This document shows, one piece after another, positions 1-60,232 of a stretch of 60,232 nt of DNA; position 1 is the stretch's first letter, and each line of letters starts with the position of its first letter. Both the position numbers and the translations under genes were made by a program. Source of the DNA: a virus. Where the stretch lies: IMG/VR virus record IMGVR_UViG_3300045921_000410, positions 1-60,232 of that record; one strand, 5' to 3'. Below the pieces are notes generated by a model. It saw only the letters and a list, made by a program, of their open reading frames with translations. It made no database searches and was not told the origin of the DNA.

Positions 1-327
1 TTTTTCTTTATCTATAATTCCAAAGACTTCATTTAAAGCTTGTATTTCTAATTTTTTATTTTGTTCGGCTACAGACTGTACATAATCTTGAAAAGATTGT
101 TTTTCCATTTTTGCCATAACCTCCAAATAATCTTTTCCTTGATCTTTAATCAGTCTTCGTTTCCAATTTTTTCTATGAATGTCATTCAATTTAGTTTCAT
201 AACTAACAATTTTTTGAACTGTTTCTAAACTAGGAACATTACCAAGTAAATAAAATAAAAACGTTCTTTGTTCTAAAGGTATATTGTCTCTATTTATTCC
301 TTGAGGCAATATACCCAAATATTTCAT
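1..327 (-). CDS. Tail assembly chaperone, downstream part (partial)
   Basis: An open minus-strand frame of 109 codons runs off the left edge, so the C-terminus is missing. It follows the tail tube and the first chaperone-like gene, the usual place of the gpT-like half of a tail assembly chaperone. The ATG at 327 has a GGAG motif five bases upstream. The same frame also stays open upstream to the A9 run at 381-389, so it could instead be reached by frameshifting from the preceding gene. The visible protein is rich in K, E and Q with a helical look and no motif I recognise. Its role is inferred from position only. Confidence 0.55.
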   Translation of the reverse strand, partial: MKYLGILPQGINRDNIPLEQRTFLFYLLGNVPSLETVQKIVSYETKLNDIHRKNWKRRLIKDQGKDYLEVMAKMEKQSFQDYVQSVAEQNKKLEIQALNEVFGIIDKEK

Positions 328-349
328 TAATACTCCATCAATAAGATAT

Positions 350-760
350 TTACTTTTCCTCGCTTCTTTCAGTATGTTTATTTTTTTTTAATCCTTCTTT
401 AAAGGAAGTAGACCAAAGATAAATTTGATTATAAAGGTAACTTAATAAATCACCATCCACACACTCTACAATATCAAACCAATCTGGAAAACCCACCAAA
501 CCGAATTCTAATGTCGCTTGTCTTTCAATCCACTCATTCGTACTTGCGTCTATAGAATCAAAAGGAACACCACCCCGCAAAATTGCTGTTCTTCTACCAA
601 TTTGAATTAAATCGCTTGGTAGAATTGCTTTGATCTGAAATTCCCATTCGTTACCGTCTTCATCTTTTATATTAATAGATTTTATTCGATCTTTTTCTGT
701 CCATAAAGCGGAACCAATTTTGAAAACTGGTTCCTTTACTTCTTTTGATTTTTTTGCCAT
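350..760 (-). CDS. Tail assembly chaperone-like protein
   Basis: 136 aa, starting at the ATG at 760 behind AGGAG (GGAGAAAGAACCAA spacing). An upstream in-frame ATG at 844 would overlap the tube gene and lacks this site. The protein lies directly after the tail tube gene, has the size of gpG/gp41-type chaperones and ends in a lysine-rich tail encoded by a 9-A run (minus strand, 389-381). No catalytic motif is seen. In many long-tailed phages this gene makes a minority frameshift product that folds the tape measure; that function here is inference from order and size. Confidence 0.6.
   Translation of the reverse strand: MAKKSKEVKEPVFKIGSALWTEKDRIKSINIKDEDGNEWEFQIKAILPSDLIQIGRRTAILRGGVPFDSIDASTNEWIERQATLEFGLVGFPDWFDIVECVDGDLLSYLYNQIYLWSTSFKEGLKKNKHTERSEEK
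381..389 (-). other. A9 slippery run, candidate frameshift site
   Basis: The coding strand reads TTA followed by nine A and then T near the end of the first chaperone gene. A -2 or +1 slip on AAA codons would enter the open frame of the downstream gene. A -1 slip meets TAA at once. Mu-like phages are known for -2 slippage at this point of the tail operon. Confidence 0.4.
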
Positions 761-801
761 TTGGTTCTTTCTCCTATTTTGAAAGTCGTTCCAATTTAAT
801 T

Positions 802-1263
802 TTAACTTGTTTCTAATCCGGGAATAACTCTTGAAACTCGCCAAGATACTTGTTTTGTATTTAATCCTCTTGCCGGAAACGCCGTATCAATTGTACTATT
901 TTTACACGACAAACAAGTCAAAAGAATATCCAAAGTACCTAAATCGGCAAAAGCAAAATCAAAAGCACCCGCCGTATTTAAGTTAAATGATCCGTCTGGT
1001 TGCCACCCAGTAGTATATAAAGCACCGGGTTCATTTCTAGCTCTAAGCAAGTAAGTACCGACATTCATATTTGCCGTATATCCCATTGACTTAAAGAATC
1101 GGTCTCCATAAAATCCTAGAGTTCTAATACCTTCCAATTCGTAATCTTCTTGAACATTTGCCTCACTCGCAAATCCTACTATACGCCCATCTTGTGTAAT
1201 TATAGAGTCAAGTCCCGCACCAACTACACCCTCCGAGGCTCCTGCTAATCCTGTGAATACCAT
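802..1263 (-). CDS. Tail tube protein
   Basis: 153 aa, about the size of myovirus tube subunits, immediately after the sheath gene and before the chaperone pair. The ATG at 1263 is preceded by GGAAGG. The sequence is beta-rich with many G, T and aromatic residues and no membrane segment, as expected for a tube monomer that stacks as hexameric rings inside the sheath. Assignment rests on order, size and composition rather than on a diagnostic motif. Confidence 0.65.
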   Translation of the reverse strand: MVFTGLAGASEGVVGAGLDSIITQDGRIVGFASEANVQEDYELEGIRTLGFYGDRFFKSMGYTANMNVGTYLLRARNEPGALYTTGWQPDGSFNLNTAGAFDFAFADLGTLDILLTCLSCKNSTIDTAFPARGLNTKQVSWRVSRVIPGLETS

Positions 1264-1282
1264 ATTTTTTACCTTCCCTTTT

Positions 1283-3028
1283 TTAAACTGTTATTGCTTG
1301 ATCGAAACCGTTCAGTACAAACTTTTGAGTCACAAAAGCATAATGTAACGGGGCTGGGACGATTCCTGTAAATTCAAATTGCCAAGAATCACCAACTAAC
1401 GAAAACTGAACATCTTGAAATCTTATTAATAGTCCTTCATTTATATAAGAAGGTAACAAAACAGTTATTGACCAGTTTTGAAATTCTTTAATTACAGACT
1501 GTGTCGGGGCAGAAGTTAGATTTTTCATTCTACTATCTATTCGACGAATAGAGTCCAACGATATAAAATCAACTGTTCGCATAACTGACGGCAATTGTAA
1601 AATTGGATTCTCTGCCTGGGAAGTAGTTATGTTATGTCCGATTTCAAAACCATTTTCCGATGGTTTAAAATATGATACTCCCGCTTGAATTAATTGCTCT
1701 TCTTGTGAGACACTATACAACTCTCCAACTCCTTGAATATTTGCACTTTTTCCAGTAGCCGATATTGTAATACTGTTTCCAAATCTAATACCTGCTCCAA
1801 TAAACGCCCCATAAAAAGGATCAAATATTCTAGTTCTATTTTGATCTAACGGATCTTCTCTTAGAATAGGAGTACCAAAATATTCAATTCTTGCATTATT
1901 TAAAAGTCTTGCTCTTGTCAATTTTGTAGAGAAGTTATCTCCAAGTAAAGCACCCGAACCACCTTGTCTATTTTTTCTGTTTTTTGTAGCACTATTAACA
2001 GAAACATGGTTTGATAGAATAGATTGTACGGTTGGATCACCACTAGCAAGCAAAACATAATTAATATTGAATTTATCTGCTAAAGTAAAAGCATCAATCC
2101 AATTTTGTGTGTTTGCTACCGATGAGGTTCCACCAGTAAAGGAAATAAATCCAGAATCATTATTTAGTGTTCCAGTTCGTACAGATTCGGAAACTATAGA
2201 CGCTTCCACTTCATTTCCCGCAACGCCATTAATACGATCTATTACTGCTTGAATCGTACCAAAAAGAGATTGCTCAGTGAAAATATCTAAGTTAGTAACG
2301 CCATCTAATGTTAAGGGATTTTTAAAAGAGAAAGAAACCGCCTCCGCCTCATAAGCTGGGAATTCATTAATCTTAGCCACTAAATCCGAAATGGTTTGAT
2401 ATTCACTTAAATTTAAACTAATTGCATCCGACGTGACTGTTCCAATAACAGTTGATAAAACACCATTGGAAATAGAAAGTTCTGCCGAACTTCCAGAACC
2501 GACATAAGCAATTTTTAAATATTCGTAAGTTATATTGTCTTCTTCCATGATTGTTTGTCCACGGAACTTAATAGTAACTTTTTTTCCAATAACAGAACCG
2601 GTTTCAACTTTCTTAGCAATTTGATTTCCTAGAGTTCCATACCTAACAGATTTTAGATCAATACAAGGCACGTTGCTAGAATTTTGAATTTCACTACTTG
2701 ATTTTGTAGCATTATTTGCTCGAATATAAATAAGCTGAGTAGGTGGGGAAATGTTTGGATCGTTAGACGGAGTTAAATAAAAATAAGAACCGTACATTCC
2801 GTTTCCATTAACCAATTTGTCAATTACGTCACGAGTATTTGTGAAAAAATTTAATTTTTCTGAATCACTCACGTTTGCATTAACCGGTACCCCACCACCA
2901 GACTCCCCTATGATAGCTACAATGTTAGCCGATGCTCTACCAGAACCCGGAGCTGGTGGAAACTGTTGATTTACGTAGGTGCCTGGAATATAAATGTCCA
3001 AGGCACCAAATTTTCTAGCTGTTGCCAT
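1283..3028 (-). CDS. Tail sheath protein
   Basis: 581 aa. The N-terminus reads like sheath proteins (short variable lead, then IPGTYVNQ and an AIIGESGGG turn), and the C-terminal third (about residues 420-581) has the mixed alpha/beta look of the conserved contractile core with a final strand ending KFVLNGFDQAITV. The sheath contracts around the tube to drive it through the envelope. It lies between neck-type genes and the tube, the standard order. The ATG at 3028 overlaps the upstream stop region closely, suggesting translational coupling. Confidence 0.75.
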   Translation of the reverse strand: MATARKFGALDIYIPGTYVNQQFPPAPGSGRASANIVAIIGESGGGVPVNANVSDSEKLNFFTNTRDVIDKLVNGNGMYGSYFYLTPSNDPNISPPTQLIYIRANNATKSSSEIQNSSNVPCIDLKSVRYGTLGNQIAKKVETGSVIGKKVTIKFRGQTIMEEDNITYEYLKIAYVGSGSSAELSISNGVLSTVIGTVTSDAISLNLSEYQTISDLVAKINEFPAYEAEAVSFSFKNPLTLDGVTNLDIFTEQSLFGTIQAVIDRINGVAGNEVEASIVSESVRTGTLNNDSGFISFTGGTSSVANTQNWIDAFTLADKFNINYVLLASGDPTVQSILSNHVSVNSATKNRKNRQGGSGALLGDNFSTKLTRARLLNNARIEYFGTPILREDPLDQNRTRIFDPFYGAFIGAGIRFGNSITISATGKSANIQGVGELYSVSQEEQLIQAGVSYFKPSENGFEIGHNITTSQAENPILQLPSVMRTVDFISLDSIRRIDSRMKNLTSAPTQSVIKEFQNWSITVLLPSYINEGLLIRFQDVQFSLVGDSWQFEFTGIVPAPLHYAFVTQKFVLNGFDQAITV

Positions 3029-3029
3029 T

Positions 3030-3368
3030 TTATTGACCGCCTTTCATAATTTTTGATTTAGTTTTTGATTTTAAATAATCGGGCAATGTTTTAGAAGGGG
3101 GACTTTCTTTAAAAAAATCAAACCTTGCCTTCCAGGTTTCCTCGGAAACCCTGTCATTTATCTTATTTTCTTTACAATATGATTTAAATGCAACTTCTAA
3201 ATAATTTCCATCACTTCTAATTCCTGAAAAATTTGCAATAAATTCTAATAAAGAAATATGTTTTTCATTATGTTTTTCATTATGTTTTTCATTATGTTTT
3301 TCATTATGTTTTTCATTATGTTTTTCATCTGGTTTTTCATCCAGTTTTTGATCTAGTTTTTTACTCAT
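3030..3368 (-). CDS. Structural-region protein with EKHN repeats
   Basis: 112 aa, starting at the ATG at 3368 behind GGAG; it overlaps the upstream gene by 8 bases. Residues 2-34 or so are a run of four-residue repeats K-[L/P/H]-[D/N]-[E/Q], ending in five identical EKHN units, followed by a compact helical domain (SLLEFIANFSG to the end). Histidine and charge make the repeat a possible metal- or pH-sensitive flexible arm, which is speculation. The position just before the sheath suggests a neck or tail terminator accessory protein. Not recognised. Confidence 0.6.
   Translation of the reverse strand: MSKKLDQKLDEKPDEKHNEKHNEKHNEKHNEKHNEKHISLLEFIANFSGIRSDGNYLEVAFKSYCKENKINDRVSEETWKARFDFFKESPPSKTLPDYLKSKTKSKIMKGGQ
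3261..3356 (-). repeat. 12-bp tandem repeat inside a gene
   Basis: Eight 12-bp units read on the plus strand as tttttcattatg; the first five are identical and the last three diverge. They encode the four-residue repeat of the overlapping gene. Length changes in whole units would keep the frame, so copy number can vary between isolates without killing the gene. Confidence 0.9.
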
Positions 3369-4161
3369 CTTCTTTACTCCATACTCTATAAGGTTCAAAG
3401 TTCTCATCTCCGAATTTTAAAAAATTTGGAAACGATTCTAAATTATAACTTTTTAAAGGTTTTTCTTTAAATAAAGTATAATTCGTAATAGTATTAATAC
3501 CAGTAAGTTCTAGTTCAGAACCAAAAATCATTCTACCAAAATTAGAATTTGTGATACCTGTATCTGTATTAATTTGTGGGTTTCTAAATCCTTGTTTTAT
3601 TAACTCTTGTTTTAATCCAAATAAAGTGGATTCCATAATTTGAGTTAAAACTATTCTTTCGTCAATACTCAAACACCAAACAGATATATAATAAGTTACA
3701 TCTTGCATGACTTGTTGTCGCATTAAAATCGCCTCACCACCTATGGACTCTGTAATTGCTAACATATTGTCCACTTGCTGATTAGTTATTAACAAGCCTT
3801 TATCAATTCGATCTTTCATTGATCCCATACTGTTTTTAAAGTTTTGAATATCACTTGTTTTTAATATTGAATAATCTTTGATTCCTTGACCTATAGAAGT
3901 TTCTTTTTCTCTGTGACTTGCGTCTGTCACCGAAATTCTGGGAAACATTCCATTTATATCCGGTAAGTTTGCACCCGAACTAAAAAGAATAGCTCCGGCA
4001 AGAACCATCAGCGGATGATCTAAAGTCACTTGAATCTTTATAGTTCTATTATTTAGTATTTGTCCAACGTCATCTAATTTGTATTGATTTAGTTCCGCTT
4101 GTAACAAATTTACTATTTGTTTCTGAGTGACTCCATAATGTGAATAACTGACTCGATTCAT
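3361..4161 (-). CDS. Unknown structural-region protein
   Basis: 266 aa. No motif recognised. It sits among neck/connector-type genes between a HK97-gp10-like candidate and the tail sheath, and overlaps both neighbours by a few bases, so it is probably a virion head-tail joining or tail terminator protein. It has a hydrophobic stretch around residues 48-65 that is too broken for a clear membrane segment. Confidence 0.55.
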   Translation of the reverse strand: MNRVSYSHYGVTQKQIVNLLQAELNQYKLDDVGQILNNRTIKIQVTLDHPLMVLAGAILFSSGANLPDINGMFPRISVTDASHREKETSIGQGIKDYSILKTSDIQNFKNSMGSMKDRIDKGLLITNQQVDNMLAITESIGGEAILMRQQVMQDVTYYISVWCLSIDERIVLTQIMESTLFGLKQELIKQGFRNPQINTDTGITNSNFGRMIFGSELELTGINTITNYTLFKEKPLKSYNLESFPNFLKFGDENFEPYRVWSKEDE

Positions 4162-4901
4162 TTGATTTCCCTTTTTAAAATTTCTGCATATGCTTCTACA
4201 AAAGTATCTAATAATATTTTCATAGAATCTTTTAAGTGTTCTTCTACTTTTTTAAATATTGGAGTTTTATTAAATCCAGGGTGTTTCCAACCTTTAGACT
4301 TTTCGCTTACTGTTACGAAATTTATATAATTGTTATCTTTAAACACAGTCGGAATAGCTTTTACATTTGCTAGATTTAAATTTCCGGCAACTACTTTTTG
4401 TTGGGAGGATAAATTTTGACCAGTTTTTAAAGCTCTATAAATATCTTGAGGCAATTCATTTGTAAAACTGGAATGAACTTTTCCATCTCCTCTTTTAACG
4501 GGCGTTCTAGCTCGCATCGGAACACTTACAAACAATGTTCCATGCTCTGCTAAGTTTCTTTTTGCAACTTTGCCTTTTAATAAAGCGTCTTTTATAGACC
4601 AACTTTTAGAACCGTTTTCTACTAAATTATAAAATAAATCTGCCTCATTTTCTATAAATATACTACCGGTATCGTTTACATTTTTTAAATATCTTCGATC
4701 TACTAACTTTGCGTATCTTTCTCCGAAAGGTGATTCTCCTATTGCCGACATAACCCAAAACTTATATGTATTGTCTATAACCGCATTGACTGAATTTACA
4801 AGTTTATCCGGAATTTGATCTTTTAGTCTATTGTACAAAGCGTCCAATAATTTTTGATCTAAGTTAGGATCATCAATGTCAAATAAACTTAAATTTTTCA
4901 T
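4158..4901 (-). CDS. Neck / tail-completion-like protein
   Basis: 247 aa. The C-terminal part has the pattern W-x-HPG-x followed by a long amphipathic helix (GWKHPGFNKTPIF, then EHLKDSMKILLDTF), which resembles the end of HK97 gp10/tail-completion proteins. That family closes the head-tail interface. The ATG overlaps the upstream stop by 4 bases. The family call is by pattern memory only. Confidence 0.5.
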   Translation of the reverse strand: MKNLSLFDIDDPNLDQKLLDALYNRLKDQIPDKLVNSVNAVIDNTYKFWVMSAIGESPFGERYAKLVDRRYLKNVNDTGSIFIENEADLFYNLVENGSKSWSIKDALLKGKVAKRNLAEHGTLFVSVPMRARTPVKRGDGKVHSSFTNELPQDIYRALKTGQNLSSQQKVVAGNLNLANVKAIPTVFKDNNYINFVTVSEKSKGWKHPGFNKTPIFKKVEEHLKDSMKILLDTFVEAYAEILKREIK

Positions 4902-6166
4902 TCATCAATTCCTAACATCTGAAATTGTAAATTTTCTTTCATACTCTGGGAAAGTTCAAAGAAAGTGGGTTCTGTTTTATTTTTAATATTTTGGTAAGAA
5001 ACCCGATTAAATTTTGAAAATATATGAGCATAAAACCCTTTTGGAAAAACTTTATTTTGTAAAGCATTTGGAGAAGGCTGTTGCCTGAAAATAATATATG
5101 TAGGATTGTAAGCATATCTAACTGTATATGCTTCGCCAATGTTAGGTGAATTTTCATGCCAAACAATATTTCTATAATTTTGTAAATGAAAATCAATATC
5201 TTTTTTATATATTTGACCGGACGCACTAATAATATCATCGACTACTCTTGTTACATCGAACTCCCATAAAGAGTCAATTCCGGTTTCCGATCTTGCAATG
5301 ACTTGATTTTTAAAATATTCTGTGATGGATAAAGTTATTAAATCTCCCTCTGCGATTTCCCAGTAACCATCGATTGAAAAAAATACAGTACCCATAGGTA
5401 AATCTTGTCCAATTTTATCTTTTTCATTAGAAGATTCTAAATCTCTATGTAATACTTTAACAACTGGGGCGAAATAATAATCTACGGAAAGGAAACCGGG
5501 TTGCAAATTGGTGGGAGGCTGAACTAATTCAATAAAATTTTTGTAAAAGGTTTTTACCTCATAAACGTTATTTGTATTTTCAGTTTCATATACTTTAACA
5601 ATTTTTGTTATATCTCCTTTTGCTTTGATTGAATTAGAAGTGTTATATGAATCATTTGCGGTAAGTTTTGATACCGTTAAAATATTAGTATTTGGAATTA
5701 CATCAGTTATATCATTTTCTACAAATTCATATCGGTCTACTATATATGATCCCCGAATTCTATCTTCGTCTCTTAATTCGCCTTCAACTGTTATACTGTT
5801 TGAATCAAAATCTAAAATTTTTAAATCTACTATACCAAACTGAGATTTCCCAGAAAGAAGTTGGAATTTAATCGGTTTAAGCATCGGAACATAATAAACA
5901 TAAGCTTTGTTACTATAATTTTCTAAGACTACGCAACGATCGTCTGTGATGGTTATTTCTCTTTGATAGTCATACAATAATCCTTCTCCAAAACACAGTT
6001 GACAATATAAATCCGGAGTTCCTTTATTTGCACCCACGCATGGACAAGTTTTAGAACGCATAATTCTAGCAAACGTACCTTGATTATTTATTAACTGGGC
6101 AAACCTTTGAGGATTTACTTTTGGTTTGATTGGAAAGTTATTTCTACCTTGGTTTTGATCTTTCAT
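4898..6166 (-). CDS. Virion protein with CPC...CxxC motif
   Basis: 422 aa. Near residue 40 there is a four-cysteine cluster (CPC, eleven or so residues, then CQLC followed by FGEG), a zinc-knuckle-like arrangement seen in some phage neck proteins; the rest is beta-rich with many N, I and T. It is translationally coupled to both neighbours. Probably a connector or tail-attachment protein, inferred from context. Confidence 0.5.
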   Translation of the reverse strand: MKDQNQGRNNFPIKPKVNPQRFAQLINNQGTFARIMRSKTCPCVGANKGTPDLYCQLCFGEGLLYDYQREITITDDRCVVLENYSNKAYVYYVPMLKPIKFQLLSGKSQFGIVDLKILDFDSNSITVEGELRDEDRIRGSYIVDRYEFVENDITDVIPNTNILTVSKLTANDSYNTSNSIKAKGDITKIVKVYETENTNNVYEVKTFYKNFIELVQPPTNLQPGFLSVDYYFAPVVKVLHRDLESSNEKDKIGQDLPMGTVFFSIDGYWEIAEGDLITLSITEYFKNQVIARSETGIDSLWEFDVTRVVDDIISASGQIYKKDIDFHLQNYRNIVWHENSPNIGEAYTVRYAYNPTYIIFRQQPSPNALQNKVFPKGFYAHIFSKFNRVSYQNIKNKTEPTFFELSQSMKENLQFQMLGIDE

Positions 6167-6672
6167 ATTTTTTTATTATCCAACCAAATTGATCCCTCTG
6201 GAAATAATTGATTATATGCCTGCTCACCTAGAATTTTTTTTGCTCGATTAGAATCAGCTCTGGTCACTCCGTCAATATCAAAATTGTAAATTTGATTTTT
6301 ATGATTTTCTATAAGCTTTTCCATTTCTTTGATATATGGAACAAAATGTTCTTTATTAGGTAACTTATTAATTTCTTCTATTTGTCTCTCTGCATGTTCA
6401 ATGACCATTTGATTCTGATGATTTATTAATTTTTGATAGTAACTCTCTATATTTTTCTTACTCGCCAATTCTTGTGGAACGAATTTATTTTCTTTGATTG
6501 ATTCTTGTATTTTATTTATTATTTGCCCCGGTGCCAAAATAACTTCCGATCCATGTTTCCAAAAAGAAGTTACATTTAATGGTAAATTATATTTTTTTTG
6601 TTCTTCTACTGTTTCGCACTGACAAAAAATATAAGGTTTATCATTTATTGTTCCAACAATTTGTTCAATCAT
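6163..6672 (-). CDS. Unknown helical protein of the neck region
   Basis: 169 aa, largely alpha-helical and rich in E, K, Q and N from residue 50 on, ending with a short hydrophilic tail. It overlaps both neighbours by 4 bases. No family recognised; a virion or assembly role is inferred only from its position between two structural genes. Confidence 0.5.
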   Translation of the reverse strand: MIEQIVGTINDKPYIFCQCETVEEQKKYNLPLNVTSFWKHGSEVILAPGQIINKIQESIKENKFVPQELASKKNIESYYQKLINHQNQMVIEHAERQIEEINKLPNKEHFVPYIKEMEKLIENHKNQIYNFDIDGVTRADSNRAKKILGEQAYNQLFPEGSIWLDNKKI

Positions 6673-7712
6673 AAAATACCTATAACAACTCTATCATATT
6701 TTGGTGCATCTAATTTCATAAAGTTTTTAAGCATTCCTTCCCACTGTTTAATTCTAGCCCCAAATGTCGCACTGGTTGCGGACAAAGTAGTTCCAAAGGA
6801 TTCTGAGATAGAATTTAAGTTTGCACTGGAACTAGCTATAGGACCAAGAATACCATCACCAACATCATCTAATAAGTAAATCCCGGCTATAATCCTAATA
6901 ATATTTATTAAATCTTTTGGAACTTGATCTGCAAATAAATAACCGGACATATAGTCTGCAAATATCGCTTGTGGGAAATCTTTAAAAGGATATTTAAATT
7001 GATATATCTGAGGAGTTCTACCACCAAGCACAAACAAACTACTTGTAAGCTGAGAAGGAAAAAAATTAGAATAACCATTTAAACCTAAAAAATCTTGTCG
7101 AAATGGAAAAATATTAACTAATCCTGTTTGGATCGGATCTAGTATTTGAGCGGAAAAAATTTGAATTGTCGGTCTACCACGCCAAAGAGTAAATAAATAT
7201 TGTTTTGAGTTTGCCTCTCTGTAGGGATAACCCGGTTCCCTAACTACACGAGTATTTTTTTGATACTGATTCATTTGATCTAAATACTGTTGTAGTTTGA
7301 TTGGAATCGTTCCAGTTAAATAAGTATCGGATTTAATGTATTGTCCGTTTTCATCTTTTGGAGGTGGTTGCCTTTCTATAGACTCTCCTGTGTTTGGATT
7401 AATAGGATCAGCGTACAATCTGATTTTTGGTAAAATATCTATATTTAATGACCGTTCTACGATACCAATAGCGTTATCTATAAAATACCATAAATTCTCA
7501 TCGGTCATTGTAGTGTTATCAACACTTGCTGTAAAATCATTACCAAAACCTACGTTATATCTTAAATCATCTGGGGTGAGAGGACATCCAAAATCTGGAA
7601 AATACCTATTATGCCAATCAGGTCTATTTGTTGGTGATGTGGGATTGTCAAAATAGTATCCCGTTCGACCGTTTAATTTAGATGATCTATTTAATAATGG
7701 ATTTATTTCCAT
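6669..7712 (-). CDS. Head-tail connector-region protein
   Basis: 347 aa with a proline- and tyrosine-rich N-terminal half and a likely helical C-terminal segment (DQVPKDLINIIRIIAGIYLLDDVGDGI). It lies first after the capsid gene cluster, where phages place the head completion or adaptor protein. I do not recognise a specific family. The start at 7712 follows a small hairpin that separates it from the capsid-associated genes. Confidence 0.5.
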   Translation of the reverse strand: MEINPLLNRSSKLNGRTGYYFDNPTSPTNRPDWHNRYFPDFGCPLTPDDLRYNVGFGNDFTASVDNTTMTDENLWYFIDNAIGIVERSLNIDILPKIRLYADPINPNTGESIERQPPPKDENGQYIKSDTYLTGTIPIKLQQYLDQMNQYQKNTRVVREPGYPYREANSKQYLFTLWRGRPTIQIFSAQILDPIQTGLVNIFPFRQDFLGLNGYSNFFPSQLTSSLFVLGGRTPQIYQFKYPFKDFPQAIFADYMSGYLFADQVPKDLINIIRIIAGIYLLDDVGDGILGPIASSSANLNSISESFGTTLSATSATFGARIKQWEGMLKNFMKLDAPKYDRVVIGIL

Positions 7713-7727
7713 ATTTACCTTTTAAGA

Positions 7728-7747
7728 AAGAGGGGTTTCCCCCTCTT
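7728..7747 (-). terminator. Hairpin between capsid and neck genes
   Basis: AAGAGGGG and CCCCTCTT form a perfect 8-bp stem with a 4-nt loop. The right arm overlaps the stop codon of the upstream gene. The tail on the minus strand is only weakly T-rich (TTCTTAAAAGG), so it may attenuate or mark an RNA processing point rather than stop transcription fully. Confidence 0.5.
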
Positions 7748-8129
7748 AGAAAAACCCATACCAAAAAGTAAGGGGATTTGTTACTGCTCCGACACTTTTA
7801 ACTGTTGGAAGAGTAAAGCTTCCAAAGACAATCAAAGCACTATCAATTTGTAACGGAACTGAATTGCCACCGTGTGCAAATTCTAAAGTTCCATTTCCCG
7901 ATTCGATCCAAATAACAAAACCTTTAATAGGTGAAACTCCGTTTGTATCTAAAGCAACCGGGTTTCCCGAATTATCGCCATCTAGTATTTTTCTTTTTGT
8001 TAAACCCGAAAAACTGTCCAAGCCTGTAACAGACTTGAACATTTGATTTAATTGTTTCGAAAATACTACTGTATTATTATCTTGATCGGATATTACAATT
8101 TGACCGTTTACTTCCGATTTTAAAGCCAT
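7746..8129 (-). CDS. Small capsid-associated protein
   Basis: 127 aa, beta-rich, rich in G, S, T and V, and no charged catalytic motif. It belongs to a run of three small genes right after the major capsid gene, where decoration or head fibre proteins are common. It shares short wording with the gene at 8420-8797 (a KILDGDNS-like and ILDGDNT segment with a nearby FVIW/GFFI strand), suggesting the two may be distant relatives. Confidence 0.5.
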   Translation of the reverse strand: MALKSEVNGQIVISDQDNNTVVFSKQLNQMFKSVTGLDSFSGLTKRKILDGDNSGNPVALDTNGVSPIKGFVIWIESGNGTLEFAHGGNSVPLQIDSALIVFGSFTLPTVKSVGAVTNPLTFWYGFF

Positions 8130-8138
8130 GACTTTACC

Positions 8139-8423
8139 TTACCAAACCAAAAGCGTCAAATTGACATCATTGACATCGCATCGAATAGAAATTGTTGAAT
8201 CAGTCCATTCTTGTGAACCATCATAAACAACCCCATTTTTGTCTTTTCTTACTACCAAATATCCTCTGGGAATATATCCGAGATCATGCGATATTGAAAC
8301 ATCTTCGTCTTGTACTGCAGTTTCTACAGTATAGTAACGTCCCTCTGTGATACCCACAAATTTTGATTTAGTTTCGTTTTCCAAAACTCGCTCTGTATTA
8401 AATGCTTTATCTGCTGTACTCAT
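8139..8423 (-). CDS. Small beta-sandwich virion protein
   Basis: 94 aa. The pattern ISHDLGYIPRGYLVVRKDK followed by a strand and WTDSTISIR is one I know from small phage virion proteins of unknown role that lie near capsid or fibre genes. It is probably a compact beta-sandwich. It is co-translated with both neighbours (4-base overlap upstream). Confidence 0.55.
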   Translation of the reverse strand: MSTADKAFNTERVLENETKSKFVGITEGRYYTVETAVQDEDVSISHDLGYIPRGYLVVRKDKNGVVYDGSQEWTDSTISIRCDVNDVNLTLLVW

Positions 8424-8797
8424 TGTACTGTTACTCCTTGATCCATATCATATCCAACCTCAATAAAAAACCCTTTTGCAATAACGCCATTCCCGCTAAA
8501 CCTTACCCCGCCTTCGATTCTAATTGGAGAGAATCCATACTCAATTAAAGTATTTGCGGGAATGTTTGAAATAATTGGTGTATTGTCACCATCCAAAATA
8601 TTCCCGATATTCGTTGCAAAATAAGATTCTAAAAAAACAATAATCCTACTATTTGCACTTGTTAGATTTCCTGGGAAACTTGGTGCATTTCCAGAAACCA
8701 CAAATTGATTATTTACCTTAGCGGTCTCTAAGTCCCTCTTAGATAAAGAGGGACTCATTGAATACTTAGGTAATCCGTTTGCTCTACCTATTGCCAT
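8420..8797 (-). CDS. Small capsid-associated protein
   Basis: 125 aa, starting one base after the capsid gene's stop region. It is beta-rich with a disordered N-terminus and an ILDGDNT loop like the gene at 7746-8129. A decoration or head-stabilising protein is plausible from position and expression with the capsid, but no motif proves it. Confidence 0.5.
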   Translation of the reverse strand: MAIGRANGLPKYSMSPSLSKRDLETAKVNNQFVVSGNAPSFPGNLTSANSRIIVFLESYFATNIGNILDGDNTPIISNIPANTLIEYGFSPIRIEGGVRFSGNGVIAKGFFIEVGYDMDQGVTVQ

Positions 8798-8798
8798 G

Positions 8799-10310
8799 TT
8801 ATACGTTTAACAGAGGTGAGGTAGATCGAACACCCACCGGAACATTTTCGATAAGTACGAAACGCAACGGTGCATAATACTGTGGAACACAGTATAGGTT
8901 CATGACTCCCCAACGATACATACCAATCTTTGCAAATTCTTGCGAAAATACTGGTGCAAGTCTTTTAAGCAAGAAAGTTCTTTCCGTACCAGTAGAAGTT
9001 AAATCCAAAATAAAATAACAGGTGGTGCCTGGAATTTTTTGGTTTACATCTCTAAAAGTAACCGGGGCTAATCCATTGGAAGCAACCGAACCAGTGTAAA
9101 GATATACGCCTGTTCCAGGTTGTGCTTCGGAAAACACTTCGAAACATGTCGCTGGATATGCAGAATTTGGATTTGGTGTAATAACAATATCCAAAGCACC
9201 ACCGGAAACTACTGTCTCTGCGTTACTTGCGGAAGTAGCTAAAGAAGTTCCAAATTGATTCTTAGCTTGTACTCTATATCGATAAGCACCCGCAACTCGA
9301 CCACCAGAACCAGAGGTAGACCATTTACTTCCCGCTACCGGAGATGAAATAGGAGTTACACTCGTTAGTACAGGTGTTAGCGGAGCACGAACTGAGGTAG
9401 CACCTTCAACTAATGTTTGTGGGTTAGAAGGATTAGGAACTCTTGATACAGTTTTTGCTTCATACTCGGAACCAATGTAAATATCACTCACTAGTTCAAG
9501 AGTACCAAAAGCTGTATGAATATCTTTTACTTTTGTTCCAATAGAGATACTACCATCGGCACCAATTTGTCCTTGGGAAATTCTTTGAGTAGTATTCTGT
9601 CCATTATTTTTCATAATGTTATTGATTGTATTTAATCCAGCTGGGGAAGTGAACAATTTAGCGTTTGGATTTCCAAAGTTGTCCATAATCAACTGACCAG
9701 CGTTATCAAAAACATCTTGAGTAGGAATAGCTCCTCGCATATCAATAACATGAGCGGATGAACCATTTGTTCTAATCGCATATTCAAACCCGTCAATTTC
9801 AGTTGGAATCAAAAGAGAATTCCCGCTGTATAAAGATCGGTTTGCTTGTCGGATCAATCTTTGAATAGAACTTTGCTTTGCCCATGTTTCGATAGGTGTT
9901 ATACTATTGACCATTCCGGCTACATCGGAAAACTTCCACTGTTGCCGTAAAAATTTCATTACGCCGAATTTTCTTTGAGCATTTGGATCAGACTCTTCCG
10001 GAGTTTCCATTTGTCCTACCCAACCACCTTGTTGTCCATATCCGGTTTGGACTGAGTATTCTTCTAGCGTACTTGTTGCACTACCTTTTGGAACATTTTT
10101 CCAAAGAGAAGCGTGAGATTCCTGAGCTGTCAATAGAACAAGACTATCTTCTAAAGACTGCGGTTGTAAAGCTGTCGCACTGTTATAGGTGGAAATATCT
10201 GTCGATTGTCCCGCCGTAACTTCCAAGGCTTTAAGAAGTTGTTGAACTTCTTTATCTGTACTTATCCCAAAACCATTATATAGGTCTGGATTGAACTGAG
10301 AAATATCCAT
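8799..10310 (-). CDS. Major capsid protein with Ig/FnIII-like insertion
   Basis: 503 aa behind a strong GGAGG site. Context is decisive: protease, scaffold, then this gene, then small virion genes. The N-terminal arm and the core (to about residue 300, with LKALEVTAGQ and WAKQSSIQRLIRQANRSLYSG helices, and the final 80 residues ending in APLRFVLIENVPVGV) fit an HK97-type capsid subunit. Between about residues 305 and 420 lies a G/S/T-rich beta segment including AGAYRYRVQAKNQFG, which reads like a fibronectin III or Ig-like domain, probably exposed on the capsid. No tool was used to confirm the fold. Confidence 0.75.
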   Translation of the reverse strand: MDISQFNPDLYNGFGISTDKEVQQLLKALEVTAGQSTDISTYNSATALQPQSLEDSLVLLTAQESHASLWKNVPKGSATSTLEEYSVQTGYGQQGGWVGQMETPEESDPNAQRKFGVMKFLRQQWKFSDVAGMVNSITPIETWAKQSSIQRLIRQANRSLYSGNSLLIPTEIDGFEYAIRTNGSSAHVIDMRGAIPTQDVFDNAGQLIMDNFGNPNAKLFTSPAGLNTINNIMKNNGQNTTQRISQGQIGADGSISIGTKVKDIHTAFGTLELVSDIYIGSEYEAKTVSRVPNPSNPQTLVEGATSVRAPLTPVLTSVTPISSPVAGSKWSTSGSGGRVAGAYRYRVQAKNQFGTSLATSASNAETVVSGGALDIVITPNPNSAYPATCFEVFSEAQPGTGVYLYTGSVASNGLAPVTFRDVNQKIPGTTCYFILDLTSTGTERTFLLKRLAPVFSQEFAKIGMYRWGVMNLYCVPQYYAPLRFVLIENVPVGVRSTSPLLNV

Positions 10311-10315
10311 TTCGT

Positions 10316-11017
10316 TTAACCCTCCTTACTTGCAATCGCAACGATTTGCGAAAGTGCATTTGGTTCAATTCTTTCCAAAAATCCATTGCAACTATCAAGC
10401 ATACCAACCAATGGATTCAAACTTGAATCTGCCAAAGCTGATTTGAAAAGACGCTCTTTAATCTTAGCGTAACCTAACTCTTTTGCTTTTACAATCGGGG
10501 AAGCATTATTTCCTATTGATTGATTTGCAAAGCTTGTTACTGATTTTTGTAACAAAGGTTCATGGGAAATTTTATTTAACTTATCTGTTAGGTTAAGAAT
10601 TACCGCACAAGCTTTGTTTAAAATTTCTCTGTTAGATTTTAGCTCTACATAATTTTGAGCTATACCATCCAAAAGATTTTCTGTTACATGAACCATTTTG
10701 GAATTCATATCAATCGCTTTACCAAGAATTTCAGTACCGTCAATCATAATTGCATCAGCACCATTCATAGTATCTGGATCAATAGAATCAAAACTTGATT
10801 GCAAAGACTTTCTTAAATCTTTCGCCTCATCAAAGTTTTTTAAACAGTCCTTCATAAAAGATTGATTTTCTTTCATGAATCGCTTCATGTACTTTTTCAT
10901 ATTCTCTGCGTCATAACCATCACCGTCATCATCGTTCGATTCTGACTTTCTAAGAGTTTCGTTTAACAGAGACCTTAACTGTTCTGTGGGGTCTTGATTA
11001 TTTTGTTCTGGTTCCAT
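10316..11017 (-). CDS. Scaffolding protein candidate
   Basis: 233 aa, mostly helical, with an acidic N-terminus (SNDDDGDGYDAENM) followed by lysine-rich helices. It lies between the prohead protease and the capsid gene, the standard place for an internal scaffold that is cut and removed during head maturation. The ATG at 11017 has AAGGAG upstream. The call is by position and composition. Confidence 0.6.
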   Translation of the reverse strand: MEPEQNNQDPTEQLRSLLNETLRKSESNDDDGDGYDAENMKKYMKRFMKENQSFMKDCLKNFDEAKDLRKSLQSSFDSIDPDTMNGADAIMIDGTEILGKAIDMNSKMVHVTENLLDGIAQNYVELKSNREILNKACAVILNLTDKLNKISHEPLLQKSVTSFANQSIGNNASPIVKAKELGYAKIKERLFKSALADSSLNPLVGMLDSCNGFLERIEPNALSQIVAIASKEG

Positions 11018-11077
11018 TTTTTTATTACTCCTTATTAATTTTTCCAGATTTACAAGTAGGTTAAAAAATAAACTTTT

Positions 11078-11926
11078 TCATAAATTTTCCCCCACTATTA
11101 ATTTAATAAAATTATATGTTTTGTCTGCTATATCTTTGGAAAGTCCTTTTGAAATATAAAAATCAATTAAGGCTTGTTTACCGACTGGGATACTACCATT
11201 TTGTAATCCATTGATATAATCTATTGCAATGTCCATCGCTTTTTCTAAACTTTGCTTTGCTAAAGCAATCGCCGGAGTTTGCCCGGCTTCTAAAGATTTT
11301 GCCAATAAACTAGAATTATTAAAACTTTCTAAATTGTTAAAAGAAACTATATCTTCTAGTACAGATTGATTTTTTTCTTGATATATAATTGATTTAGCAA
11401 GTGTCACCGCACTGCCATCAGACATTACATACGGTCTTCCAGCGATAGCTATATGATCCCATTTAATTTTTAATATCTTACGAACTATTTTTTCAAGAAT
11501 TTCATTGAAAGTTTTAATCGTCTCTAATATTGATCCACCGACTGAGGCACCTAATACAGGTTGGTCTGCTTTTAAATGAGGCATGATTGCTTCTTTTACT
11601 ATTTTATGATCTTTTGTTAAGTTTGCATAAACTTTGGGAAGTTTTTGATTGTTCTCCGTGTACCATTCAAAATCCACGGGCTTTCCTAAAATTGCGAAAG
11701 CTCTTTGTTCTGTGGTTGGGGCTGTCCTAGATTCGTGCTGCCAATCAACAATTCCTTCTTTGAGAAAAAAATCTATTACATCTGGGGTAAAAGCTAAAGG
11801 ATCAATTTGATCGTCCACTTTATCTACGTTAAATCTATTTGCAATAATAGATACTGGAAGAATACTATCCGTTTCTATGAAATGTTTTGATTTTTGTAGC
11901 GTCCATGATCCAATTTCTATTCGCAA
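11078..11926 (-). CDS. Prohead maturation protease
   Basis: 282 aa. A herpesvirus-assemblin-like serine protease is suggested by a histidine in VDWQHES (H64) and a serine in LGASVGGS (S128), the order and spacing known for phage prohead proteases. It would cut scaffold and capsid arms before packaging. The start is TTG at 11926 behind GAGGT. It is the first gene after a strong terminator (11947-12010), so the head genes probably have their own promoter or rely on read-through. The C-terminal 100 residues are helical and may be a fused scaffold-like tail. Confidence 0.7.
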   Translation of the reverse strand: MRIEIGSWTLQKSKHFIETDSILPVSIIANRFNVDKVDDQIDPLAFTPDVIDFFLKEGIVDWQHESRTAPTTEQRAFAILGKPVDFEWYTENNQKLPKVYANLTKDHKIVKEAIMPHLKADQPVLGASVGGSILETIKTFNEILEKIVRKILKIKWDHIAIAGRPYVMSDGSAVTLAKSIIYQEKNQSVLEDIVSFNNLESFNNSSLLAKSLEAGQTPAIALAKQSLEKAMDIAIDYINGLQNGSIPVGKQALIDFYISKGLSKDIADKTYNFIKLIVGENL

Positions 11927-11946
11927 ATTTTACCTCTACCGGGAAA

Positions 11947-12010
11947 TAAAAAAACCCGACAACCTCCATTTCCTTTTTTTGCTCAAAAGGGTTTATAGAA
12001 GTTGTCGGGT
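11947..12010 (-). terminator. Strong terminator with nested hairpin
   Basis: ACCCGACAAC (11954-11963) pairs perfectly with GTTGTCGGGT (12001-12010); the 37-nt loop holds a second hairpin, CCTTTT with AAAAGG. On the minus strand the outer stem is followed by six to seven T. It separates the polyvalent-protein cassette from the head genes. Confidence 0.75.
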
Positions 12011-12071
12011 CTCTTCCCGTCAATTTAGAATGTCTTGTTTTACTATATGATTAATATTTAAAAAAAAGCAA

Positions 12072-12347
12072 CTAAATATTTAATTTACGATCGAATTTTT
12101 TGTATATTAGTTTTCCATCTTGTACTTCAATAGGAATCGTTGTTAAATTCTTACACTGTCCGCATCTTAGAATTAAATCGATTTCCCCGGATTCATTTAT
12201 ATTTAATAAACTGACTGAGGTTTGCATAAGAAAAGTTTTATTATTTCGAATTCCAAGCCCATTTTGACAATTTTGACACCTAAGCTTACCTTTCTGATTA
12301 AAAATATGAACCTTGCCGTTTTCAATACCATAATTTAAATTTTCCAT
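12072..12347 (-). CDS. Zinc-ribbon protein, Com-like
   Basis: 91 aa with two CxxC pairs, RCQNCQ (near residue 23) and RCGQCKN (near residue 61), separated by about 35 residues. The pattern RCxNC ... (I/L)xxRCxxCK followed by a hydrophobic strand recalls the Mu Com protein, a zinc protein that activates translation of the mom mRNA, but the spacing here is longer and no mom gene is seen. It could equally be another small zinc ribbon. It is the last gene before a strong terminator. Confidence 0.55.
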   Translation of the reverse strand: MENLNYGIENGKVHIFNQKGKLRCQNCQNGLGIRNNKTFLMQTSVSLLNINESGEIDLILRCGQCKNLTTIPIEVQDGKLIYKKFDRKLNI

Positions 12348-12371
12348 TTCCCTGTTATTTTCCCTGTTATT

Positions 12372-14318
12372 TTACTTCTTTTTAATTACATTGGTAGTCT
12401 GGTCTATTCCATGTCCAATTTCTGTTCCTACTGATTCAGTTTTTTCACCGGACAAACCATCTGCAATAATATTTGCTAAACCTTTAATAGCTGAGACAAA
12501 CGCCTCTTTAGAAGTTTTAGGAAGCCTGGAAAGCGGATTTTTTGTCTTTGGTTCTGTTTCTTGCTTTACTCTCTCCCACTTTCTATCTGACACTTTTTTC
12601 CATTTACTTCCATCTCTCCTAGTTGATATTGTTCCAATATCTGAACCTTTACCAGATTTTTCTAAATTCTCATATACGTATTTTCTATTCTGTAACCCAT
12701 GAGATTTTCTTAAAGAATTAAACTCTTCATTATTCGCCAAATAATAAGATTTAAACTGGTCAATATTCATGTATTCAATAGAGTGAAAAAAAGAATCATC
12801 GTCATAATGTCGATAAAACGTTTCCATAACTTCATCATCATTATTAAAGCCAAAAAATACTTTTTCTTCATCTATCTCACCAGTAAACGGGTCTTTTATG
12901 GTTACGACATAAACGTGGGGAGAGTTTAGATAAGAGCCTAAAAAACAATCGACTTCTTCTCCGTCCATTCCAACTGTATTTTGTACATACCCATACGGGT
13001 AGTCCATAAAAGTAAACCAATCCTCTCCGCTTCTAATAGAGCCGGTTGGATTTTCAATAGTTATAATAAATCCATTAAATTCAATTTCTTCCGTTACTGG
13101 TCTAGGTTCAGGCACTTTTACAAAAGCGTACGTTCCATCTGGTCTGGAAATATATTTAAAAGATTTTGCTAAAGCTGATGGTCTATTTATTTGCCGATAA
13201 GCTTGCTTAAAAGTCTTAGCCGGATTTTCTGTTTTTACTCCCATAGAATCCGCTACTTTATTAACATATACATTCAATCTTTTTAATACTTGCTTAATAG
13301 TGTTATCGTTAGTTCCTAAATTTTTAGCAATTTCTTTAGATTTCTTACCGGCTAAGTATTGATTGAAAATCGTAACGCCTCTTTCTTTAAACGAACTCAC
13401 TTTATTTGATTTAATTTCTTTTATGACTGCCGAATAAATGTCATCTACTTTTTGTTTTGCAACTATTGAAAGTTGTTTTACTTCTTGTTCACTGGCTTTT
13501 TCTTCCGCTTGAATTGTTTCTACGAAACTATCAATTGCATCTCCTATAGATTTATTTTTATTTGTTCGACTCATGTTTCTACCAACATTTGAAAATATTG
13601 TCGCAACATAAGAAGGGAATTTTTCTAAGGCTACATTCTGGAAACTACCTCGATCTTGTAGCTCCATAAGCTTTATAGTAGCTTCTTGAATCAAGTCATC
13701 AATCTCATAACCATCGACATTTGATTTTACAAAAGCGTATGCAAGCGTCCCAGGTTCAGTATAAGAACCGGATACTTTTACTTTCGCTATTTTTTTTATT
13801 CCACTGGGAGTAACAATGGTTTTTTCTTTAACTTGTGCTCCTTGCCAAAATCTTTCTTGAATATAATTAACTAATGTATTAACGTCCTTTCCTTTAATTT
13901 TAGAAAATTCATCCTCAGTGGGTTTTAGTTTATCGTACCATTTGTTGGATTTAGAAATTCTCTTCTCTTTACCTCCTATATCTCCGTCTGGTCGTACCCA
14001 TACGACTCTATTAAACGTTTTTCCGTTTTTACTTTTTACTTGAACTATTTTTTGAACAAGCCCCGGTCTTGCTTTTTGCAAAGTTTCTTTACTACTTTCA
14101 ATCAAAGCATTTTGTAGTTTTTCAAACCTTTTGAATGTTTGCCCAAGCTTAGAATCTTGATTTAATGGTTCATCATCAACTATATTAAATTTGTCGTATA
14201 TGAATGACCCGTCTTCTTTTAACAATCGGTACTTTTCATTTTCATAATCTACAATCACACACTTATCTTCATTGACAGTTCTTACTACTTTTCCATACAT
14301 TTGAGAAATTACGTTCAT
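12372..14318 (-). CDS. Polyvalent protein: sigma-like plus InPase-like domains
   Basis: 648 aa. Around residues 200-250 DLIQEATIKLMELQ ... FPSYVATIFSNVGRN resembles sigma-70 region 2, and around 325-355 FNQYLAGKKSKEIAKNLG with IKQVLKRL is a helix-turn-helix like region 4. From about 410 to 540 is a segment with YPYGYVQNTVGMDGEEVDCFLG, then VYVVTIKD and EEKVFFGF, matching my memory of the InPase-like domain of phage polyvalent proteins. Residues 80-110 share a motif with the gene at 17453. Such multi-domain proteins are thought to be injected with DNA. Activity of either domain is inference. Confidence 0.65.
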   Translation of the reverse strand: MNVISQMYGKVVRTVNEDKCVIVDYENEKYRLLKEDGSFIYDKFNIVDDEPLNQDSKLGQTFKRFEKLQNALIESSKETLQKARPGLVQKIVQVKSKNGKTFNRVVWVRPDGDIGGKEKRISKSNKWYDKLKPTEDEFSKIKGKDVNTLVNYIQERFWQGAQVKEKTIVTPSGIKKIAKVKVSGSYTEPGTLAYAFVKSNVDGYEIDDLIQEATIKLMELQDRGSFQNVALEKFPSYVATIFSNVGRNMSRTNKNKSIGDAIDSFVETIQAEEKASEQEVKQLSIVAKQKVDDIYSAVIKEIKSNKVSSFKERGVTIFNQYLAGKKSKEIAKNLGTNDNTIKQVLKRLNVYVNKVADSMGVKTENPAKTFKQAYRQINRPSALAKSFKYISRPDGTYAFVKVPEPRPVTEEIEFNGFIITIENPTGSIRSGEDWFTFMDYPYGYVQNTVGMDGEEVDCFLGSYLNSPHVYVVTIKDPFTGEIDEEKVFFGFNNDDEVMETFYRHYDDDSFFHSIEYMNIDQFKSYYLANNEEFNSLRKSHGLQNRKYVYENLEKSGKGSDIGTISTRRDGSKWKKVSDRKWERVKQETEPKTKNPLSRLPKTSKEAFVSAIKGLANIIADGLSGEKTESVGTEIGHGIDQTTNVIKKK

Positions 14319-14319
14319 T

Positions 14320-17300
14320 TTACTTTACCTCTACCTTTCTTTCAAAATTAAAATCTAAATTAAATTTTATTCTACCTCTGGGAGTAACAACTTCCGTAAA
14401 AAAGTCTTCTTGCGTTTTACTAACTTTTTGGAAAGACGTGCCTTCGTACGCTTTACCTTTGTCCTCTCCTGTCGTAAAAATCATCTGGTTATGTCCTTGA
14501 TTTACAAAAACGACCGAATCTTGGTTGTATTTTGCTCCTAAATCTATCACTTCGGACTTTTCTGCTTCTGGCAAAAAGAAAATAAAACTTTCTTCTTTTA
14601 AACCTTCATAAGTTCCTATTGCTCGAACAAACTGAAACCCCATCTTAATTAAATCTTTTTTTAAATCTTCATCTCTCTTAGAAATTTGTTCATCGGTAAG
14701 TTCCATATCTTCTTTAATTTTAGGATTTCTTCCCGCCGATACAATTCCAATTTGTCCATGTTTAAGTAAAGTTTCTATTTCACTTATCTTTAAATTTATT
14801 TCTTTTCCCTCTCCTGGTTTTCGCATAATTTTAAATCGTAAATCTGCGGAAATTTGTATTCCGTCTTTTTTAAATTCATCTTTAGCTTCTTTGATTTTGG
14901 AAATATAATCTTTAGCTATTTTTATAGCTTTTTCTTTTTCCGCCTGGGAAAGGTTACCGCTTGAAATTACTTTGTCAATTTCTATTAACTTTTCAATCTC
15001 ATTTGGTTTTGCATAAGAAGGAATCTCTCCAAAATGTTTTGATTCTCTAAATTTTATAGATGGTGGTGCCTCTCCAATTTTAAACCAACGATTTACTCGA
15101 TTTCCTCTTTTATCTCGTACAGGTCTTAACTCCATTCCCGGACGAACTGCCTTCATTAATTCATCTTGGAAGTCTTGATCAAAATACATTAAAAAATCTA
15201 TTAAGAAATCCACGCCCTCATTAATGACTGATTTTTGTAAATTTGCTACTCTTGCTTTTTCTTCTCCGGTAACTTGCCCCATGAATCTAATTTTTGACAA
15301 ACTTTCCTCATTAAACTTACCGGATTCAACTGCATCTTGTCCTTTTCTACTTAATGCTTTTTTAATATAGCTAAATGCCATTTTTGGCTGTGTTCTAATT
15401 AAATCTGACATTAAATAATCTTTACCACTAATAGTTATATTTGCATCTTTCCAGTACACGTTAACATTTGGAATATCACCTGGGGTAAATGGAACATGAC
15501 TCAAAAATTCTTTAAACGATTTAAACTTTACACCTTGTCCTTTTTTCTTTTCTATAACATTAGTTGGTTTTTGTAAAATATTGTAGTCCATAACTTGTCT
15601 ATTATTCGCTACAACTTTTGGCAACGGTAAATCCGAATTACTATTTATAATTTCTTTGGCAACCGATTCCGAATCTACTGATTCTACAAGTGCCAAGGTG
15701 TCCGCATTAATTCGAGAATAATCACCCTCGACTGTGGCACCTAGAGTAACTAATTTTGTAGCCATTACCGATTTATTCCAGTTATCTATTGGATGATCTA
15801 CATACATTAATTCGACAAAAGCGGGTGACTTAGTGTTCTTTCTATTTATTCTTCCTAGAACTTGTACAAAATTATTTGCGGAAAAAGGTAAGGAAGTTAA
15901 AAACATTCTTCTCGGCTTATCACCTTGTACGTCGTCAAGACTGATCCCAGTACCTCCGGACTGAGGAGTTGTAATAAAAACCTGTGCTTTACCAGATTGA
16001 AACTGGAAAACGCCTGTTTTATCTTTCTTACTTCCAAAATAATCAACTACCTCAATCCCTTGTGCTTTTAATCCATCTGAAATAGATTGTAAGACTGCAT
16101 CGTGGCTGTATGATTGACTTCCTTCTTTTCCAAAAGTAGTATTGACTGTTTCGTTAGTTCTTGCTCCAACGATTACAACTTGTTCGCCGTTTTTAATTGA
16201 TTCAATAGTTCTTTTTATTGTTTCTTTTGCTTTAAACGATTCTAGCATTCCTCTTAACTTCATTAATCCCGTGGCTTTGGCTATTCCACGAAACATTGGA
16301 TTTTCTATAGAATCAATATAATTCTCATAATCGTTGTAAGCTTGATTAAAAGTATCAATATACTCCTCTGGAATAGAAATGTCATTTATATTTGTTTTTA
16401 AATTTTTTAATTCAACTTCTCTTTTTACTGCCAATCCTCGATCTGTTATTGTATTAAAAAATGCTTCTATTTTTTCAGCTACGTTTTTGTAATTATATCC
16501 GGATTTAGGCTCATAAGATATTTTTATAGTTCCATCGGATTTTTTATATTCCCTACTTGTCATTCCAATCATATCCATTAGAGAACTAAAGTTTATTTGT
16601 AGGGCACTCGCTATGTAGTGTAAATGCTCCGGCTTATCGACCGGAGTAGCTGAGAACATTGCTACATTTTTGGCACCCAAAATAAACTCCAATCCTTGTT
16701 TGGATTTCTCACTATCAGAATTTTTTAAATTATGCGATTCATCAAATATTACTAAATCGTATTCTTTGCCAATATTTTTTAACATAGAATAAGTAGTTAT
16801 ATTAATTTCACCCGATTTACCCTCACCTGATTTAATTCGATTTAAACTCGAACCCATTATTTTAGCATCAGTATTAAAAGCGTTTGTAATAATAGATTCT
16901 GATTCAGTAACAATTAAAATTTTTGCATTCGGATTTTCTTTCAAATACGTTTCTGCTAAACCAATCTCTTGTCTTGTTTTCCCGGTGCCTGTACCATCGA
17001 AATTTAAAATAGTTTTGTTATCTTTTTTAAAATTGTCAATAGCAAGATTTACAAAATCTCTTTGTGCTTTGTTTATATGTTTAAGAAGGCTGTCGGGAAC
17101 GTAACTATTTTCTGGGATGACGGTGTTTGTCCATCGCCCGAGTTTATATCCTTCTTGTGAGTACTCTTGGTCGCTTGTAGCATATCGTACATTAGGTTGG
17201 ATTCGCTGATTATTTGATCCCGCACTTCCTCCGGCATGCTCATCAGTTCTTTCAATTCGTTCTCGAACTGAGGGATTTCTTTCACCATTTGTTCTAAGCT

Positions 17301-17442
17301 CATTTCCTTCAACGGGTTCTGTGTTTCCATTTACATTACTCTCCTTTTCTTCTTTAATTGATACGTTTACTGTCTTGTAGTGTCCTCGAACTTTACCAGT
17401 TGCGGGAATCCAAACTCTTTTTTTAATTAAATTACTATTCAT
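14320..17442 (-). CDS. Large SF2 helicase with DUF3293-like tail
   Basis: 1040 aa. Helicase motifs in order: I GTGTGKTR (about residue 150), II DESHNLK, III FSATPVD, a motif V-like TTPQSGGTGISL and VI QVLGRINRKN. This is an SNF2-like superfamily 2 ATPase that would move on or remodel DNA. The N-terminus has RVWIPATGKVRGHYK, a phrase typical of polyvalent proteins, then a low-complexity linker that overlaps another open frame (17073-17330). The last 150 residues, with GIVSAGRNPK and ESFIFFLPEAE, resemble DUF3293. It likely acts on entering phage DNA or against host defence, by analogy. Confidence 0.75.
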   Translation of the reverse strand: MNSNLIKKRVWIPATGKVRGHYKTVNVSIKEEKESNVNGNTEPVEGNELRTNGERNPSVRERIERTDEHAGGSAGSNNQRIQPNVRYATSDQEYSQEGYKLGRWTNTVIPENSYVPDSLLKHINKAQRDFVNLAIDNFKKDNKTILNFDGTGTGKTRQEIGLAETYLKENPNAKILIVTESESIITNAFNTDAKIMGSSLNRIKSGEGKSGEINITTYSMLKNIGKEYDLVIFDESHNLKNSDSEKSKQGLEFILGAKNVAMFSATPVDKPEHLHYIASALQINFSSLMDMIGMTSREYKKSDGTIKISYEPKSGYNYKNVAEKIEAFFNTITDRGLAVKREVELKNLKTNINDISIPEEYIDTFNQAYNDYENYIDSIENPMFRGIAKATGLMKLRGMLESFKAKETIKRTIESIKNGEQVVIVGARTNETVNTTFGKEGSQSYSHDAVLQSISDGLKAQGIEVVDYFGSKKDKTGVFQFQSGKAQVFITTPQSGGTGISLDDVQGDKPRRMFLTSLPFSANNFVQVLGRINRKNTKSPAFVELMYVDHPIDNWNKSVMATKLVTLGATVEGDYSRINADTLALVESVDSESVAKEIINSNSDLPLPKVVANNRQVMDYNILQKPTNVIEKKKGQGVKFKSFKEFLSHVPFTPGDIPNVNVYWKDANITISGKDYLMSDLIRTQPKMAFSYIKKALSRKGQDAVESGKFNEESLSKIRFMGQVTGEEKARVANLQKSVINEGVDFLIDFLMYFDQDFQDELMKAVRPGMELRPVRDKRGNRVNRWFKIGEAPPSIKFRESKHFGEIPSYAKPNEIEKLIEIDKVISSGNLSQAEKEKAIKIAKDYISKIKEAKDEFKKDGIQISADLRFKIMRKPGEGKEINLKISEIETLLKHGQIGIVSAGRNPKIKEDMELTDEQISKRDEDLKKDLIKMGFQFVRAIGTYEGLKEESFIFFLPEAEKSEVIDLGAKYNQDSVVFVNQGHNQMIFTTGEDKGKAYEGTSFQKVSKTQEDFFTEVVTPRGRIKFNLDFNFERKVEVK
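17073..17330 (-). CDS. Possible overprinted small gene
   Basis: 85-codon open frame embedded in the helicase gene, same strand, other frame. It has its own ATG at 17330 with AAGGAG about ten bases upstream. The first 50 residues look like a normal soluble helical protein (EMSLEQMVKEIP, then EELM- and EEVRD-type charged helices), whereas the helicase frame here is an unusual R/G/N-rich linker. The last 15 residues look like read-through. Either a real overlapping gene or a relic of a gene whose frame was captured by the helicase. Confidence 0.4.
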   Translation of the reverse strand: METQNPLKEMSLEQMVKEIPQFENELKELMSMPEEVRDQIISESNLMYDMLQATKSTHKKDINSGDGQTPSSQKIVTFPTAFLNI

Positions 17443-17452
17443 TTATTTTTAC

Positions 17453-18301
17453 CTACTTATCCGGATATAAACTGTAAGCTGTATTTTCCACGTTTGACCA
17501 AACTATAAAATCAATAACGCTTCTATCTTTTGGAATTTTATTTTTTTCAATGTATTCCATCACTTGTTTAGTTTCAGATTCATCAAACTTATCACCAAAC
17601 AATGAAAATTTTGGTTCATTAGGTTCTCCAAAAATTCCTTCATCAATCATTTCTCGTAAGTTATCTTGGAAAGCTTTTTTATTTTTCTTTAAGTGTTTTA
17701 GATTGTCATTTGTATAAGTGATTCCTTGGTAACCGTTTCCAGCTCCGTTATTAAAAATATCACTCCAAGATTCATTTAAATCTTTTTTAAAATAATCGTA
17801 TATAACTTTTTGAGAATCATTTAGATTACTTAACTGCCTTCCATCGTTTTTAGTTTCTATTTTATTTTCTATTGCAGATTTAATTTTTTGTTTATCGCTA
17901 TCCGACAAATTCTTAAACTTTTCTTCGTTCATAATCTTATCGGAAATTTCTTGTAATTTATGAACTGATTCTACTTCGTTTATTTTGTTCAATATTCCAG
18001 ATATATTTTCTTTATTACTTTTAATCCATACAGTCTTTTGATAATTTCCATTTTTTCCTTGAACTGTTATTTTTTTAGGAACTAATCCTTCTCTAGCTTT
18101 CATAAGATTTTCAATGCTATTGTACAACTGGGAAGCTTTCCGATAGTTTACTAAATTCCAAAAACTATTAGCCTTATTTGTTTGTAACTTAACTAACTCA
18201 GATTTAATCAAATTCATGTTTTCTTCTTCGTTATCTTTCGGAAAGCAAGCATCCACGAAATTTGAAATCCACTTTTTTTGTAAACTTAAAACTTTATCCA
18301 T
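17453..18301 (-). CDS. Polyvalent-type protein, DUF7222-like C-terminus
   Basis: 282 aa. Residues 65-105 (KAREGLVPKKITVQGKNG, then VWIKSN) match residues 80-110 of the 648-aa protein at 12372. The C-terminal half has NGAGNGYQGITYTNDN, a helical stretch and a final IVWSNVENTAYSLY, in the order I recall for DUF7222 of phage and plasmid polyvalent proteins. Function is unknown. The ATG at 18301 has AAAGGA upstream. It is divergent from the plus-strand gene at 18379. Confidence 0.6.
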   Translation of the reverse strand: MDKVLSLQKKWISNFVDACFPKDNEEENMNLIKSELVKLQTNKANSFWNLVNYRKASQLYNSIENLMKAREGLVPKKITVQGKNGNYQKTVWIKSNKENISGILNKINEVESVHKLQEISDKIMNEEKFKNLSDSDKQKIKSAIENKIETKNDGRQLSNLNDSQKVIYDYFKKDLNESWSDIFNNGAGNGYQGITYTNDNLKHLKKNKKAFQDNLREMIDEGIFGEPNEPKFSLFGDKFDESETKQVMEYIEKNKIPKDRSVIDFIVWSNVENTAYSLYPDK

Positions 18302-18363
18302 GTTTCTGTCCTTTTATTTTTTTTAATAGATTTGGATTTTCGAATTGACTCATAGTAAATTCC

Positions 18364-18369
18364 TATAAT
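18364..18369 (+). promoter_or_regulatory. Candidate -10 box for the plus-strand gene
   Basis: A perfect TATAAT lies 9 bases before the ATG at 18379, so transcription would start at or near that ATG. A TTGACT box is 13 bases upstream, too close for a normal sigma-70 spacer, so the -35 is uncertain. Confidence 0.4.
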
Positions 18370-18378
18370 ATGTACTTT

Positions 18379-18705
18379 ATGGAAACCGTTGAAACAATTC
18401 AATCTAAAATTAATATTCTGAAAAAGCAAATAGAAGAAATTTTCTTAATTTCAAAGGTGGAAAAAATATACCAATCAAAACAAAACCATACTTATATTAC
18501 ACTAAATTTATCACTTGATAACCTAAGCATAGATATTTTGGAAAAAAATATTGGGCAATTAAAACAAATAATGATTGAATTTAATAAACTTAAAACCCAA
18601 CAAAATATTTTATTTAACGCCGAACAAAAACAGATATTAGAGACAAACGCCGTCGGTTTGGGTACTGACAAACTCCCAGGAATTAATTCTTCAATCCCAT
18701 TTTGA
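18379..18705 (+). CDS. Only plus-strand gene, coiled-coil unknown
   Basis: 108 aa from the ATG at 18379; another in-frame ATG is at 18370. Neither has a Shine-Dalgarno site, and TATAAT just upstream suggests a leaderless mRNA. The protein is K/E/I-rich with heptad-like helices (SKINILKKQIEEIF and LEKNIGQLKQIMIEFNKL) and a short G/P-rich tail. No minus-strand frame competes here and codon use is phage-like. It converges on the nuclease gene and overlaps its 3' end by 15 bases. A small regulator or anti-repressor is possible, but nothing shows it. Confidence 0.65.
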   Translation: METVETIQSKINILKKQIEEIFLISKVEKIYQSKQNHTYITLNLSLDNLSIDILEKNIGQLKQIMIEFNKLKTQQNILFNAEQKQILETNAVGLGTDKLPGINSSIPF

Positions 18706-19230
18706 ATTTAAGAAATACTTCATATCCCACAAAGAAACTCTACCTTTTTTGATCCAAGGAATCATAAAATATTTTTTTAATTCTTGTAAGGTTATTTCCT
18801 TAGTATCCGAATCCCAGAGTTTCTTCATCTCTTCCGGCTTTATCACAACTATAAATTTTTCAGAACCGTTTCTATTCTCAAATTCTACTCCAATCAGAAA
18901 ACACGCTCTCAGACCTTGCCTCTTTGCTTTTAATAAACCTTCGATTTGATTTGGTCTTATGTTATGTTTAGGTTTTTCTGATTTACGTATATCTTTAATC
19001 TGGAAGGCACCAGAACTTTTATGAAATTTTAATTCAATTCCCATTCTCGTTTCTTGTTTCAATCCTTGACTTTTTGGAGTAAAAAGAAAACAATCAAAAG
19101 GCTTTTCAACTATAAAGCGACTAATTCCAGCTAAACCCATTCCATCTGGTATTTTGTAGAACCAGAACTCATTAAACTGGATTGCTAAGCTTTTGGCAAT
19201 TGACAATCTTAAATCGACTTCATTTTTCAC
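18691..19230 (-). CDS. RecU/VRR-NUC-like PD-(D/E)xK nuclease
   Basis: 179 aa. The core KPFDCFLF ... RMGIELKFHK gives D46 and E66-x-K68, then IRPNQIEGLLKAKRQGLRACFLIGV, the I-x-x-x-Q-I-x-x-L helix and strand seen in RecU-type Holliday junction resolvases. It would cut branched DNA. It lies with MuF-like and zincin genes rather than in the recombination block, so it may be part of a packaged protein set. Confidence 0.6.
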   Translation of the reverse strand: MKNEVDLRLSIAKSLAIQFNEFWFYKIPDGMGLAGISRFIVEKPFDCFLFTPKSQGLKQETRMGIELKFHKSSGAFQIKDIRKSEKPKHNIRPNQIEGLLKAKRQGLRACFLIGVEFENRNGSEKFIVVIKPEEMKKLWDSDTKEITLQELKKYFMIPWIKKGRVSLWDMKYFLNSKWD

Positions 19231-20660
19231 TTAGCTAACCAATTCCAAAGCGATTTTGCTTTCTCTAAGACTGTAGGCTTTGATTCTTTTATCTCCACAA
19301 CTGGGGAATTCTCTGGTAACTTTCGCCAACTACTGTAAACTATCTTAGCACCGTTTTCAGTTTTTTCTAAACGCATCGGCTCCGGTAACTTCTTACCCTT
19401 CGCCTTACATAAAGTTAAAATACAATTTGCATAAGGAACGGTTTTTTTGTACTCTGTGGTAAATTCGTAAGTCTTTTCTAATTTCAATTCGTTTGGATTT
19501 GATTTCATAAATTCCCAGTCAATCTCCCCACTACGATTATCTGTGATCAATATCATATCTTTTAGTTTCCCATCCAAAACTTGAAAGTACGATCGAGTCA
19601 CTGATGACTTTAATAATCCAACCGGAATATCGCTTGCGATATATTTTACTTTTTGTTCAATTTCATTTGTCTTATTATTAGATATAAAAGCTTTAAAAAG
19701 TTTTTTGTTTTTTAAATTCACTAATATAGGTTCTTTCATTATATGCTTAATATATGATTTGGTCAAAGATTCTAAACTACGAAAATTTTGACTATCAATA
19801 ATACTCTTCTCTCTCCGCATAAAAATATTTTCTAATAGATTATATCCATCTAAAAAAGTATTTTTAAGAATTTCAAAATAACCTTCATTGAAAATTAATC
19901 CCAGCATATACCAAGCATAAGTAGTACAAAAAAGCTCTTCTCCATTTGACAATTCATAAGGGTTCTTAATTATTTTTGGCACTGTTTCTTCTTTATCTAT
20001 ATTAATATTTTTTAAAATAGATTTCCAACTATCCTTCTCAGTATCCGTTAACACCGTATTCCAATAAACATGACCAATCTCATGTAACACGGCTTCTAAA
20101 ATATTGTCACTCTGTAGCACAGTTATATTTACTCCAATCGAGTGAGCTACCTGATGATCTTTTCTTTCTTCTTTACTGGGTTTTTTTGCGGTTAAAATTA
20201 CAGGGCTAGAAGGTAGATATTTTTTGGGTAGTATATCTAATTTCTGTAATACTTCTATTGATTTAAATAGTTTTAAATTATTTTCTGAATCCCAGTTCGA
20301 TTGGATGGGATCATAAATTACAAAACTATTATTAAAATTTAAAGCACGATAAGGCTCACCGGTAAGATATACTGCCTCGCCATTCCATTTATTTTCAAAA
20401 ATGCGATCTGGAACCAGTGCCCAAAGTCCTGTGGAATCTAAAATCACTAGTCCGGACTCATCCTCACCTACCACTGCATAAACTTTATTATTTAGTTTAA
20501 CAAATACAGGTTTTCCATCAATTACATAATCTTTAATCCGATTAGTATTAGAACTCACAACTTTAACACAACCGTGATTTCTACTTTCAAGCTCTGAACA
20601 AATTGTTTCTAATTCTTGAAAATCTTTATTTAATACTTCTCTAATTTCTGAATGATTCAT
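19227..20660 (-). CDS. Zincin metallopeptidase, polyvalent type
   Basis: 477 aa. HEIGH at residues 193-197 is an HExxH zinc site, and NGEELFCTTYAWYM some 55 residues later could give the third ligand (gluzincin pattern). The rest has no known domain for me. Zincin domains are frequent in MuF-linked and polyvalent proteins, where they may mature partner proteins or attack host proteins; that role is inference. Coupled to both neighbours by start-stop overlap. Confidence 0.65.
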   Translation of the reverse strand: MNHSEIREVLNKDFQELETICSELESRNHGCVKVVSSNTNRIKDYVIDGKPVFVKLNNKVYAVVGEDESGLVILDSTGLWALVPDRIFENKWNGEAVYLTGEPYRALNFNNSFVIYDPIQSNWDSENNLKLFKSIEVLQKLDILPKKYLPSSPVILTAKKPSKEERKDHQVAHSIGVNITVLQSDNILEAVLHEIGHVYWNTVLTDTEKDSWKSILKNINIDKEETVPKIIKNPYELSNGEELFCTTYAWYMLGLIFNEGYFEILKNTFLDGYNLLENIFMRREKSIIDSQNFRSLESLTKSYIKHIMKEPILVNLKNKKLFKAFISNNKTNEIEQKVKYIASDIPVGLLKSSVTRSYFQVLDGKLKDMILITDNRSGEIDWEFMKSNPNELKLEKTYEFTTEYKKTVPYANCILTLCKAKGKKLPEPMRLEKTENGAKIVYSSWRKLPENSPVVEIKESKPTVLEKAKSLWNWLAK

Positions 20661-22021
20661 TTATTCTTTTTCCTTGATCCGACCCATTCTGGATAGTATT
20701 CTTTTTCTTTTCTGTATTTGCCTTGCATATAATCAGAATCTTTCTTTGCTCTTACTGCCTCGGCTTTGTTTTGTACATTCATAAGTTTATCATTTAACTT
20801 TTTATAAAATTCGTCAAATATAAGATCAAGCTTGTCATCTTTTTCTTCCGCTACTTTTTTTATTTCTGGGATTCTTAATAATGGGTTCCAGGTCTCCCTA
20901 TCTGGGAAAAATCTACTCATAACCGCTCTACCGTACGGATGAGCCGGAGTACAAACTCTCCATTTATCTTTTTTAAATCCGACATTATTTTTACCTGACC
21001 AATAAGCAATATCTGTATATGGGTCATTAATACCCATTGCCGACAAACTATCATTATTCTGATTTTTAACCTCACTAGAAGGTATAAGTCTAACAATGGT
21101 TCCTTCCCTTGGTTGACAAAAATCACAAGTCCCACCAGTGAACACAAAATAAACAGGTGTTTTACTTGCTTCTCCTTCCAAAGTTCCGGCTTTCATTGAC
21201 TCATGGTACATTGCAAGCTCTGTATATGCTACACGTCTCCAATCTCTCTTAGTAGAAAGTAGAGTATCATTTGACAACTCTGGATTATCTTTTATATAAT
21301 CTTTGGCACCAAAGTATAGATTACTCGACAATTCCATAGGAGAAATTCCGTTCATTGCACCTAATCGAATTTGATTTGCAATCATTGATCTAGTGTCTTC
21401 ATCTACTCGCTTAACATAATCAGCCATCCTACTGTAGGAATTCGTCAAAGCTTTCAACTGGTATCTATCCGCATCTAATCGTTTTTGAAAATCTGTATAA
21501 GTATCCGGAACATAGCCAAAGAATGTACTCGCTTCAACTTCTTCAAATGTTTTCTTACCGTACGTTTTAACCGGAGATTTTTCTGACTCTTTAAGGAGGG
21601 AATATAAAGAGAGGGCTGAGGATTTTACTGCCCCCTCTTCCGCTAACCTATTCAAATAAGGTTCTAAATAATTTTTAATTTGTTTATCAATTTCTCGATA
21701 TTGATCCGGAGTCATAACAGTTTTTAGATTGATTTTTATTTTTTGTAATTCAAACGGCGAAAAAACTGATCCGGGAAATCTTCTTAAAAAATAACCTTTG
21801 ATATTTTTTGGAAGCTTTGCGAAATCTCCTAAAAACGATTTGAATAGCTCTTTATCTGTTTTAATTTTATTTGGATTTGCAATTCCTAAGTTATGAACTA
21901 TCCCAGTAACGACATTAAAAATCAATAACTCGACTACGTTTGAAAACTCCTCCGATAAATCCTCTAAATAATATAACTGCTCTGGTTCTTTACTATTTTC
22001 CAATTTTTTGAACCTTCCCAT
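20657..22021 (-). CDS. MuF-like minor head protein
   Basis: 454 aa. The C-terminal half has the MuF signature order: DWRRVAYTELAMYHESMKAG, then FTGGTCDFCQPREGTIV and a late TPAHPYGRA taking the place of the usual HPxCRC. MuF-type proteins bind the portal inside the head and often carry or accompany effector domains. In most phages this gene follows the portal directly; here it is separated by about 11 kb of lysis and accessory genes. The start at 22021 overlaps the upstream gene. Confidence 0.7.
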   Translation of the reverse strand: MGRFKKLENSKEPEQLYYLEDLSEEFSNVVELLIFNVVTGIVHNLGIANPNKIKTDKELFKSFLGDFAKLPKNIKGYFLRRFPGSVFSPFELQKIKINLKTVMTPDQYREIDKQIKNYLEPYLNRLAEEGAVKSSALSLYSLLKESEKSPVKTYGKKTFEEVEASTFFGYVPDTYTDFQKRLDADRYQLKALTNSYSRMADYVKRVDEDTRSMIANQIRLGAMNGISPMELSSNLYFGAKDYIKDNPELSNDTLLSTKRDWRRVAYTELAMYHESMKAGTLEGEASKTPVYFVFTGGTCDFCQPREGTIVRLIPSSEVKNQNNDSLSAMGINDPYTDIAYWSGKNNVGFKKDKWRVCTPAHPYGRAVMSRFFPDRETWNPLLRIPEIKKVAEEKDDKLDLIFDEFYKKLNDKLMNVQNKAEAVRAKKDSDYMQGKYRKEKEYYPEWVGSRKKNK

Positions 22022-22388
22022 TTACCGTGTATAAATAATAAGGTTGTTCTGGATTCACCGGATTGCTTACTTGAATTACTATTCGATAAGCTTCTCTTTG
22101 CCACTTCTCCAACTCTTCTAAATTATTTGCTAAATCTTTAATATTACAATCTGGAATATAACTAGAATCTGTACCATCCAAAATATCCATGAACTCGACT
22201 GACTTAAAATCTTTCATAATTTTAAAATGTTCGTATTTGGACGGAGTGTAAAAATAACAAACCTTAACCTTTTCTTTTTCGGTTTTGTTATTAATTAATA
22301 AGCTATTAATTCCAATGTCGGAAAACGAAACATATCCAAAAATATCTTTTCTAACTTCTTTAAAATTACTTCCTAAGTAAACTTGCAT
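21993..22388 (-). CDS. Unknown protein upstream of MuF-like gene
   Basis: 131 aa from the ATG at 22388 (a longer start at 22412 is possible but weaker). Mixed alpha/beta, no motif recognised; it overlaps the MuF-like gene by 29 bases and is first after the terminator at 22436-22465, so it probably heads the late polyvalent-protein operon. Confidence 0.55.
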   Translation of the reverse strand: MQVYLGSNFKEVRKDIFGYVSFSDIGINSLLINNKTEKEKVKVCYFYTPSKYEHFKIMKDFKSVEFMDILDGTDSSYIPDCNIKDLANNLEELEKWQREAYRIVIQVSNPVNPEQPYYLYTVNGKVQKIGK

Positions 22389-22435
22389 AAATATAAATTT
22401 AAAAAAACACACTTAAAAAATCAATCTAAAAAGGC

Positions 22436-22465
22436 ATAAAAAAAGGGAACCGGCATGGTTCCCTT
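22436..22465 (-). terminator. Rho-independent terminator
   Basis: AAGGGAACC and GGTTCCCTT form a perfect 9-bp stem with a 5-nt loop, followed by T7 on the minus strand. It ends the single-gene unit 22475-22681. Confidence 0.85.
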
Positions 22466-22474
22466 AAATGTTTT

Positions 22475-22681
22475 TTACGATACTAATTCGAAAGTGTAGT
22501 AGTGATGGATTTTTGAAAAATAATCTTCAAAAGAGAAAAATCCTTGTGAATCAAACCACTCAAATTTTGACTCATTACTCCAATCCATAGAAGCAATATG
22601 TTTTTGTGCTTCCTCAATACTTTCGAAATCCATGTAAAATGGTCTACCGATAGATTTATCTACAATTTTAACTTGTGCCAT
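22475..22681 (-). CDS. Small unknown accessory protein
   Basis: 68 aa, acidic and aromatic-rich, with IEEAQKHIASMDW and a final beta-like YYTFELVS. It has a GAGGT ribosome site, the shared 5' element just upstream and its own terminator, so it is a complete one-gene transcription unit. Function unknown. Confidence 0.65.
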   Translation of the reverse strand: MAQVKIVDKSIGRPFYMDFESIEEAQKHIASMDWSNESKFEWFDSQGFFSFEDYFSKIHHYYTFELVS

Positions 22682-22734
22682 TTGCTCACCTCTTACACTA
22701 ATAGAAGTAAACTAAAACAAAAAAGTGTCGCTTA
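22682..22734 (-). promoter_or_regulatory. Shared 5' element, copy 1
   Basis: Reads GCGACAC, a T-rich stretch, TTTACTT, then an A/T box and GAGGT before the ATG at 22681. This copy differs at the 3' end (GTGTAAGAGGTGAGCAA). The TAA in front of GCGACAC is the stop codon of the gene at 22732-22905. Confidence 0.65.
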
Positions 22735-22905
22735 TTTTTTCCACGGATTTGCAAACCAGGTTTTAACTGGTTTTTTAGGTTCTGATTGTTTTAACAGATT
22801 TAAAAATTCCTGGGATTTATCTTTGCTATTGGATGGGCTTTTATTTTCTTTTTCCCGATTATTTTTAAAATTTAGCTCACTGGATGAATTTATTTTCTGA
22901 ATCAT
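22732..22905 (-). CDS. Small charged protein
   Basis: 57 aa, missed by length filters. The ATG at 22905 follows AGGAGAG at good spacing. Rich in K, N, S and E with a C-terminal VKTWFANPWKK. It sits between a terminator upstream and the shared 5' element downstream. Disordered by appearance; function unknown. Confidence 0.6.
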   Translation of the reverse strand: MIQKINSSSELNFKNNREKENKSPSNSKDKSQEFLNLLKQSEPKKPVKTWFANPWKK

Positions 22906-22924
22906 TTTTATATCTCTCCTAAAA

Positions 22925-22960
22925 ATAAAAAAAAGGGGAATCCGAAATGGACTCCCCTTT
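22925..22960 (-). terminator. Rho-independent terminator
   Basis: AAAGGGGAATCC pairs with GGACTCCCCTTT around GAAAT; the single mismatch is a G-U pair in minus-strand RNA. A T-rich tail follows. It ends the unit of the disrupted gene 22966-23150. Confidence 0.8.
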
Positions 22961-22965
22961 AAAAA

Positions 22966-23150
22966 CTATCCAATCAACCCAGCGTCAATAAGATTTTGAG
23001 CTGTTCGACCGTAATGTCCTTGTAATTGCCAAACTAATTTAGAATCCAAACTAATTTAGAATCCAAAATACTTTGAAAAAATTCAATCATTTCAGATTCA
23101 GTCATTTCACCGGATTCATAAGCAATTATTTGATCGACTAAATTTTCCAT
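22966..23150 (-). pseudogene. Small phage gene broken by a 17-bp duplication
   Basis: The ATG at 23150 starts a frame that ends after 38 codons. The cause is a perfect tandem 17-bp duplication (23031-23047 and 23048-23064). Without one copy the frame is 55 aa and continues into WQLQGHYGRTAQNLIDAG, a C-terminus I know from a widespread small phage protein family of unknown role. So the start, the shared 5' element, the rest of the gene and the terminator are intact and only the duplication breaks it. As it stands, only a 38-aa protein ending LVWILN can be made. Confidence 0.8.
23031..23064. repeat. 17-bp perfect tandem duplication
   Basis: Two adjacent identical copies of aaactaatttagaatcc inside a small gene. 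The unit length is not a multiple of three, so it shifts the frame; loss of one copy would restore the gene. Confidence 0.95.
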
Positions 23151-23204
23151 CGTTTTTACCTCTTTCATTTATAAAAGTAAACTAAAAAGAAAAAGTGTCG
23201 CTTA
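23151..23204 (-). promoter_or_regulatory. Shared 5' element, copy 2
   Basis: Full form of the element: GCGACAC, T-rich tract, TAGTTTACTT, ATAA, then ATGAAAGAGGTAAAAACG in front of the ATG. The upstream ATG of this leader is in frame with the gene and 18 bases away. The same 50 bases recur before other genes up to 29.8 kb. Confidence 0.7.
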
Positions 23205-23567
23205 TTTATTATTCACGAACTCTTGAACATAATTTGGCAAGTCCAGAACTAAATCCCCACCTCGATAAAGGTCATGAAAAGAAACAAAATCAGAAAAATA
23301 ACTATCCCCCGATAGTTTACTTTTTTCTATTTTGTCTAATATATCAAAACCATAAATCGCAAATAGATTGGATTCTTCTATCACCGCAACGACTGTTAAA
23401 GTCAAAGGAACTTCTTCCGATGGTTTGACAAAAAAAGTACAACTTGACTTTCTATCACCAAACAAAGACATTAATATTCTTAGTCTATCACCAAAATCAG
23501 CTCCTTTTGCAACGGCAATAAGATACCTCTTAAATTTTCTTTTGTGTTTTATTTTTGACCATTGCAT
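23202..23567 (-). CDS. Unknown accessory protein
   Basis: 121 aa, basic N-terminus (KIKHKRKFKRYL) followed by a beta-rich domain with LTLTVVAVIEE. The stop codon TAA is the first part of the next gene's shared element (TAAGCGACAC). It probably shares a message with the gene at 23571. No family recognised. Confidence 0.55.
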   Translation of the reverse strand: MQWSKIKHKRKFKRYLIAVAKGADFGDRLRILMSLFGDRKSSCTFFVKPSEEVPLTLTVVAVIEESNLFAIYGFDILDKIEKSKLSGDSYFSDFVSFHDLYRGGDLVLDLPNYVQEFVNNK

Positions 23568-23570
23568 AAT

Positions 23571-24182
23571 CTACTCCACAAGAACATGGTAAGCATCCAA
23601 AAAGTTTCTCACTTCTTTGGCTTCCACGTTACTAGCAAGATGATTCTGTTTTAAAAAACTGGGGTCGTTTTCTATACTTTGTACGAATTCGTGCCTGAAC
23701 GGACAAACTACAAACAAAATATTTTTATCTTCATTAATAAACGTTAACTTTTGCGGTACCGGTTTATTAAGCATTACTGTCCAGTTTTCACCAATCAATA
23801 AATTAAAATAAAACACGTCGATACATACATTACAAAAAGGAATAATACTAACGTATTTTATTTTATCTTTTTTCTTAACACCTTTTTCTTTTTTTAAATT
23901 CAGCTTGTAGACACTTTCCGATACTTTTAATTTAATCACATTCCTCCATTCTTCTTTTAATTTTACATGAAAGTCGGCAATATTGAATCCATCTAATTCT
24001 GGATACCTTAAATATTGTGACTTACTCCAATACTTCCCAAATAAATCAGATTGAACAACGACTAGAGAACTTAAATCAGTTGCAATAAACCGATTTACTT
24101 TTTTATTCTTAGATGGTTCAACTAAAATGAAATTGTTTAAATTAGTTTTTTTATTAATTATTTTTTCTATTATTTTATTCAT
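23571..24182 (-). CDS. Unknown accessory protein
   Basis: 203 aa, beginning with a lysine/isoleucine-rich helix and containing a mixed domain with cysteines in PFCNVCIDVF and VVCPFRHEF. No recognisable family. It lies between the DUF932-type gene's terminator and the gene at 23202 and has no shared 5' element of its own. Confidence 0.55.
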   Translation of the reverse strand: MNKIIEKIINKKTNLNNFILVEPSKNKKVNRFIATDLSSLVVVQSDLFGKYWSKSQYLRYPELDGFNIADFHVKLKEEWRNVIKLKVSESVYKLNLKKEKGVKKKDKIKYVSIIPFCNVCIDVFYFNLLIGENWTVMLNKPVPQKLTFINEDKNILFVVCPFRHEFVQSIENDPSFLKQNHLASNVEAKEVRNFLDAYHVLVE

Positions 24183-24196
24183 TTTTTTTACTCCTT

Positions 24197-24229
24197 AAAA
24201 AAAATACCCGCCAAAAAATTGACGGGTAT
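24197..24229 (-). terminator. Rho-independent terminator
   Basis: ATACCCG pairs with CGGGTAT, followed on the minus strand by a run of T. It ends the DUF932-like gene. Confidence 0.8.
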
Positions 24230-24250
24230 AGTAAATTGTTGTGAGAGATT

Positions 24251-25024
24251 TTATGCTTCGACTAAATCGTTAGCAAGATTTAATAGTTTTGTGTTTAAAT
24301 CGACAAGTACCTCCATAGATTTAATTTTTCTAGTTCTTCTTAACTTGCCTTTTTTCGAAACAATATGCAAGTTTCCCCTAACCAACGACTCTTGAACTCG
24401 ATTCAAAACATTCCAAAGATTGTCTTCTTTTTGTTCAAAGTGTAAGCATCGCACAGATTCTTCTACAGTACTTTGATTGAACTGCTCTGAATCGTATCTT
24501 AACTCGATAGCTTTTTGAGCGAAAACTTTTACTTGTTCTGGGGAAAGAACTTTTTCCTCGAAACGTCTAATTCCATTTGCAAATTTATTTACCAGTAAAT
24601 CGAACTGAGAAATAAATGTTTTCATCGCTTGAAATCCGTTTTCAGAGTGCCGGATCGAAATTGCATTTCCTTTTCCCAGCATATCTTTGGAAAATAACTG
24701 GTTAGCACAAGCCACGACCATACATCCGATAAACAACTGCAAACCGGAAGTACCGTTATGAGAATTCCGAATGCAAAACTGAATTGATTTCTTGCCATCA
24801 CGAAAATTTGGATGTTCCATGATGATTATATGTTTCTGAAAACCATCGATTCCTCGCTCGATAGATTTCTTTCTTAAATTTGCCTCACCGGTTCTAACCA
24901 CGTTCCAACCGTATTTTTCGGCTTCTTTGATAACTTCCAAAGTAGAGATAAATCTATATTTATCTGTACGATCAGAATGCTTACAAACCGCCAAAGCTGA
25001 TTTTGGTAAAATTGATTGATTCAT
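24251..25024 (-). CDS. DUF932-family phage/plasmid protein
   Basis: 257 aa. Typical DUF932 features in order: FISTLEVIKEAEKYGWNVV, GFQKHIIIMEHP, IQFCIRNSHNGTSGLQLF, then a cysteine-flanked VVACANQLF and ISIRHSENGF. DUF932 proteins are common in phages and plasmids near replication or accessory genes; their function is unknown. The ATG has AGGAG upstream, a variant of the shared element in front and a terminator behind, so it is a stand-alone unit. Confidence 0.75.
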   Translation of the reverse strand: MNQSILPKSALAVCKHSDRTDKYRFISTLEVIKEAEKYGWNVVRTGEANLRKKSIERGIDGFQKHIIIMEHPNFRDGKKSIQFCIRNSHNGTSGLQLFIGCMVVACANQLFSKDMLGKGNAISIRHSENGFQAMKTFISQFDLLVNKFANGIRRFEEKVLSPEQVKVFAQKAIELRYDSEQFNQSTVEESVRCLHFEQKEDNLWNVLNRVQESLVRGNLHIVSKKGKLRRTRKIKSMEVLVDLNTKLLNLANDLVEA

Positions 25025-25078
25025 TTTATTTATTCTCCTGTTATTAATATAAGTAAAACAAATTAAAAAAGTGTCGTC
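25025..25078 (-). promoter_or_regulatory. Shared 5' element, variant copy 3
   Basis: Begins GACGACAC with T-rich tract and TTTTACTT, but the ribosome-site half differs (CAGGAGAATAAATAAA). It precedes the DUF932-like gene. The variation separates a conserved upstream part from an exchangeable translation-start part. Confidence 0.6.
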
Positions 25079-25080
25079 AC

Positions 25081-25119
25081 AAAAAAAATCCTCCCAAGGT
25101 TTTTAATCTTGGAAGGATT
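25081..25119 (-). terminator. Rho-independent terminator
   Basis: AATCCTCCCAAG pairs with CTTGGAAGGATT; the one mismatch is G-U in the minus-strand RNA. T8 follows. It ends the gene at 25126. Confidence 0.85.
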
Positions 25120-25125
25120 CTGAAA

Positions 25126-25449
25126 TTAAGCTCCGTACTCTCTGCGATAGTGAGAGTAAGATTTTCCTCGACTCCCTCTCCAATAAGAGGCATATGAATC
25201 AGCGTTTCTTTCGTTGTGCTCTTTAAGCTCCTTACTGTATTTCCATCGGGCAATTTGCACAATTTCACAGAACTCTCTGTAATTTACAATTTTCCCGATT
25301 TCTGCATAGGCTTGAGGAATTGTCTTACCGTTGACATCGATAGAAAATAAAAGATTTCCATCCGAATCCTCACCATAAACCGTAATGGTTTCTTGATATA
25401 AATCAACCGAACTATCTAGTTCAATATTTTGTTTTTCTACTGTTCTCAT
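25126..25449 (-). CDS. Unknown accessory protein
   Basis: 107 aa from the ATG at 25449, which follows the shared GAGGTAAAAACG leader. Acidic N-terminal half with a beta pattern (ITVYGEDSDGNLLFSIDVNG) and a Y/R/S-rich C-terminus. A one-gene unit with element and terminator. No family recognised. Confidence 0.6.
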   Translation of the reverse strand: MRTVEKQNIELDSSVDLYQETITVYGEDSDGNLLFSIDVNGKTIPQAYAEIGKIVNYREFCEIVQIARWKYSKELKEHNERNADSYASYWRGSRGKSYSHYRREYGA

Positions 25450-25500
25450 CGTTTTTACCTCTTTCATTTATAAAAGTAAACTAAAAAAAAGTGTCGCTTA
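25450..25500 (-). promoter_or_regulatory. Shared 5' element, copy 4
   Basis: Same as copy 2 but with a T tract about 3 bases shorter. That length change between GCGACAC and the downstream part argues against a fixed -35/-10 spacing across these two blocks. Confidence 0.7.
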
Positions 25501-25504
25501 GAAT

Positions 25505-25534
25505 AAAAAAAAAGGGAACCAAATCGGTTCCCTT
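25505..25534 (-). terminator. Rho-independent terminator
   Basis: AAGGGAACC with GGTTCCCTT, 5-nt loop and a T8 tail. The stem arms are identical to the terminator at 22436-22465. Confidence 0.85.
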
Positions 25535-25539
25535 AAATC

Positions 25540-26409
25540 TCATATTAAAGCTTTTTTCAAAATTTGCAATCCATAAGCGTTTTCACTTTCCAAAATTGGA
25601 AGCAAGTCTCGGACTGCAATTTCTTTTGTATTTTCCAAGCCATACTTTTTACAAAACTCATTTACTCCAAAACTACAAGCCCCTGTGATTTCAGAGTAAA
25701 GTCTTCTTGTCATCTTAGTATCTAAAGTGACATTGTTGAGCCGAAAGTATTTTTTGACTGATTTATCGATTTTTTTGTACAAACCTTCGATCGCGTCGCC
25801 CCATGAAATTTCAGAGTGATATGCAAAATTCCCACGAACCGCAATCTTAACTCTTTTTGCTTCAATGTCTCGACCATCTTGCACAAAAACTTCCGCATCG
25901 ATCAAAGTGATTCCTTGTTTCACGGTTTTTGAGTAAATCTTTTTATTGATAATCCCGTCAATCACAAGGAATTTTCTGGGAACGCTATCAATGTCCGATA
26001 GACAAAAATTAACACTGTAAATCGATTGTGAGTTTAAGTACTTGCCTGACTTGGCAGTTTTATATCTTTTAAGCAATTCGAATTCTTCATCGCTTGCAGT
26101 AAAAACTGTTCGGTTTTTGGTGATCGCAAGGAACTTAAACTTTTCCAAAAATAACTCAGAAAGAATAGAAACCTTGGACAAATTGTACCTATCTCTCAAA
26201 GTTTCAAATTCTGCATCTTTGATTTGTTTTCTTTCGGCTCTTTTTTGCATGACAGTTTTTGCAAACGCCAAAGACTCTTTTTGCGATACATTTACAAGAT
26301 TTTGTGATTTGTAATTTTTGCAAAATTCGCAAATGTCTTTTTGTGTTAATTTTTCGGAATTTACACAAAAATCGTATAAAGCTTTAAAATATTTAGTATC
26401 TGTTTTCAT
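25540..26409 (-). CDS. Unknown accessory protein
   Basis: 289 aa, basic and helical in the N-terminal half with a beta-rich middle (FLVIDGIINKKIY, then ITLIDAEVFVQDGRDIEAKRVKIAVRGN). No catalytic motif that I can name. The leader is different from the shared element: it holds a small hairpin, TTCCCA with TGGGAA, at 26424-26443. It ends in a strong terminator. Confidence 0.6.
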   Translation of the reverse strand: MKTDTKYFKALYDFCVNSEKLTQKDICEFCKNYKSQNLVNVSQKESLAFAKTVMQKRAERKQIKDAEFETLRDRYNLSKVSILSELFLEKFKFLAITKNRTVFTASDEEFELLKRYKTAKSGKYLNSQSIYSVNFCLSDIDSVPRKFLVIDGIINKKIYSKTVKQGITLIDAEVFVQDGRDIEAKRVKIAVRGNFAYHSEISWGDAIEGLYKKIDKSVKKYFRLNNVTLDTKMTRRLYSEITGACSFGVNEFCKKYGLENTKEIAVRDLLPILESENAYGLQILKKALI

Positions 26410-26423
26410 CGTTTTGTACCTCA

Positions 26424-26443
26424 GACCATTCCCAGTTGCATGG
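26424..26443 (-). promoter_or_regulatory. Leader hairpin before the 289-aa gene
   Basis: TTCCCA and TGGGAA form a 6-bp stem with an 8-nt or smaller loop in the place where other units carry the shared element. It may block or set translation; this is inferred only from position. Confidence 0.35.
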
Positions 26444-26479
26444 GAAGGTTTCGCTTATTTAAAGCTCATCAGTGAGGTT

Positions 26480-26656
26480 TTAGAATTGCTCAGTGATATG
26501 AGCGATAAATGCTTTTTTATCCATTACTCTTTCCACAACCCCGTTTTTGTTGAGCAATCCATATCTGGTCTTGTAACCAGTTATAAACGAAAATCTTTCG
26601 TATCCAAAACGGTTATTTGCATTCTCAATTATTTGATTTAATTCTGTTTTGTTCAT
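26480..26656 (-). CDS. Small unknown accessory protein
   Basis: 58 aa from the ATG at 26656 behind GAGGTAAAAACG. It begins MNKTELNQIIENANN and has a GYERFSFITGYKTRYG segment; basic, probably alpha/beta. Preceded by a full shared element. No family recognised. Confidence 0.55.
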   Translation of the reverse strand: MNKTELNQIIENANNRFGYERFSFITGYKTRYGLLNKNGVVERVMDKKAFIAHITEQF

Positions 26657-26710
26657 CGTTTTTACCTCTTTCATTAATGTAAGTAAAACAAATTAAAAAA
26701 GTGTCGCTTA
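26657..26710 (-). promoter_or_regulatory. Shared 5' element, copy 5
   Basis: GCGACAC, T-rich tract, TTTTACTTAC, ATTAATGAAAGAGG leader. It follows the terminator of the upstream unit by a few bases, fitting a fresh transcription start. Confidence 0.7.
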
Positions 26711-26711
26711 A

Positions 26712-26741
26712 AATAAACCCCGGTTTTTGAACAGAACCGGG
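26712..26741 (-). terminator. Rho-independent terminator
   Basis: CCCGGTT with AACCGGG and a T-rich tail (GTTTATTTTAA). It ends the gene at 26759 and abuts shared element copy 5. Confidence 0.7.
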
Positions 26742-26758
26742 AAACTGTGTTTGAGAGA

Positions 26759-27114
26759 TCAATCACGATGAAATGATTGCGTTGTGCTGACCTCATCTTT
26801 GTATATATCCGACATACATTCTATTTGAAATACGGGATGGTCTAATTCCTTTTTCAAAGTATGGATTTTTCTTTCTTCCGCAATACCATCAACAATTATC
26901 CAAGTCAACTCTTGATTATTCTCTAAATTTTTCGCATATATTATGTATTCGTATTCTTCTACTTTTTCAACGTGAAACTCAGAATCCATCTGTATAAGAT
27001 CCATTCTAAATTTATGATTTTCGTCTATCTTTTGAACCAATTCCTGATATTTGCAAATAATAAAGATTATTTTTTTAATCTCTGATTGCCATTTTGACTT
27101 AATTTAATTTCCAT
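26759..27114 (-). CDS. Accessory protein with internal frameshift site
   Basis: The canonical leader (GAGGTAAAAACG) places the start at 27114, but that frame ends after 15 codons at TAA. The heptamer A AAA AAA at 27070-27076 sits directly before this TAA, and a -1 slip continues in an open frame to 26759, giving about 118 aa. Alternatively translation starts at TTG 27040 (93 aa) or the A7 run has lost one A. The product is acidic (EVEKVEEYEYIIYA) with no known family. Coordinates span both frames. Confidence 0.55.
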
Positions 27115-27168
27115 CGTTTTTACCTCTTTCATTTATAAAAGTAAACTAAAAAGAAAAAGTGTCGCTTT
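27115..27168 (-). promoter_or_regulatory. Shared 5' element, copy 6
   Basis: Identical to copy 2 over almost the full length, from GCGACAC to the ATG at 27114. Its presence supports 27114 as the intended start of the frameshifted gene. Confidence 0.7.
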
Positions 27169-27526
27169 AAATTCTGCTTTTAACTTGATTTCTAAAACAG
27201 GCTATGTCTTCCAATTCTAAAATCGCTGAATCAGTAAAACCGAAAATCCAATTGGATTTTATATTATGGTCATTCATAAAAAATTGAATTGTCTCAGCTA
27301 AATCTAAAACCATCGGCTCGATTAAATCTGTTATTGTATTAGCTACTTGATTGTTCATGGGCTGGAAAAGATCATAGTACTGCTCTAAGCTTTTTTGATT
27401 TCCAAAACTATCAAGTATAATTCTATTTTTATTAAGCCTGTGTTTTAAAATAATAACCTGAACATTTTTTAAATTTAGTTTTTGGTCTAAATAATTACAA
27501 AGTTTTTCACTATTTTCTAAATCCAT
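27167..27526 (-). CDS. Unknown accessory protein
   Basis: 119 aa, leucine-rich and helical, with an internal acidic C-terminal part (DSAILELEDIACF). AGGAG precedes the ATG. It is the last gene of a short operon with 27532 and 27909 and runs into the next shared element. Not recognised. Confidence 0.55.
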   Translation of the reverse strand: MDLENSEKLCNYLDQKLNLKNVQVIILKHRLNKNRIILDSFGNQKSLEQYYDLFQPMNNQVANTITDLIEPMVLDLAETIQFFMNDHNIKSNWIFGFTDSAILELEDIACFRNQVKSRI

Positions 27527-27531
27527 ACTCT

Positions 27532-27912
27532 TTACTCCTGTTTTTTCAAACTATTCCTATTTACAAAAATCTGTTTTTCATAGTCTGGAATGTCCAGTAA
27601 AATACTTTGCGACAAAATGTATTCAATGACCGCATCTAATAAATCAAAATTTTCAGTTATTTTATCTTCAAAAACTTTTATTTCTACTTCAAACTTAAAA
27701 ATTTTTATTTTTTGTTCTTTAACTGAATTTGGATTTTCTATATCAAAGCTACCATCTGATTTTTCATCCCACCGAACACAGTAAACTAATCCATCCGATC
27801 CTTTCGCAAAACAAACAAGCTCGTATGAATTCTCTTGCAAACTATCTTCTTTTCTTCTCAACTGTTTTATGTCGGGAATTTGTAGACTTATATTTTTATA
27901 ATTTAAATTCAT
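27532..27912 (-). CDS. Unknown accessory protein
   Basis: 126 aa with a beta-rich centre (YELVCFAKGSDGLVYCVRWDEKSDG), which has the look of small phage proteins handling no known ligand, and a helical C-terminus. Overlaps the upstream gene by 4 bases. Function unknown. Confidence 0.55.
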   Translation of the reverse strand: MNLNYKNISLQIPDIKQLRRKEDSLQENSYELVCFAKGSDGLVYCVRWDEKSDGSFDIENPNSVKEQKIKIFKFEVEIKVFEDKITENFDLLDAVIEYILSQSILLDIPDYEKQIFVNRNSLKKQE

Positions 27913-28118
27913 TTTTTACCTACTTTTTTATACTTAAATACGGGTTTAGAAGTCTGGGAAAAATTCCAAAAACAATCTAAACCTAACATTTTATACTCAG
28001 TTATTATTCTGTTTCTTTCCTTTCTAAAATCAAAATCGCTTTTAAATTTAGAACTATCTAATGAGTCGATATTTGTTACCGACCCATCCGCATTTAAAAC
28101 ATTTATGTAAATAATCAT
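27909..28118 (-). CDS. Small unknown protein
   Basis: 69 aa from the ATG at 28118 (a longer start at 28166 would overlap the upstream gene more). It begins MIIYINVLNADGSV and ends in lysines. No strong ribosome site is visible, so it is likely coupled to the upstream gene, which ends 5 bases before. Confidence 0.45.
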   Translation of the reverse strand: MIIYINVLNADGSVTNIDSLDSSKFKSDFDFRKERNRIITEYKMLGLDCFWNFSQTSKPVFKYKKVGKK

Positions 28119-28122
28119 ATTA

Positions 28123-28434
28123 CTATAACCGAGTACGCAATTTTGTATAATTTTCAAAAATCTCAACTAACTGCTCGGCGTAAACATCCATTATTTGTTC
28201 TTTGATTTTTTTCTGTCCACTTTTACGATCAAGATTAAAAAATGTTAAATCGTACATATCGTTTCCGAACATATCGTTTCCATTCAGTACAATTTCTAAA
28301 TACTTAGCAACCCTAGTTATTTTTAGTTTTAATAACAAGCCATTCTCGATTATGACAGAACTCGACCCTGTCATAACTAGAAATCTATCTCCGCCTAACT
28401 GATTAAAAATTGTTTTAGCTACTGTTTTGTTCAT
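28123..28434 (-). CDS. Conserved small phage protein
   Basis: 103 aa from the ATG at 28434 (GGAG and AAAAACG leader). The order NQLGGDRFLVMTG ... NGLLLKLKI ... MYDLTFF ... VYAEQLVEIFE matches a small protein family I know from many phages, function unknown. The start half of the shared leader is present, but the GCGACAC half is not, because the gene follows the pentapeptide gene in one operon. Confidence 0.65.
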   Translation of the reverse strand: MNKTVAKTIFNQLGGDRFLVMTGSSSVIIENGLLLKLKITRVAKYLEIVLNGNDMFGNDMYDLTFFNLDRKSGQKKIKEQIMDVYAEQLVEIFENYTKLRTRL

Positions 28435-28450
28435 CGTTTTTATCTCCTTC

Positions 28451-29131
28451 TTATCTCCCATTCATTTTCTTAACTATGGGGATTATAAAATCTTTATACT
28501 CTTTGCAGAATCTTAAAGCTTTCGAATCTATTTCTGAAATTCTTTCATCGCTGAAAGATTCCCACTCTTCTATCGAGTGTTGTTCGCATCCGATTGCTAA
28601 CTGGTCTTTTGTGAATGCAATATGCCATTTAAGACCAATTATGTTTTTTATGTATATCCCATCTCCTACACAAAGAAATATCTTAGCACCTCGAAAATCA
28701 GCGTTTTCGAGATTAGCATTTCTAAAATCAGCATTCATAAGATTTGCATTTGTAAAATTAGTAAATCTTAAATCGGCATCTCTGAAATTAGCATCGTTAA
28801 GATTATTGTCTCTGAAATCAGAATATCTTAAATTAGCATATGCAAAATTAACACTCGCCAAATATGCATTTCTAAAATCAGCATCCATAAGATTTGCACA
28901 AGTGAAATCAGCATTTCTAAAATCAGCATCTCTAAAATCAGCATCTCTTAAATCAGCATCTCTTAAATCAGCCGATTTGAAATCAGCATTTCTAAAATCA
29001 GCATCTCTGAAATCGACATTTCTTAAATCAGCGTCTTTAAAATCAGCTCTCTCACCACCATCTATGCCCTCTAACCATAATTTATGTTTTTCCAAAATTG
29101 TTTCTATCTCAGTTTTACTTAGTTTTTTCAT
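28451..29131 (-). CDS. Pentapeptide repeat protein
   Basis: 226 aa from the ATG at 29131 behind GAGGT. About residues 25-155 are some 25 pentapeptide units of the A(D/N)(L/F)xx type, which fold as a right-handed square beta-helix. The C-terminal region with LKWHIAFTKDQLAIGCEQHS and IEEWESFSDE is a tail I know from phage and bacterial members. Some such proteins mimic DNA and bind gyrase (Qnr, MfpA); whether this one does is unknown. Its leader (29132-29210) can form competing hairpins. Confidence 0.85.
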   Translation of the reverse strand: MKKLSKTEIETILEKHKLWLEGIDGGERADFKDADLRNVDFRDADFRNADFKSADLRDADLRDADFRDADFRNADFTCANLMDADFRNAYLASVNFAYANLRYSDFRDNNLNDANFRDADLRFTNFTNANLMNADFRNANLENADFRGAKIFLCVGDGIYIKNIIGLKWHIAFTKDQLAIGCEQHSIEEWESFSDERISEIDSKALRFCKEYKDFIIPIVKKMNGR

Positions 29132-29152
29132 TCTTTTATACCTCATTTTTTT

Positions 29153-29210
29153 AGAAAAGCTTACTTTTCTATCCTTACGGGCTAGCTATCTAACCCGCAA
29201 GGTAGAAAAA
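29153..29210 (-). promoter_or_regulatory. Competing hairpins before the pentapeptide gene
   Basis: A long stem joins 29067-like TTTTCTA.CCTTACGGG (29167-29181) with CCCGCAAGGTAGAAAA (29194-29209); the mismatch at 29177/29198 is U-G in minus-strand RNA and T at 29172 bulges. The segment CTTTTCT at the base can also pair with AGAAAAG at 29153-29159. The stem overlaps the stop of the upstream gene. There is no clean T tail, so it is more an attenuator or processing site than a plain terminator. Confidence 0.45.
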
Positions 29211-29789
29211 CAAACTACCTGTCGATCCACCGACAAGTGTTTCTTTTAGATTTTTTGCGTCTTTATAGGTAACGTTTAAATCAATTCTTAATTCTTGGAT
29301 AGTTGGAAGATCGGAGACTGTTTCATAGTTGTCCTTGTAAAAATGTAATGTTTCTCCATTATCTCCGTTCTCGTCATCTAGCCAAACCATAATGTTTGAT
29401 TTGTAAATTTTGATTATACTGATTTTCCTTTTTTGTTTTTCTTTTCTAAGTTTAAGATCGGCATCCTTGAGATTCGCATTATTAAGCACGTTAGGTGCTA
29501 TTTTAGCATTCCCAGGGGTTTGTCCAACTTTTGTTGTATTTTTTTTAATCAAAGCTTTGATTCGGCTTTTTGTTTCTGTGCTTACTTGATCCCAGGGTAA
29601 ATTTTTTGTTTTGAAAATTCCATACCCATCCCCGTTGTCTATAACAATATAATGTGTGCCTTGCTCTTTGTATACTAACAAACCGCCATAATCCAAGGAT
29701 TCGACACAGCAATTTTCGTAATTTTCTGGGTCAAATTCTTCGTAACTTATTACTTCTTGTCTTTTTTCTAACTCTTTAAGTGTTCTCAT
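29190..29789 (-). CDS. Accessory protein with short pentapeptide-like patch
   Basis: 199 aa. The middle has NNANLKDADLKLRK, two or three units resembling the neighbouring pentapeptide gene; before it lies a beta-like YGGLLVYKEQGTHYIVIDNG. The C-terminus IQELRIDLNVTYKDAKNLKETL is basic and mixed. It may be a chimera that borrowed sequence from its neighbour. Preceded by a shared 5' element. Not recognised otherwise. Confidence 0.55.
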   Translation of the reverse strand: MRTLKELEKRQEVISYEEFDPENYENCCVESLDYGGLLVYKEQGTHYIVIDNGDGYGIFKTKNLPWDQVSTETKSRIKALIKKNTTKVGQTPGNAKIAPNVLNNANLKDADLKLRKEKQKRKISIIKIYKSNIMVWLDDENGDNGETLHFYKDNYETVSDLPTIQELRIDLNVTYKDAKNLKETLVGGSTGSLFFYLAG

Positions 29790-29842
29790 CGTTATTTACC
29801 TCTTTCATTAATGTAAGTAAATTAAAACAAAAAAGTGTCGCC
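29790..29842 (-). promoter_or_regulatory. Shared 5' element, copy 7
   Basis: GGCGACAC, T tract, AATTTACTTAC, ATTAATGAAAGAGGT leader before the ATG at 29789. Here GGCGACACTTTT is also coding: the upstream HAD-like gene ends inside it (GDTFLF then TAA at 29822). Confidence 0.65.
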
Positions 29843-30268
29843 ATTTCGAAAAATTTCTGACCAAATAAACCTAATTTTTAAAGCTTGTGCAAGCTCTGAG
29901 TCTACAACTCTATCACCAATTACTATAGAATTTTTATAGTCAATAATCACAAAATTATAAAATAAATCTCTTTCTGCTAAAGCAATCATACCTATCCCTG
30001 GTTTACGTATAATTGACTTTATATCTTGCGGATAAAAACAATAATAAATAGAATAAAAAGGATTACGAATAAACATGTTTTCTAATTTGAATTGGCTATT
30101 ACATAAACCAACAACTTCATAATTAGCGTCTTTATATTTCCAAATTTTATCTTCAATTCCAGGATATAATTTATAATCATATTTATTTTCTGGGAAAGCT
30201 TTACCCGATGCAGTTTGTCTAACCGTACTATCTATATCAATAAATAAAACAGGTTTAACTTCGTACAT
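29822..30268 (-). CDS. HAD-family phosphatase, PNKP/HisB-N-like
   Basis: 148 aa. The nucleophile motif is FIDIDSTVR (D11, D13), motif II is in VVGLCNSQ, and the C-terminal motif is VIGDRVVDSELAQALKIRFIW with RKPGIGM before it. This order is that of small HAD phosphatases such as the 3'-phosphatase half of polynucleotide kinase. A role in repairing nicked phage nucleic acids is possible, but the substrate cannot be read from the sequence. Confidence 0.7.
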   Translation of the reverse strand: MYEVKPVLFIDIDSTVRQTASGKAFPENKYDYKLYPGIEDKIWKYKDANYEVVGLCNSQFKLENMFIRNPFYSIYYCFYPQDIKSIIRKPGIGMIALAERDLFYNFVIIDYKNSIVIGDRVVDSELAQALKIRFIWSEIFRNGDTFLF

Positions 30269-30273
30269 TTTTT

Positions 30274-30453
30274 TTATCTCTTATTAGCAATAAACCACAT
30301 AGCGTACAGAATGTTAGCTATAACAATTAACCAGATAAAAATAAATCTCATAACCGGGTGCCAATTTAAAAAATTAAAACTTAAATAAACAAAAGAAAAC
30401 ATAAAGTACAAAACAGTAACTACTATTGAATTGTAAATACCAAAAATTCTCAT
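30274..30453 (-). CDS. Small two-span membrane protein
   Basis: 59 aa, from the ATG at 30453 overlapping the upstream stop as ATGA. Two hydrophobic spans are visible: VVTVLYFMFSFVYLSF and MRFIFIWLIVIANILYAMWF, joined by a short NWHPV turn, and a basic end. It could be a superinfection or lysis-related inner-membrane protein; no family recognised. Confidence 0.6.
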   Translation of the reverse strand: MRIFGIYNSIVVTVLYFMFSFVYLSFNFLNWHPVMRFIFIWLIVIANILYAMWFIANKR

Positions 30454-30704
30454 AACATAACCTCAAATATACTCATAAAATTGTCATCTTTGTAAACACT
30501 AAAATTTACACCATCGTAAACAATCCAATCACCAATATTTACTAATTGATTATATTTTGAACGCCGCAAAAATATATGTAAATTATTTGATTCCAATTTA
30601 ACTGAAAAATCTTTCTTCAACCAATTAACAATAATATCAAATTTATCAAAGCTATCAAAACAAACCGCCTCATACTCTTTTTTGATTTTACACTTGTGGA
30701 TCAT
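30450..30704 (-). CDS. Conserved small phage protein
   Basis: 84 aa. The pattern of an N-terminal strand, a helix ending IIVNWLKKDF, then GDWIVYDGVNFSVYKDDNF is a small phage protein type I have met often, with unknown function. Overlaps the zinc-motif gene upstream and the membrane gene downstream. Confidence 0.6.
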   Translation of the reverse strand: MIHKCKIKKEYEAVCFDSFDKFDIIVNWLKKDFSVKLESNNLHIFLRRSKYNQLVNIGDWIVYDGVNFSVYKDDNFMSIFEVML

Positions 30705-30936
30705 GTTTAATTTTTCTCCGCTTTGCGTTATACTCTTTGATTTTATGTTTATTATTTTGTAACCAATTAACGTTAGTTTTATTTTGACATTCTTTACAAC
30801 TGCTTTTTAATTTTAAAAAACTAGTCCTATGTTTATCTTGGGAAAACTCACTAAACTTTTTCCACTGGGAACACTTTGAACATACAATCATTGGCTCTCC
30901 GTGCTCATTAAACTTAATTATTCTTGGGTGTGCCAT
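30688..30936 (-). CDS. Small zinc-motif protein
   Basis: 82 aa with CSKC (residues 19-22) and CKEC (about 47-50), the treble-clef-like pair that in other phages precedes an HNH nuclease domain, here followed only by a basic helical tail (NKHKIKEYNAKRRKIK). So either a free-standing zinc protein that binds nucleic acid or a truncated HNH nuclease; no HNH histidines are present. Confidence 0.6.
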   Translation of the reverse strand: MAHPRIIKFNEHGEPMIVCSKCSQWKKFSEFSQDKHRTSFLKLKSSCKECQNKTNVNWLQNNKHKIKEYNAKRRKIKHDPQV

Positions 30937-30954
30937 GCCTGATCTGTTGCCTGA

Positions 30955-31287
30955 TTAATTTTTTTTGAATTTATGGGAAAGGTAAAGCGTTAGATGCCAA
31001 TCCAGATCTAAATTTAATCGATACGACAAAATAAAAGAATGAACGATTAACTCTGCAATCTTATCTTGAATTGATCCTTGTATATTATTTATGTAATATT
31101 CTTTTGGTTGTAAAGACTTTTCATATTCTTCAAAATCAGTAAGACTTGTCCAATTCCGATCTTTTGATATATCCATTCTTCTTAAATCGATTAAGATTTT
31201 CTCTAAACTATAAATATCTTTTTTAAAATCATTCAAACTCCGATCTAAACCACTTGATTCGATATAACTTATAATTTCCTTAACCAT
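30955..31287 (-). CDS. Unknown accessory protein
   Basis: 110 aa from the ATG at 31287 behind GGGGG. Helical, with an IQDKIAELIVHSFILSYRLN core. It overlaps the gene at 31280 by 8 bases. No known family. Confidence 0.55.
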   Translation of the reverse strand: MVKEIISYIESSGLDRSLNDFKKDIYSLEKILIDLRRMDISKDRNWTSLTDFEEYEKSLQPKEYYINNIQGSIQDKIAELIVHSFILSYRLNLDLDWHLTLYLSHKFKKN

Positions 31288-31486
31288 TGTTATCCCCCAT
31301 ATAAATACTTTTTTCCGCATCCGGATCATTTTCAAAAATCAACGAATCTGCTTTGACTTGATATATTAATCGATTTAATTCTACTACTGCCATTAATTCC
31401 TCATTCTTTTGATCGTAATAAAATCTATGAAAATACACTAGGTAAGACTCCGATGACGTTTCCGAAACGATTTTAGCTCGACGCAT
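31280..31486 (-). CDS. Small unknown protein, near-leaderless
   Basis: 68 aa starting MRRAKIVSETSS. It looks like the kind of small phage protein that encodes a simple beta domain with an acidic tail. No Shine-Dalgarno motif precedes the ATG, while a TTGACA-N16-TATTTT promoter ends 10 bases upstream. It begins the accessory-block operon that follows the lysis genes. Confidence 0.55.
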   Translation of the reverse strand: MRRAKIVSETSSESYLVYFHRFYYDQKNEELMAVVELNRLIYQVKADSLIFENDPDAEKSIYMGDNNG

Positions 31487-31496
31487 ATAAATATCA

Positions 31497-31524
31497 AAAA
31501 TAAACCATCATATATTTTTGTCAA
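31497..31524 (-). promoter_or_regulatory. Sigma-70-type promoter
   Basis: Minus strand TTGACA (31524-31519), 16-base spacer, TATTTT (31502-31497). Start would fall within a few bases of the ATG at 31486. It follows directly on the lysis terminator. Confidence 0.5.
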
Positions 31525-31533
31525 ACAATTTTA

Positions 31534-31570
31534 CAAAAAAAAGCACGAAAAGAATTTACTCTTCCCGTGC
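31534..31570 (-). terminator. Rho-independent terminator of lysis genes
   Basis: GCACGAAAAGA pairs with TCTTCCCGTGC; two mismatches are both U-G pairs in minus-strand RNA only, and T8 follows. Strong evidence that the minus strand is the transcript. Confidence 0.85.
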
Positions 31571-31596
31571 CAAAGTTTTAAATTCAGGAGACCGAT

Positions 31597-31920
31597 TTAA
31601 GATTTTATTTGTTTATATACTTGAACGGCAAATTCTACACCGTCTCGAATAAACTGGTAGGTAAGCATTATTACGCCACCTCCCGAAAATAATCCAGTAA
31701 GTGTAATATCGTTGTAACCAATCGAAACACCCGGGTAATAATGAGCTGAGACAAAACCAAGACCAAGCATTAAAAACGAAATTAAGTATCTAAGTAAATT
31801 TGAACTCCGAGTGATAGAGTGATCGACAAACTCTAAGCTTGTTTTTAACAATTCCTTAGCTTGTTCGGAATTTGGATCAAGATTTATTAATTCTTTGGCT
31901 GTATATTTTTTACGACTCAT
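31597..31920 (-). CDS. Holin-like membrane protein
   Basis: 107 aa from the ATG at 31920. A soluble, charged N-terminus of about 40 residues is followed by two hydrophobic spans (LLRYLISFLMLGLGFVSAHYY and DITLTGLFSGGGVIMLTYQFI) and a short basic tail. It overlaps the peptidase gene as ATGA. A holin would permeabilise the inner membrane at the end of infection; the call comes from topology and pairing. Confidence 0.6.
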   Translation of the reverse strand: MSRKKYTAKELINLDPNSEQAKELLKTSLEFVDHSITRSSNLLRYLISFLMLGLGFVSAHYYPGVSIGYNDITLTGLFSGGGVIMLTYQFIRDGVEFAVQVYKQIKS

Positions 31921-32543
31921 TTGAAACATTCCTCTTTTATGATATAAGAATAAGAAGTATATCTATGCTTGCGACCGTTTCTTTCGTACTCAAAACCATT
32001 AACAAGCATTTTTTTTAAAAAATCATCGGTAACTCTTACAAGCTCTCCATTATGATTTCCATAATTTGTATTTGGATCACCATAAGGGTCTTGTAATATT
32101 AAAGTTTTTGGAATTGAATTACTACCACCAACAACCGGGGATATATGGGAAGTGGCATTTCTTAATAAGTGTCCAATCCAAAATCCAACGACAACAGGTG
32201 CTTTATATTTTTGTATATAATCTCTAATTTGCTGATTACTAAACGTAACTCGTTCAAATTCTAATCGACCTTGAAAAACAAAATTTAAGTATCTTATATG
32301 CAACAAACCATGAAATCTATCTTCCCCTGGTTTTCTCAAATTAACTTTTTCAATATTGTGCAAATAACTGTAAGCTGTTATTCTATCAAAAGCACGATCG
32401 TTTAAAATTTGCCCCGCATATCTAGCCAAATGAGCAAAACTTTCAATCATACACTGATTATTTCTATTTGGTGTTTGATCTAAATTAAAATTGTCTCTTT
32501 GTGTTTCGTACGGTACTAGTGGATCGGTAAAAAACTCGCTCAT
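31917..32543 (-). CDS. C39-like peptidase, candidate endolysin
   Basis: 208 aa. The start of the domain, YETQRDNFN ... NNQCMIESFAHLAR, gives a Q and a nucleophile C31; SHISPVVGG supplies H133 and LILQDPYGD supplies D152, the order of papain-like C39-type peptidases. With the holin-like gene behind it, it is the best endolysin candidate. It has no signal peptide or wall-binding repeat that I can see. Alternatively it could process a virion protein. Confidence 0.6.
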   Translation of the reverse strand: MSEFFTDPLVPYETQRDNFNLDQTPNRNNQCMIESFAHLARYAGQILNDRAFDRITAYSYLHNIEKVNLRKPGEDRFHGLLHIRYLNFVFQGRLEFERVTFSNQQIRDYIQKYKAPVVVGFWIGHLLRNATSHISPVVGGSNSIPKTLILQDPYGDPNTNYGNHNGELVRVTDDFLKKMLVNGFEYERNGRKHRYTSYSYIIKEECFK

Positions 32544-32573
32544 ACGATTAGATTAACCAAGCATAAATGAAAA

Positions 32574-32861
32574 TCAATCTAATTTTATGAGTCTTTTTGT
32601 ATATTTTTGAATATTTGGTAAAATTTTTTGACTAACTGGAAACGATACCACGGCACAGAATACGATAGTTTTTACTCCAACGGAAGGATCAAATATAAAC
32701 CCGGACGTTATTATTTCACCATTTAAAGAATCAAGCTCCGCCAAAAAATCGTTTAACGGAACACTACTAACTTTATTATTATCTAGCTCAAAAACTGGAA
32801 CGTATATTTCACCGTTTTGGAATTGCTCACCACGGATATATAATTTAACTGATTTATGCAT
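32574..32861 (-). CDS. Small unknown protein
   Basis: 95 aa from the ATG at 32861. Beta-rich (VKLYIRGEQFQNGEIYVPVFELDNN), with a late FCAVVSFPVSQKI strand. It overlaps the gene at 32854 by 8 bases and resembles it in style. No family recognised; perhaps an accessory gene inserted between the portal and lysis genes. Confidence 0.5.
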   Translation of the reverse strand: MHKSVKLYIRGEQFQNGEIYVPVFELDNNKVSSVPLNDFLAELDSLNGEIITSGFIFDPSVGVKTIVFCAVVSFPVSQKILPNIQKYTKRLIKLD

Positions 32862-33105
32862 AAATGGGCACCTTAATATAATTGCCTTTAACAGTAACTT
32901 TAATAATTTTATCATTTTCCAAAACTATCGGAACTAATGTACTATCCGAGTGCAACTGGATCAACGGTAAATCGATACAAGCTGTACCATCTTCCAGCAA
33001 TACATAATTATTGGCAAACAAAACTTGAACATAAGCTCCATGAGAATTTTTCGACATTACAATATATTTATGCCCGGTCTCATCTACTGCCTCTTCAATA
33101 ATCAT
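32854..33105 (-). CDS. Small unknown protein
   Basis: 83 aa, beta-rich, ending IKVTVKGNYIKVPIYA. It starts directly at the portal stop (TAAATG), so it is translated with the portal. No motif. Confidence 0.5.
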   Translation of the reverse strand: MIIEEAVDETGHKYIVMSKNSHGAYVQVLFANNYVLLEDGTACIDLPLIQLHSDSTLVPIVLENDKIIKVTVKGNYIKVPIYA

Positions 33106-34761
33106 TTAAATCAAAGTCCTCACCTTCGGTTTTTCTGCTTTAAATAAATCATCAAAATTAAAATCATCATCTAAATTCGGTGCCTGTTCTGTTTCCTGTT
33201 CTGTTTGCATTTGTTTTTCTTGTCTAATTGATTGCAAATTTTGCAAAAAAGTAGGATCTAAAATAATATCACCACCCTCAATCGGATCGTAATCATTTTG
33301 TTTACGAATATCATTAACAGTTCTATATATTTTAACTTCTTTACCTTCTCGATCTAATTTTTGAGAAGAGTCTTCATCTCGGATTCCCGTAAATCGCAAT
33401 CGATACTTATTAATTCCAAACTTAATAAATATTGATTCCATATTTTGTTCAAAGATAGTCAACGTATCAATTAAACCACGGTCACGAGAATGTTTTTGCT
33501 TACCTTCTTGATTTTCATTTAAAACATTTTGTGCCTGAGCATATCTTAATCCAAGCTCAGAACTATCCGTATTAAAAACTGCTAGTATTAGACTACCAAC
33601 AAACTCAGTATAGTCCATGTACTCCATATCACGATTATTCTTTAACAAGTCTAAAACTTCAACCGCACCCGACAAAATAGGAATACGCCAAACACCGTTT
33701 AAACCCTTAAAATTAGCAAGCCACTGATCTTGCATTAACTGTAGCTGTTCAGTAGAGAATGATTTATCTTTGTAATTTAATGCTATTTTAGGAATAGTTC
33801 CATTGTCGAATGATTCCATATTATACGCTAGAGCAAACAGAAAAGCTGTAATAACATGCACAGATTGTTCAGTTTTCGAGTAACCGTAATGATACTTTAA
33901 AACATCAGTTCGTTTTCTTGAAATTTGTAAATGCAAGTCCCTATAGGTATATCCAGCTACTATTTGTCCCACAATTTCTTGCACATAAGCAATATCATTA
34001 ATTTCTGGAATTGCACGAATTCTAGCATCCATCAACTTTTTATCTAAATTATTTTGTGGAAAATAATTGTATCGAGGATCAATATCACTTTTTATACCAT
34101 TCAAACCGCCATACACTACTTTTTTGATTGTTGCCCCATCTACTGCAAAAAACGAAACCGGATTTCCGGATCGATCATACTGTAACTCGGTAGCCATTTG
34201 ATCAATACAAAATAAATCATCGACTAAACGAACACAATAATCTGGAAATAAATCTTCCCGCATTTCAGAGCCTTTAAAATCTCTTCTTCCAGTATTATAT
34301 ACCCATTCAGTCAATCGTTGCATCTCTTCTCTTTCAGCGTGAGTAACTCTTGACAATTTATCTTTTTTCTCAATCACAAAACCCGGTGACTCACCTTTGG
34401 GGTCTGGGGAAGGCTGAGTGAACTGTCTAATTTGTGCAACTCTAAGATTGACTACTGCCGAAATTAATGGATTTTTATTTTGACAATCTCTTAACAGAGA
34501 AAAAGGAACAGAACCAATTCGCTCGATCACCCCACGACTGTTAAACTGTACATCTTTAGCATACGTTTGAGATTTTGGAACTTCTACGTTCTCTGCTCCG
34601 GACATACTATTTAATTTAGCAACTACACCCGATTTTAGTAAAAAATCTTCCGGAGTCATTCCTAAAAATTTTGCCGACGCATGTATATCGGCGTTAGTCG
34701 AATTTGGCTGAAATAAAAAAGGTTTTGGAATTTCTTCGCTAAATTGATCCCAGGTTGCCAC
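33106..34761 (-). CDS. Portal protein
   Basis: 551 aa, GTG start at 34761 behind GGGAG. It lies after TerL and carries portal features: a long region with NPLISAVVNLRVAQIRQFTQPS (clip/wing entrance), AMYNMESFDNG-like helix, TEQLQLMQDQW and GVWRIPILSGAVEVLDL, and an E/Q-rich C-terminus. The portal is the dodecameric DNA channel and binds terminase. No exact family can be named but length and place are right. Confidence 0.75.
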   Translation of the reverse strand: MATWDQFSEEIPKPFLFQPNSTNADIHASAKFLGMTPEDFLLKSGVVAKLNSMSGAENVEVPKSQTYAKDVQFNSRGVIERIGSVPFSLLRDCQNKNPLISAVVNLRVAQIRQFTQPSPDPKGESPGFVIEKKDKLSRVTHAEREEMQRLTEWVYNTGRRDFKGSEMREDLFPDYCVRLVDDLFCIDQMATELQYDRSGNPVSFFAVDGATIKKVVYGGLNGIKSDIDPRYNYFPQNNLDKKLMDARIRAIPEINDIAYVQEIVGQIVAGYTYRDLHLQISRKRTDVLKYHYGYSKTEQSVHVITAFLFALAYNMESFDNGTIPKIALNYKDKSFSTEQLQLMQDQWLANFKGLNGVWRIPILSGAVEVLDLLKNNRDMEYMDYTEFVGSLILAVFNTDSSELGLRYAQAQNVLNENQEGKQKHSRDRGLIDTLTIFEQNMESIFIKFGINKYRLRFTGIRDEDSSQKLDREGKEVKIYRTVNDIRKQNDYDPIEGGDIILDPTFLQNLQSIRQEKQMQTEQETEQAPNLDDDFNFDDLFKAEKPKVRTLI

Positions 34762-34764
34762 TTA

Positions 34765-34920
34765 CTATACTCCCTTTCTCGGCAAACTTGAAATAACTTT
34801 ATCGGAGTTACTTCTAGGTTTTGAGAAAATTATATACTTAGAGATTAATTTAACACTAAAACAACCCGCTAAAAAACCAAGTACAAAACTAACAATTAAT
34901 AAAAATAAAAAACTAGACAT
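34765..34920 (-). CDS. Small membrane protein
   Basis: 51 aa, ATG at 34920 behind GAGGT, overlapping the upstream stop by 8 bases. One hydrophobic span starts at residue 4 and contains LGFLAGCFS, so it is either a single-span membrane protein or a lipoprotein cleaved before the cysteine. The rest is basic. It lies between TerL-linked genes and the portal. Confidence 0.5.
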   Translation of the reverse strand: MSSFLFLLIVSFVLGFLAGCFSVKLISKYIIFSKPRSNSDKVISSLPRKGV

Positions 34921-35200
34921 TTAGATACCTCGACATTAATTTTTTATGATATTCAATAAAAGACTCGTAACCAATTATTTTATTTTCAAGTGACCGTCTA
35001 TCGCCCTCTTGCTTAATAGTTTTTAATTCTTTTTTAGTATCTTGTATTTTTATCTCTAAATCTAATATAGCATCCTGATTCAACTTAACCACTAAACTAT
35101 TTATTCGATCTATATAATCAATAAGCTTATTTCGTTCCGCTTCTTTTTTTAAAACGGCAACTTTAATTCTTCTTAACAATAACTTAGTTTTTTTGCCCAT
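34913..35200 (-). CDS. Small coiled-coil protein
   Basis: 95 aa, almost wholly charged helix (KLLLRRIKVAVLKKEAERNK, then IKQEGDRRSLENKI). It begins directly on the stop of the gene upstream. Function unknown; its position between TerL and portal suggests a packaging or assembly accessory. Confidence 0.5.
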   Translation of the reverse strand: MGKKTKLLLRRIKVAVLKKEAERNKLIDYIDRINSLVVKLNQDAILDLEIKIQDTKKELKTIKQEGDRRSLENKIIGYESFIEYHKKLMSRYLNV

Positions 35201-35428
35201 TTAAAAAATTCCTTTTTCATTTTTAAGCCATTCCCAGAATTTTAAGTCATTAATATAGTATCCTTCTTTATACTTATTAATTTTTTTATCTCTGTAAGCA
35301 TTAGAAACAACTCTTCTTAATTTTGAATAATTTGGATATTTTGTTTTAAGCTGATCGTGGATTTCTTCAACTGAAATAAGCTGAGAATCTGGAATATACT
35401 TATCGCAAGTTCTAGAATCATAAATCAT
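35201..35428 (-). CDS. Small winged-helix-like protein
   Basis: 75 aa with ISVEEIHDQLKTKYPNYSKLRRVVSNAYRDKKINKY, which looks like a compact DNA-binding helix-turn-helix with a wing, followed by FWEWLKNEKG. It could regulate late genes or serve the terminase. Not assigned to a family. Confidence 0.45.
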   Translation of the reverse strand: MIYDSRTCDKYIPDSQLISVEEIHDQLKTKYPNYSKLRRVVSNAYRDKKINKYKEGYYINDLKFWEWLKNEKGIF

Positions 35429-35703
35429 AATAGAGACAAACTACTTTGGTCTGTATAAACGTCAAACAATTTTTTAATCTTATTTTTATCTGTTTCTGTA
35501 AATTTAGAAACTAAATCTTTACTTTGGTTGTAAATAATTATTTGGCATGTTTCCATTTCTCCATCTTTACTTACTGGAAAAATTAACTCAGCTAAACTGT
35601 TAGGCTTACTAATATCGAAATATTTGGCACTTAATTGCACAACGTAACAACCTATCGCTTTTACCGATTTCTTCCTATTTTTTATGAATTTAATTTTGCT
35701 CAT
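35425..35703 (-). CDS. Small unknown protein
   Basis: 92 aa, basic N-terminus and mixed fold, overlapping TerL and the next gene by 4 bases each. No motif recognised. Confidence 0.5.
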   Translation of the reverse strand: MSKIKFIKNRKKSVKAIGCYVVQLSAKYFDISKPNSLAELIFPVSKDGEMETCQIIIYNQSKDLVSKFTETDKNKIKKLFDVYTDQSSLSLL

Positions 35704-37583
35704 ATTATGAGACCACCTGTATTATTTCGAAAACCTACCCCCACTAACTTCTCTAATCCGACATCAGCGTACATGTTAGAATCGAAAAAATGGTCATCAC
35801 CAAACTTTACAACAATTTCGTACTCTCTATTTGCCTCGACATTCAATCTGGGCTGGATACCTAAATTGCAATGGTGGTCAATAAATTTCCTAATTGTTTC
35901 ATTATAATCCCCGGTTGCTATTGGAATCAATACTTTTTCTTGCCTAAACTGATTTTGTATTTCTTTTACACGGGAAAGTTTAGAAAAAGTGACTCTTTTT
36001 TGATCTTCATTCCAGTTTGGAACGATTAATTTAGAAGCACTCCCACGCAACTGTTTACCAGACTCCGACGTATCAAAAAAAGCTCCGTAAACTTTGTTAG
36101 GAAAATACTGCATTAAAGTTTTATTTCGATCAATTCCAATTCCATTTGCATCATTTACAATAATATCAATATCAAAATGTCTAATTATTTGAGCGACTCG
36201 TTTAACATGAGCAAGACCATCTTTAGGACTTAATCCAGCTCTTAAAATCACGTTTTCATTTATTTCCTCCAAATATACAATGGCGTTAAATCTATTTTTA
36301 CCAAAATATGCAACTTTAACAACAACCCAAGACTGCTTCTCACCCCAGTCAATACCAATAGAACGATTACTCATCTGAGCTGTGAAAGCTGTTTGTAATT
36401 TGTAGTCACCCTGACAAGCTAAAATGTCTCCTTGACTTAAACGACTGTTACCTTTGATAAACGCTGTACCCCAATCTTCATTCCAAAATTGCCAAGGGTA
36501 AGAACTTAATTTATGAGACTTTCTTAAAAGCGACTTACCAGTATTCCACGGTACAATCGGGGCAACCATTCTATAAGAATCATGAATATTTATTAATTCT
36601 TTCTTTTTAGGCACCCAAAAAGAATTTTTAATATAATAATTTGAATTTCTATCAATAGGAGTTTTACACTTTCTACAACCTATATAAACTAAATCTAATT
36701 TTTTCTCGTAACTGGGAGATATTTGTTCAAATGAATTCGCTTCAAAACCATTAATAATGTTTTCATAAAAATCAAACGTCTGTTCAGTTTTACATTTTGC
36801 ACATTTAAAGTGCCATTCATTTTCGGAACCCTCAGAAACCTTTTTATCTATTCCTACTCCTGGAACAGTTCCAGTACTAAAAAATCTCTCCCACTGCATA
36901 TCACTGTGAGAAAGCATAGCCCGAAACACACCAACAATAGATTCAGGCATAAAATCGTACTCATCGTACGCAATTACATCTCTTGATCCAGATCGCCCAC
37001 CAGCTTTTCCAATCGCACCAGAAATACTATACTGTGAACCGTTTAAAAATTTAAATCTTCTTATATTAGCTGAATCTAATTGTCTATTTATTCTAGGAGA
37101 TTCTTTAATTGCCGGACTAATTTTTTCAGATGAAAAGTTATCTCCCATGACATCTGTCGGAAATAAATGATGAACTCTTCTATATCCATGACTAAGACAA
37201 ACAAAAATTAATTCGTTTAAATGATTTTCGGACATTTCTGTCTGTCTTGCTTTAATTATTGATTTAGTGGGTGCCTGTGATCTTAGATACTGATTTAAAT
37301 AATGACGTGAAAACTGGGAAGGTACTACATCGTACTTTCCCAGCTCCATCTTAATTCCTAGCGACTTAAATGACCAGGGCTTACCGTTTATAAATCTGTA
37401 ATGCGAAATCCATTCTATAATGTCTGAATAATTACTTCTATCTTTTACATCATTAAGAAACTCTTTCGCTTCTTCTTCTCTTTTTTTGAGAATTATATTG
37501 ATCGATAACCCGTAAGTTCCTAAAGTATTTTGTCTTTCTAAGTTTAACTTTGCGTAACTTTTATGAGCTAGACGGTAAGCCAT
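35700..37583 (-). CDS. Terminase large subunit, GpA-like
   Basis: 627 aa. The Walker B/catalytic part DVIAYDEYDFMPES follows a degenerate ATP-binding motif KARQTEMSE. A zinc-type pair CAKCKTEQTF ... CRKCKTPI sits near the middle and the nuclease half begins with SIGIDWGEKQSW. It would package DNA by ATP hydrolysis and cut it. The call is supported by order and by several motif positions, but the usual GKT of Walker A is absent. Confidence 0.75.
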   Translation of the reverse strand: MAYRLAHKSYAKLNLERQNTLGTYGLSINIILKKREEEAKEFLNDVKDRSNYSDIIEWISHYRFINGKPWSFKSLGIKMELGKYDVVPSQFSRHYLNQYLRSQAPTKSIIKARQTEMSENHLNELIFVCLSHGYRRVHHLFPTDVMGDNFSSEKISPAIKESPRINRQLDSANIRRFKFLNGSQYSISGAIGKAGGRSGSRDVIAYDEYDFMPESIVGVFRAMLSHSDMQWERFFSTGTVPGVGIDKKVSEGSENEWHFKCAKCKTEQTFDFYENIINGFEANSFEQISPSYEKKLDLVYIGCRKCKTPIDRNSNYYIKNSFWVPKKKELINIHDSYRMVAPIVPWNTGKSLLRKSHKLSSYPWQFWNEDWGTAFIKGNSRLSQGDILACQGDYKLQTAFTAQMSNRSIGIDWGEKQSWVVVKVAYFGKNRFNAIVYLEEINENVILRAGLSPKDGLAHVKRVAQIIRHFDIDIIVNDANGIGIDRNKTLMQYFPNKVYGAFFDTSESGKQLRGSASKLIVPNWNEDQKRVTFSKLSRVKEIQNQFRQEKVLIPIATGDYNETIRKFIDHHCNLGIQPRLNVEANREYEIVVKFGDDHFFDSNMYADVGLEKLVGVGFRNNTGGLII

Positions 37584-38154
37584 CTTTTGTTAGCTGTTCA
37601 ACTTTAATCGATTCTAAACTTTTAGACTCTTGACTAATTGGAGGATATTGAACCCCAGCGTTAGGATTACTTGTAACCCCAGGCAACGGTAAATTGCTCC
37701 TAGACTGAGAAGCTATATCATCTGGAACAGTATCTATTCCAATTGTTGGGTCATCGGCAATTCCGACTCCGATATGAACATCTGACTGTTGTTCAACTTT
37801 ATCTAAGTACTCAGTAGGATAAACTTTAAGTAAATACTTGGATCGGTTTTCCGGTGTATTTTTAATAACCTCAAAATTGTCATCAGAGGCACCAGTACGT
37901 TCAATAATCACTCTTTTAAAAATGATTATATTAGAGAATTTTTCAGGAAATGCAACTGCCATTCCATTGTAAAATCGCACATAATCAAACCAAGTCTGTG
38001 AACCAGGTTTTATATCAATCGATTCGAAAAGAAAAGAAGTAGCCTGTTCATAGAAGTATTTCCAAGAAATTTTTTGTTCCAGCTCTACTGATTCCGATTC
38101 TTGCTTGTTTAGTTCCTTAGAACTAAAATTAGGTTTATTTTTTGATTTTGCCAC
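37561..38154 (-). CDS. Terminase-adjacent protein, possible small subunit
   Basis: 197 aa from GTG at 38154 behind GAGGT (an ATG far upstream has no site). It has a central WKYFYEQATSFLFES ... WFDYVRFYNGMAV helix pair and a P/S-rich C-terminus. It lies directly before TerL with overlap, the usual site of a small terminase, but no DNA-binding motif is evident. Confidence 0.5.
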   Translation of the reverse strand: MAKSKNKPNFSSKELNKQESESVELEQKISWKYFYEQATSFLFESIDIKPGSQTWFDYVRFYNGMAVAFPEKFSNIIIFKRVIIERTGASDDNFEVIKNTPENRSKYLLKVYPTEYLDKVEQQSDVHIGVGIADDPTIGIDTVPDDIASQSRSNLPLPGVTSNPNAGVQYPPISQESKSLESIKVEQLTKDGLPSSS

Positions 38155-38197
38155 GGCTTTTTTTACCTCTTTAAAACAAAATAACATAACAGTGTAA

Positions 38198-39109
38198 TCA
38201 CTGCAAGTCAATAAGTACTGCTCTATTACCTAATTTTTTAGCGACTTTTCCGACAGTACCAGAACCAGAAAACGGATCAAGAACAATACTTGATTTACTT
38301 ACACTAATCTTACACAAACATTGTCGATCTATTTCAGTAAATTTTTCAAACTGCATACTTTTTACTATTCTATCTTTTGTTTGACTTGGAATTTGTGCTT
38401 TAGTTCCTGCATAATCTTTTTTTGAGTTTCCACCAAGAGACCTGGTTGAGTAGTTTTTCCTTTTAATTTTTTTAATTTTAAAATCAATAGGCTTGGAACA
38501 ATTAGAACATACTCCGTATTTTGAAAGAGATAAACGTAAGCAACGATCTACAAGTTCCTCTGGAAAAACTGCCGTATGATTATTGTCTATTGTAGACTCA
38601 GTGTTTATTGCCCAAACACTGTGCAATAAAGAACCGCTCGGATTCTTTTGACTTATGTTATCAAAAAAATATTTTGGTTTTTTAGAAAATAGAAATAAAT
38701 ATTCGTGTTTATTAACACAACGATCCGTAACACTTTCAGGAATTCCATTTGGCTTATACCATATAACACTTTGCCTATGAATCCAACCGATTTTTTTCAT
38801 TTCTTCTACAAACAAAAACGGAACATTAAGCAAACATTTTTTAGAGTCTTTACTATAACTATCATTTATATTTACCCAAAGAGTACCGTCATCTCTTAAT
38901 ACTCTAAATACCTCCTTAAATACCAATATTAAATTAGATAAATACTCTTCTTTGCTTTTTTCTATTCCAATTTGATTCTGAACTTTATAGTCTCTCAAAT
39001 TAAAATACGGGGGAGAAGTAACAACTGCATGAATTGATTGACTGGGTATATTTTTTATGACTTCTCTACTATCTCCTATTATTTTATATATACCATTTTT
39101 AAAATTCAT
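38198..39109 (-). CDS. DNA methyltransferase (TSPPY type)
   Basis: 303 aa. TSPPY at residues 31-35 and LDPFSGSGTVGK near the C-terminus are catalytic and SAM-binding motifs in the order of beta-class N4-cytosine or N6-adenine methyltransferases; the S-P-P-Y form favours N4-cytosine. A cysteine cluster (CSNCSKP ... CLC) in the middle may bind zinc. It probably modifies phage DNA against host restriction. It overlaps the lipoprotein gene as ATGA. Confidence 0.8.
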   Translation of the reverse strand: MNFKNGIYKIIGDSREVIKNIPSQSIHAVVTSPPYFNLRDYKVQNQIGIEKSKEEYLSNLILVFKEVFRVLRDDGTLWVNINDSYSKDSKKCLLNVPFLFVEEMKKIGWIHRQSVIWYKPNGIPESVTDRCVNKHEYLFLFSKKPKYFFDNISQKNPSGSLLHSVWAINTESTIDNNHTAVFPEELVDRCLRLSLSKYGVCSNCSKPIDFKIKKIKRKNYSTRSLGGNSKKDYAGTKAQIPSQTKDRIVKSMQFEKFTEIDRQCLCKISVSKSSIVLDPFSGSGTVGKVAKKLGNRAVLIDLQ

Positions 39110-39738
39110 ATCAAACTCGGATTAACATAAAAAACTGGGATGGATTTCATTTTTATGAACTCATTAGAATCGGGAATATTTTCAAAATAATCAGAATAAT
39201 CTATATTTTTATTTTCTAAATACTTGTTCTTTAACAATGTTCGTTGCGGTTCAAAATTTAAAAAAATATTTTTTTCATACACCGGATACATAATGTTATT
39301 TTTGTCATCGACATGCTTTAATCCAAAACAGTGCCCGATTTCGTGGGCTAAAATTAATGTTTTATCAAAATTACTGTATCGATTCGAATTCCATATTTCT
39401 GACTTAACTATTGCTACACTTTCTGTAATTTCACCACCTGAATTATATCGCAAAATGCAAGCTCCAATCAAAGAACTATACTGCGAACATAGTGAATCGT
39501 ACTCTTTCAAATCAGGTTCTTGACAACTTAGATTAATTGACTGAGTGATTCTATTTTTTTTAAACCTATCATAATCTAAGCTAAACTGTATATTTAATCC
39601 CCAAATATTAAACGCCTGATTTACTTTATTTTCTGAAAAAAATAAAGGTATTAAGTATTTAGTTTTATCCGATGAATCATTATTTACACATTTAAAAAAC
39701 GCAAATAATAATAATAAAAATAAAAACGTATTTTTCAT
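39106..39738 (-). CDS. Secreted lipoprotein matrixin metallopeptidase
   Basis: 210 aa with a strong AGGAG start. Residues 5-15 are a hydrophobic signal ending in FFKC (C17), a relaxed lipobox as in spirochaetes. HEIGHCFGLKH gives zinc histidines H132, H136 and H142, and NNIMYPVY supplies the Met-turn, so this is a metzincin of matrixin type. It should sit in a host membrane, outside the cytoplasm. Not a virion-essential gene by position; surface remodelling of the host or superinfection exclusion is inference. Confidence 0.8.
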   Translation of the reverse strand: MKNTFLFLLLLFAFFKCVNNDSSDKTKYLIPLFFSENKVNQAFNIWGLNIQFSLDYDRFKKNRITQSINLSCQEPDLKEYDSLCSQYSSLIGACILRYNSGGEITESVAIVKSEIWNSNRYSNFDKTLILAHEIGHCFGLKHVDDKNNIMYPVYEKNIFLNFEPQRTLLKNKYLENKNIDYSDYFENIPDSNEFIKMKSIPVFYVNPSLI

Positions 39739-40196
39739 ATTTCTCCTCGAATCAGCCTTTCTTTTGCATCTCTCAATTTTTTCTTCTCCATCAAATACTT
39801 GTAAGCATTTAAAGGCTGAAATTGTAAACGCCGAGTAACATCAAAATCTTTATCAAACACAGGAATAGCGGAGTACTGCTCTGAAAATTCAAGTAGCTCT
39901 CGACCCGTCAATATATGTATATTTGGATTACAATCTGGATGGTACATATTCAATTCCATCAAGTATTTAATTTGATCCACGCCTTGCATATTTTTAATAG
40001 CTAAATAAGTATCCATTTGTTTTTGTGTAAGATCGTTTCTCTTTTCACCCGGAGAATAAACATAGTACTTTTCGTCTAAAAAAATAATTCGATTAAAAAA
40101 CGGCACTTTCTTTCCCAAACCAACTTTGTCGTTTTGCTTGTGGCTACTTTTTTCTACTTCAAAACCTTGCATTACTTCTCTTTCAGCTTCATTCAT
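39735..40196 (-). CDS. Unknown protein before matrixin
   Basis: 153 aa, basic C-terminus (MEKKKLRDAKERL). ATGA start overlap upstream. No motif; a role with DNA or packaging is possible from location alone. Confidence 0.5.
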   Translation of the reverse strand: MNEAEREVMQGFEVEKSSHKQNDKVGLGKKVPFFNRIIFLDEKYYVYSPGEKRNDLTQKQMDTYLAIKNMQGVDQIKYLMELNMYHPDCNPNIHILTGRELLEFSEQYSAIPVFDKDFDVTRRLQFQPLNAYKYLMEKKKLRDAKERLIRGEI

Positions 40197-40504
40197 ACAA
40201 ACATACCTCTAATCGCATCAATATCATTTCCTGATTTATTTTTTAATTTGTCAGCTTCTTTTAAACATTCAATAAAAGAAGCTAAATGCTTTAACGATTG
40301 CAACTGTATTTTCAAAATGTTTGTTTTATTCGAATCATAAGAAGGGTGTAAAATAAAAGCAACTTCTTGAAAATTTATCTGCTTTTCAAAAGCTTTTATT
40401 GAATTTTCTAAAACACTAAAATCGATTAAATGAATTTGTACTTTAATTGATTCTATAATTTTTGATAACTCTATAGTCTGCTCTACTGTAACTTTTGAAT
40501 CCAT
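40193..40504 (-). CDS. Small helical unknown
   Basis: 103 aa, helical with heptad-like leucine/isoleucine spacing (IELSKIIESIKVQIHLI). Has GTAGGT start site. Not recognised. Confidence 0.5.
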   Translation of the reverse strand: MDSKVTVEQTIELSKIIESIKVQIHLIDFSVLENSIKAFEKQINFQEVAFILHPSYDSNKTNILKIQLQSLKHLASFIECLKEADKLKNKSGNDIDAIRGMFV

Positions 40505-40512
40505 CTTTTTAC

Positions 40513-40752
40513 CTACTCATGAATTTTATATACTTTGTAATATGTCAATTGTGTAGATTTAGATTTTGTCTTTTCTAAAAATTCTGGAAAAGACAATAAC
40601 CCCCAAACCGTATCAATTAATAAACTATCACTTTTTAATTTGATAGTTTTACAAAAAGATTCCCAAATACTTACTTTATCATCTTTTTTAGTCAACTGGA
40701 CAAAAGTCACATGCCCAACAAAAATAACTTTTTTATTACTTAAACCTAACAT
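40513..40752 (-). CDS. Small unknown protein
   Basis: 79 aa, N-terminal VIFVGHVTFVQLTKKDDK strand pattern and a basic C-terminus. Overlaps the upstream small gene as TAATG. No family. Confidence 0.45.
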   Translation of the reverse strand: MLGLSNKKVIFVGHVTFVQLTKKDDKVSIWESFCKTIKLKSDSLLIDTVWGLLSFPEFLEKTKSKSTQLTYYKVYKIHE

Positions 40753-40907
40753 TATTTTCCCCTAACAGAATCAATAACTCTTGATAACGATTCACACCTA
40801 GCTCTATGTCGATCAGGATTTTCTGGAATTTTACCGTACCACATTGGCAAATATCCAAAACGATTAAGATACCACTTATTCATTACTTGAACAAAATAAT
40901 TTTGCAT
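40752..40907 (-). CDS. Very small unknown protein
   Basis: 51 aa starting MQNYFVQVMNKWYLNRFGYLP and ending in RVIDSVRGK. It is linked by TAATG to the next gene and by close spacing upstream, so it is probably real despite its size. Aromatic- and arginine-rich, no motif. Confidence 0.5.
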   Translation of the reverse strand: MQNYFVQVMNKWYLNRFGYLPMWYGKIPENPDRHRARCESLSRVIDSVRGK

Positions 40908-41228
40908 TTAATTATTCTCCTTATTCATTAAATTTTTTAAATTCTTTTTCGCTTTTGAATTTCCACTTCCACCCCAAACATAATTTTTACCCGGAACATT
41001 AATTCTATTTCTAACGTGTAATTGAATTAAATTTCGCCTTATTTCTCTTTCTCGTCTCTCTAATTTTATTTTGATTCGCCACATTAAAGCTACTCGATAC
41101 CTATAAAATCTAATAAACTTTCTGGGTTTAAAAAACCGAAACATGATCATTTTTAATCTTTCTATCTTTTCAAACTTCGGCACTATGGAAAGTTTTTCGT
41201 TTTTTGTAAAAAATTTTAATGGTCGCAT
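40908..41228 (-). CDS. Highly basic protein
   Basis: 106 aa with about a third K and R, including LMWRIKIKLERREREIRR. It may bind nucleic acid. It starts on the previous gene's stop. No known family. Confidence 0.5.
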   Translation of the reverse strand: MRPLKFFTKNEKLSIVPKFEKIERLKMIMFRFFKPRKFIRFYRYRVALMWRIKIKLERREREIRRNLIQLHVRNRINVPGKNYVWGGSGNSKAKKNLKNLMNKENN

Positions 41229-41621
41229 CTAATTATCCTCTATATTTAAAATATTTACATTTCCAATAATACAATAAATCCATTGATCTATTTCAATTTT
41301 ACCGCTCTGGTGTGCTTTTAATAACCTAGATAACAACTCAGATTTTAAATTTTCATCAAATCTGACCCATTGAACCTTGTTACTAAAAAAAGTCAAATAA
41401 TAGCCGAAACAAGTAAAATTTATTCGACCGAAAACATCAATAACACCAGACAATTTAACTTGATACAAATTGCCATAAGATTCTTGCACTTTCAAAATTA
41501 AATCATTTACCTTTGGTGGTTTTATATCATATAAAATAATAAAAATTTCTCGATCTCTTAAAGATAAAACAACTGGATCTTTATATAAAACATTTGAAAA
41601 AAATTCTATATTATTATTCAT
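41229..41621 (-). CDS. Unknown protein
   Basis: 130 aa, beta-rich (GVIDVFGRINFTCFGYYLTFF) with no motif. GAGGT lies about 15 bases upstream of the start. Part of the small-gene run between DUF5681-like and terminase genes. Confidence 0.5.
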   Translation of the reverse strand: MNNNIEFFSNVLYKDPVVLSLRDREIFIILYDIKPPKVNDLILKVQESYGNLYQVKLSGVIDVFGRINFTCFGYYLTFFSNKVQWVRFDENLKSELLSRLLKAHQSGKIEIDQWIYCIIGNVNILNIEDN

Positions 41622-41624
41622 TAT

Positions 41625-42425
41625 TTAATTAACCTCTTTTACGTCATTTAAATCGTGTGGCAAATAAGCCATGAATGCCTGGGATAAGTCTGCATTTATA
41701 TTGTTATATACTTTTTCGTACACCTCTGGGGAATCATTCAAATGTCTTTGCAAATTTTTATTTACCAACTGTAAAACTTCGTTCAACTTTGCAATAGTGA
41801 CAACATTATTTCTAGAGTACTCTATCTTAGTTTTTTCCAAATTTAACTTTTCCAATTCCATGATAAACTCAATCAAACCTTTAAATAATTGACGTACCAT
41901 TTCGTACACTTCCGGATCATCAATAAACTCCGTACTTACCTCTAAATATAAATTAGCTACGTGATCTACTGAAATTTCATCATTTGACCACTCTTGTTTT
42001 ATATCTTTAACAATCTTTTTTAACTGTTGTTTAATTTCATTTAATCTAGTGGCTCTCACTGGATTTTGTAAAATTTGGGTAAACAGAAAATGTCTGGTAT
42101 GTTTATCTTTTTTTATGATTGCTTCTTCAATAATAACATGAGCAAGAGAGTCAACTAACGATATTTTTGAGGGATCTTTATTTATTTTTTGTATTAAAGC
42201 TTCATAATCTTGTATAGATAATTTTGGATCAAAATACTTAGTCAAAGCATCTGAAATTATTTTTTGTCTTTCTACTAAAGAATAAGAAGGCAAAATTTTA
42301 TTCATTTTATTTTTTAATTCTTTCGCAACTGTACGGGAATCTTTAACACCTTTCTTTCTACCGTTTAAATTACCTGATTGTCCAGGCTTAAAAGACGTGG
42401 AATTTGCTTTTTTCTTAGCGGGCAT
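41625..42425 (-). CDS. DUF5681-like protein
   Basis: 266 aa. The N-terminus FKPGQSGNLNGRKKG is the DUF5681 signature seen in phage genes near terminase. The rest is long charged helices. Members are thought to bind DNA or assist packaging, not proven. About 4 kb separate it from the large terminase here. Confidence 0.6.
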   Translation of the reverse strand: MPAKKKANSTSFKPGQSGNLNGRKKGVKDSRTVAKELKNKMNKILPSYSLVERQKIISDALTKYFDPKLSIQDYEALIQKINKDPSKISLVDSLAHVIIEEAIIKKDKHTRHFLFTQILQNPVRATRLNEIKQQLKKIVKDIKQEWSNDEISVDHVANLYLEVSTEFIDDPEVYEMVRQLFKGLIEFIMELEKLNLEKTKIEYSRNNVVTIAKLNEVLQLVNKNLQRHLNDSPEVYEKVYNNINADLSQAFMAYLPHDLNDVKEVN

Positions 42426-42825
42426 AATTTAAAATCCTTGGATATTTATTTTGAAACGTACTATATAACTTTGGATTCTGGAAACGATTTCCAACGACTT
42501 GCACATAAGAAAAAATGCTATCGATTACGCTCAAAGAAATAACAGGACACTTTGTATCATCAGTAAGCATAACTAACTCCGAGTCACGATCTTGTAATAT
42601 CAAAGCTTGACATTTTTTTGGAAAATAACCTTTGTGATTTTTGGGTGAATCAGAAAAAGATACATTAATTATATCTAATTCAAATATTGGGGCACCAATC
42701 GAATCTTCAAAAAAACTAAATAACATTGCATGAATCTCTGTATTTGAATTAAAATAAAATATGGGATTATCGTAATCAAAATAAAACATACTATCTTTAC
42801 GAACATCCCATACTCTAAAAATCAT
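42415..42825 (-). CDS. YopX-like protein
   Basis: 136 aa. FRVWDVRKDSMFYF at the start and PIFELDIINV in the middle match the YopX pattern common in phages, function unknown. Overlaps its neighbours by 11 and 1 bases. Confidence 0.6.
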   Translation of the reverse strand: MIFRVWDVRKDSMFYFDYDNPIFYFNSNTEIHAMLFSFFEDSIGAPIFELDIINVSFSDSPKNHKGYFPKKCQALILQDRDSELVMLTDDTKCPVISLSVIDSIFSYVQVVGNRFQNPKLYSTFQNKYPRILNYAR

Positions 42826-43523
42826 TAACCTAATGCTACCGATTCAATAGTTTGAAAGAAGATATTTTCCATAGAATCAGCTAACATCTCTATTTGCTTT
42901 ATCTCTTCTAAATACTTCCAAAACTGATTATAGTCTTTATTTGTTTTAAATTCAATTTTAAAACTCACTTTTTCAAGAGTAGTTTTACTTACTGAACCTT
43001 TTCCAGTTATTACAGAATCCTCTTCATCACTATCCTCTTCATCAACTGCATCAACCTCTTTTGGTCTTTGTGCTGTGCGATCTGCTTTTTTATTTGCGTA
43101 CAAAAATTTATAGGAAATCTCAGATAGTTCTTTTTTTAATTGATTAACTGGAATATCATTAGCAAACGTCAAGAACCCAGATTTTGTAGGGGTTCCAAAT
43201 ATAGAACTGGCAAGAAGAATCTTTGCTTTTGCATCGTCAAAAGAATTTGCTTCAATCGGAACATAAGGTAACGGATCAATCTTGTAACCTTTCTTTTCCA
43301 ATGATTCTAGTACTTTTGTTCTTCGAGAACCGTCAATTATAGCACAGTCATCTTTATCCCTTACCCATAGAAAAAAAGGAAAAACAATACCTCGTTTAAT
43401 CAGAGAAAACTCTAACTTATTTAAATCTTCCTCTGATTTTAAATTTCCCTGAATGACATTACAAGAATGCCAATCTATTGTAGGACACTTTGGAACATTG
43501 TTTTTTATTATTTTATTTGACAC
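42825..43523 (-). CDS. ParB-like protein
   Basis: 232 aa, GTG start at 43523 behind AAGGAG. A ParB/Spo0J-like N-terminal domain: NKLEFSLIKRGIVFPFFLW and then CAIIDGSRRTKVLESLEKKGY, which contains the nucleotide/phosphate motif DGSRR. An acidic linker follows. It could bind DNA for partition, transcription or methylation control. No ParA is seen. Its neighbour is a paralogue. Confidence 0.65.
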   Translation of the reverse strand: MSNKIIKNNVPKCPTIDWHSCNVIQGNLKSEEDLNKLEFSLIKRGIVFPFFLWVRDKDDCAIIDGSRRTKVLESLEKKGYKIDPLPYVPIEANSFDDAKAKILLASSIFGTPTKSGFLTFANDIPVNQLKKELSEISYKFLYANKKADRTAQRPKEVDAVDEEDSDEEDSVITGKGSVSKTTLEKVSFKIEFKTNKDYNQFWKYLEEIKQIEMLADSMENIFFQTIESVALG

Positions 43524-44130
43524 GATTTATATACTCCTTTAAAGCTCGCAAAACAATTTTAGTACGATCTTTTGTTTTATACTTTGCCGATAAAGTTTCC
43601 ATATACTCATCCAATTTATCAAAATTAGATTCTAAGTACATAAATTCGACAACTGTGTTATCAATATTATCACTAATCGTCTTAACGCTAGATACTTGCA
43701 ATTTAAGCTCTGGGAAATGAACATAATTCGCAATCTGCTTTAAATTTAATCCCTCGCTAAACGCTTGAAAACCACGCTTAACAATCTGCCCATAGTGAGA
43801 CTCCGATAAAAGTGCAAGCTCTTTCGCTTGTGCTACATTATTTGCTTTTACCAAAACACAAGGAACAGGATCAATTTTAAATTTAGCTAACTCTAGCTCT
43901 CTTAATACCTGTACTTCGACTTCTCGATGAATTACTGTAGGCTTACCTTTGTTAAGCCATACATAAACCGGAAACTGCATTCCAAGATCAATTAAAGAAG
44001 TACGACATTTCTGTAACTGCTCTGGCGTGCTCTTTAATAAACTACCCGTAAAAGAAACCAACTCACTTAAATTATACGTAAATGGTGCCTGTTTACAATT
44101 ATTTGCAATTATTTTTAAATTTTTTGCCAC
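43513..44130 (-). CDS. ParB-like paralogue with altered motif
   Basis: 205 aa, GTG start at 44130 with a perfect AGGAGG. The N-terminal domain aligns by eye with the next gene (FPVYVWLNKGK for FPFFLWVRDKD, KFKIDPVPCVLVKANN for GYKIDPLPYVPIEANS), but DGSRR is replaced by VIHREVEVQVL. So the CTP/DNA-type motif seems lost, suggesting a changed or partner role. No acidic linker. Confidence 0.6.
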   Translation of the reverse strand: MAKNLKIIANNCKQAPFTYNLSELVSFTGSLLKSTPEQLQKCRTSLIDLGMQFPVYVWLNKGKPTVIHREVEVQVLRELELAKFKIDPVPCVLVKANNVAQAKELALLSESHYGQIVKRGFQAFSEGLNLKQIANYVHFPELKLQVSSVKTISDNIDNTVVEFMYLESNFDKLDEYMETLSAKYKTKDRTKIVLRALKEYINRVK

Positions 44131-44152
44131 CGATTATTTCCTCCTTTTAAAT

Positions 44153-44178
44153 TAAAAATCGGGGATTTAAGTCCCCGA
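44153..44178 (-). terminator. Rho-independent terminator
   Basis: TCGGGGA with TCCCCGA, 6-nt loop and a T-rich tail. It lies after the replication block and before the ParB-like pair. Confidence 0.8.
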
Positions 44179-44190
44179 CTAAAAAACTAA

Positions 44191-44337
44191 CTAATCTTCG
44201 AAATCATCTGAGATTTTATCATCTTTGACTGATTTTCGATTTTTGGTTTCTACTTTATTTTTCACAACCGATTTTTTCTTATTTATCGATTTTTTAGCTA
44301 CTTTCTTCTTTTTGGCTACTTTTTTCTTTGCACCCAT
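44191..44337 (-). CDS. Small lysine-rich protein
   Basis: 48 aa starting MGAKKKVAKKKKVAKK and ending in an acidic DDFED tail. AGGT lies before the ATG at 44337. It has the A/K repeat style of the tails found on three replication proteins to its right, and resembles histone H1-type DNA-binding peptides. Last gene before the terminator. Confidence 0.55.
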   Translation of the reverse strand: MGAKKKVAKKKKVAKKSINKKKSVVKNKVETKNRKSVKDDKISDDFED

Positions 44338-44353
44338 GGAATGCTTTACCTTC

Positions 44354-46948
44354 TTAAAATTTTATTTTCTTTGCAGTACCCCAACTGGAACCTGTTTTAC
44401 AATCAACAACCAGCTTGACTTTTTGAACTTGTGGAATTTTAGATTCCATAAGTTTTTTTATTTGCTTTGGAACAAACTTGGTCTCACTGTTATGAACCGC
44501 AAACATAATCGAATCGTGTACTGTAAGAACTGGATATGTTTTAAGCTTCTTAGCTCTCAAATAACCACACACTCTGTTTAAAGCGTGGGTTACAACATCG
44601 GAAGCCGATGACTGTACAGGATAGTTTACCGCTTTTCTAAAAGCTTCGGCAATCCTAAAATCATCTTGTGAATCAAAATCTGGAATCTTAATCTTTCTTC
44701 CAAATAAAGTATTAATATAACCATTTTGTCGAACAAATTGTTTTTGATTATTCACCCAGTTTTTTAAACCGGGATGCTCATTAAAAATAGCTTGAATTAC
44801 CTGCTCTGCTACCGGCACCGTAACACCTAAATCAGCCGATAAACCATATCCTGTTTTCCCATAAATAACAGAAAAACCTATTATTTTTGCTTTAACTCTT
44901 GGCTCTGGGTCACTATAATCGCTCTCGAATTCTTTTGGCAAATATAACTTTCCGTTTGGTTTTGGAATCTTATATTTTACTAATATATTAACTCCATTGT
45001 AAACGTGAGTATCTTGACCACTATTTAATCTATCTATCCAAGGCAAATCTTGTGAGTACTCCGCCGCAATTCTAACTTCTAACTGAGAGTAGTCAAATTC
45101 ATACAGAGTGTACCCTTTTGGGACAACTACACACTCTCTAATATCCGAATCTCTAGGTATGTTTTGAAAATTTGGATTAGAAGAAGATAAACGTCCGGTA
45201 GCTACGCCACTTTCATCACTGCCTGCCGTAGTACCCATGTTAAAAGAAGTATATATTTTTCCTAAAATACTCTTTTCTAAAAAAGTATCAATATAAGTAG
45301 ATTTTAATTTTGCAACTTTCCTATGATTACTTAAAGCTTTACAAAATTTTAATAATTCTTTAACGCCTTTAACTTTAGGAATGGACTCGGCTATCTTAAT
45401 AACTTTAGAAATCGTTTGTTTATCTGTACTCTCTGATTCTAATTTTTTCTTTAAAGATCGATCTTTTACATATTTATAGATGGGCTTTAAAAAATCACGA
45501 TCATATAAAACTTTAACAAGTTGAGTAGGACTGGAAGGATTTAAGTCTTTCACACCGGAAGTTTTTCTAATCTCTTTTTCTAGCTCTACAATTTGCTTTT
45601 CGTACTTATTTTTTAATTCTTGTGACTTTTTTAAATCAATAGAAATTCCCGCATACTCAATCTCACAAAGATTGTACCTTGTCTTATTTAACTCAGGAAT
45701 TAAATTTTTAACACTATGATTTTTTGCTTCTTTTAATTGATTTTCGTAAACTATAAAAGTTCCAACGGTATCATACACACCGTACTTAGCTAAAGGTAAG
45801 GGTGGAATATCTGAATAATCCTTAGACTTACCTTTTTGATTACTCAGATAAAAGTCTAAATCGGACTCATAACCACCAAAATCAGTATAGTACTGAACCA
45901 GTGTTTTTAAGCCATTACCTAAATCATTCAAAACATCATTAACGACTAACGTATCGTATGTATAACCATAAGGCAATATAAAACCGTACTCTCTAAACCA
46001 CTTATACTCAAAGGATAAATTATGAATTATTTTTAAAGATTTTTTAGATTCAATTACAGATTTAATTTTCTTTTTATATTTTTTGTATAAATTACTTTCT
46101 TTATCTTTAATCCATCGTCCCTCTGGGAACTGATCGGACGAATTCAAATCAAAATCCATAAAAGGAAAAAACCAACCAGTTTTTGAGTCTATAGAAAACG
46201 AAACACCTATAATTTTACCGTCTCTATGATTTATACCTTGCGTTTCAATATCTATGACTACTTTACTAGCCGTCTGTAACTTTAAAAACATCTTATCCGC
46301 TTGTATTTCGTTACGAACAAAAACATGTTTTGGTTGTACAAAAGAAATTTTTTTATTTAACACTTCTTTGGCTTTAATCAATGACCTGACTATATTCTCT
46401 GAATTATGAGCCACGTCCCTGGGATGAATTAAGGGCATAACATAACAATTTAAAGCCGGGCTTTTAACTATTTTACCCGACCACTCAGCTATATCGGATT
46501 GATTTAAAATACTTTGCAAAGCAATGTAACCAAGCGGAATAACCAATTTCGGTTTTAGTCTTTCTATTTCTCTATATAAATAAGGTTCGCAATTTCTTAC
46601 TATTTTTTTTCTATCGACAGTTTTTTGAAACCTTATATCACCAGAACCCAAAGAACATCTAGTAAGAGTATCTAAATACACAACCTTCTTATCCAATTTA
46701 GCTTCGACTAACCAACGCCTAATTATAGCTCTCAAACCACCAGATAAAACTTGACCATAATAAATGTCTTCTTTCGTTATACCATCGGTAACAAATAAAA
46801 TATCTACCTGTTCCGATTCTTTTTCAAAATAATTTCCTTGAATACAATTAATTTGAACTGTTGTCATCGGATGACAACGACTACAATAATCGCTAGAATC
46901 AAATTCAACTAATTTATTTTTTAATTCTTTTGTAGTACTCGATGACAT
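44354..46948 (-). CDS. UDG-like / DNA polymerase I fusion
   Basis: 864 aa. C-terminal polymerase I: motif A FDYSQLEVRIAAEY, motif B KAKIIGFSVIYGKTGYG and motif C TVHDSIMF. A 3'-5' exonuclease starts with VVIDIETQG near residue 230. Residues 15-185 have C22, C25, C98 and C120, then RLKPKLVIPLGYIAL and PLIHPRD, the layout of an iron-sulphur family 4 uracil-DNA glycosylase. The usual GEAPG is not present (VTDGITKED instead). It would copy phage DNA; whether the N-terminal domain removes uracil or only binds is open. Confidence 0.8.
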   Translation of the reverse strand: MSSSTTKELKNKLVEFDSSDYCSRCHPMTTVQINCIQGNYFEKESEQVDILFVTDGITKEDIYYGQVLSGGLRAIIRRWLVEAKLDKKVVYLDTLTRCSLGSGDIRFQKTVDRKKIVRNCEPYLYREIERLKPKLVIPLGYIALQSILNQSDIAEWSGKIVKSPALNCYVMPLIHPRDVAHNSENIVRSLIKAKEVLNKKISFVQPKHVFVRNEIQADKMFLKLQTASKVVIDIETQGINHRDGKIIGVSFSIDSKTGWFFPFMDFDLNSSDQFPEGRWIKDKESNLYKKYKKKIKSVIESKKSLKIIHNLSFEYKWFREYGFILPYGYTYDTLVVNDVLNDLGNGLKTLVQYYTDFGGYESDLDFYLSNQKGKSKDYSDIPPLPLAKYGVYDTVGTFIVYENQLKEAKNHSVKNLIPELNKTRYNLCEIEYAGISIDLKKSQELKNKYEKQIVELEKEIRKTSGVKDLNPSSPTQLVKVLYDRDFLKPIYKYVKDRSLKKKLESESTDKQTISKVIKIAESIPKVKGVKELLKFCKALSNHRKVAKLKSTYIDTFLEKSILGKIYTSFNMGTTAGSDESGVATGRLSSSNPNFQNIPRDSDIRECVVVPKGYTLYEFDYSQLEVRIAAEYSQDLPWIDRLNSGQDTHVYNGVNILVKYKIPKPNGKLYLPKEFESDYSDPEPRVKAKIIGFSVIYGKTGYGLSADLGVTVPVAEQVIQAIFNEHPGLKNWVNNQKQFVRQNGYINTLFGRKIKIPDFDSQDDFRIAEAFRKAVNYPVQSSASDVVTHALNRVCGYLRAKKLKTYPVLTVHDSIMFAVHNSETKFVPKQIKKLMESKIPQVQKVKLVVDCKTGSSWGTAKKIKF

Positions 46949-47285
46949 CTATTTTTTCCTGCTTCTTATATAATAAATATAATTTATTAAAATCTTCCTC
47001 ACCTAAAACTTTCCTACAAACTTCAAAATTCTTTAACTGATCGGATTCTAATTTATTATGACAATTTCTGCAAACAGAGAGACCATTTAAGGGATTTAAT
47101 CTCAAAGACTGGATCGACCGAGTAAAAATATGGTGCACTTCTATCGCAACTTTTTTACACCCAGGCAATCCAATTCGACAAATACCTCGATCTCTCTGCC
47201 TACAGTAGAGACTCCAATCTCTATCGTTTTTAATTCCCTTATCTAATTCTAAGATCGATTTCTTTTCTGATCTTAAAACCTTCAA
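46914..47285 (-). CDS. HNH endonuclease
   Basis: 123 aa, apparent TTG start at 47285 with GAGGGAAA upstream. CRIGLPGCKK ... VHHIFTRS ... NGLSVCRNCHNK provides two zinc-type cysteine pairs and the HH/N catalytic set. Could be a homing or branch-cutting nuclease, or a repair enzyme, because it overlaps the recombination genes. Confidence 0.7.
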   Translation of the reverse strand: MKVLRSEKKSILELDKGIKNDRDWSLYCRQRDRGICRIGLPGCKKVAIEVHHIFTRSIQSLRLNPLNGLSVCRNCHNKLESDQLKNFEVCRKVLGEEDFNKLYLLYKKQEKIDVIEYYKRIKK

Positions 47286-48096
47286 CGCTATTTCCCTCGG
47301 GTAAATTTAAGGAATCTGCATAATTTTGAATCACTGAAATTCTTTGCACCTCTAAAGCACTTAATAAAGATTTCGGCAATCTTCCTTCAACGACCGCTTT
47401 TACAAATTCAAACAAATCGACTAACTCTGCTTTATAGACAAAACGAGAACTACCACTACCTACAGAAGTACTACTTTTTATTCCTTGAATTGGAACAGAT
47501 GATACTGCGACCGGAACACTCTCTAATTGTCTTTGTGCCTCTTCCACTTTTTCTACGTCACCTAACTCAACTGCATCTTGTAGTGCTTCTTTTGCTGAAT
47601 CTTGCTTTTCTTTAATTTCCTTTTCTTGCTCGATTCTTTTTAATTCTGCTAGTGCATTTTGTCTTTCAATTTCTTTACGATCAAACTCTTTAACTAAATC
47701 GTTAAGCAATTCAATCGCTTTATTAACGTGCAATAACATTGCCGATTCCCTAGCTTTAACAGAGGCAAGCGTTTCTTTCGCTGATTCAATAGTTTTTTTA
47801 GCTTTATCAATCGGCTCCTTAAATAACATTTGTACTCGCTTTGAGTACTCTTTACTTGCTTTGAGCATAGCAATAGCGGATTCTCTGTCTTTTAAACTCT
47901 TAACTTTACCGATCTCTTGTGCTTGTTTTAAAATCTTTTTACCGATTATGTTTAAACTATCGGCTTCTTTTTCCGGTATGGACACCTCATTAATTATTTT
48001 GGAAGCTTGCAAAACTCTATCTTTTGCAACGACTTTCTTTTTAGAAGCGACTTTCTTTTTAGAAGCAATTTTCTTTTTAGAAGCAATTTTTTTCAT
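47239..48096 (-). CDS. Coiled-coil DNA-metabolism accessory protein
   Basis: 285 aa with AGGAG start. Residues 1-25 are KKIASK/KKVASK repeats from an 18-bp tandem repeat. A long charged coiled coil follows (KAKKTIESAKETLASVKARE to EKVEEAQRQLE), then a compact C-terminal part with KAVVEGRLPKSLLSALEVQ. This layout is common in phage proteins beside RecT/Erf or SSB genes, but the role is unknown. Confidence 0.6.
   Translation of the reverse strand: MKKIASKKKIASKKKVASKKKVVAKDRVLQASKIINEVSIPEKEADSLNIIGKKILKQAQEIGKVKSLKDRESAIAMLKASKEYSKRVQMLFKEPIDKAKKTIESAKETLASVKARESAMLLHVNKAIELLNDLVKEFDRKEIERQNALAELKRIEQEKEIKEKQDSAKEALQDAVELGDVEKVEEAQRQLESVPVAVSSVPIQGIKSSTSVGSGSSRFVYKAELVDLFEFVKAVVEGRLPKSLLSALEVQRISVIQNYADSLNLPEGNSVEGFKIRKEIDLRIR
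48032..48085 (-). repeat. 18-bp tandem repeats (AK-rich tail)
   Basis: Three 18-bp units reading actttctttttagaagcg and near copies, coding for KKVASK/KKIASK. They build the basic N-terminal tail of the overlapping gene and could expand or contract in frame. Confidence 0.85.
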
Positions 48097-48134
48097 CCTA
48101 TTATTCTCCTGAGTTTTTTATACAATGAAACTAC

Positions 48135-48398
48135 TTATATTTTTGTCAAACTATTTTTTAAATTAAAAAAAAGATTTTCAAGATCGACTCCAACTGCCCA
48201 AACTGATCTTTCTATTATTTCAGTTTTATCCTGACCAACCGAAATTTCTATTTTATAAATTGTTTTCTTTGTTTTATTATTGGCATCGAAAAAAACGTGA
48301 AAGCCAACTGTCTTACCCGAAATCACAAGAAAATCATCGCTTAAAGTTAAGACATTAGTATTTGGTTGTAATACACTAATTGAAAAACTTTCGTACAC
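48135..48398 (-). CDS. Small unknown protein
   Basis: 87 aa, GTG start at 48398 with GGAGG nine bases upstream. Beta-rich with an alternating hydrophobic pattern (GFHVFFDANNKTKKTIYKI). Function unknown; a TTGACA box and the coiled-coil gene's leader follow it. Confidence 0.55.
   Translation of the reverse strand: MYESFSISVLQPNTNVLTLSDDFLVISGKTVGFHVFFDANNKTKKTIYKIEISVGQDKTEIIERSVWAVGVDLENLFFNLKNSLTKI
48144..48149 (-). promoter_or_regulatory. Possible -35 box TTGACA
   Basis: TTTGACAAAAATA, the same -35 region as at 31519 and 51356, upstream of the coiled-coil gene. No -10 box at a normal spacing is clear (TATAAA is 21 bases away), so the promoter is uncertain. Confidence 0.3.
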
Positions 48399-49075
48399 TA
48401 TAATATACCTCCGATCGAATCTATATACTGTTTTTTCATAATCTCTACTTCTCTGGGAATTTTAAAATTTACATTTAAGACATCAGAACCACAAACTAAT
48501 TTAAAAATTTGCTCTGCATACTTATTGTACACATCAGTAAATTTATACTTAACTTTGCCATTTGCATTTTTTACCAAACTCAAAATATGTCTTTGAGCAA
48601 CCGGATGATTATATATATTACGATACATTAAAGCATAGGCATTAACTTGAAAAACGTCTAATAAATAAAATACTTTTCTAGTTTTTAAATCTACCAAATC
48701 TAAAGAATTTACTCCTACAACATTGTTAGGCTTTTCAAAAATCTTATCTAAAGTTCCGGCTATATTTAATTTATGATCCACGAGAGTAAGCTCACTGTAC
48801 TTTAACGAATACTTATACGATTCTCTAAATTCCAAATAAGCATCTAAATAATTATAGTAATCTTTATACGTTTTATTAATTGATTGACCCAAATCATACA
48901 GATGAACCATTTCATGTACTTTTTTTCCTCGCTCGGACGCTTTTACCAAATAGTGAATAGGAATTTTAGAATACTGCCCCGGGAACAAAGAAGAAATAAT
49001 TTGCGTTACTGAATATTTACCATCATATCTAGGAGTGAAATGATTTTTCTTTGATACATCTCCAATTAAATTCAT
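48398..49075 (-). CDS. RecB/Cas4-like PD-(D/E)xK nuclease
   Basis: 225 aa. ERGKKVHEMVHLYD, AGTLDKIFEK, LDLVDLKTRK and VFQVNAYALMY give the H, D, D-x-K and Q-x-x-x-Y positions of RecB-like exonucleases. It would process DNA ends for recombination with RecA. Coupled to RecA by 4-base overlap. Confidence 0.75.
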   Translation of the reverse strand: MNLIGDVSKKNHFTPRYDGKYSVTQIISSLFPGQYSKIPIHYLVKASERGKKVHEMVHLYDLGQSINKTYKDYYNYLDAYLEFRESYKYSLKYSELTLVDHKLNIAGTLDKIFEKPNNVVGVNSLDLVDLKTRKVFYLLDVFQVNAYALMYRNIYNHPVAQRHILSLVKNANGKVKYKFTDVYNKYAEQIFKLVCGSDVLNVNFKIPREVEIMKKQYIDSIGGIL

Positions 49076-50193
49076 TTTACTTGACCACGCAAAATTGTCT
49101 TTTCGTCACATAACAATCCAAATTGATTTTTATATGATCTAAGAATTAAATCTAAATACTCATATACTTCGCTATTCTTAACAATACCATGTTTCGGAAC
49201 ATCAAAGCCTGTCTTAGTAAGCTTACAATATCCCAAATGAACGCCTAATGAAAAATAATCATAAGCTATATCGTACCCCAACCCATACATGAAAGGAATT
49301 TCACAATCTTGAAACGGAGGGGCTATTTTATTTTTTACAGTCTTAACATTTGCAATAGAACCAAGTCTTTGAGTCTCTTTCGTGCTTAATAACTCTCCAA
49401 CGTTTTTTGCTCCTTTAACGGCGTTTTTTTCAGACTTAGAAAGTCTTAATTGCATTCGAATAGTAGAAGCAAATTTTAAAGCTTGCCCACCTGGGGTACT
49501 TATAGGGTCTCCGAAAACAACTCCTATTTTAAACTTTACTTGATTTACACATAACAACGCTGTACGATTTTTTGACATAACAGGAGTAAGAACTTTAAAA
49601 GCATCAGAAAGCATTCTTGCCTGTAAACCCATAGATTGCTTTTCAAACTTTGCCTCTGACATAGATTTAGGTACAAGCTGTGCAATAGAATCTAATATAA
49701 TTAAATTTGATCCTTGCTTAGACAACTCCCTAACAACTTCTAAAGCTTCCTCTCCAGTATCGGGCTGGGAAAATATTAAATTTACAATATCCACACCTAA
49801 CTTCTTAGCATAATTGGGATCAATAGCATGCTCCATATCTACAAAAGAACACACTTTATTCTTTGCCTGTTCTTGTGCAACTGCATTCAAAAATAAAGTA
49901 GTTTTACCGTTAGACGGTTCCGAGAAAGCTTCCATTATTCTACCGTAAGGCAAGCCAATAAACGGATTTCCAGTAGCTATATAATTAATACTCGGAACTC
50001 CAAATGATATTCCTTCCAACTTTGCATTCTTAGATTGAACACCTAACAAAGTTACTGAGCTACCTAAGATTTTTGACGCTGATTCAAAAACCGACTTTAC
50101 ATTTCTATCGACTTTTTTTTCAGTTTGTTTTTCTTCAATTAAAGAATTAGTCACGGCTTTTTTTGCCGTGACTTTACTTTTAACTTTTTTCAT
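49072..50193 (-). CDS. RecA-like recombinase
   Basis: 373 aa. Walker A is SEPSNGKTTL (a variant of GPESSGKTT), Walker B NLIILDSIAQLVP, then RTALLCVNQVKFKIGVVFGDP and GGQALKFASTIRM as in RecA L1/L2 and following motifs. The N-terminal KKVKSKVTAKK tail is lysine-rich. It would pair phage DNA strands for repair and recombination-dependent replication. Longer at the C-terminus than host-type proteins in a segment I do not recognise. Confidence 0.85.
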   Translation of the reverse strand: MKKVKSKVTAKKAVTNSLIEEKQTEKKVDRNVKSVFESASKILGSSVTLLGVQSKNAKLEGISFGVPSINYIATGNPFIGLPYGRIMEAFSEPSNGKTTLFLNAVAQEQAKNKVCSFVDMEHAIDPNYAKKLGVDIVNLIFSQPDTGEEALEVVRELSKQGSNLIILDSIAQLVPKSMSEAKFEKQSMGLQARMLSDAFKVLTPVMSKNRTALLCVNQVKFKIGVVFGDPISTPGGQALKFASTIRMQLRLSKSEKNAVKGAKNVGELLSTKETQRLGSIANVKTVKNKIAPPFQDCEIPFMYGLGYDIAYDYFSLGVHLGYCKLTKTGFDVPKHGIVKNSEVYEYLDLILRSYKNQFGLLCDEKTILRGQVK

Positions 50194-51047
50194 TTTTTCT
50201 TATTTGCGGATTTTTTCTTAGCTGGGGATTTTTTTGTATTTTTTTTCTCCCCAGCAAGAATTGTTTCCAACTCGGAAGAAAACGACATAGCCATGTTTTC
50301 CAAAGCATTAGAATCTACAACCCCCAAATTATCAAAACTAACTCCTGTATTAATTGGAACTTCTATTCGATTCTTGCTCAAAATTTCAATAGATTGAACC
50401 GAACGATATGTACTTCCATCAGAGGTAGCACCGATATGAAAGACAACTGGGCAACCAATTAAATCCTTGGAATCGAGCTGTGCCTCTTCATAAGCACTTT
50501 GGAATTTTTTAAATGTATCTGCTGTTAAACCTAACAACGTCCATTTAAGCTTTTCACCTTTTTGTACATAAGGCTTTACGATTGTTTTGCCACCTGACTT
50601 TCTTAATTCGTATTCGATAGAAGCACCAACAAAGTAATAAGATAAAACCGAACCATACTCTTTTGCAACTGTTTTTAGCTCATCTTGCCAAATTTTATCT
50701 CCGTTTGCTTTTGCTTCTCGCCATGCTTGCCAAACTTTTTGAATTTCGGCACACTGTGGACAATGATCCTCCCCACGACCACTAACAACTGCTTGCATAT
50801 CATCAGTACTATGCACACCGCAAACCGCACGCATCACTTCTTTTCCAATTTTTGCATAGTGCACTCGCTCCGGACAAAACATTGCATTTGCCAAAACAAA
50901 AACATTTAAGTCTTTTTTAAAATCCAAATGCAAATAGCTCTGACTGTTGGTCAAACTCCTTGCTTCATCTGATCCAAATACTAAACCCTTGCCAACTAAA
51001 GATTTAGTTGCCTGATCTGTTGCCTGTTTTTTTGATTTTGCTGACAT
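50190..51047 (-). CDS. Candidate ssDNA-binding protein
   Basis: 285 aa from the ATG at 51047 behind GGAG. The layout with cysteines CPERVHYA ... CGV ... CPQC, an OB-like beta domain (KLKWTLLGLTADTFKKF) and an acidic then lysine-rich end (AKKKSANKKK) recalls phage ssDNA-binding proteins that carry a zinc site. It lies with RecA and primase. The fold is inferred. Confidence 0.5.
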   Translation of the reverse strand: MSAKSKKQATDQATKSLVGKGLVFGSDEARSLTNSQSYLHLDFKKDLNVFVLANAMFCPERVHYAKIGKEVMRAVCGVHSTDDMQAVVSGRGEDHCPQCAEIQKVWQAWREAKANGDKIWQDELKTVAKEYGSVLSYYFVGASIEYELRKSGGKTIVKPYVQKGEKLKWTLLGLTADTFKKFQSAYEEAQLDSKDLIGCPVVFHIGATSDGSTYRSVQSIEILSKNRIEVPINTGVSFDNLGVVDSNALENMAMSFSSELETILAGEKKNTKKSPAKKKSANKKK

Positions 51048-51066
51048 TCTTAAATTGTCTCCTTTT

Positions 51067-51327
51067 TTATTTGATTTCAATGATTCTTCGAACCAATAAA
51101 TCCTTCTGAGATACTGTCTTAATTCTTGTGTATCCGTATTCTTCCATAATTCTAATGACATCTTCTTTTTTCACACCCGAATACTGTCTTTTTTCTCTTT
51201 GGAACGATACGTTTTCAATCTTTAACTTTTTTTGAATTTTTTTTAATATACCCGAATTTATCCCAGTGACCGCCATTAATTCACCGGACAAATAAAAATC
51301 TTGATCCAACTCTTTGTAAACTTCCAT
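51067..51327 (-). CDS. Small DNA-binding protein, leaderless
   Basis: 86 aa from the ATG at 51327. It looks like a MerR/excisionase-type helix-turn-helix: YLSGELMAVTGINSGILKKIQKKLKIEN then VKKEDVIRIMEEYGY. No Shine-Dalgarno site; a TTGACA-N17-TAATTA promoter ends six bases before the ATG, so the mRNA would start at the start codon. Could regulate the replication operon. Confidence 0.55.
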   Translation of the reverse strand: MEVYKELDQDFYLSGELMAVTGINSGILKKIQKKLKIENVSFQREKRQYSGVKKEDVIRIMEEYGYTRIKTVSQKDLLVRRIIEIK

Positions 51328-51332
51328 AAAAC

Positions 51333-51361
51333 TAATTAACACCAACTATTATTTTTGTCAA
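51333..51361 (-). promoter_or_regulatory. Sigma-70-type promoter, leaderless arrangement
   Basis: TTGACA (51361-51356), exactly 17 bases, then TAATTA (51338-51333). The expected +1 is at about 51327, the A of the ATG. Confidence 0.6.
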
Positions 51362-51368
51362 ACAATTT

Positions 51369-51845
51369 TTAAAATTTTGATCGCTCATCACGTAAATTTG
51401 CCGATAAAGTTTGAGCTAAATTAAATTTTGCCTCCAAACTCTCTTTGTAAGTTTTAATGATTCGCATTATTCTTTCTTCCTCTTGAATTAAATTTAACTT
51501 CTCTTCCAGCTGTTTTTTATATCTTTGCCGAACTTTATTTAATTTTGCGGATTCGGTTTTCTCATTAAAAAACTCAGCTAATTTTTCTGCGATATAAAAC
51601 TCATACGCTGATTTCATAGAATTAACTTTCTTTTCGATCTCAGATAAAGCAATTCCAATGTACGCAAAATAACCAGGAATACGTGCAATCTGTTCATTTA
51701 AAATACCTAAATTATGAATGTCTAAATCAAACATATCCGGATCAAAATAATAAGTTTGTTTTCCAATATTCACTTCATAAACAACTGTAGTCTTAATAGT
51801 TTCTAAAAACTTTTTTATATTAGTTATGGGATTTTTTTTCTTCAT
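51369..51845 (-). CDS. Coiled-coil replication-region protein
   Basis: 158 aa, helical (ALSEIEKKVNSMKSAYEFYIAEKL, then long KQLEEKLNLIQEEERIMRI). Such proteins often lie next to phage helicase and SSB genes, with unknown role. Overlaps the primase by 4 bases. Confidence 0.55.
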   Translation of the reverse strand: MKKKNPITNIKKFLETIKTTVVYEVNIGKQTYYFDPDMFDLDIHNLGILNEQIARIPGYFAYIGIALSEIEKKVNSMKSAYEFYIAEKLAEFFNEKTESAKLNKVRQRYKKQLEEKLNLIQEEERIMRIIKTYKESLEAKFNLAQTLSANLRDERSKF

Positions 51846-52825
51846 TTAAACAACGCTTTAAATTCTTTTTTATTCTTTACATGGGAATTAAAATAACTAC
51901 CTAACTTACCACTAACGTGCATTTTATTTGGATCAACTTGATTTTTTTCAATCGTATGAATTAAATATTTAGAAAAATGCTTACTCAAAGCACTTTGAAT
52001 TTGATCCATAACTAATCTACGGGTATTTACAGTATTTGTCTTATTGTCTTTTAATCCATCTAATACTATAACCGGAACATCTGTAATTTTTTTAATCTGG
52101 GAAATTTGGGAATCCGTAATATAAGTTCCGTTCAACGCTACACTGTGTTCTTTATTCATAGTAAAAGACAAAGAATCGAACACACCCTCAGTTATTACTA
52201 AATAAGGAACTTTTCTTTTTCTGCTCGAAAAAATATGAGACGCTCCAAACAAACCATGCACACTACCTTGATCGCCTTCCTGATAGTATCTTAAATCTGC
52301 ATTTGGTCGAATTGATCTACCTTTTATACCAAATAGTTGACCATCAATATTTCTAATCGGATAAACAACTCTACCACGCCAATTATTCTCACTTGGCTTA
52401 CCCTCCATAAATCCATAAGTCTTAGCAATTTTTATATCAATACCTCGATTTTCTAAATACTCTATATAAGGATTTAATCTTAATGGAAAAAAATTCGCTA
52501 AAATACTTTCGTCTAATGGCTTAATTATTTTCTTTTTAAAGCTGTAAGCATTTCCAACTTTTACAAATTCACTTTTATTTTGACCAAAACCAAAATCTTT
52601 ACAAATGTCGTTTGCTTCATTTAACGAGATACATTCAATATCGGCTATAAGCTTTTGCACTTTACCAGACTCATGACAACCCCAACAATGAAAAATTCCT
52701 AACTCAGTATTAATTTGCAAACTTGGATTATTATCATCATGATAAATACAAACAATCTTACATTCTTTACTACCAACTTTTTTAGCTCCATAACGACTAA
52801 CCATATATTGCATAAATGATTTCAT
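51842..52825 (-). CDS. DnaG-like primase
   Basis: 327 aa. CIYHDDNNPSLQIN then FHCWGCHESG is a CHC2 zinc-binding motif, and LVITEGVFDSLSF with VIVLDGLKD are TOPRIM motifs. Short compared with bacterial DnaG, as phage primases often are. It would lay down RNA primers for replication. Start overlaps the helicase stop. Confidence 0.8.
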   Translation of the reverse strand: MKSFMQYMVSRYGAKKVGSKECKIVCIYHDDNNPSLQINTELGIFHCWGCHESGKVQKLIADIECISLNEANDICKDFGFGQNKSEFVKVGNAYSFKKKIIKPLDESILANFFPLRLNPYIEYLENRGIDIKIAKTYGFMEGKPSENNWRGRVVYPIRNIDGQLFGIKGRSIRPNADLRYYQEGDQGSVHGLFGASHIFSSRKRKVPYLVITEGVFDSLSFTMNKEHSVALNGTYITDSQISQIKKITDVPVIVLDGLKDNKTNTVNTRRLVMDQIQSALSKHFSKYLIHTIEKNQVDPNKMHVSGKLGSYFNSHVKNKKEFKALFK

Positions 52826-54189
52826 AACTTACCTACCTTTTTTGGTTTATTTTTTCCTGTTTTAATAAATTTAGCCAAACGAACATTAATATCTAAAAAA
52901 GAGACACTGTCTAAAACCATTCTGGAAAAATCTGGTCTTACAACATAAGTAGTTCCCTTAGGGATACTCCGACCTTTGATTACACCAACTTGTCCTTCCC
53001 CAGATACTTTATCAATCTCAGATTGGTGAAATGAAAGTACAATCTGTGCCCATTCACTTAACGCCCGTGCATACTTAATATCATTTACTTGATAACCTCC
53101 TTTTCTATTTATACCCGCATCTGTAACCTGGGAACTTGTCCAAACTCCAATGTCATTTTCTAAAGCCCATTCAGTCAAAGAGTCCACAGACTCTTTTAGT
53201 TGTATCCTTTCATCTAATCTAGTATTTTTACCTTTAACAAGATATATATGATCTAATATAAAAAGATCGCACTTACTTCCCCGTTTGGCTTGTATCGAAT
53301 CTACTATTGAATATATTTCATCCATTGTTAAATTTTTTGCCGAAACGAATTCATAATAATTTTTTTGATCTCTTCTATATTGTTTAATTAACTCAGACCA
53401 ATCTTCATAGTCACGCTTCATTAATTTGCCTAAACGAAAGTCTCTACTAGGAATTTGAGTAAGCAAAGAATCTGCTCTTAATTGATTTTCAGTTACTACC
53501 ATTTCTAGTCCCAAAAAAATAACATTATAACCTAATAACCAAGCTACAGTAGCAAAATTTAATTTACCTAAAGACTTTCCTCCCCCGGTCTCAGCCACTA
53601 AAAAACCTACCTCTCCTTTTTTTAATCCGCCCGCTTGTTTATCAAATTCACGAATACCCGTCGGAATTATATCTGATTTATTGTTGTCTATACTTTTTGC
53701 ACGCTCTTTAATTAATTGCTGTCTTTGCTCCGCCGTCTCTAAATACTCAGATACTCTAATCTTTGTATTTGTTTGGTGCAATACACCAGAAAGAACTGAG
53801 GTTGCTTGCGAAACATCTTGCTCTTCAACTAACTCAATAGCTTGTTCACAAGCTGTTAGTATTGACCTACAAACATAATTATTTTGAATTACTTTTAAAA
53901 CTGCTTTTACAGAATTTGGGGTTTTTAAAGACTCTGATTTAATTATTGCATCTATACTTTCTTCAACTGTTTTTTTATTTGTACCCGCTTGATCTAATAT
54001 TACTCTTTTCAGAGTCTTAACTGGGAAGTGCGACCTTAACTGTTTTAATATTTTAAATACAATTCGTTCGCCTTGTCCATAAAACCATTCTGAATTAACA
54101 TCTAAACCAACCGAAAAATCGTTTAACGCCATATATCGCAAAAAAGACCGTTCTGCATCTAAATCAACATGCTCAAAAATTACAGACAT
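52822..54189 (-). CDS. DnaB-like replicative helicase
   Basis: 455 aa. After an N-terminal helical domain with a short linker, the RecA-like ATPase has AETGGGKSLGK (Walker A) and DLFILDHIYLV (Walker B), then WTSSQVTDAG and KYARALSEWAQIVLSF. It would unwind the fork and bind primase. Works with the DnaC-like loader encoded just upstream. Confidence 0.8.
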   Translation of the reverse strand: MSVIFEHVDLDAERSFLRYMALNDFSVGLDVNSEWFYGQGERIVFKILKQLRSHFPVKTLKRVILDQAGTNKKTVEESIDAIIKSESLKTPNSVKAVLKVIQNNYVCRSILTACEQAIELVEEQDVSQATSVLSGVLHQTNTKIRVSEYLETAEQRQQLIKERAKSIDNNKSDIIPTGIREFDKQAGGLKKGEVGFLVAETGGGKSLGKLNFATVAWLLGYNVIFLGLEMVVTENQLRADSLLTQIPSRDFRLGKLMKRDYEDWSELIKQYRRDQKNYYEFVSAKNLTMDEIYSIVDSIQAKRGSKCDLFILDHIYLVKGKNTRLDERIQLKESVDSLTEWALENDIGVWTSSQVTDAGINRKGGYQVNDIKYARALSEWAQIVLSFHQSEIDKVSGEGQVGVIKGRSIPKGTTYVVRPDFSRMVLDSVSFLDINVRLAKFIKTGKNKPKKVGKL

Positions 54190-54938
54190 TGAAACGCCTC
54201 TTTAACAAACGTCTTAGCTAAATAATCTTTACGATTTAAAACTATATTATTTTTTGAATTTATTATTGCATTATTGTCACCAGCTATTTTTTCACAAAGC
54301 TGACCTAAAGATATATTAAATTTTTTAATTTCGTTTATGTTTGGCTGAGAAGTAGAAAAATAAATAGACTTACCACTATCCACCATCTTACTTAATACAC
54401 GCTCAATCTTTTTAGAAATCCAAAAATCTTTTCCAAATTCAAAATCTTCAATATCATCTAAAAGTAAAACATCACTACTAAGCAAACGATCAAAATATAT
54501 TATAGAGTCTACATCAGATTCATGTTTAATAAAATTTTCTAAATCACTCATCTTAAAAAACGAAACCCTTGCTTTATCTTGTAAAAAGGTTTTCGCTAAG
54601 TAAGACAAAAACATAGTTTTACCAGAACCCGGTAAACCATGAATCGAACCACCATCATTTAACAAACTTAAATCTACCTCTAAAAAATTAATCATTGGAA
54701 CTGTGACTGGAACTTCCCAGAATTTTCTTGGAATGTTTGCAAATATCAATTCTCTAATATACCTATGAACGACGACACAAAAACAATCCTCCGCACTTCC
54801 GGACTCATTAATCACGGCACCAGTTCCATCACAAACATCATGCCTTTTAACGATTTTATCATAAAGATTAGAAATTAATTCAATTTCTGATTTTGTAAAT
54901 TCTTTCGACCGCACAGTGAAATTTTCTAAATCACTCAT
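54180..54938 (-). CDS. DnaC-like helicase loader
   Basis: 252 aa. AAA+ motifs GLPGSGKTMFLSYLAKT and DVLLLDDIEDFEFGKDF, then SIYFSTSQPN. An N-terminal cysteine set (CDGTG ... DCFCVV) may bind zinc. It would load the helicase. It overlaps the helicase by 10 bases. Confidence 0.75.
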   Translation of the reverse strand: MSDLENFTVRSKEFTKSEIELISNLYDKIVKRHDVCDGTGAVINESGSAEDCFCVVVHRYIRELIFANIPRKFWEVPVTVPMINFLEVDLSLLNDGGSIHGLPGSGKTMFLSYLAKTFLQDKARVSFFKMSDLENFIKHESDVDSIIYFDRLLSSDVLLLDDIEDFEFGKDFWISKKIERVLSKMVDSGKSIYFSTSQPNINEIKKFNISLGQLCEKIAGDNNAIINSKNNIVLNRKDYLAKTFVKEAFQCL

Positions 54939-56601
54939 ATCCTTTATTTAATTCCCCATCGTTTATAGTATTTAAATTTCTTGTTTTATTTTTAATAGCT
55001 TCAACAACTAACTCTTCGATCGTATTAGAAGCAAAAACAATTCTTTGAGTCACATGACTTTTTGATCCCACCCTAGCCGTACGACCAGTTGACTGTATAA
55101 GATCATCAGGATTATATGTCGGGGATATTATAGTAGTTCTGGGATGACCGCCATGAACGTCATGTAAGTCGATTCCAGTACCACCAGACTGAATTTGAGC
55201 AATACATAATTTTGTTTTATTATTTTGAAAATCTTCTTTGTTCTTTTCCCTAACTTGCTGAGTCTGTTTGCCTCGAATCACACTTGGATTATACTTTTTT
55301 AATTTTGTAACTAATGATTCCAACGTTTGAATAAAGTTTACAAATACTACAACGGAAAGCCCATTCTCCAAACTCTCTTCGACCATATTTACAAAATTCG
55401 GTACTTTAAGTAATTCTACTTCTTGACGTGCCCGCAAAATAATAGTAAGCTTAGATTTCTTATCTTTCTGTTTATTCTTTTTTAACTCTTGCAATTCTTT
55501 CTTCATTGATCGAAAGACATCATTAATTTTCTTTTCCTCAACCATGTCGTACGCCTGAATAATTATGTTATTTTTCGGAAAAGCATCACCAAGTTCAGAC
55601 GCTTTAGTTCTAACACCTCTACCAGAACCAAAAATAGAATTATATATTTTAATTAATGAACTCGGTAAATTAGAAAATATTATAGTTTTTTTCTTTGAAC
55701 CTTTCTTGCCCACATTTCCTAAGTAACATCCATGCTCTAATGACCAACTATAATAATTTGACAACTGTTCAAACAATCCAATAGCATAACCTGTAATTTT
55801 TAAATGTAATGGTGAATAAGCTATTGTAGCGGATAAAACAGTAATTAAATATTTTTGTTTTTTTGCAGATAGCAATAATTTTGCATTTAATGTTTTTGGG
55901 TTTTTGCATTTATGAGCCTCATCAAAAATAATTAAAGATTTTTTAGGTATTAGTTTTTCATTAAATGTAAAACTCTCACTAATTGGATCAAACGATACAT
56001 AATCACTGTTCGATCTTTTCAACGTATCGTAACTCATTACATCTATAAGATTTATTTTTAAATATTTTGACCATCGAATCCACTGGGTCACAACTCCCGC
56101 CGGAACAACCGCAAAAACAGGTATTTTAAAATAACTTGCGATCGCTAAATTCTGTAACGTTTTTCCCGTTCCAAGCTCACTTCCATCAAGCATACCACCG
56201 CTTGCAAATTTTTTAAAGCCATATACTAATTCGGCAAGTCTTTCTAACTGCCAAGGAAACAAATGACTTTTTAAAAACTGTGACGGTTTAAATGTTTTTA
56301 AAAATTTTTGGAAATCATTTTGATCTTTAATGGAAATCTGTTTGTATAAATCTACATTGGGTTTAAAATATACGACATACTTTGTACCATTTTTATATAC
56401 AAGAATCCCCTCTTCTTTTAATAACTCTTTTTTTTCTTTATATACTAACCAAAACTTTTTGCTTGGTTCTGAGAGATAAGCAACTACTTGTCCGTTTTGA
56501 ATAGACGGAACAAAATTCAAATTCAAATTAGATTCTATAATAGTAACGTATTCGGGAAAAAGCTCGGAAGTAGACATAGAATTCAACTTATTAGACTCCA
56601 T
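54931..56601 (-). CDS. SNF2-type DNA helicase
   Basis: 556 aa. Motif I DGSELGTGKTLQNLA, II DEAHKCKNPK, III LSATIAYSP, V CIAQIQSGGTGIDL and VI DDLIQSTGRTARVG. Such phage helicases open DNA or remodel protein-DNA complexes near the origin. Coupled to DnaC-like gene by overlap. Confidence 0.8.
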   Translation of the reverse strand: MESNKLNSMSTSELFPEYVTIIESNLNLNFVPSIQNGQVVAYLSEPSKKFWLVYKEKKELLKEEGILVYKNGTKYVVYFKPNVDLYKQISIKDQNDFQKFLKTFKPSQFLKSHLFPWQLERLAELVYGFKKFASGGMLDGSELGTGKTLQNLAIASYFKIPVFAVVPAGVVTQWIRWSKYLKINLIDVMSYDTLKRSNSDYVSFDPISESFTFNEKLIPKKSLIIFDEAHKCKNPKTLNAKLLLSAKKQKYLITVLSATIAYSPLHLKITGYAIGLFEQLSNYYSWSLEHGCYLGNVGKKGSKKKTIIFSNLPSSLIKIYNSIFGSGRGVRTKASELGDAFPKNNIIIQAYDMVEEKKINDVFRSMKKELQELKKNKQKDKKSKLTIILRARQEVELLKVPNFVNMVEESLENGLSVVVFVNFIQTLESLVTKLKKYNPSVIRGKQTQQVREKNKEDFQNNKTKLCIAQIQSGGTGIDLHDVHGGHPRTTIISPTYNPDDLIQSTGRTARVGSKSHVTQRIVFASNTIEELVVEAIKNKTRNLNTINDGELNKGYE

Positions 56602-56606
56602 ATATT

Positions 56607-57623
56607 TTAGTCAATCTTTTTTCTAGTTTTTGCGTACCAGTCCGCTTTATTGATTTCTTGGGGTGCCTTATTATTCTGAATTTTTCGATCACAAAATTCA
56701 TTCAAAGTAGTTATTATTCGATTCCAGGTTGGATACCAAACTCGGTTCTGTGATTTGTGTTCTTGCCATCTTTTTATATAGTATTCTACAAAGGTTTTTT
56801 CGTCAATTTGGTATTCCTGAAAAAGCTCTAAAGCTCTTTGTCCATCTGGGGAATCTAATTTTAATTTAGAAGCAAAAAGATTGTAGCTTTTATTCTGGGA
56901 AAATTCTGTGTGTATTTTCCAAAATATTTTCTGGGGAATACTTCCGTTTTCAATCTCTTCATTTACTTTTGCTTTTAAAGCTTCCAATATATTTTTATCT
57001 TTAGTACTGTATGTTTCTTTAACTAATGTTTCTACTGTTTTATTTGTTAAAATTCTCCCAGAAATTCTATCCCGCAACTTGCTTGCGTTATTGCTATTCT
57101 TTCCTGTGTTCTTTCCTGTGTAGTATCCTGGTATAGATGGGTCATTTTGTCCCAAGGATGGGTCATTTTGTCCCAAGGATGGGTCATTTTGTCCCAGCCC
57201 TGGGTCATTTTGTCCCAGGGTCTTAGAAGCTAGTTTTTTGTTCGCTTCCACTACATCCCAGTCTACTTTTATGGAACTTAATTTTGCTACTTCTTTATAA
57301 TTGATAGCGTACCAAATAGTTTTATCGTATTTATGTTTATTGTAATTTTTTTTAGACCGGTAAATTAGTTTTGAATCTTCCAGTGATTGTAAAACTCTTT
57401 GAACAGTTTTATACGACCAAAAAGGAAAATATTTTTTTTGTAAATCTCTTGAACTTTGATAAGTAAATTTTGTATCTTCTTGATATACATTTCCGCTTGC
57501 TATCTTTACTAAAAAATCTAATCTAAGAAGCATTAAACTTTCTTCTAGTCCTATTTCTTCGGCAAGTGCTATATTAATTACTAATATACGATCATCGTTT
57601 GGTATTAGAAGTGATCCTTTCAA
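56607..57623 (-). CDS. Replication initiator-like protein with iteron repeats
   Basis: 338 aa from TTG at 57623 behind AGGAG; in-frame ATG at 57683 would lie in the leader. The N-terminal part (to about residue 110) has winged-helix features, SRDLQKKYFPFWSYKTVQRVLQSLEDSKLIYRS. Then four LGQNDP(G/S) repeats, a flexible linker, and a helical C-terminus ending in WYPTWNRIITTLNEF as in DnaD/RepA-type phage initiators. It heads the replication operon. I infer binding to the iterons in its own gene and loading of DnaB via DnaC. Confidence 0.7.
   Translation of the reverse strand: MKGSLLIPNDDRILVINIALAEEIGLEESLMLLRLDFLVKIASGNVYQEDTKFTYQSSRDLQKKYFPFWSYKTVQRVLQSLEDSKLIYRSKKNYNKHKYDKTIWYAINYKEVAKLSSIKVDWDVVEANKKLASKTLGQNDPGLGQNDPSLGQNDPSLGQNDPSIPGYYTGKNTGKNSNNASKLRDRISGRILTNKTVETLVKETYSTKDKNILEALKAKVNEEIENGSIPQKIFWKIHTEFSQNKSYNLFASKLKLDSPDGQRALELFQEYQIDEKTFVEYYIKRWQEHKSQNRVWYPTWNRIITTLNEFCDRKIQNNKAPQEINKADWYAKTRKKID
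57136..57219 (-). repeat. Four 21-bp iterons inside the initiator gene
   Basis: Units at 57136, 57157, 57178 and 57199; each contains GGGTCATTTTGTCCC, an imperfect palindrome GGG.CA....TG.CCC. They code for LGQNDPS repeats. Direct repeats inside an initiator gene are typical of phage origins (for example lambda O), so this is a candidate origin. Confidence 0.75.
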
Positions 57624-57636
57624 TTTTGTACTCCTG

Positions 57637-57746
57637 AAATAGAAAACCCCTTCAAAGGAAAACAAGAAAAAGACACACCACATGAACAAATTCTTGCTTT
57701 CCTCTAAAGAGGTTTTCTATTTATGTTTTATTTTTTTGTGGTGTGT
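57637..57746 (-). promoter_or_regulatory. Structured RNA leader with pseudoknot potential
   Basis: In minus-strand RNA, 57722-57693 pairs with 57666-57637 over 30 bp; four positions are G-U there and would be A-C mismatches in the other strand. The 26-nt loop contains TGTGGTGTGT (57682-57673), which is perfectly complementary to ACACACCACA (57746-57737) at the predicted 5' end. The stem ends one base before the Shine-Dalgarno AGGAG (57635-57631). This suggests translational control of the initiator. Confidence 0.7.
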
Positions 57747-57752
57747 AAAATC

Positions 57753-57782
57753 TATAAATTTTAGATACTGATTTTTTGTCAA
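57753..57782 (-). promoter_or_regulatory. Sigma-70-type promoter of the initiator
   Basis: TTGACA (57782-57777), 18-base spacer, TTTATA (57758-57753). The start would fall at about 57746, just where the ACACACCACA element begins. The -35 box overlaps the stop of the spanin-like gene. Confidence 0.55.
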
Positions 57783-58171
57783 TTCATAAAAGGAATTTTT
57801 ATTTTTAAGATTAATAAAACAATCCCTAAAATAATTAATCCAAATATTGTATATTTAAAAGCTGAGACAAAACCTATCGCCCATTCTGCTTCTTTTAAAT
57901 CTTTTTTATTTTGTAAAATTTCTCGTGCTTGGGAATGAGATTTAATTTGACAGGCTTTATTCTCACTGTTTAGTTTTTTTAATTCTTCTAAAATTAAAGA
58001 AATTTCTTCTTTAAGTAAGACTGTATTAGAGTCGTTTGTGATTTTTTCTGTTCTTACTTGAACTTGTTCAATGAGTTTAGAGCGATCATTGTATTGAACT
58101 TTAATTTCTTTTATTTCTGGATTTCCACACCCAAAAATAAAAACTAAAATAATTATGAATTTTTTAATCAT
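57779..58171 (-). CDS. Unimolecular spanin candidate (lipoprotein)
   Basis: 130 aa. Signal KKFIIILVFIFGC gives a lipoprotein cysteine at C15; a charged coiled-coil middle (LLKEEISLILEELKKLNSENK) is followed by a C-terminal membrane span YTIFGLIILGIVLLILKI (about 107-124). A lipid anchor at one end and a membrane span at the other is the layout of u-spanins, which join and fuse inner and outer membranes at lysis. It is far from the holin/peptidase pair, so other roles remain possible. Confidence 0.6.
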   Translation of the reverse strand: MIKKFIIILVFIFGCGNPEIKEIKVQYNDRSKLIEQVQVRTEKITNDSNTVLLKEEISLILEELKKLNSENKACQIKSHSQAREILQNKKDLKEAEWAIGFVSAFKYTIFGLIILGIVLLILKIKIPFMN

Positions 58172-58509
58172 TGTTTTTTACCTTCTTTTATTGATTTAAT
58201 TAATTCTTTATTTTCTTTTCGTTTTTCTGATTCAAACAATTCTTTTTTAATTATTTGAAACCAAGGATTAAAATTTTCGCAAGTAGTATTTACAATTTTA
58301 TTAATATCGTTTCTGTTTATATATCCTTTATGAATTAATGTCGCTGTTAAATTTCCTATTTTAGTTACTGGGATACCCGTGACTTTGCTTGCTTCTCGAA
58401 AATCATAAAAACCAACTAACTCATAATAAGCATATAAAGAGGCAAGGCTTAAATCTTTTGCACTTGTTTTAAATAATAGTTCTACGGGAATATTGACACT
58501 TCTCTGCAT
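58168..58509 (-). CDS. Small winged-helix-like regulator
   Basis: 113 aa. SLASLYAYYELVGFYDFREASKVTGIPVTKIGNLTATLIHKGYI looks like a DNA-binding winged helix in which a recognition helix follows IPVTKIGN; a lysine-rich tail follows. It may control the genes around it. Overlaps the next gene by 4 bases. Confidence 0.5.
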   Translation of the reverse strand: MQRSVNIPVELLFKTSAKDLSLASLYAYYELVGFYDFREASKVTGIPVTKIGNLTATLIHKGYINRNDINKIVNTTCENFNPWFQIIKKELFESEKRKENKELIKSIKEGKKQ

Positions 58510-58527
58510 AAGACAAAATTTTACTAG

Positions 58528-59040
58528 TTATTCATATTCGGCAAGCTGAATTATTACAGATTCGGAGTTTTGAGTCAAAGCTTGTAAATAAGCAAAATGG
58601 GATTCTAATCCTTTTTTTGGAAAAATTATTTTGAGAAATACTCCATTGTTTTGAATTACGTCTAATATTATTTTTACAAAAGAATTTAAAGCTGTCGCAC
58701 TTATGAATTTTACAGTTGAAAGATTAATAATAAGTTTTTTTCCAGCGTAAGGTTTGCTTCTAAGATCATCTAATTCTTGTTTTAAATAATCAAAAAACAT
58801 TTCTTTTTGAGAAACACGTAAAACACCAACTAAATTAAAAACAACGATTAATTCTTGAACGTAAACTGCCTCTTTGTAAGTAAACTTAGTTTCTTTTTTT
58901 ATTATATTTGACGGTGTGGGTATTATAGTCTCACCCTTCCACTTTAATCCACGTAAAAATAGTAAAGTTAAAACGCCGATACCTAAGATTAAAATTACAA
59001 ATTGTAAACTGTATTTAATAACAAAATCTATAAATTGCAT
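58528..59040 (-). CDS. Membrane-anchored STAS-domain protein
   Basis: 170 aa. Residues 10-30 (LQFVILILGIGVLTLLFLRGL) are a membrane anchor. The rest has AGKKLIINLSTVKFISATALNSFVKIILDV then GVFLKIIFPKKGLE, the strand-helix pattern of STAS/anti-anti-sigma domains, with S/T near the usual phospho-serine (FISATALN). STAS proteins bind anti-sigma kinases or partner switches. A membrane form in a phage is unusual; the partner is unknown. Confidence 0.6.
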   Translation of the reverse strand: MQFIDFVIKYSLQFVILILGIGVLTLLFLRGLKWKGETIIPTPSNIIKKETKFTYKEAVYVQELIVVFNLVGVLRVSQKEMFFDYLKQELDDLRSKPYAGKKLIINLSTVKFISATALNSFVKIILDVIQNNGVFLKIIFPKKGLESHFAYLQALTQNSESVIIQLAEYE

Positions 59041-59049
59041 ATAACTCTC

Positions 59050-59316
59050 TTATTTTTTAATAGATTCTGAATCTTTTTCTTTTTCAATTGATCCCTGACC
59101 TATTGCCTGAATTTCTGCATCTTTTTTCTTTTTTTCCTCGTCGATTTTTAATTTTTTTCCATCCCAGATTCCGTAAATTAAAATATCTGAATTAAAATCA
59201 GAATCTTTTAACTTACATAAAAAACCTAAATTACTTTCTTTTATTTCTCTACTGCTTAATTCGTTTGTCGCATAATACAAATTATTGAATTTATTATCTT
59301 TATATACATAAATCAT
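59050..59316 (-). CDS. Small unknown protein
   Basis: 88 aa, beta-like N-terminus (MIYVYKDNKFNNLYYATNEL) and a highly charged K/E end (DEEKKKKDAE ... EKEKDSESIKK). It follows the surface-type gene closely and may be an accessory or chaperone of it. No motif. Confidence 0.5.
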   Translation of the reverse strand: MIYVYKDNKFNNLYYATNELSSREIKESNLGFLCKLKDSDFNSDILIYGIWDGKKLKIDEEKKKKDAEIQAIGQGSIEKEKDSESIKK

Positions 59317-59322
59317 TTTTAT

Positions 59323-60231
59323 TTACCATCCGTTATTTGCAAATTTTGGGTTTTGAATAGGTCTAAATATATTTTTATCGTCTATAAAACCTACGATATT
59401 ATTTCCGTCATTATTATTTTTCCAAACTTCATAATCAATAGTTACGTTGTTGTAATTTATAGGAGTTGTTTGATCATTTTCCACTATTTGAGTTCCGTCT
59501 TCTCCAATGCTAACATATTTATTTTTTATGTTATTATTTATTTTAAATGGTTTTTTAGTAACTATGATGGAATTGTTTTTAATTTTAGCTACATGTCCTA
59601 GATAGTTTCTAGGGGAAACAATTCCTTTCATTATACTTATTACACTCCCACCGCCATCTTGTTGCCAAATAAAATATTCTATACCTCTATTAGTAGATTT
59701 TAAAATAGAATAAAATTTAGATTCTTGTGTCCAGGTTGTATTACCGCTATTAGAAGCACTCATCATATAATCAAAAAGTTTTATAGAATAAATTTCTTTA
59801 ATTTGTAAATTTTGTTCGTTGTAAATTTTTATCATTATAGAATTGTAAAAACCCATTATGACTGCAAACTTATCATTAGATATTTTACAATAGTTATGTA
59901 TTCTGGGGTAAAAAGGAGTTCTAAGTAAAGTATTAGAATCGTCGTTATCGTTGTTAAAAATACTATTTACCTGTCTAACACCATTTGGAATATTATCACC
60001 AGAAGCTCCGGCGTCTTCTCTAATATTTACTAAATTTGTTTTGTAAGTATATGTAGGAAGTGATATTGAATTATTACCAAAATTAGTTAAGTGAGTTATT
60101 CCCGCATTATTTTTTAATGGTATATATTTAAAAGAAGTAGGTTTTGCATTTGTTATACTTGTAAATCCTACGTTTGATATCGTAATTAAATTTTGTGGAT
60201 TAGAATTATTTCCCGTAAAAAGTCCATAATA
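59323..60231 (-). CDS. Partial beta-rich surface-type protein
   Basis: Open to the right edge, so the N-terminus is missing; 302 codons are visible. The frame continues without a stop through 59856, an internal ATG that is not the true start. The sequence is rich in N, G, T, I and Y with many NN and beta-strand patterns (NLITISNVGFTSITN, WQQDGGGSVISI), as in repetitive surface or fibre proteins. A receptor-binding or fibre role is possible; no specific fold recognised. Confidence 0.5.
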   Translation of the reverse strand, partial: YYGLFTGNNSNPQNLITISNVGFTSITNAKPTSFKYIPLKNNAGITHLTNFGNNSISLPTYTYKTNLVNIREDAGASGDNIPNGVRQVNSIFNNDNDDSNTLLRTPFYPRIHNYCKISNDKFAVIMGFYNSIMIKIYNEQNLQIKEIYSIKLFDYMMSASNSGNTTWTQESKFYSILKSTNRGIEYFIWQQDGGGSVISIMKGIVSPRNYLGHVAKIKNNSIIVTKKPFKINNNIKNKYVSIGEDGTQIVENDQTTPINYNNVTIDYEVWKNNNDGNNIVGFIDDKNIFRPIQNPKFANNGW

Positions 60232-60232
60232 T

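Follow-up and report, generated by a model that had tools for sequence, protein, structure and literature searches.

A predicted two-helix RNA leader in pseudoknot order before the replication-initiation gene of two distant tailed phages

The replication operon of the tailed phage analyzed here (IMG/VR record IMGVR_UViG_3300045921_000410; the whole stretch of 60,232 nt is referred to as the window) is preceded by a minus-strand RNA leader in which two helices stand in pseudoknot order directly before the gene for a replication-initiation protein. One helix (S2) is the stem of a long hairpin, and the other (S1) pairs the apical loop of that hairpin with the leader on its 5′ side. The same layout is found in wholly different sequence before the initiator gene of a second, distant phage, and we regard it as highly probable that the leader is a functional cis-acting RNA of some kind. 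How it acts can be stated less firmly. We tentatively favor transcription attenuation as the main mode of this structured 5′ leader, a reading that points to the terminator-like character of S2 in both phages and that could well prove wrong.

The phage and its replication operon

Nearly all genes of the window, a tailed-phage record in IMG/VR, lie on the minus strand; they include a tail sheath, a major capsid protein, a terminase and a replication module. The terminase and major capsid protein bear a distant likeness to those of SPO1-type phages. Among the PHROG matches of the window there is no integrase, repressor or other lysogeny family. A second record, G001 (IMGVR_UViG_3300044940_000352), represents this phage again, permuted, with an identity of at least 99.95% over the common parts (window positions 1–37598 and 58050–60232), and the two records combined imply a circular or permuted genome of ~73.7 kb. 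The G001 record ends at window position 58050 and is without the leader. The replication module is made up as follows.

56607–57623, minus strand: replication-initiation protein gene (TTG start at 57623–57621, 338 aa; phrog_6493, phrog_11233, phrog_270)
57138–57217, minus strand: four identical 17-bp repeats, TGGGACAAAATGACCCA, at 21-bp spacing within the initiator gene (repeat search)
51842–56601, minus strand: replication genes 3′ of the initiator, the four that follow
54931–56601, minus strand: helicase (PHROG/ORF annotation)
54180–54938, minus strand: DnaC-like loader
52822–54189, minus strand: DnaB
51842–52825, minus strand: primase

The families matched by the product of 57623–56607 are a DnaD-like helicase loader (phrog_6493) and two of replication initiation (phrog_11233 and phrog_270). 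The lambda O gene houses the iterons of its own origin, and by analogy the TGGGACAAAATGACCCA repeats in the initiator gene are probably origin iterons in the lambda O style.

Two other repeat families were observed in the window. A leader module of ~50 bp, roughly GCGACACTTTTTnTTTTAGTTTACTTnTATnAATGAAAGAGGTAAAAACGATG, occurs in seven minus-strand copies (22688, 23144, 25043, 25441, 26653, 27103 and 29775) that mostly run into a start codon; we read it as a repeated promoter/ribosome-binding unit of early genes. The gene at 28451–29146 contains about 22 tandem copies of a 15-bp unit (28715–29052), and its product is pentapeptide-repeat-like, with the pattern A-D-F-R-N/D.

A 32-bp hairpin adjoins the ribosome-binding site

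The elements of the leader, in the order of transcription, are listed here.

57751–57782, minus strand: possible promoter, TTGACA (57782–57777) and TATAGA (57756–57751) at a spacing of 20 (pattern search; weak)
57737–57746, minus strand: S1 5′ strand, ACACACCACA, close to the predicted mRNA 5′ end (exact loop complement)
57723–57736, minus strand: linker L1, A-rich, 14 nt, from S1 to the hairpin (sequence)
57691–57722, minus strand: S2 5′ arm, 32 nt, whose outer A-tract AAATAGAAAA pairs with the U-tract (folding)
57673–57682, minus strand: S1 3′ strand, TGTGGTGTGT, in the apical loop (folding, complementarity)
57637–57668, minus strand: S2 3′ arm, 32 of 32 positions paired, four as G-U (folding)
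57637–57646, minus strand: U-tract UUUUCUAUUU right after the stem base GGGG (terminator score d = 14.9)
57631–57635, minus strand: Shine-Dalgarno sequence AGGAG, one base past the helix and 7 nt before TTG (sequence)

In minus-strand RNA, S2 pairs 57722–57691 with 57668–57637 over 32 bp, 28 of them Watson-Crick and four G-U, with no mismatch, and it is the strongest inverted repeat in the whole window. The first-pass annotation had described a helix of 30 bp at this place; all 30 pairs are present and the helix runs two pairs further inward, to 57691/57668. Its four wobble positions were also given exactly, and the same four would be A-C in plus-strand RNA. Were a perfect repeat simply decaying, the probability that all four changes would give G-U in the minus strand is about 0.001–0.06, depending on the transition bias. 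Because every departure from the perfect repeat is a one-sided G-U pair, minus-strand RNA is favored as the thing selected.

The helix ends one base before AGGAG, as had been noted, with C57636 as the sole base between. Folding of the minus strand gave −46.9 kcal/mol for the leader (z = −5.2), and none of 200 shuffles did as well; the folding program is nested, so that it makes S1 and S2 mutually exclusive and leaves the pseudoknot itself unscored. An ATG at 57683, in the apical loop, lies in the initiator frame, which is open through the S2 3′ arm and gives a possible extended form M-W-C-V-F-F-L-F... This start, which would add 20 residues to the initiator, is without a Shine-Dalgarno sequence and was set aside.

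The apical loop is complementary to the start of the leader

The apical loop is 22 nt long, and the complementarity first reported between loop and leader is exact over 10 nt (ACACACCACA/TGTGGTGTGT). The match is unique in the window and neither strand recurs elsewhere; a reading of the pair as a repeated protein operator was ruled out, there being no other occurrence. The partner of the loop, at 57746–57737, sits 5′ of the hairpin, and no other complement was found. By chance, a match as good arose in 31 of 20,000 leader/loop shuffles and in 20 of 20,000 random genomic placements (about 0.1–0.2%). Taken together, hairpin and leader–loop pairing score about −66.6, and the best of 60 block-shuffled minus-strand copies reached −39.4.

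In both phages, the complementarity between the loop and single-stranded RNA beyond the hairpin, the pairing that marks an H-type pseudoknot, is significant at the level of sequence. The linkers L1, L2 and L3 of the window are 14, 8 and 4 nt long. From rough length estimates we infer that S1 and S2 could possibly coexist with S1 folded back along S2, and that the classical coaxial H-type arrangement with a 32-bp S2 would probably not be a comfortable reach.

The mRNA 5′ end that had been placed at about 57746 is less secure. The TTGACA and TATAGA boxes upstream of it stand 20 nt apart, and a scan with the sigma-70 consensus lists no minus-strand promoter at the leader. There is no ATG, GTG or TTG in the leader between 57760 and 57691 and hence no translated leader peptide. 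A consensus scan for an antisense-RNA promoter found no convincing plus-strand candidate just downstream of the element.

The layout recurs in a second phage without shared sequence

The second case, G008 (IMGVR_UViG_3300032893_000017, 97 kb), was reached through a major capsid profile (42% identity) and is syntenic with the window through terminase, polymerase, primase, DnaB and DnaC-like loader; capsid protein and synteny identified it independently of the hairpin. The gene order initiator–DnaC–DnaB–primase is common to the two phages. The G008 initiator (413 aa; phrog_270, E = 1.6e-12) is encoded upstream of the loader. BLAST gives no alignment between the two initiator proteins, and their N-termini are alike, M-R-G-N-L in G008 and M-K-G-S-L in the window.

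Directly before the G008 initiator gene, a minus-strand S2 of 20 bp (L186 7209–7190 with 7129–7110) closes a 60-nt loop, and 21 nt separate the end of the hairpin from the gene. The loop includes CCGTCATATTGTTCCTCCCC, the leader 5′ of the hairpin reads GGGGAGGGAATAACAAATGACGG, and the S1 predicted between that leader and the loop sequence CCGUCAUAUUGUUCCUCCCC consists of 8 + 11 bp with bulges (about 19 bp) at −29.9 kcal/mol. In a gapped comparison, 4 of 3000 shuffled pairs were as good; the longest ungapped run is weaker evidence, being equaled in 824 of 20,000 shuffles and 100 of 20,000 genomic placements. The G008 leader folds with z = −4.1, and its combined score of −52.2 stands against −42.5 for the best of 120 shuffles of that stretch.

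Neither S1 nor S2 shows any resemblance in sequence between the two phages. An unbiased scan covered both strands of 1.46 Mb of AT-rich phage DNA in search of hairpins with a loop able to pair with the 50 nt before them; the window and G008 leaders ranked first and second (−66.7 and −52.2), and the next locus scored −40.3. Since the two top-ranked leaders have the same layout, the pseudoknot helix order is recurrent, and it very likely marks a functional RNA. The first-pass annotation had asked whether relatives keep the protein and lose both helices; G008 keeps both helices, in wholly different sequence, and its layout supports the annotation's central claim, that a replication-initiation gene is preceded by minus-strand RNA that is functional and has its two helices in the order of a pseudoknot. 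The recurrence of one layout in independent sequences before the same type of gene is in effect whole-helix covariation, with n = 2 and leaders that do not align.

A mini-ORF, ATGACGGCTAAATTATATTAG, was observed in the G008 leader (MTAKLY; L186 7250–7205, minus strand). A Shine-Dalgarno-like GGAGGG lies in the S1 5′ strand, the MTAKLY stop overlaps the S2 5′ arm, and the loop bears CCUCCCC, which resembles an anti-Shine-Dalgarno sequence. These positions hint that a ribosome on MTAKLY would hold the G008 S2 open. Because the window has no MTAKLY-like ORF, a ribosome on a mini-ORF is not a principle that the two phages share. The G008 initiator gene also contains 6-bp tandem repeats in mid-gene (L186 6686–6725).

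Distribution among relatives

No phage in IMG/VR with a close relative of the initiator, DnaB, the helicase or the terminase was found to have the leader, apart from the window phage itself. Bacterial genomes scanned with the initiator and capsid yielded nothing, and an IMG/VR scan with the G008 initiator returned G008 only. Other capsid relatives (G009, G016, G024 and others) have replication modules that are different or missing, and there is no further comparable AT-rich leader in G011, G015–G018, G021, G024, G026, G030 or G032. The nearest homologs of the initiator (at most 38% identity; phages and a plasmid) have the gene within an operon whose gaps do not exceed about 96 nt, which leaves no room for such a leader. 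The leader is evidently not general to the initiator family, given that the Bacillus, Listeria and Staphylococcus phages checked have the gene inside an operon.

The hairpin resembles an intrinsic terminator

In both phages S2 has the form of an intrinsic terminator, a stable stem and then a U-rich tract, a feature that the first-pass annotation had overlooked. The stem base reads GGGG-UUUUCUAUUU in the window and GUGC-UUUUUUAUUU in G008. The tract is U at 8 of 10 positions in the window, a content reached by 0.6% of minus-strand 10-mers, and at 9 of 10 in G008 (0.05%). The d'Aubenton-Carafa score d, computed for every hairpin, is a moderate 14.9 for the window S2 (11th on its strand) and 29.8 for that of G008 (fifth strongest on the minus strand). 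A strict short-loop terminator scan lists neither S2; loops as long as theirs (22 and 60 nt) are unusual. The window U-tract is partly paired with the A-tract.

Because the U-tract is present in both phages, transcription attenuation appears at least as likely as translational control, and a terminator-like S2 placed between a probable promoter and the ribosome-binding site occupies the site typical of an attenuator. The window also has many canonical intrinsic terminators, and G008 has them too. One hairpin of the window, at 11948–12016 on the minus strand (stem of 19–22 bp, 25-nt loop, U7), is a predicted strong terminator with d = 40 that likewise lies directly before a gene, about 22 nt from the gene at 11926.

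A possible attenuator and its alternatives

Stepwise folding of lengthening transcripts favors S1 at the outset, with P = 0.97 for the window and about 0.84 for G008; S2 wins only when its 3′ arm is largely complete. If the leader is an attenuator, S1 would form first during transcription and hold the loop and the 5′ end. S2 would then close as polymerase pauses at the U-tract, leading to termination and release of an RNA of ~110 nt, and a polymerase that passes the U-tract would go on to make initiator mRNA. S1 might set the speed and completeness of S2 closure and, through these, the initiator dose; the balance might be shifted by how fast polymerase moves, by ribosomes, by a second RNA or by a protein, of which the initiator is one example. 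In this way the leader would limit and time initiator synthesis at the level of transcription. Counting against attenuation, S1 does not overlap the arms of S2, so that it is hard to see how S1 would modulate termination; the promoter is a weak one by its sequence, the window U-tract is partly paired and its d only moderate, and there are two members, with initiators that BLAST cannot align. A wider proposal is that such pseudoknotted attenuators form a new class of phage leader, in which a first-forming S1 tunes the terminator, the ~110-nt RNA feeds back on the nascent leaders of other genome copies, a phage with no visible lysogeny genes controls its replication dose by RNA only, and structure is kept while sequence turns over. 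We offer it as speculation and would not expect it to hold in full.

Control of translation, with S1 and S2 setting ribosome access to AGGAG and the initiator possibly an autogenous repressor, is in our judgment rather unlikely. The single base between helix and Shine-Dalgarno sequence in the window and the pseudoknot order kept in G008 would both suit it, and pseudoknots are known to control the translation of an initiator in a plasmid (PMC8383071) and of a replication protein in a phage (PMC3014915). However, the Shine-Dalgarno sequence itself is unpaired in either helix, a mostly-U tract lies between the G008 stem base and its Shine-Dalgarno sequence at a spacing that suits a terminator better, and two departures from IncI plasmids are the upstream position of the loop partner and the lack of any apparent antisense RNA. 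A role in RNA stability or processing would have S1 bury the 5′ end and S2, a helix of more than two turns, either cut by RNase III or shielding the mRNA. The near-perfect 32-bp helix and the S1 5′ strand close to the predicted 5′ end in both phages agree with such a role, which would have analogs in the 5′ stem-loops of stable bacterial mRNAs and in the lambda N leader with its RNase III site. It would need neither U-tracts nor loop pairing, however, and the 5′ ends are predicted only; we consider it distinctly unlikely.

The terminated leader of ~110 nt might instead act in trans, through its loop, on the nascent leaders of other genome copies, as a feedback on copy number. This would follow the logic of P4, in which the upstream seqA is complementary to CI RNA and their pairing terminates the replication operon (PMC4825925), and here too a replication operon follows and the loop is complementary to its own leader only. 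A seqC-like second target is nevertheless absent downstream in both phages, intramolecular S1 would compete, and neither lysogeny genes nor a C4-type Rfam match are seen, which leaves trans action quite improbable. We give still less credit to S2 as an ordinary terminator of the upstream late genes, with an S1 match that is due to chance or has some other use. S2, whose terminator score is 14.9, does start 57 nt beyond the lipoprotein gene's stop codon (57779), where the late genes give way to the replication module, yet a promoter would not fit between S2 and the Shine-Dalgarno sequence, so that synthesis of the initiator would require read-through, and S1 is significant in both phages. An element acting as DNA, whether cruciform, operator pair or part of the origin, is hardly credible: the inverted repeats adjoin the iteron-bearing initiator gene, but four of four departures from symmetry are G-U in one strand, the G008 U-tract is on one strand only, the RNA strand, and the sequences differ wholly between the phages, unlike a conserved protein site.

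Comparison with known systems

The IncI/IncB plasmids had been named as a parallel and copy-number or phase control as the likely function. In IncI plasmids the loop pairs downstream near the repZ Shine-Dalgarno sequence, a leader peptide is needed, and an antisense RNA blocks. The parallel does not extend to such detail, since the window loop has its partner upstream, 5′ of the hairpin and not beside the Shine-Dalgarno sequence, and the window yielded no leader peptide and no convincing promoter for an antisense RNA. Copy-number or phase control likewise draws no support from an antisense RNA or a lysogeny gene. What the leader shares with IncIα/IncB is an initiator gene (phrog_6493 and phrog_11233 here) 3′ of a structured leader; in IncIα, a pseudoknot lies upstream of the ribosome-binding site of repZ, a replication initiator gene (PMC8383071).

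Closest in logic is the immunity leader of P4, whose CI RNA pairs with seqA upstream and seqC downstream and terminates the replication operon (PMC4825925). Both are leaders of a replication operon with an upstream complement to a following RNA segment and premature termination, which is only predicted here. Unlike P4, the window has only the upstream complement and no downstream seqC-like copy, the hairpin itself carries the terminator U-tract, and there is neither a sign of lysogeny nor any sequence relation. The prophage leaders of IsrK type make a short leader RNA and a read-through mRNA from one promoter (PMC4825925); they differ from the window in their genes, with no match in sequence or family, and termination in the window is a prediction. 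The leader pseudoknot of T4-type gene 32 was described in 2010 as possibly the only viral example in translational autoregulation (PMC3014915), and it too lies in the leader of a phage replication gene. That pseudoknot is small (two coaxial stems in T2), lies 67 nt upstream of the start and is bound by gp32, whereas S2 in the window and G008 has 20–32 bp and a U-tract and adjoins the ribosome-binding site. No gathering-level match to C4 antisense RNA or any other Rfam family was found in the window, and a relaxed Rfam search gave only generic microRNA-hairpin and sRNA scores below the cut-off.

Implications

RNA control of replication initiators is familiar in plasmids and in the satellite phage P4; for large tailed phages, documentation of a pseudoknot leader is essentially confined to T4 gene 32. 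The two-helix leader described here, present in two distant myoviruses with no common sequence, points to a class that sequence searches and Rfam have missed. The leader is probably an RNA switch that meters the amount of a replication protein, and the question of how a phage adjusts its supply of replication initiator can be tested on it in concrete terms.
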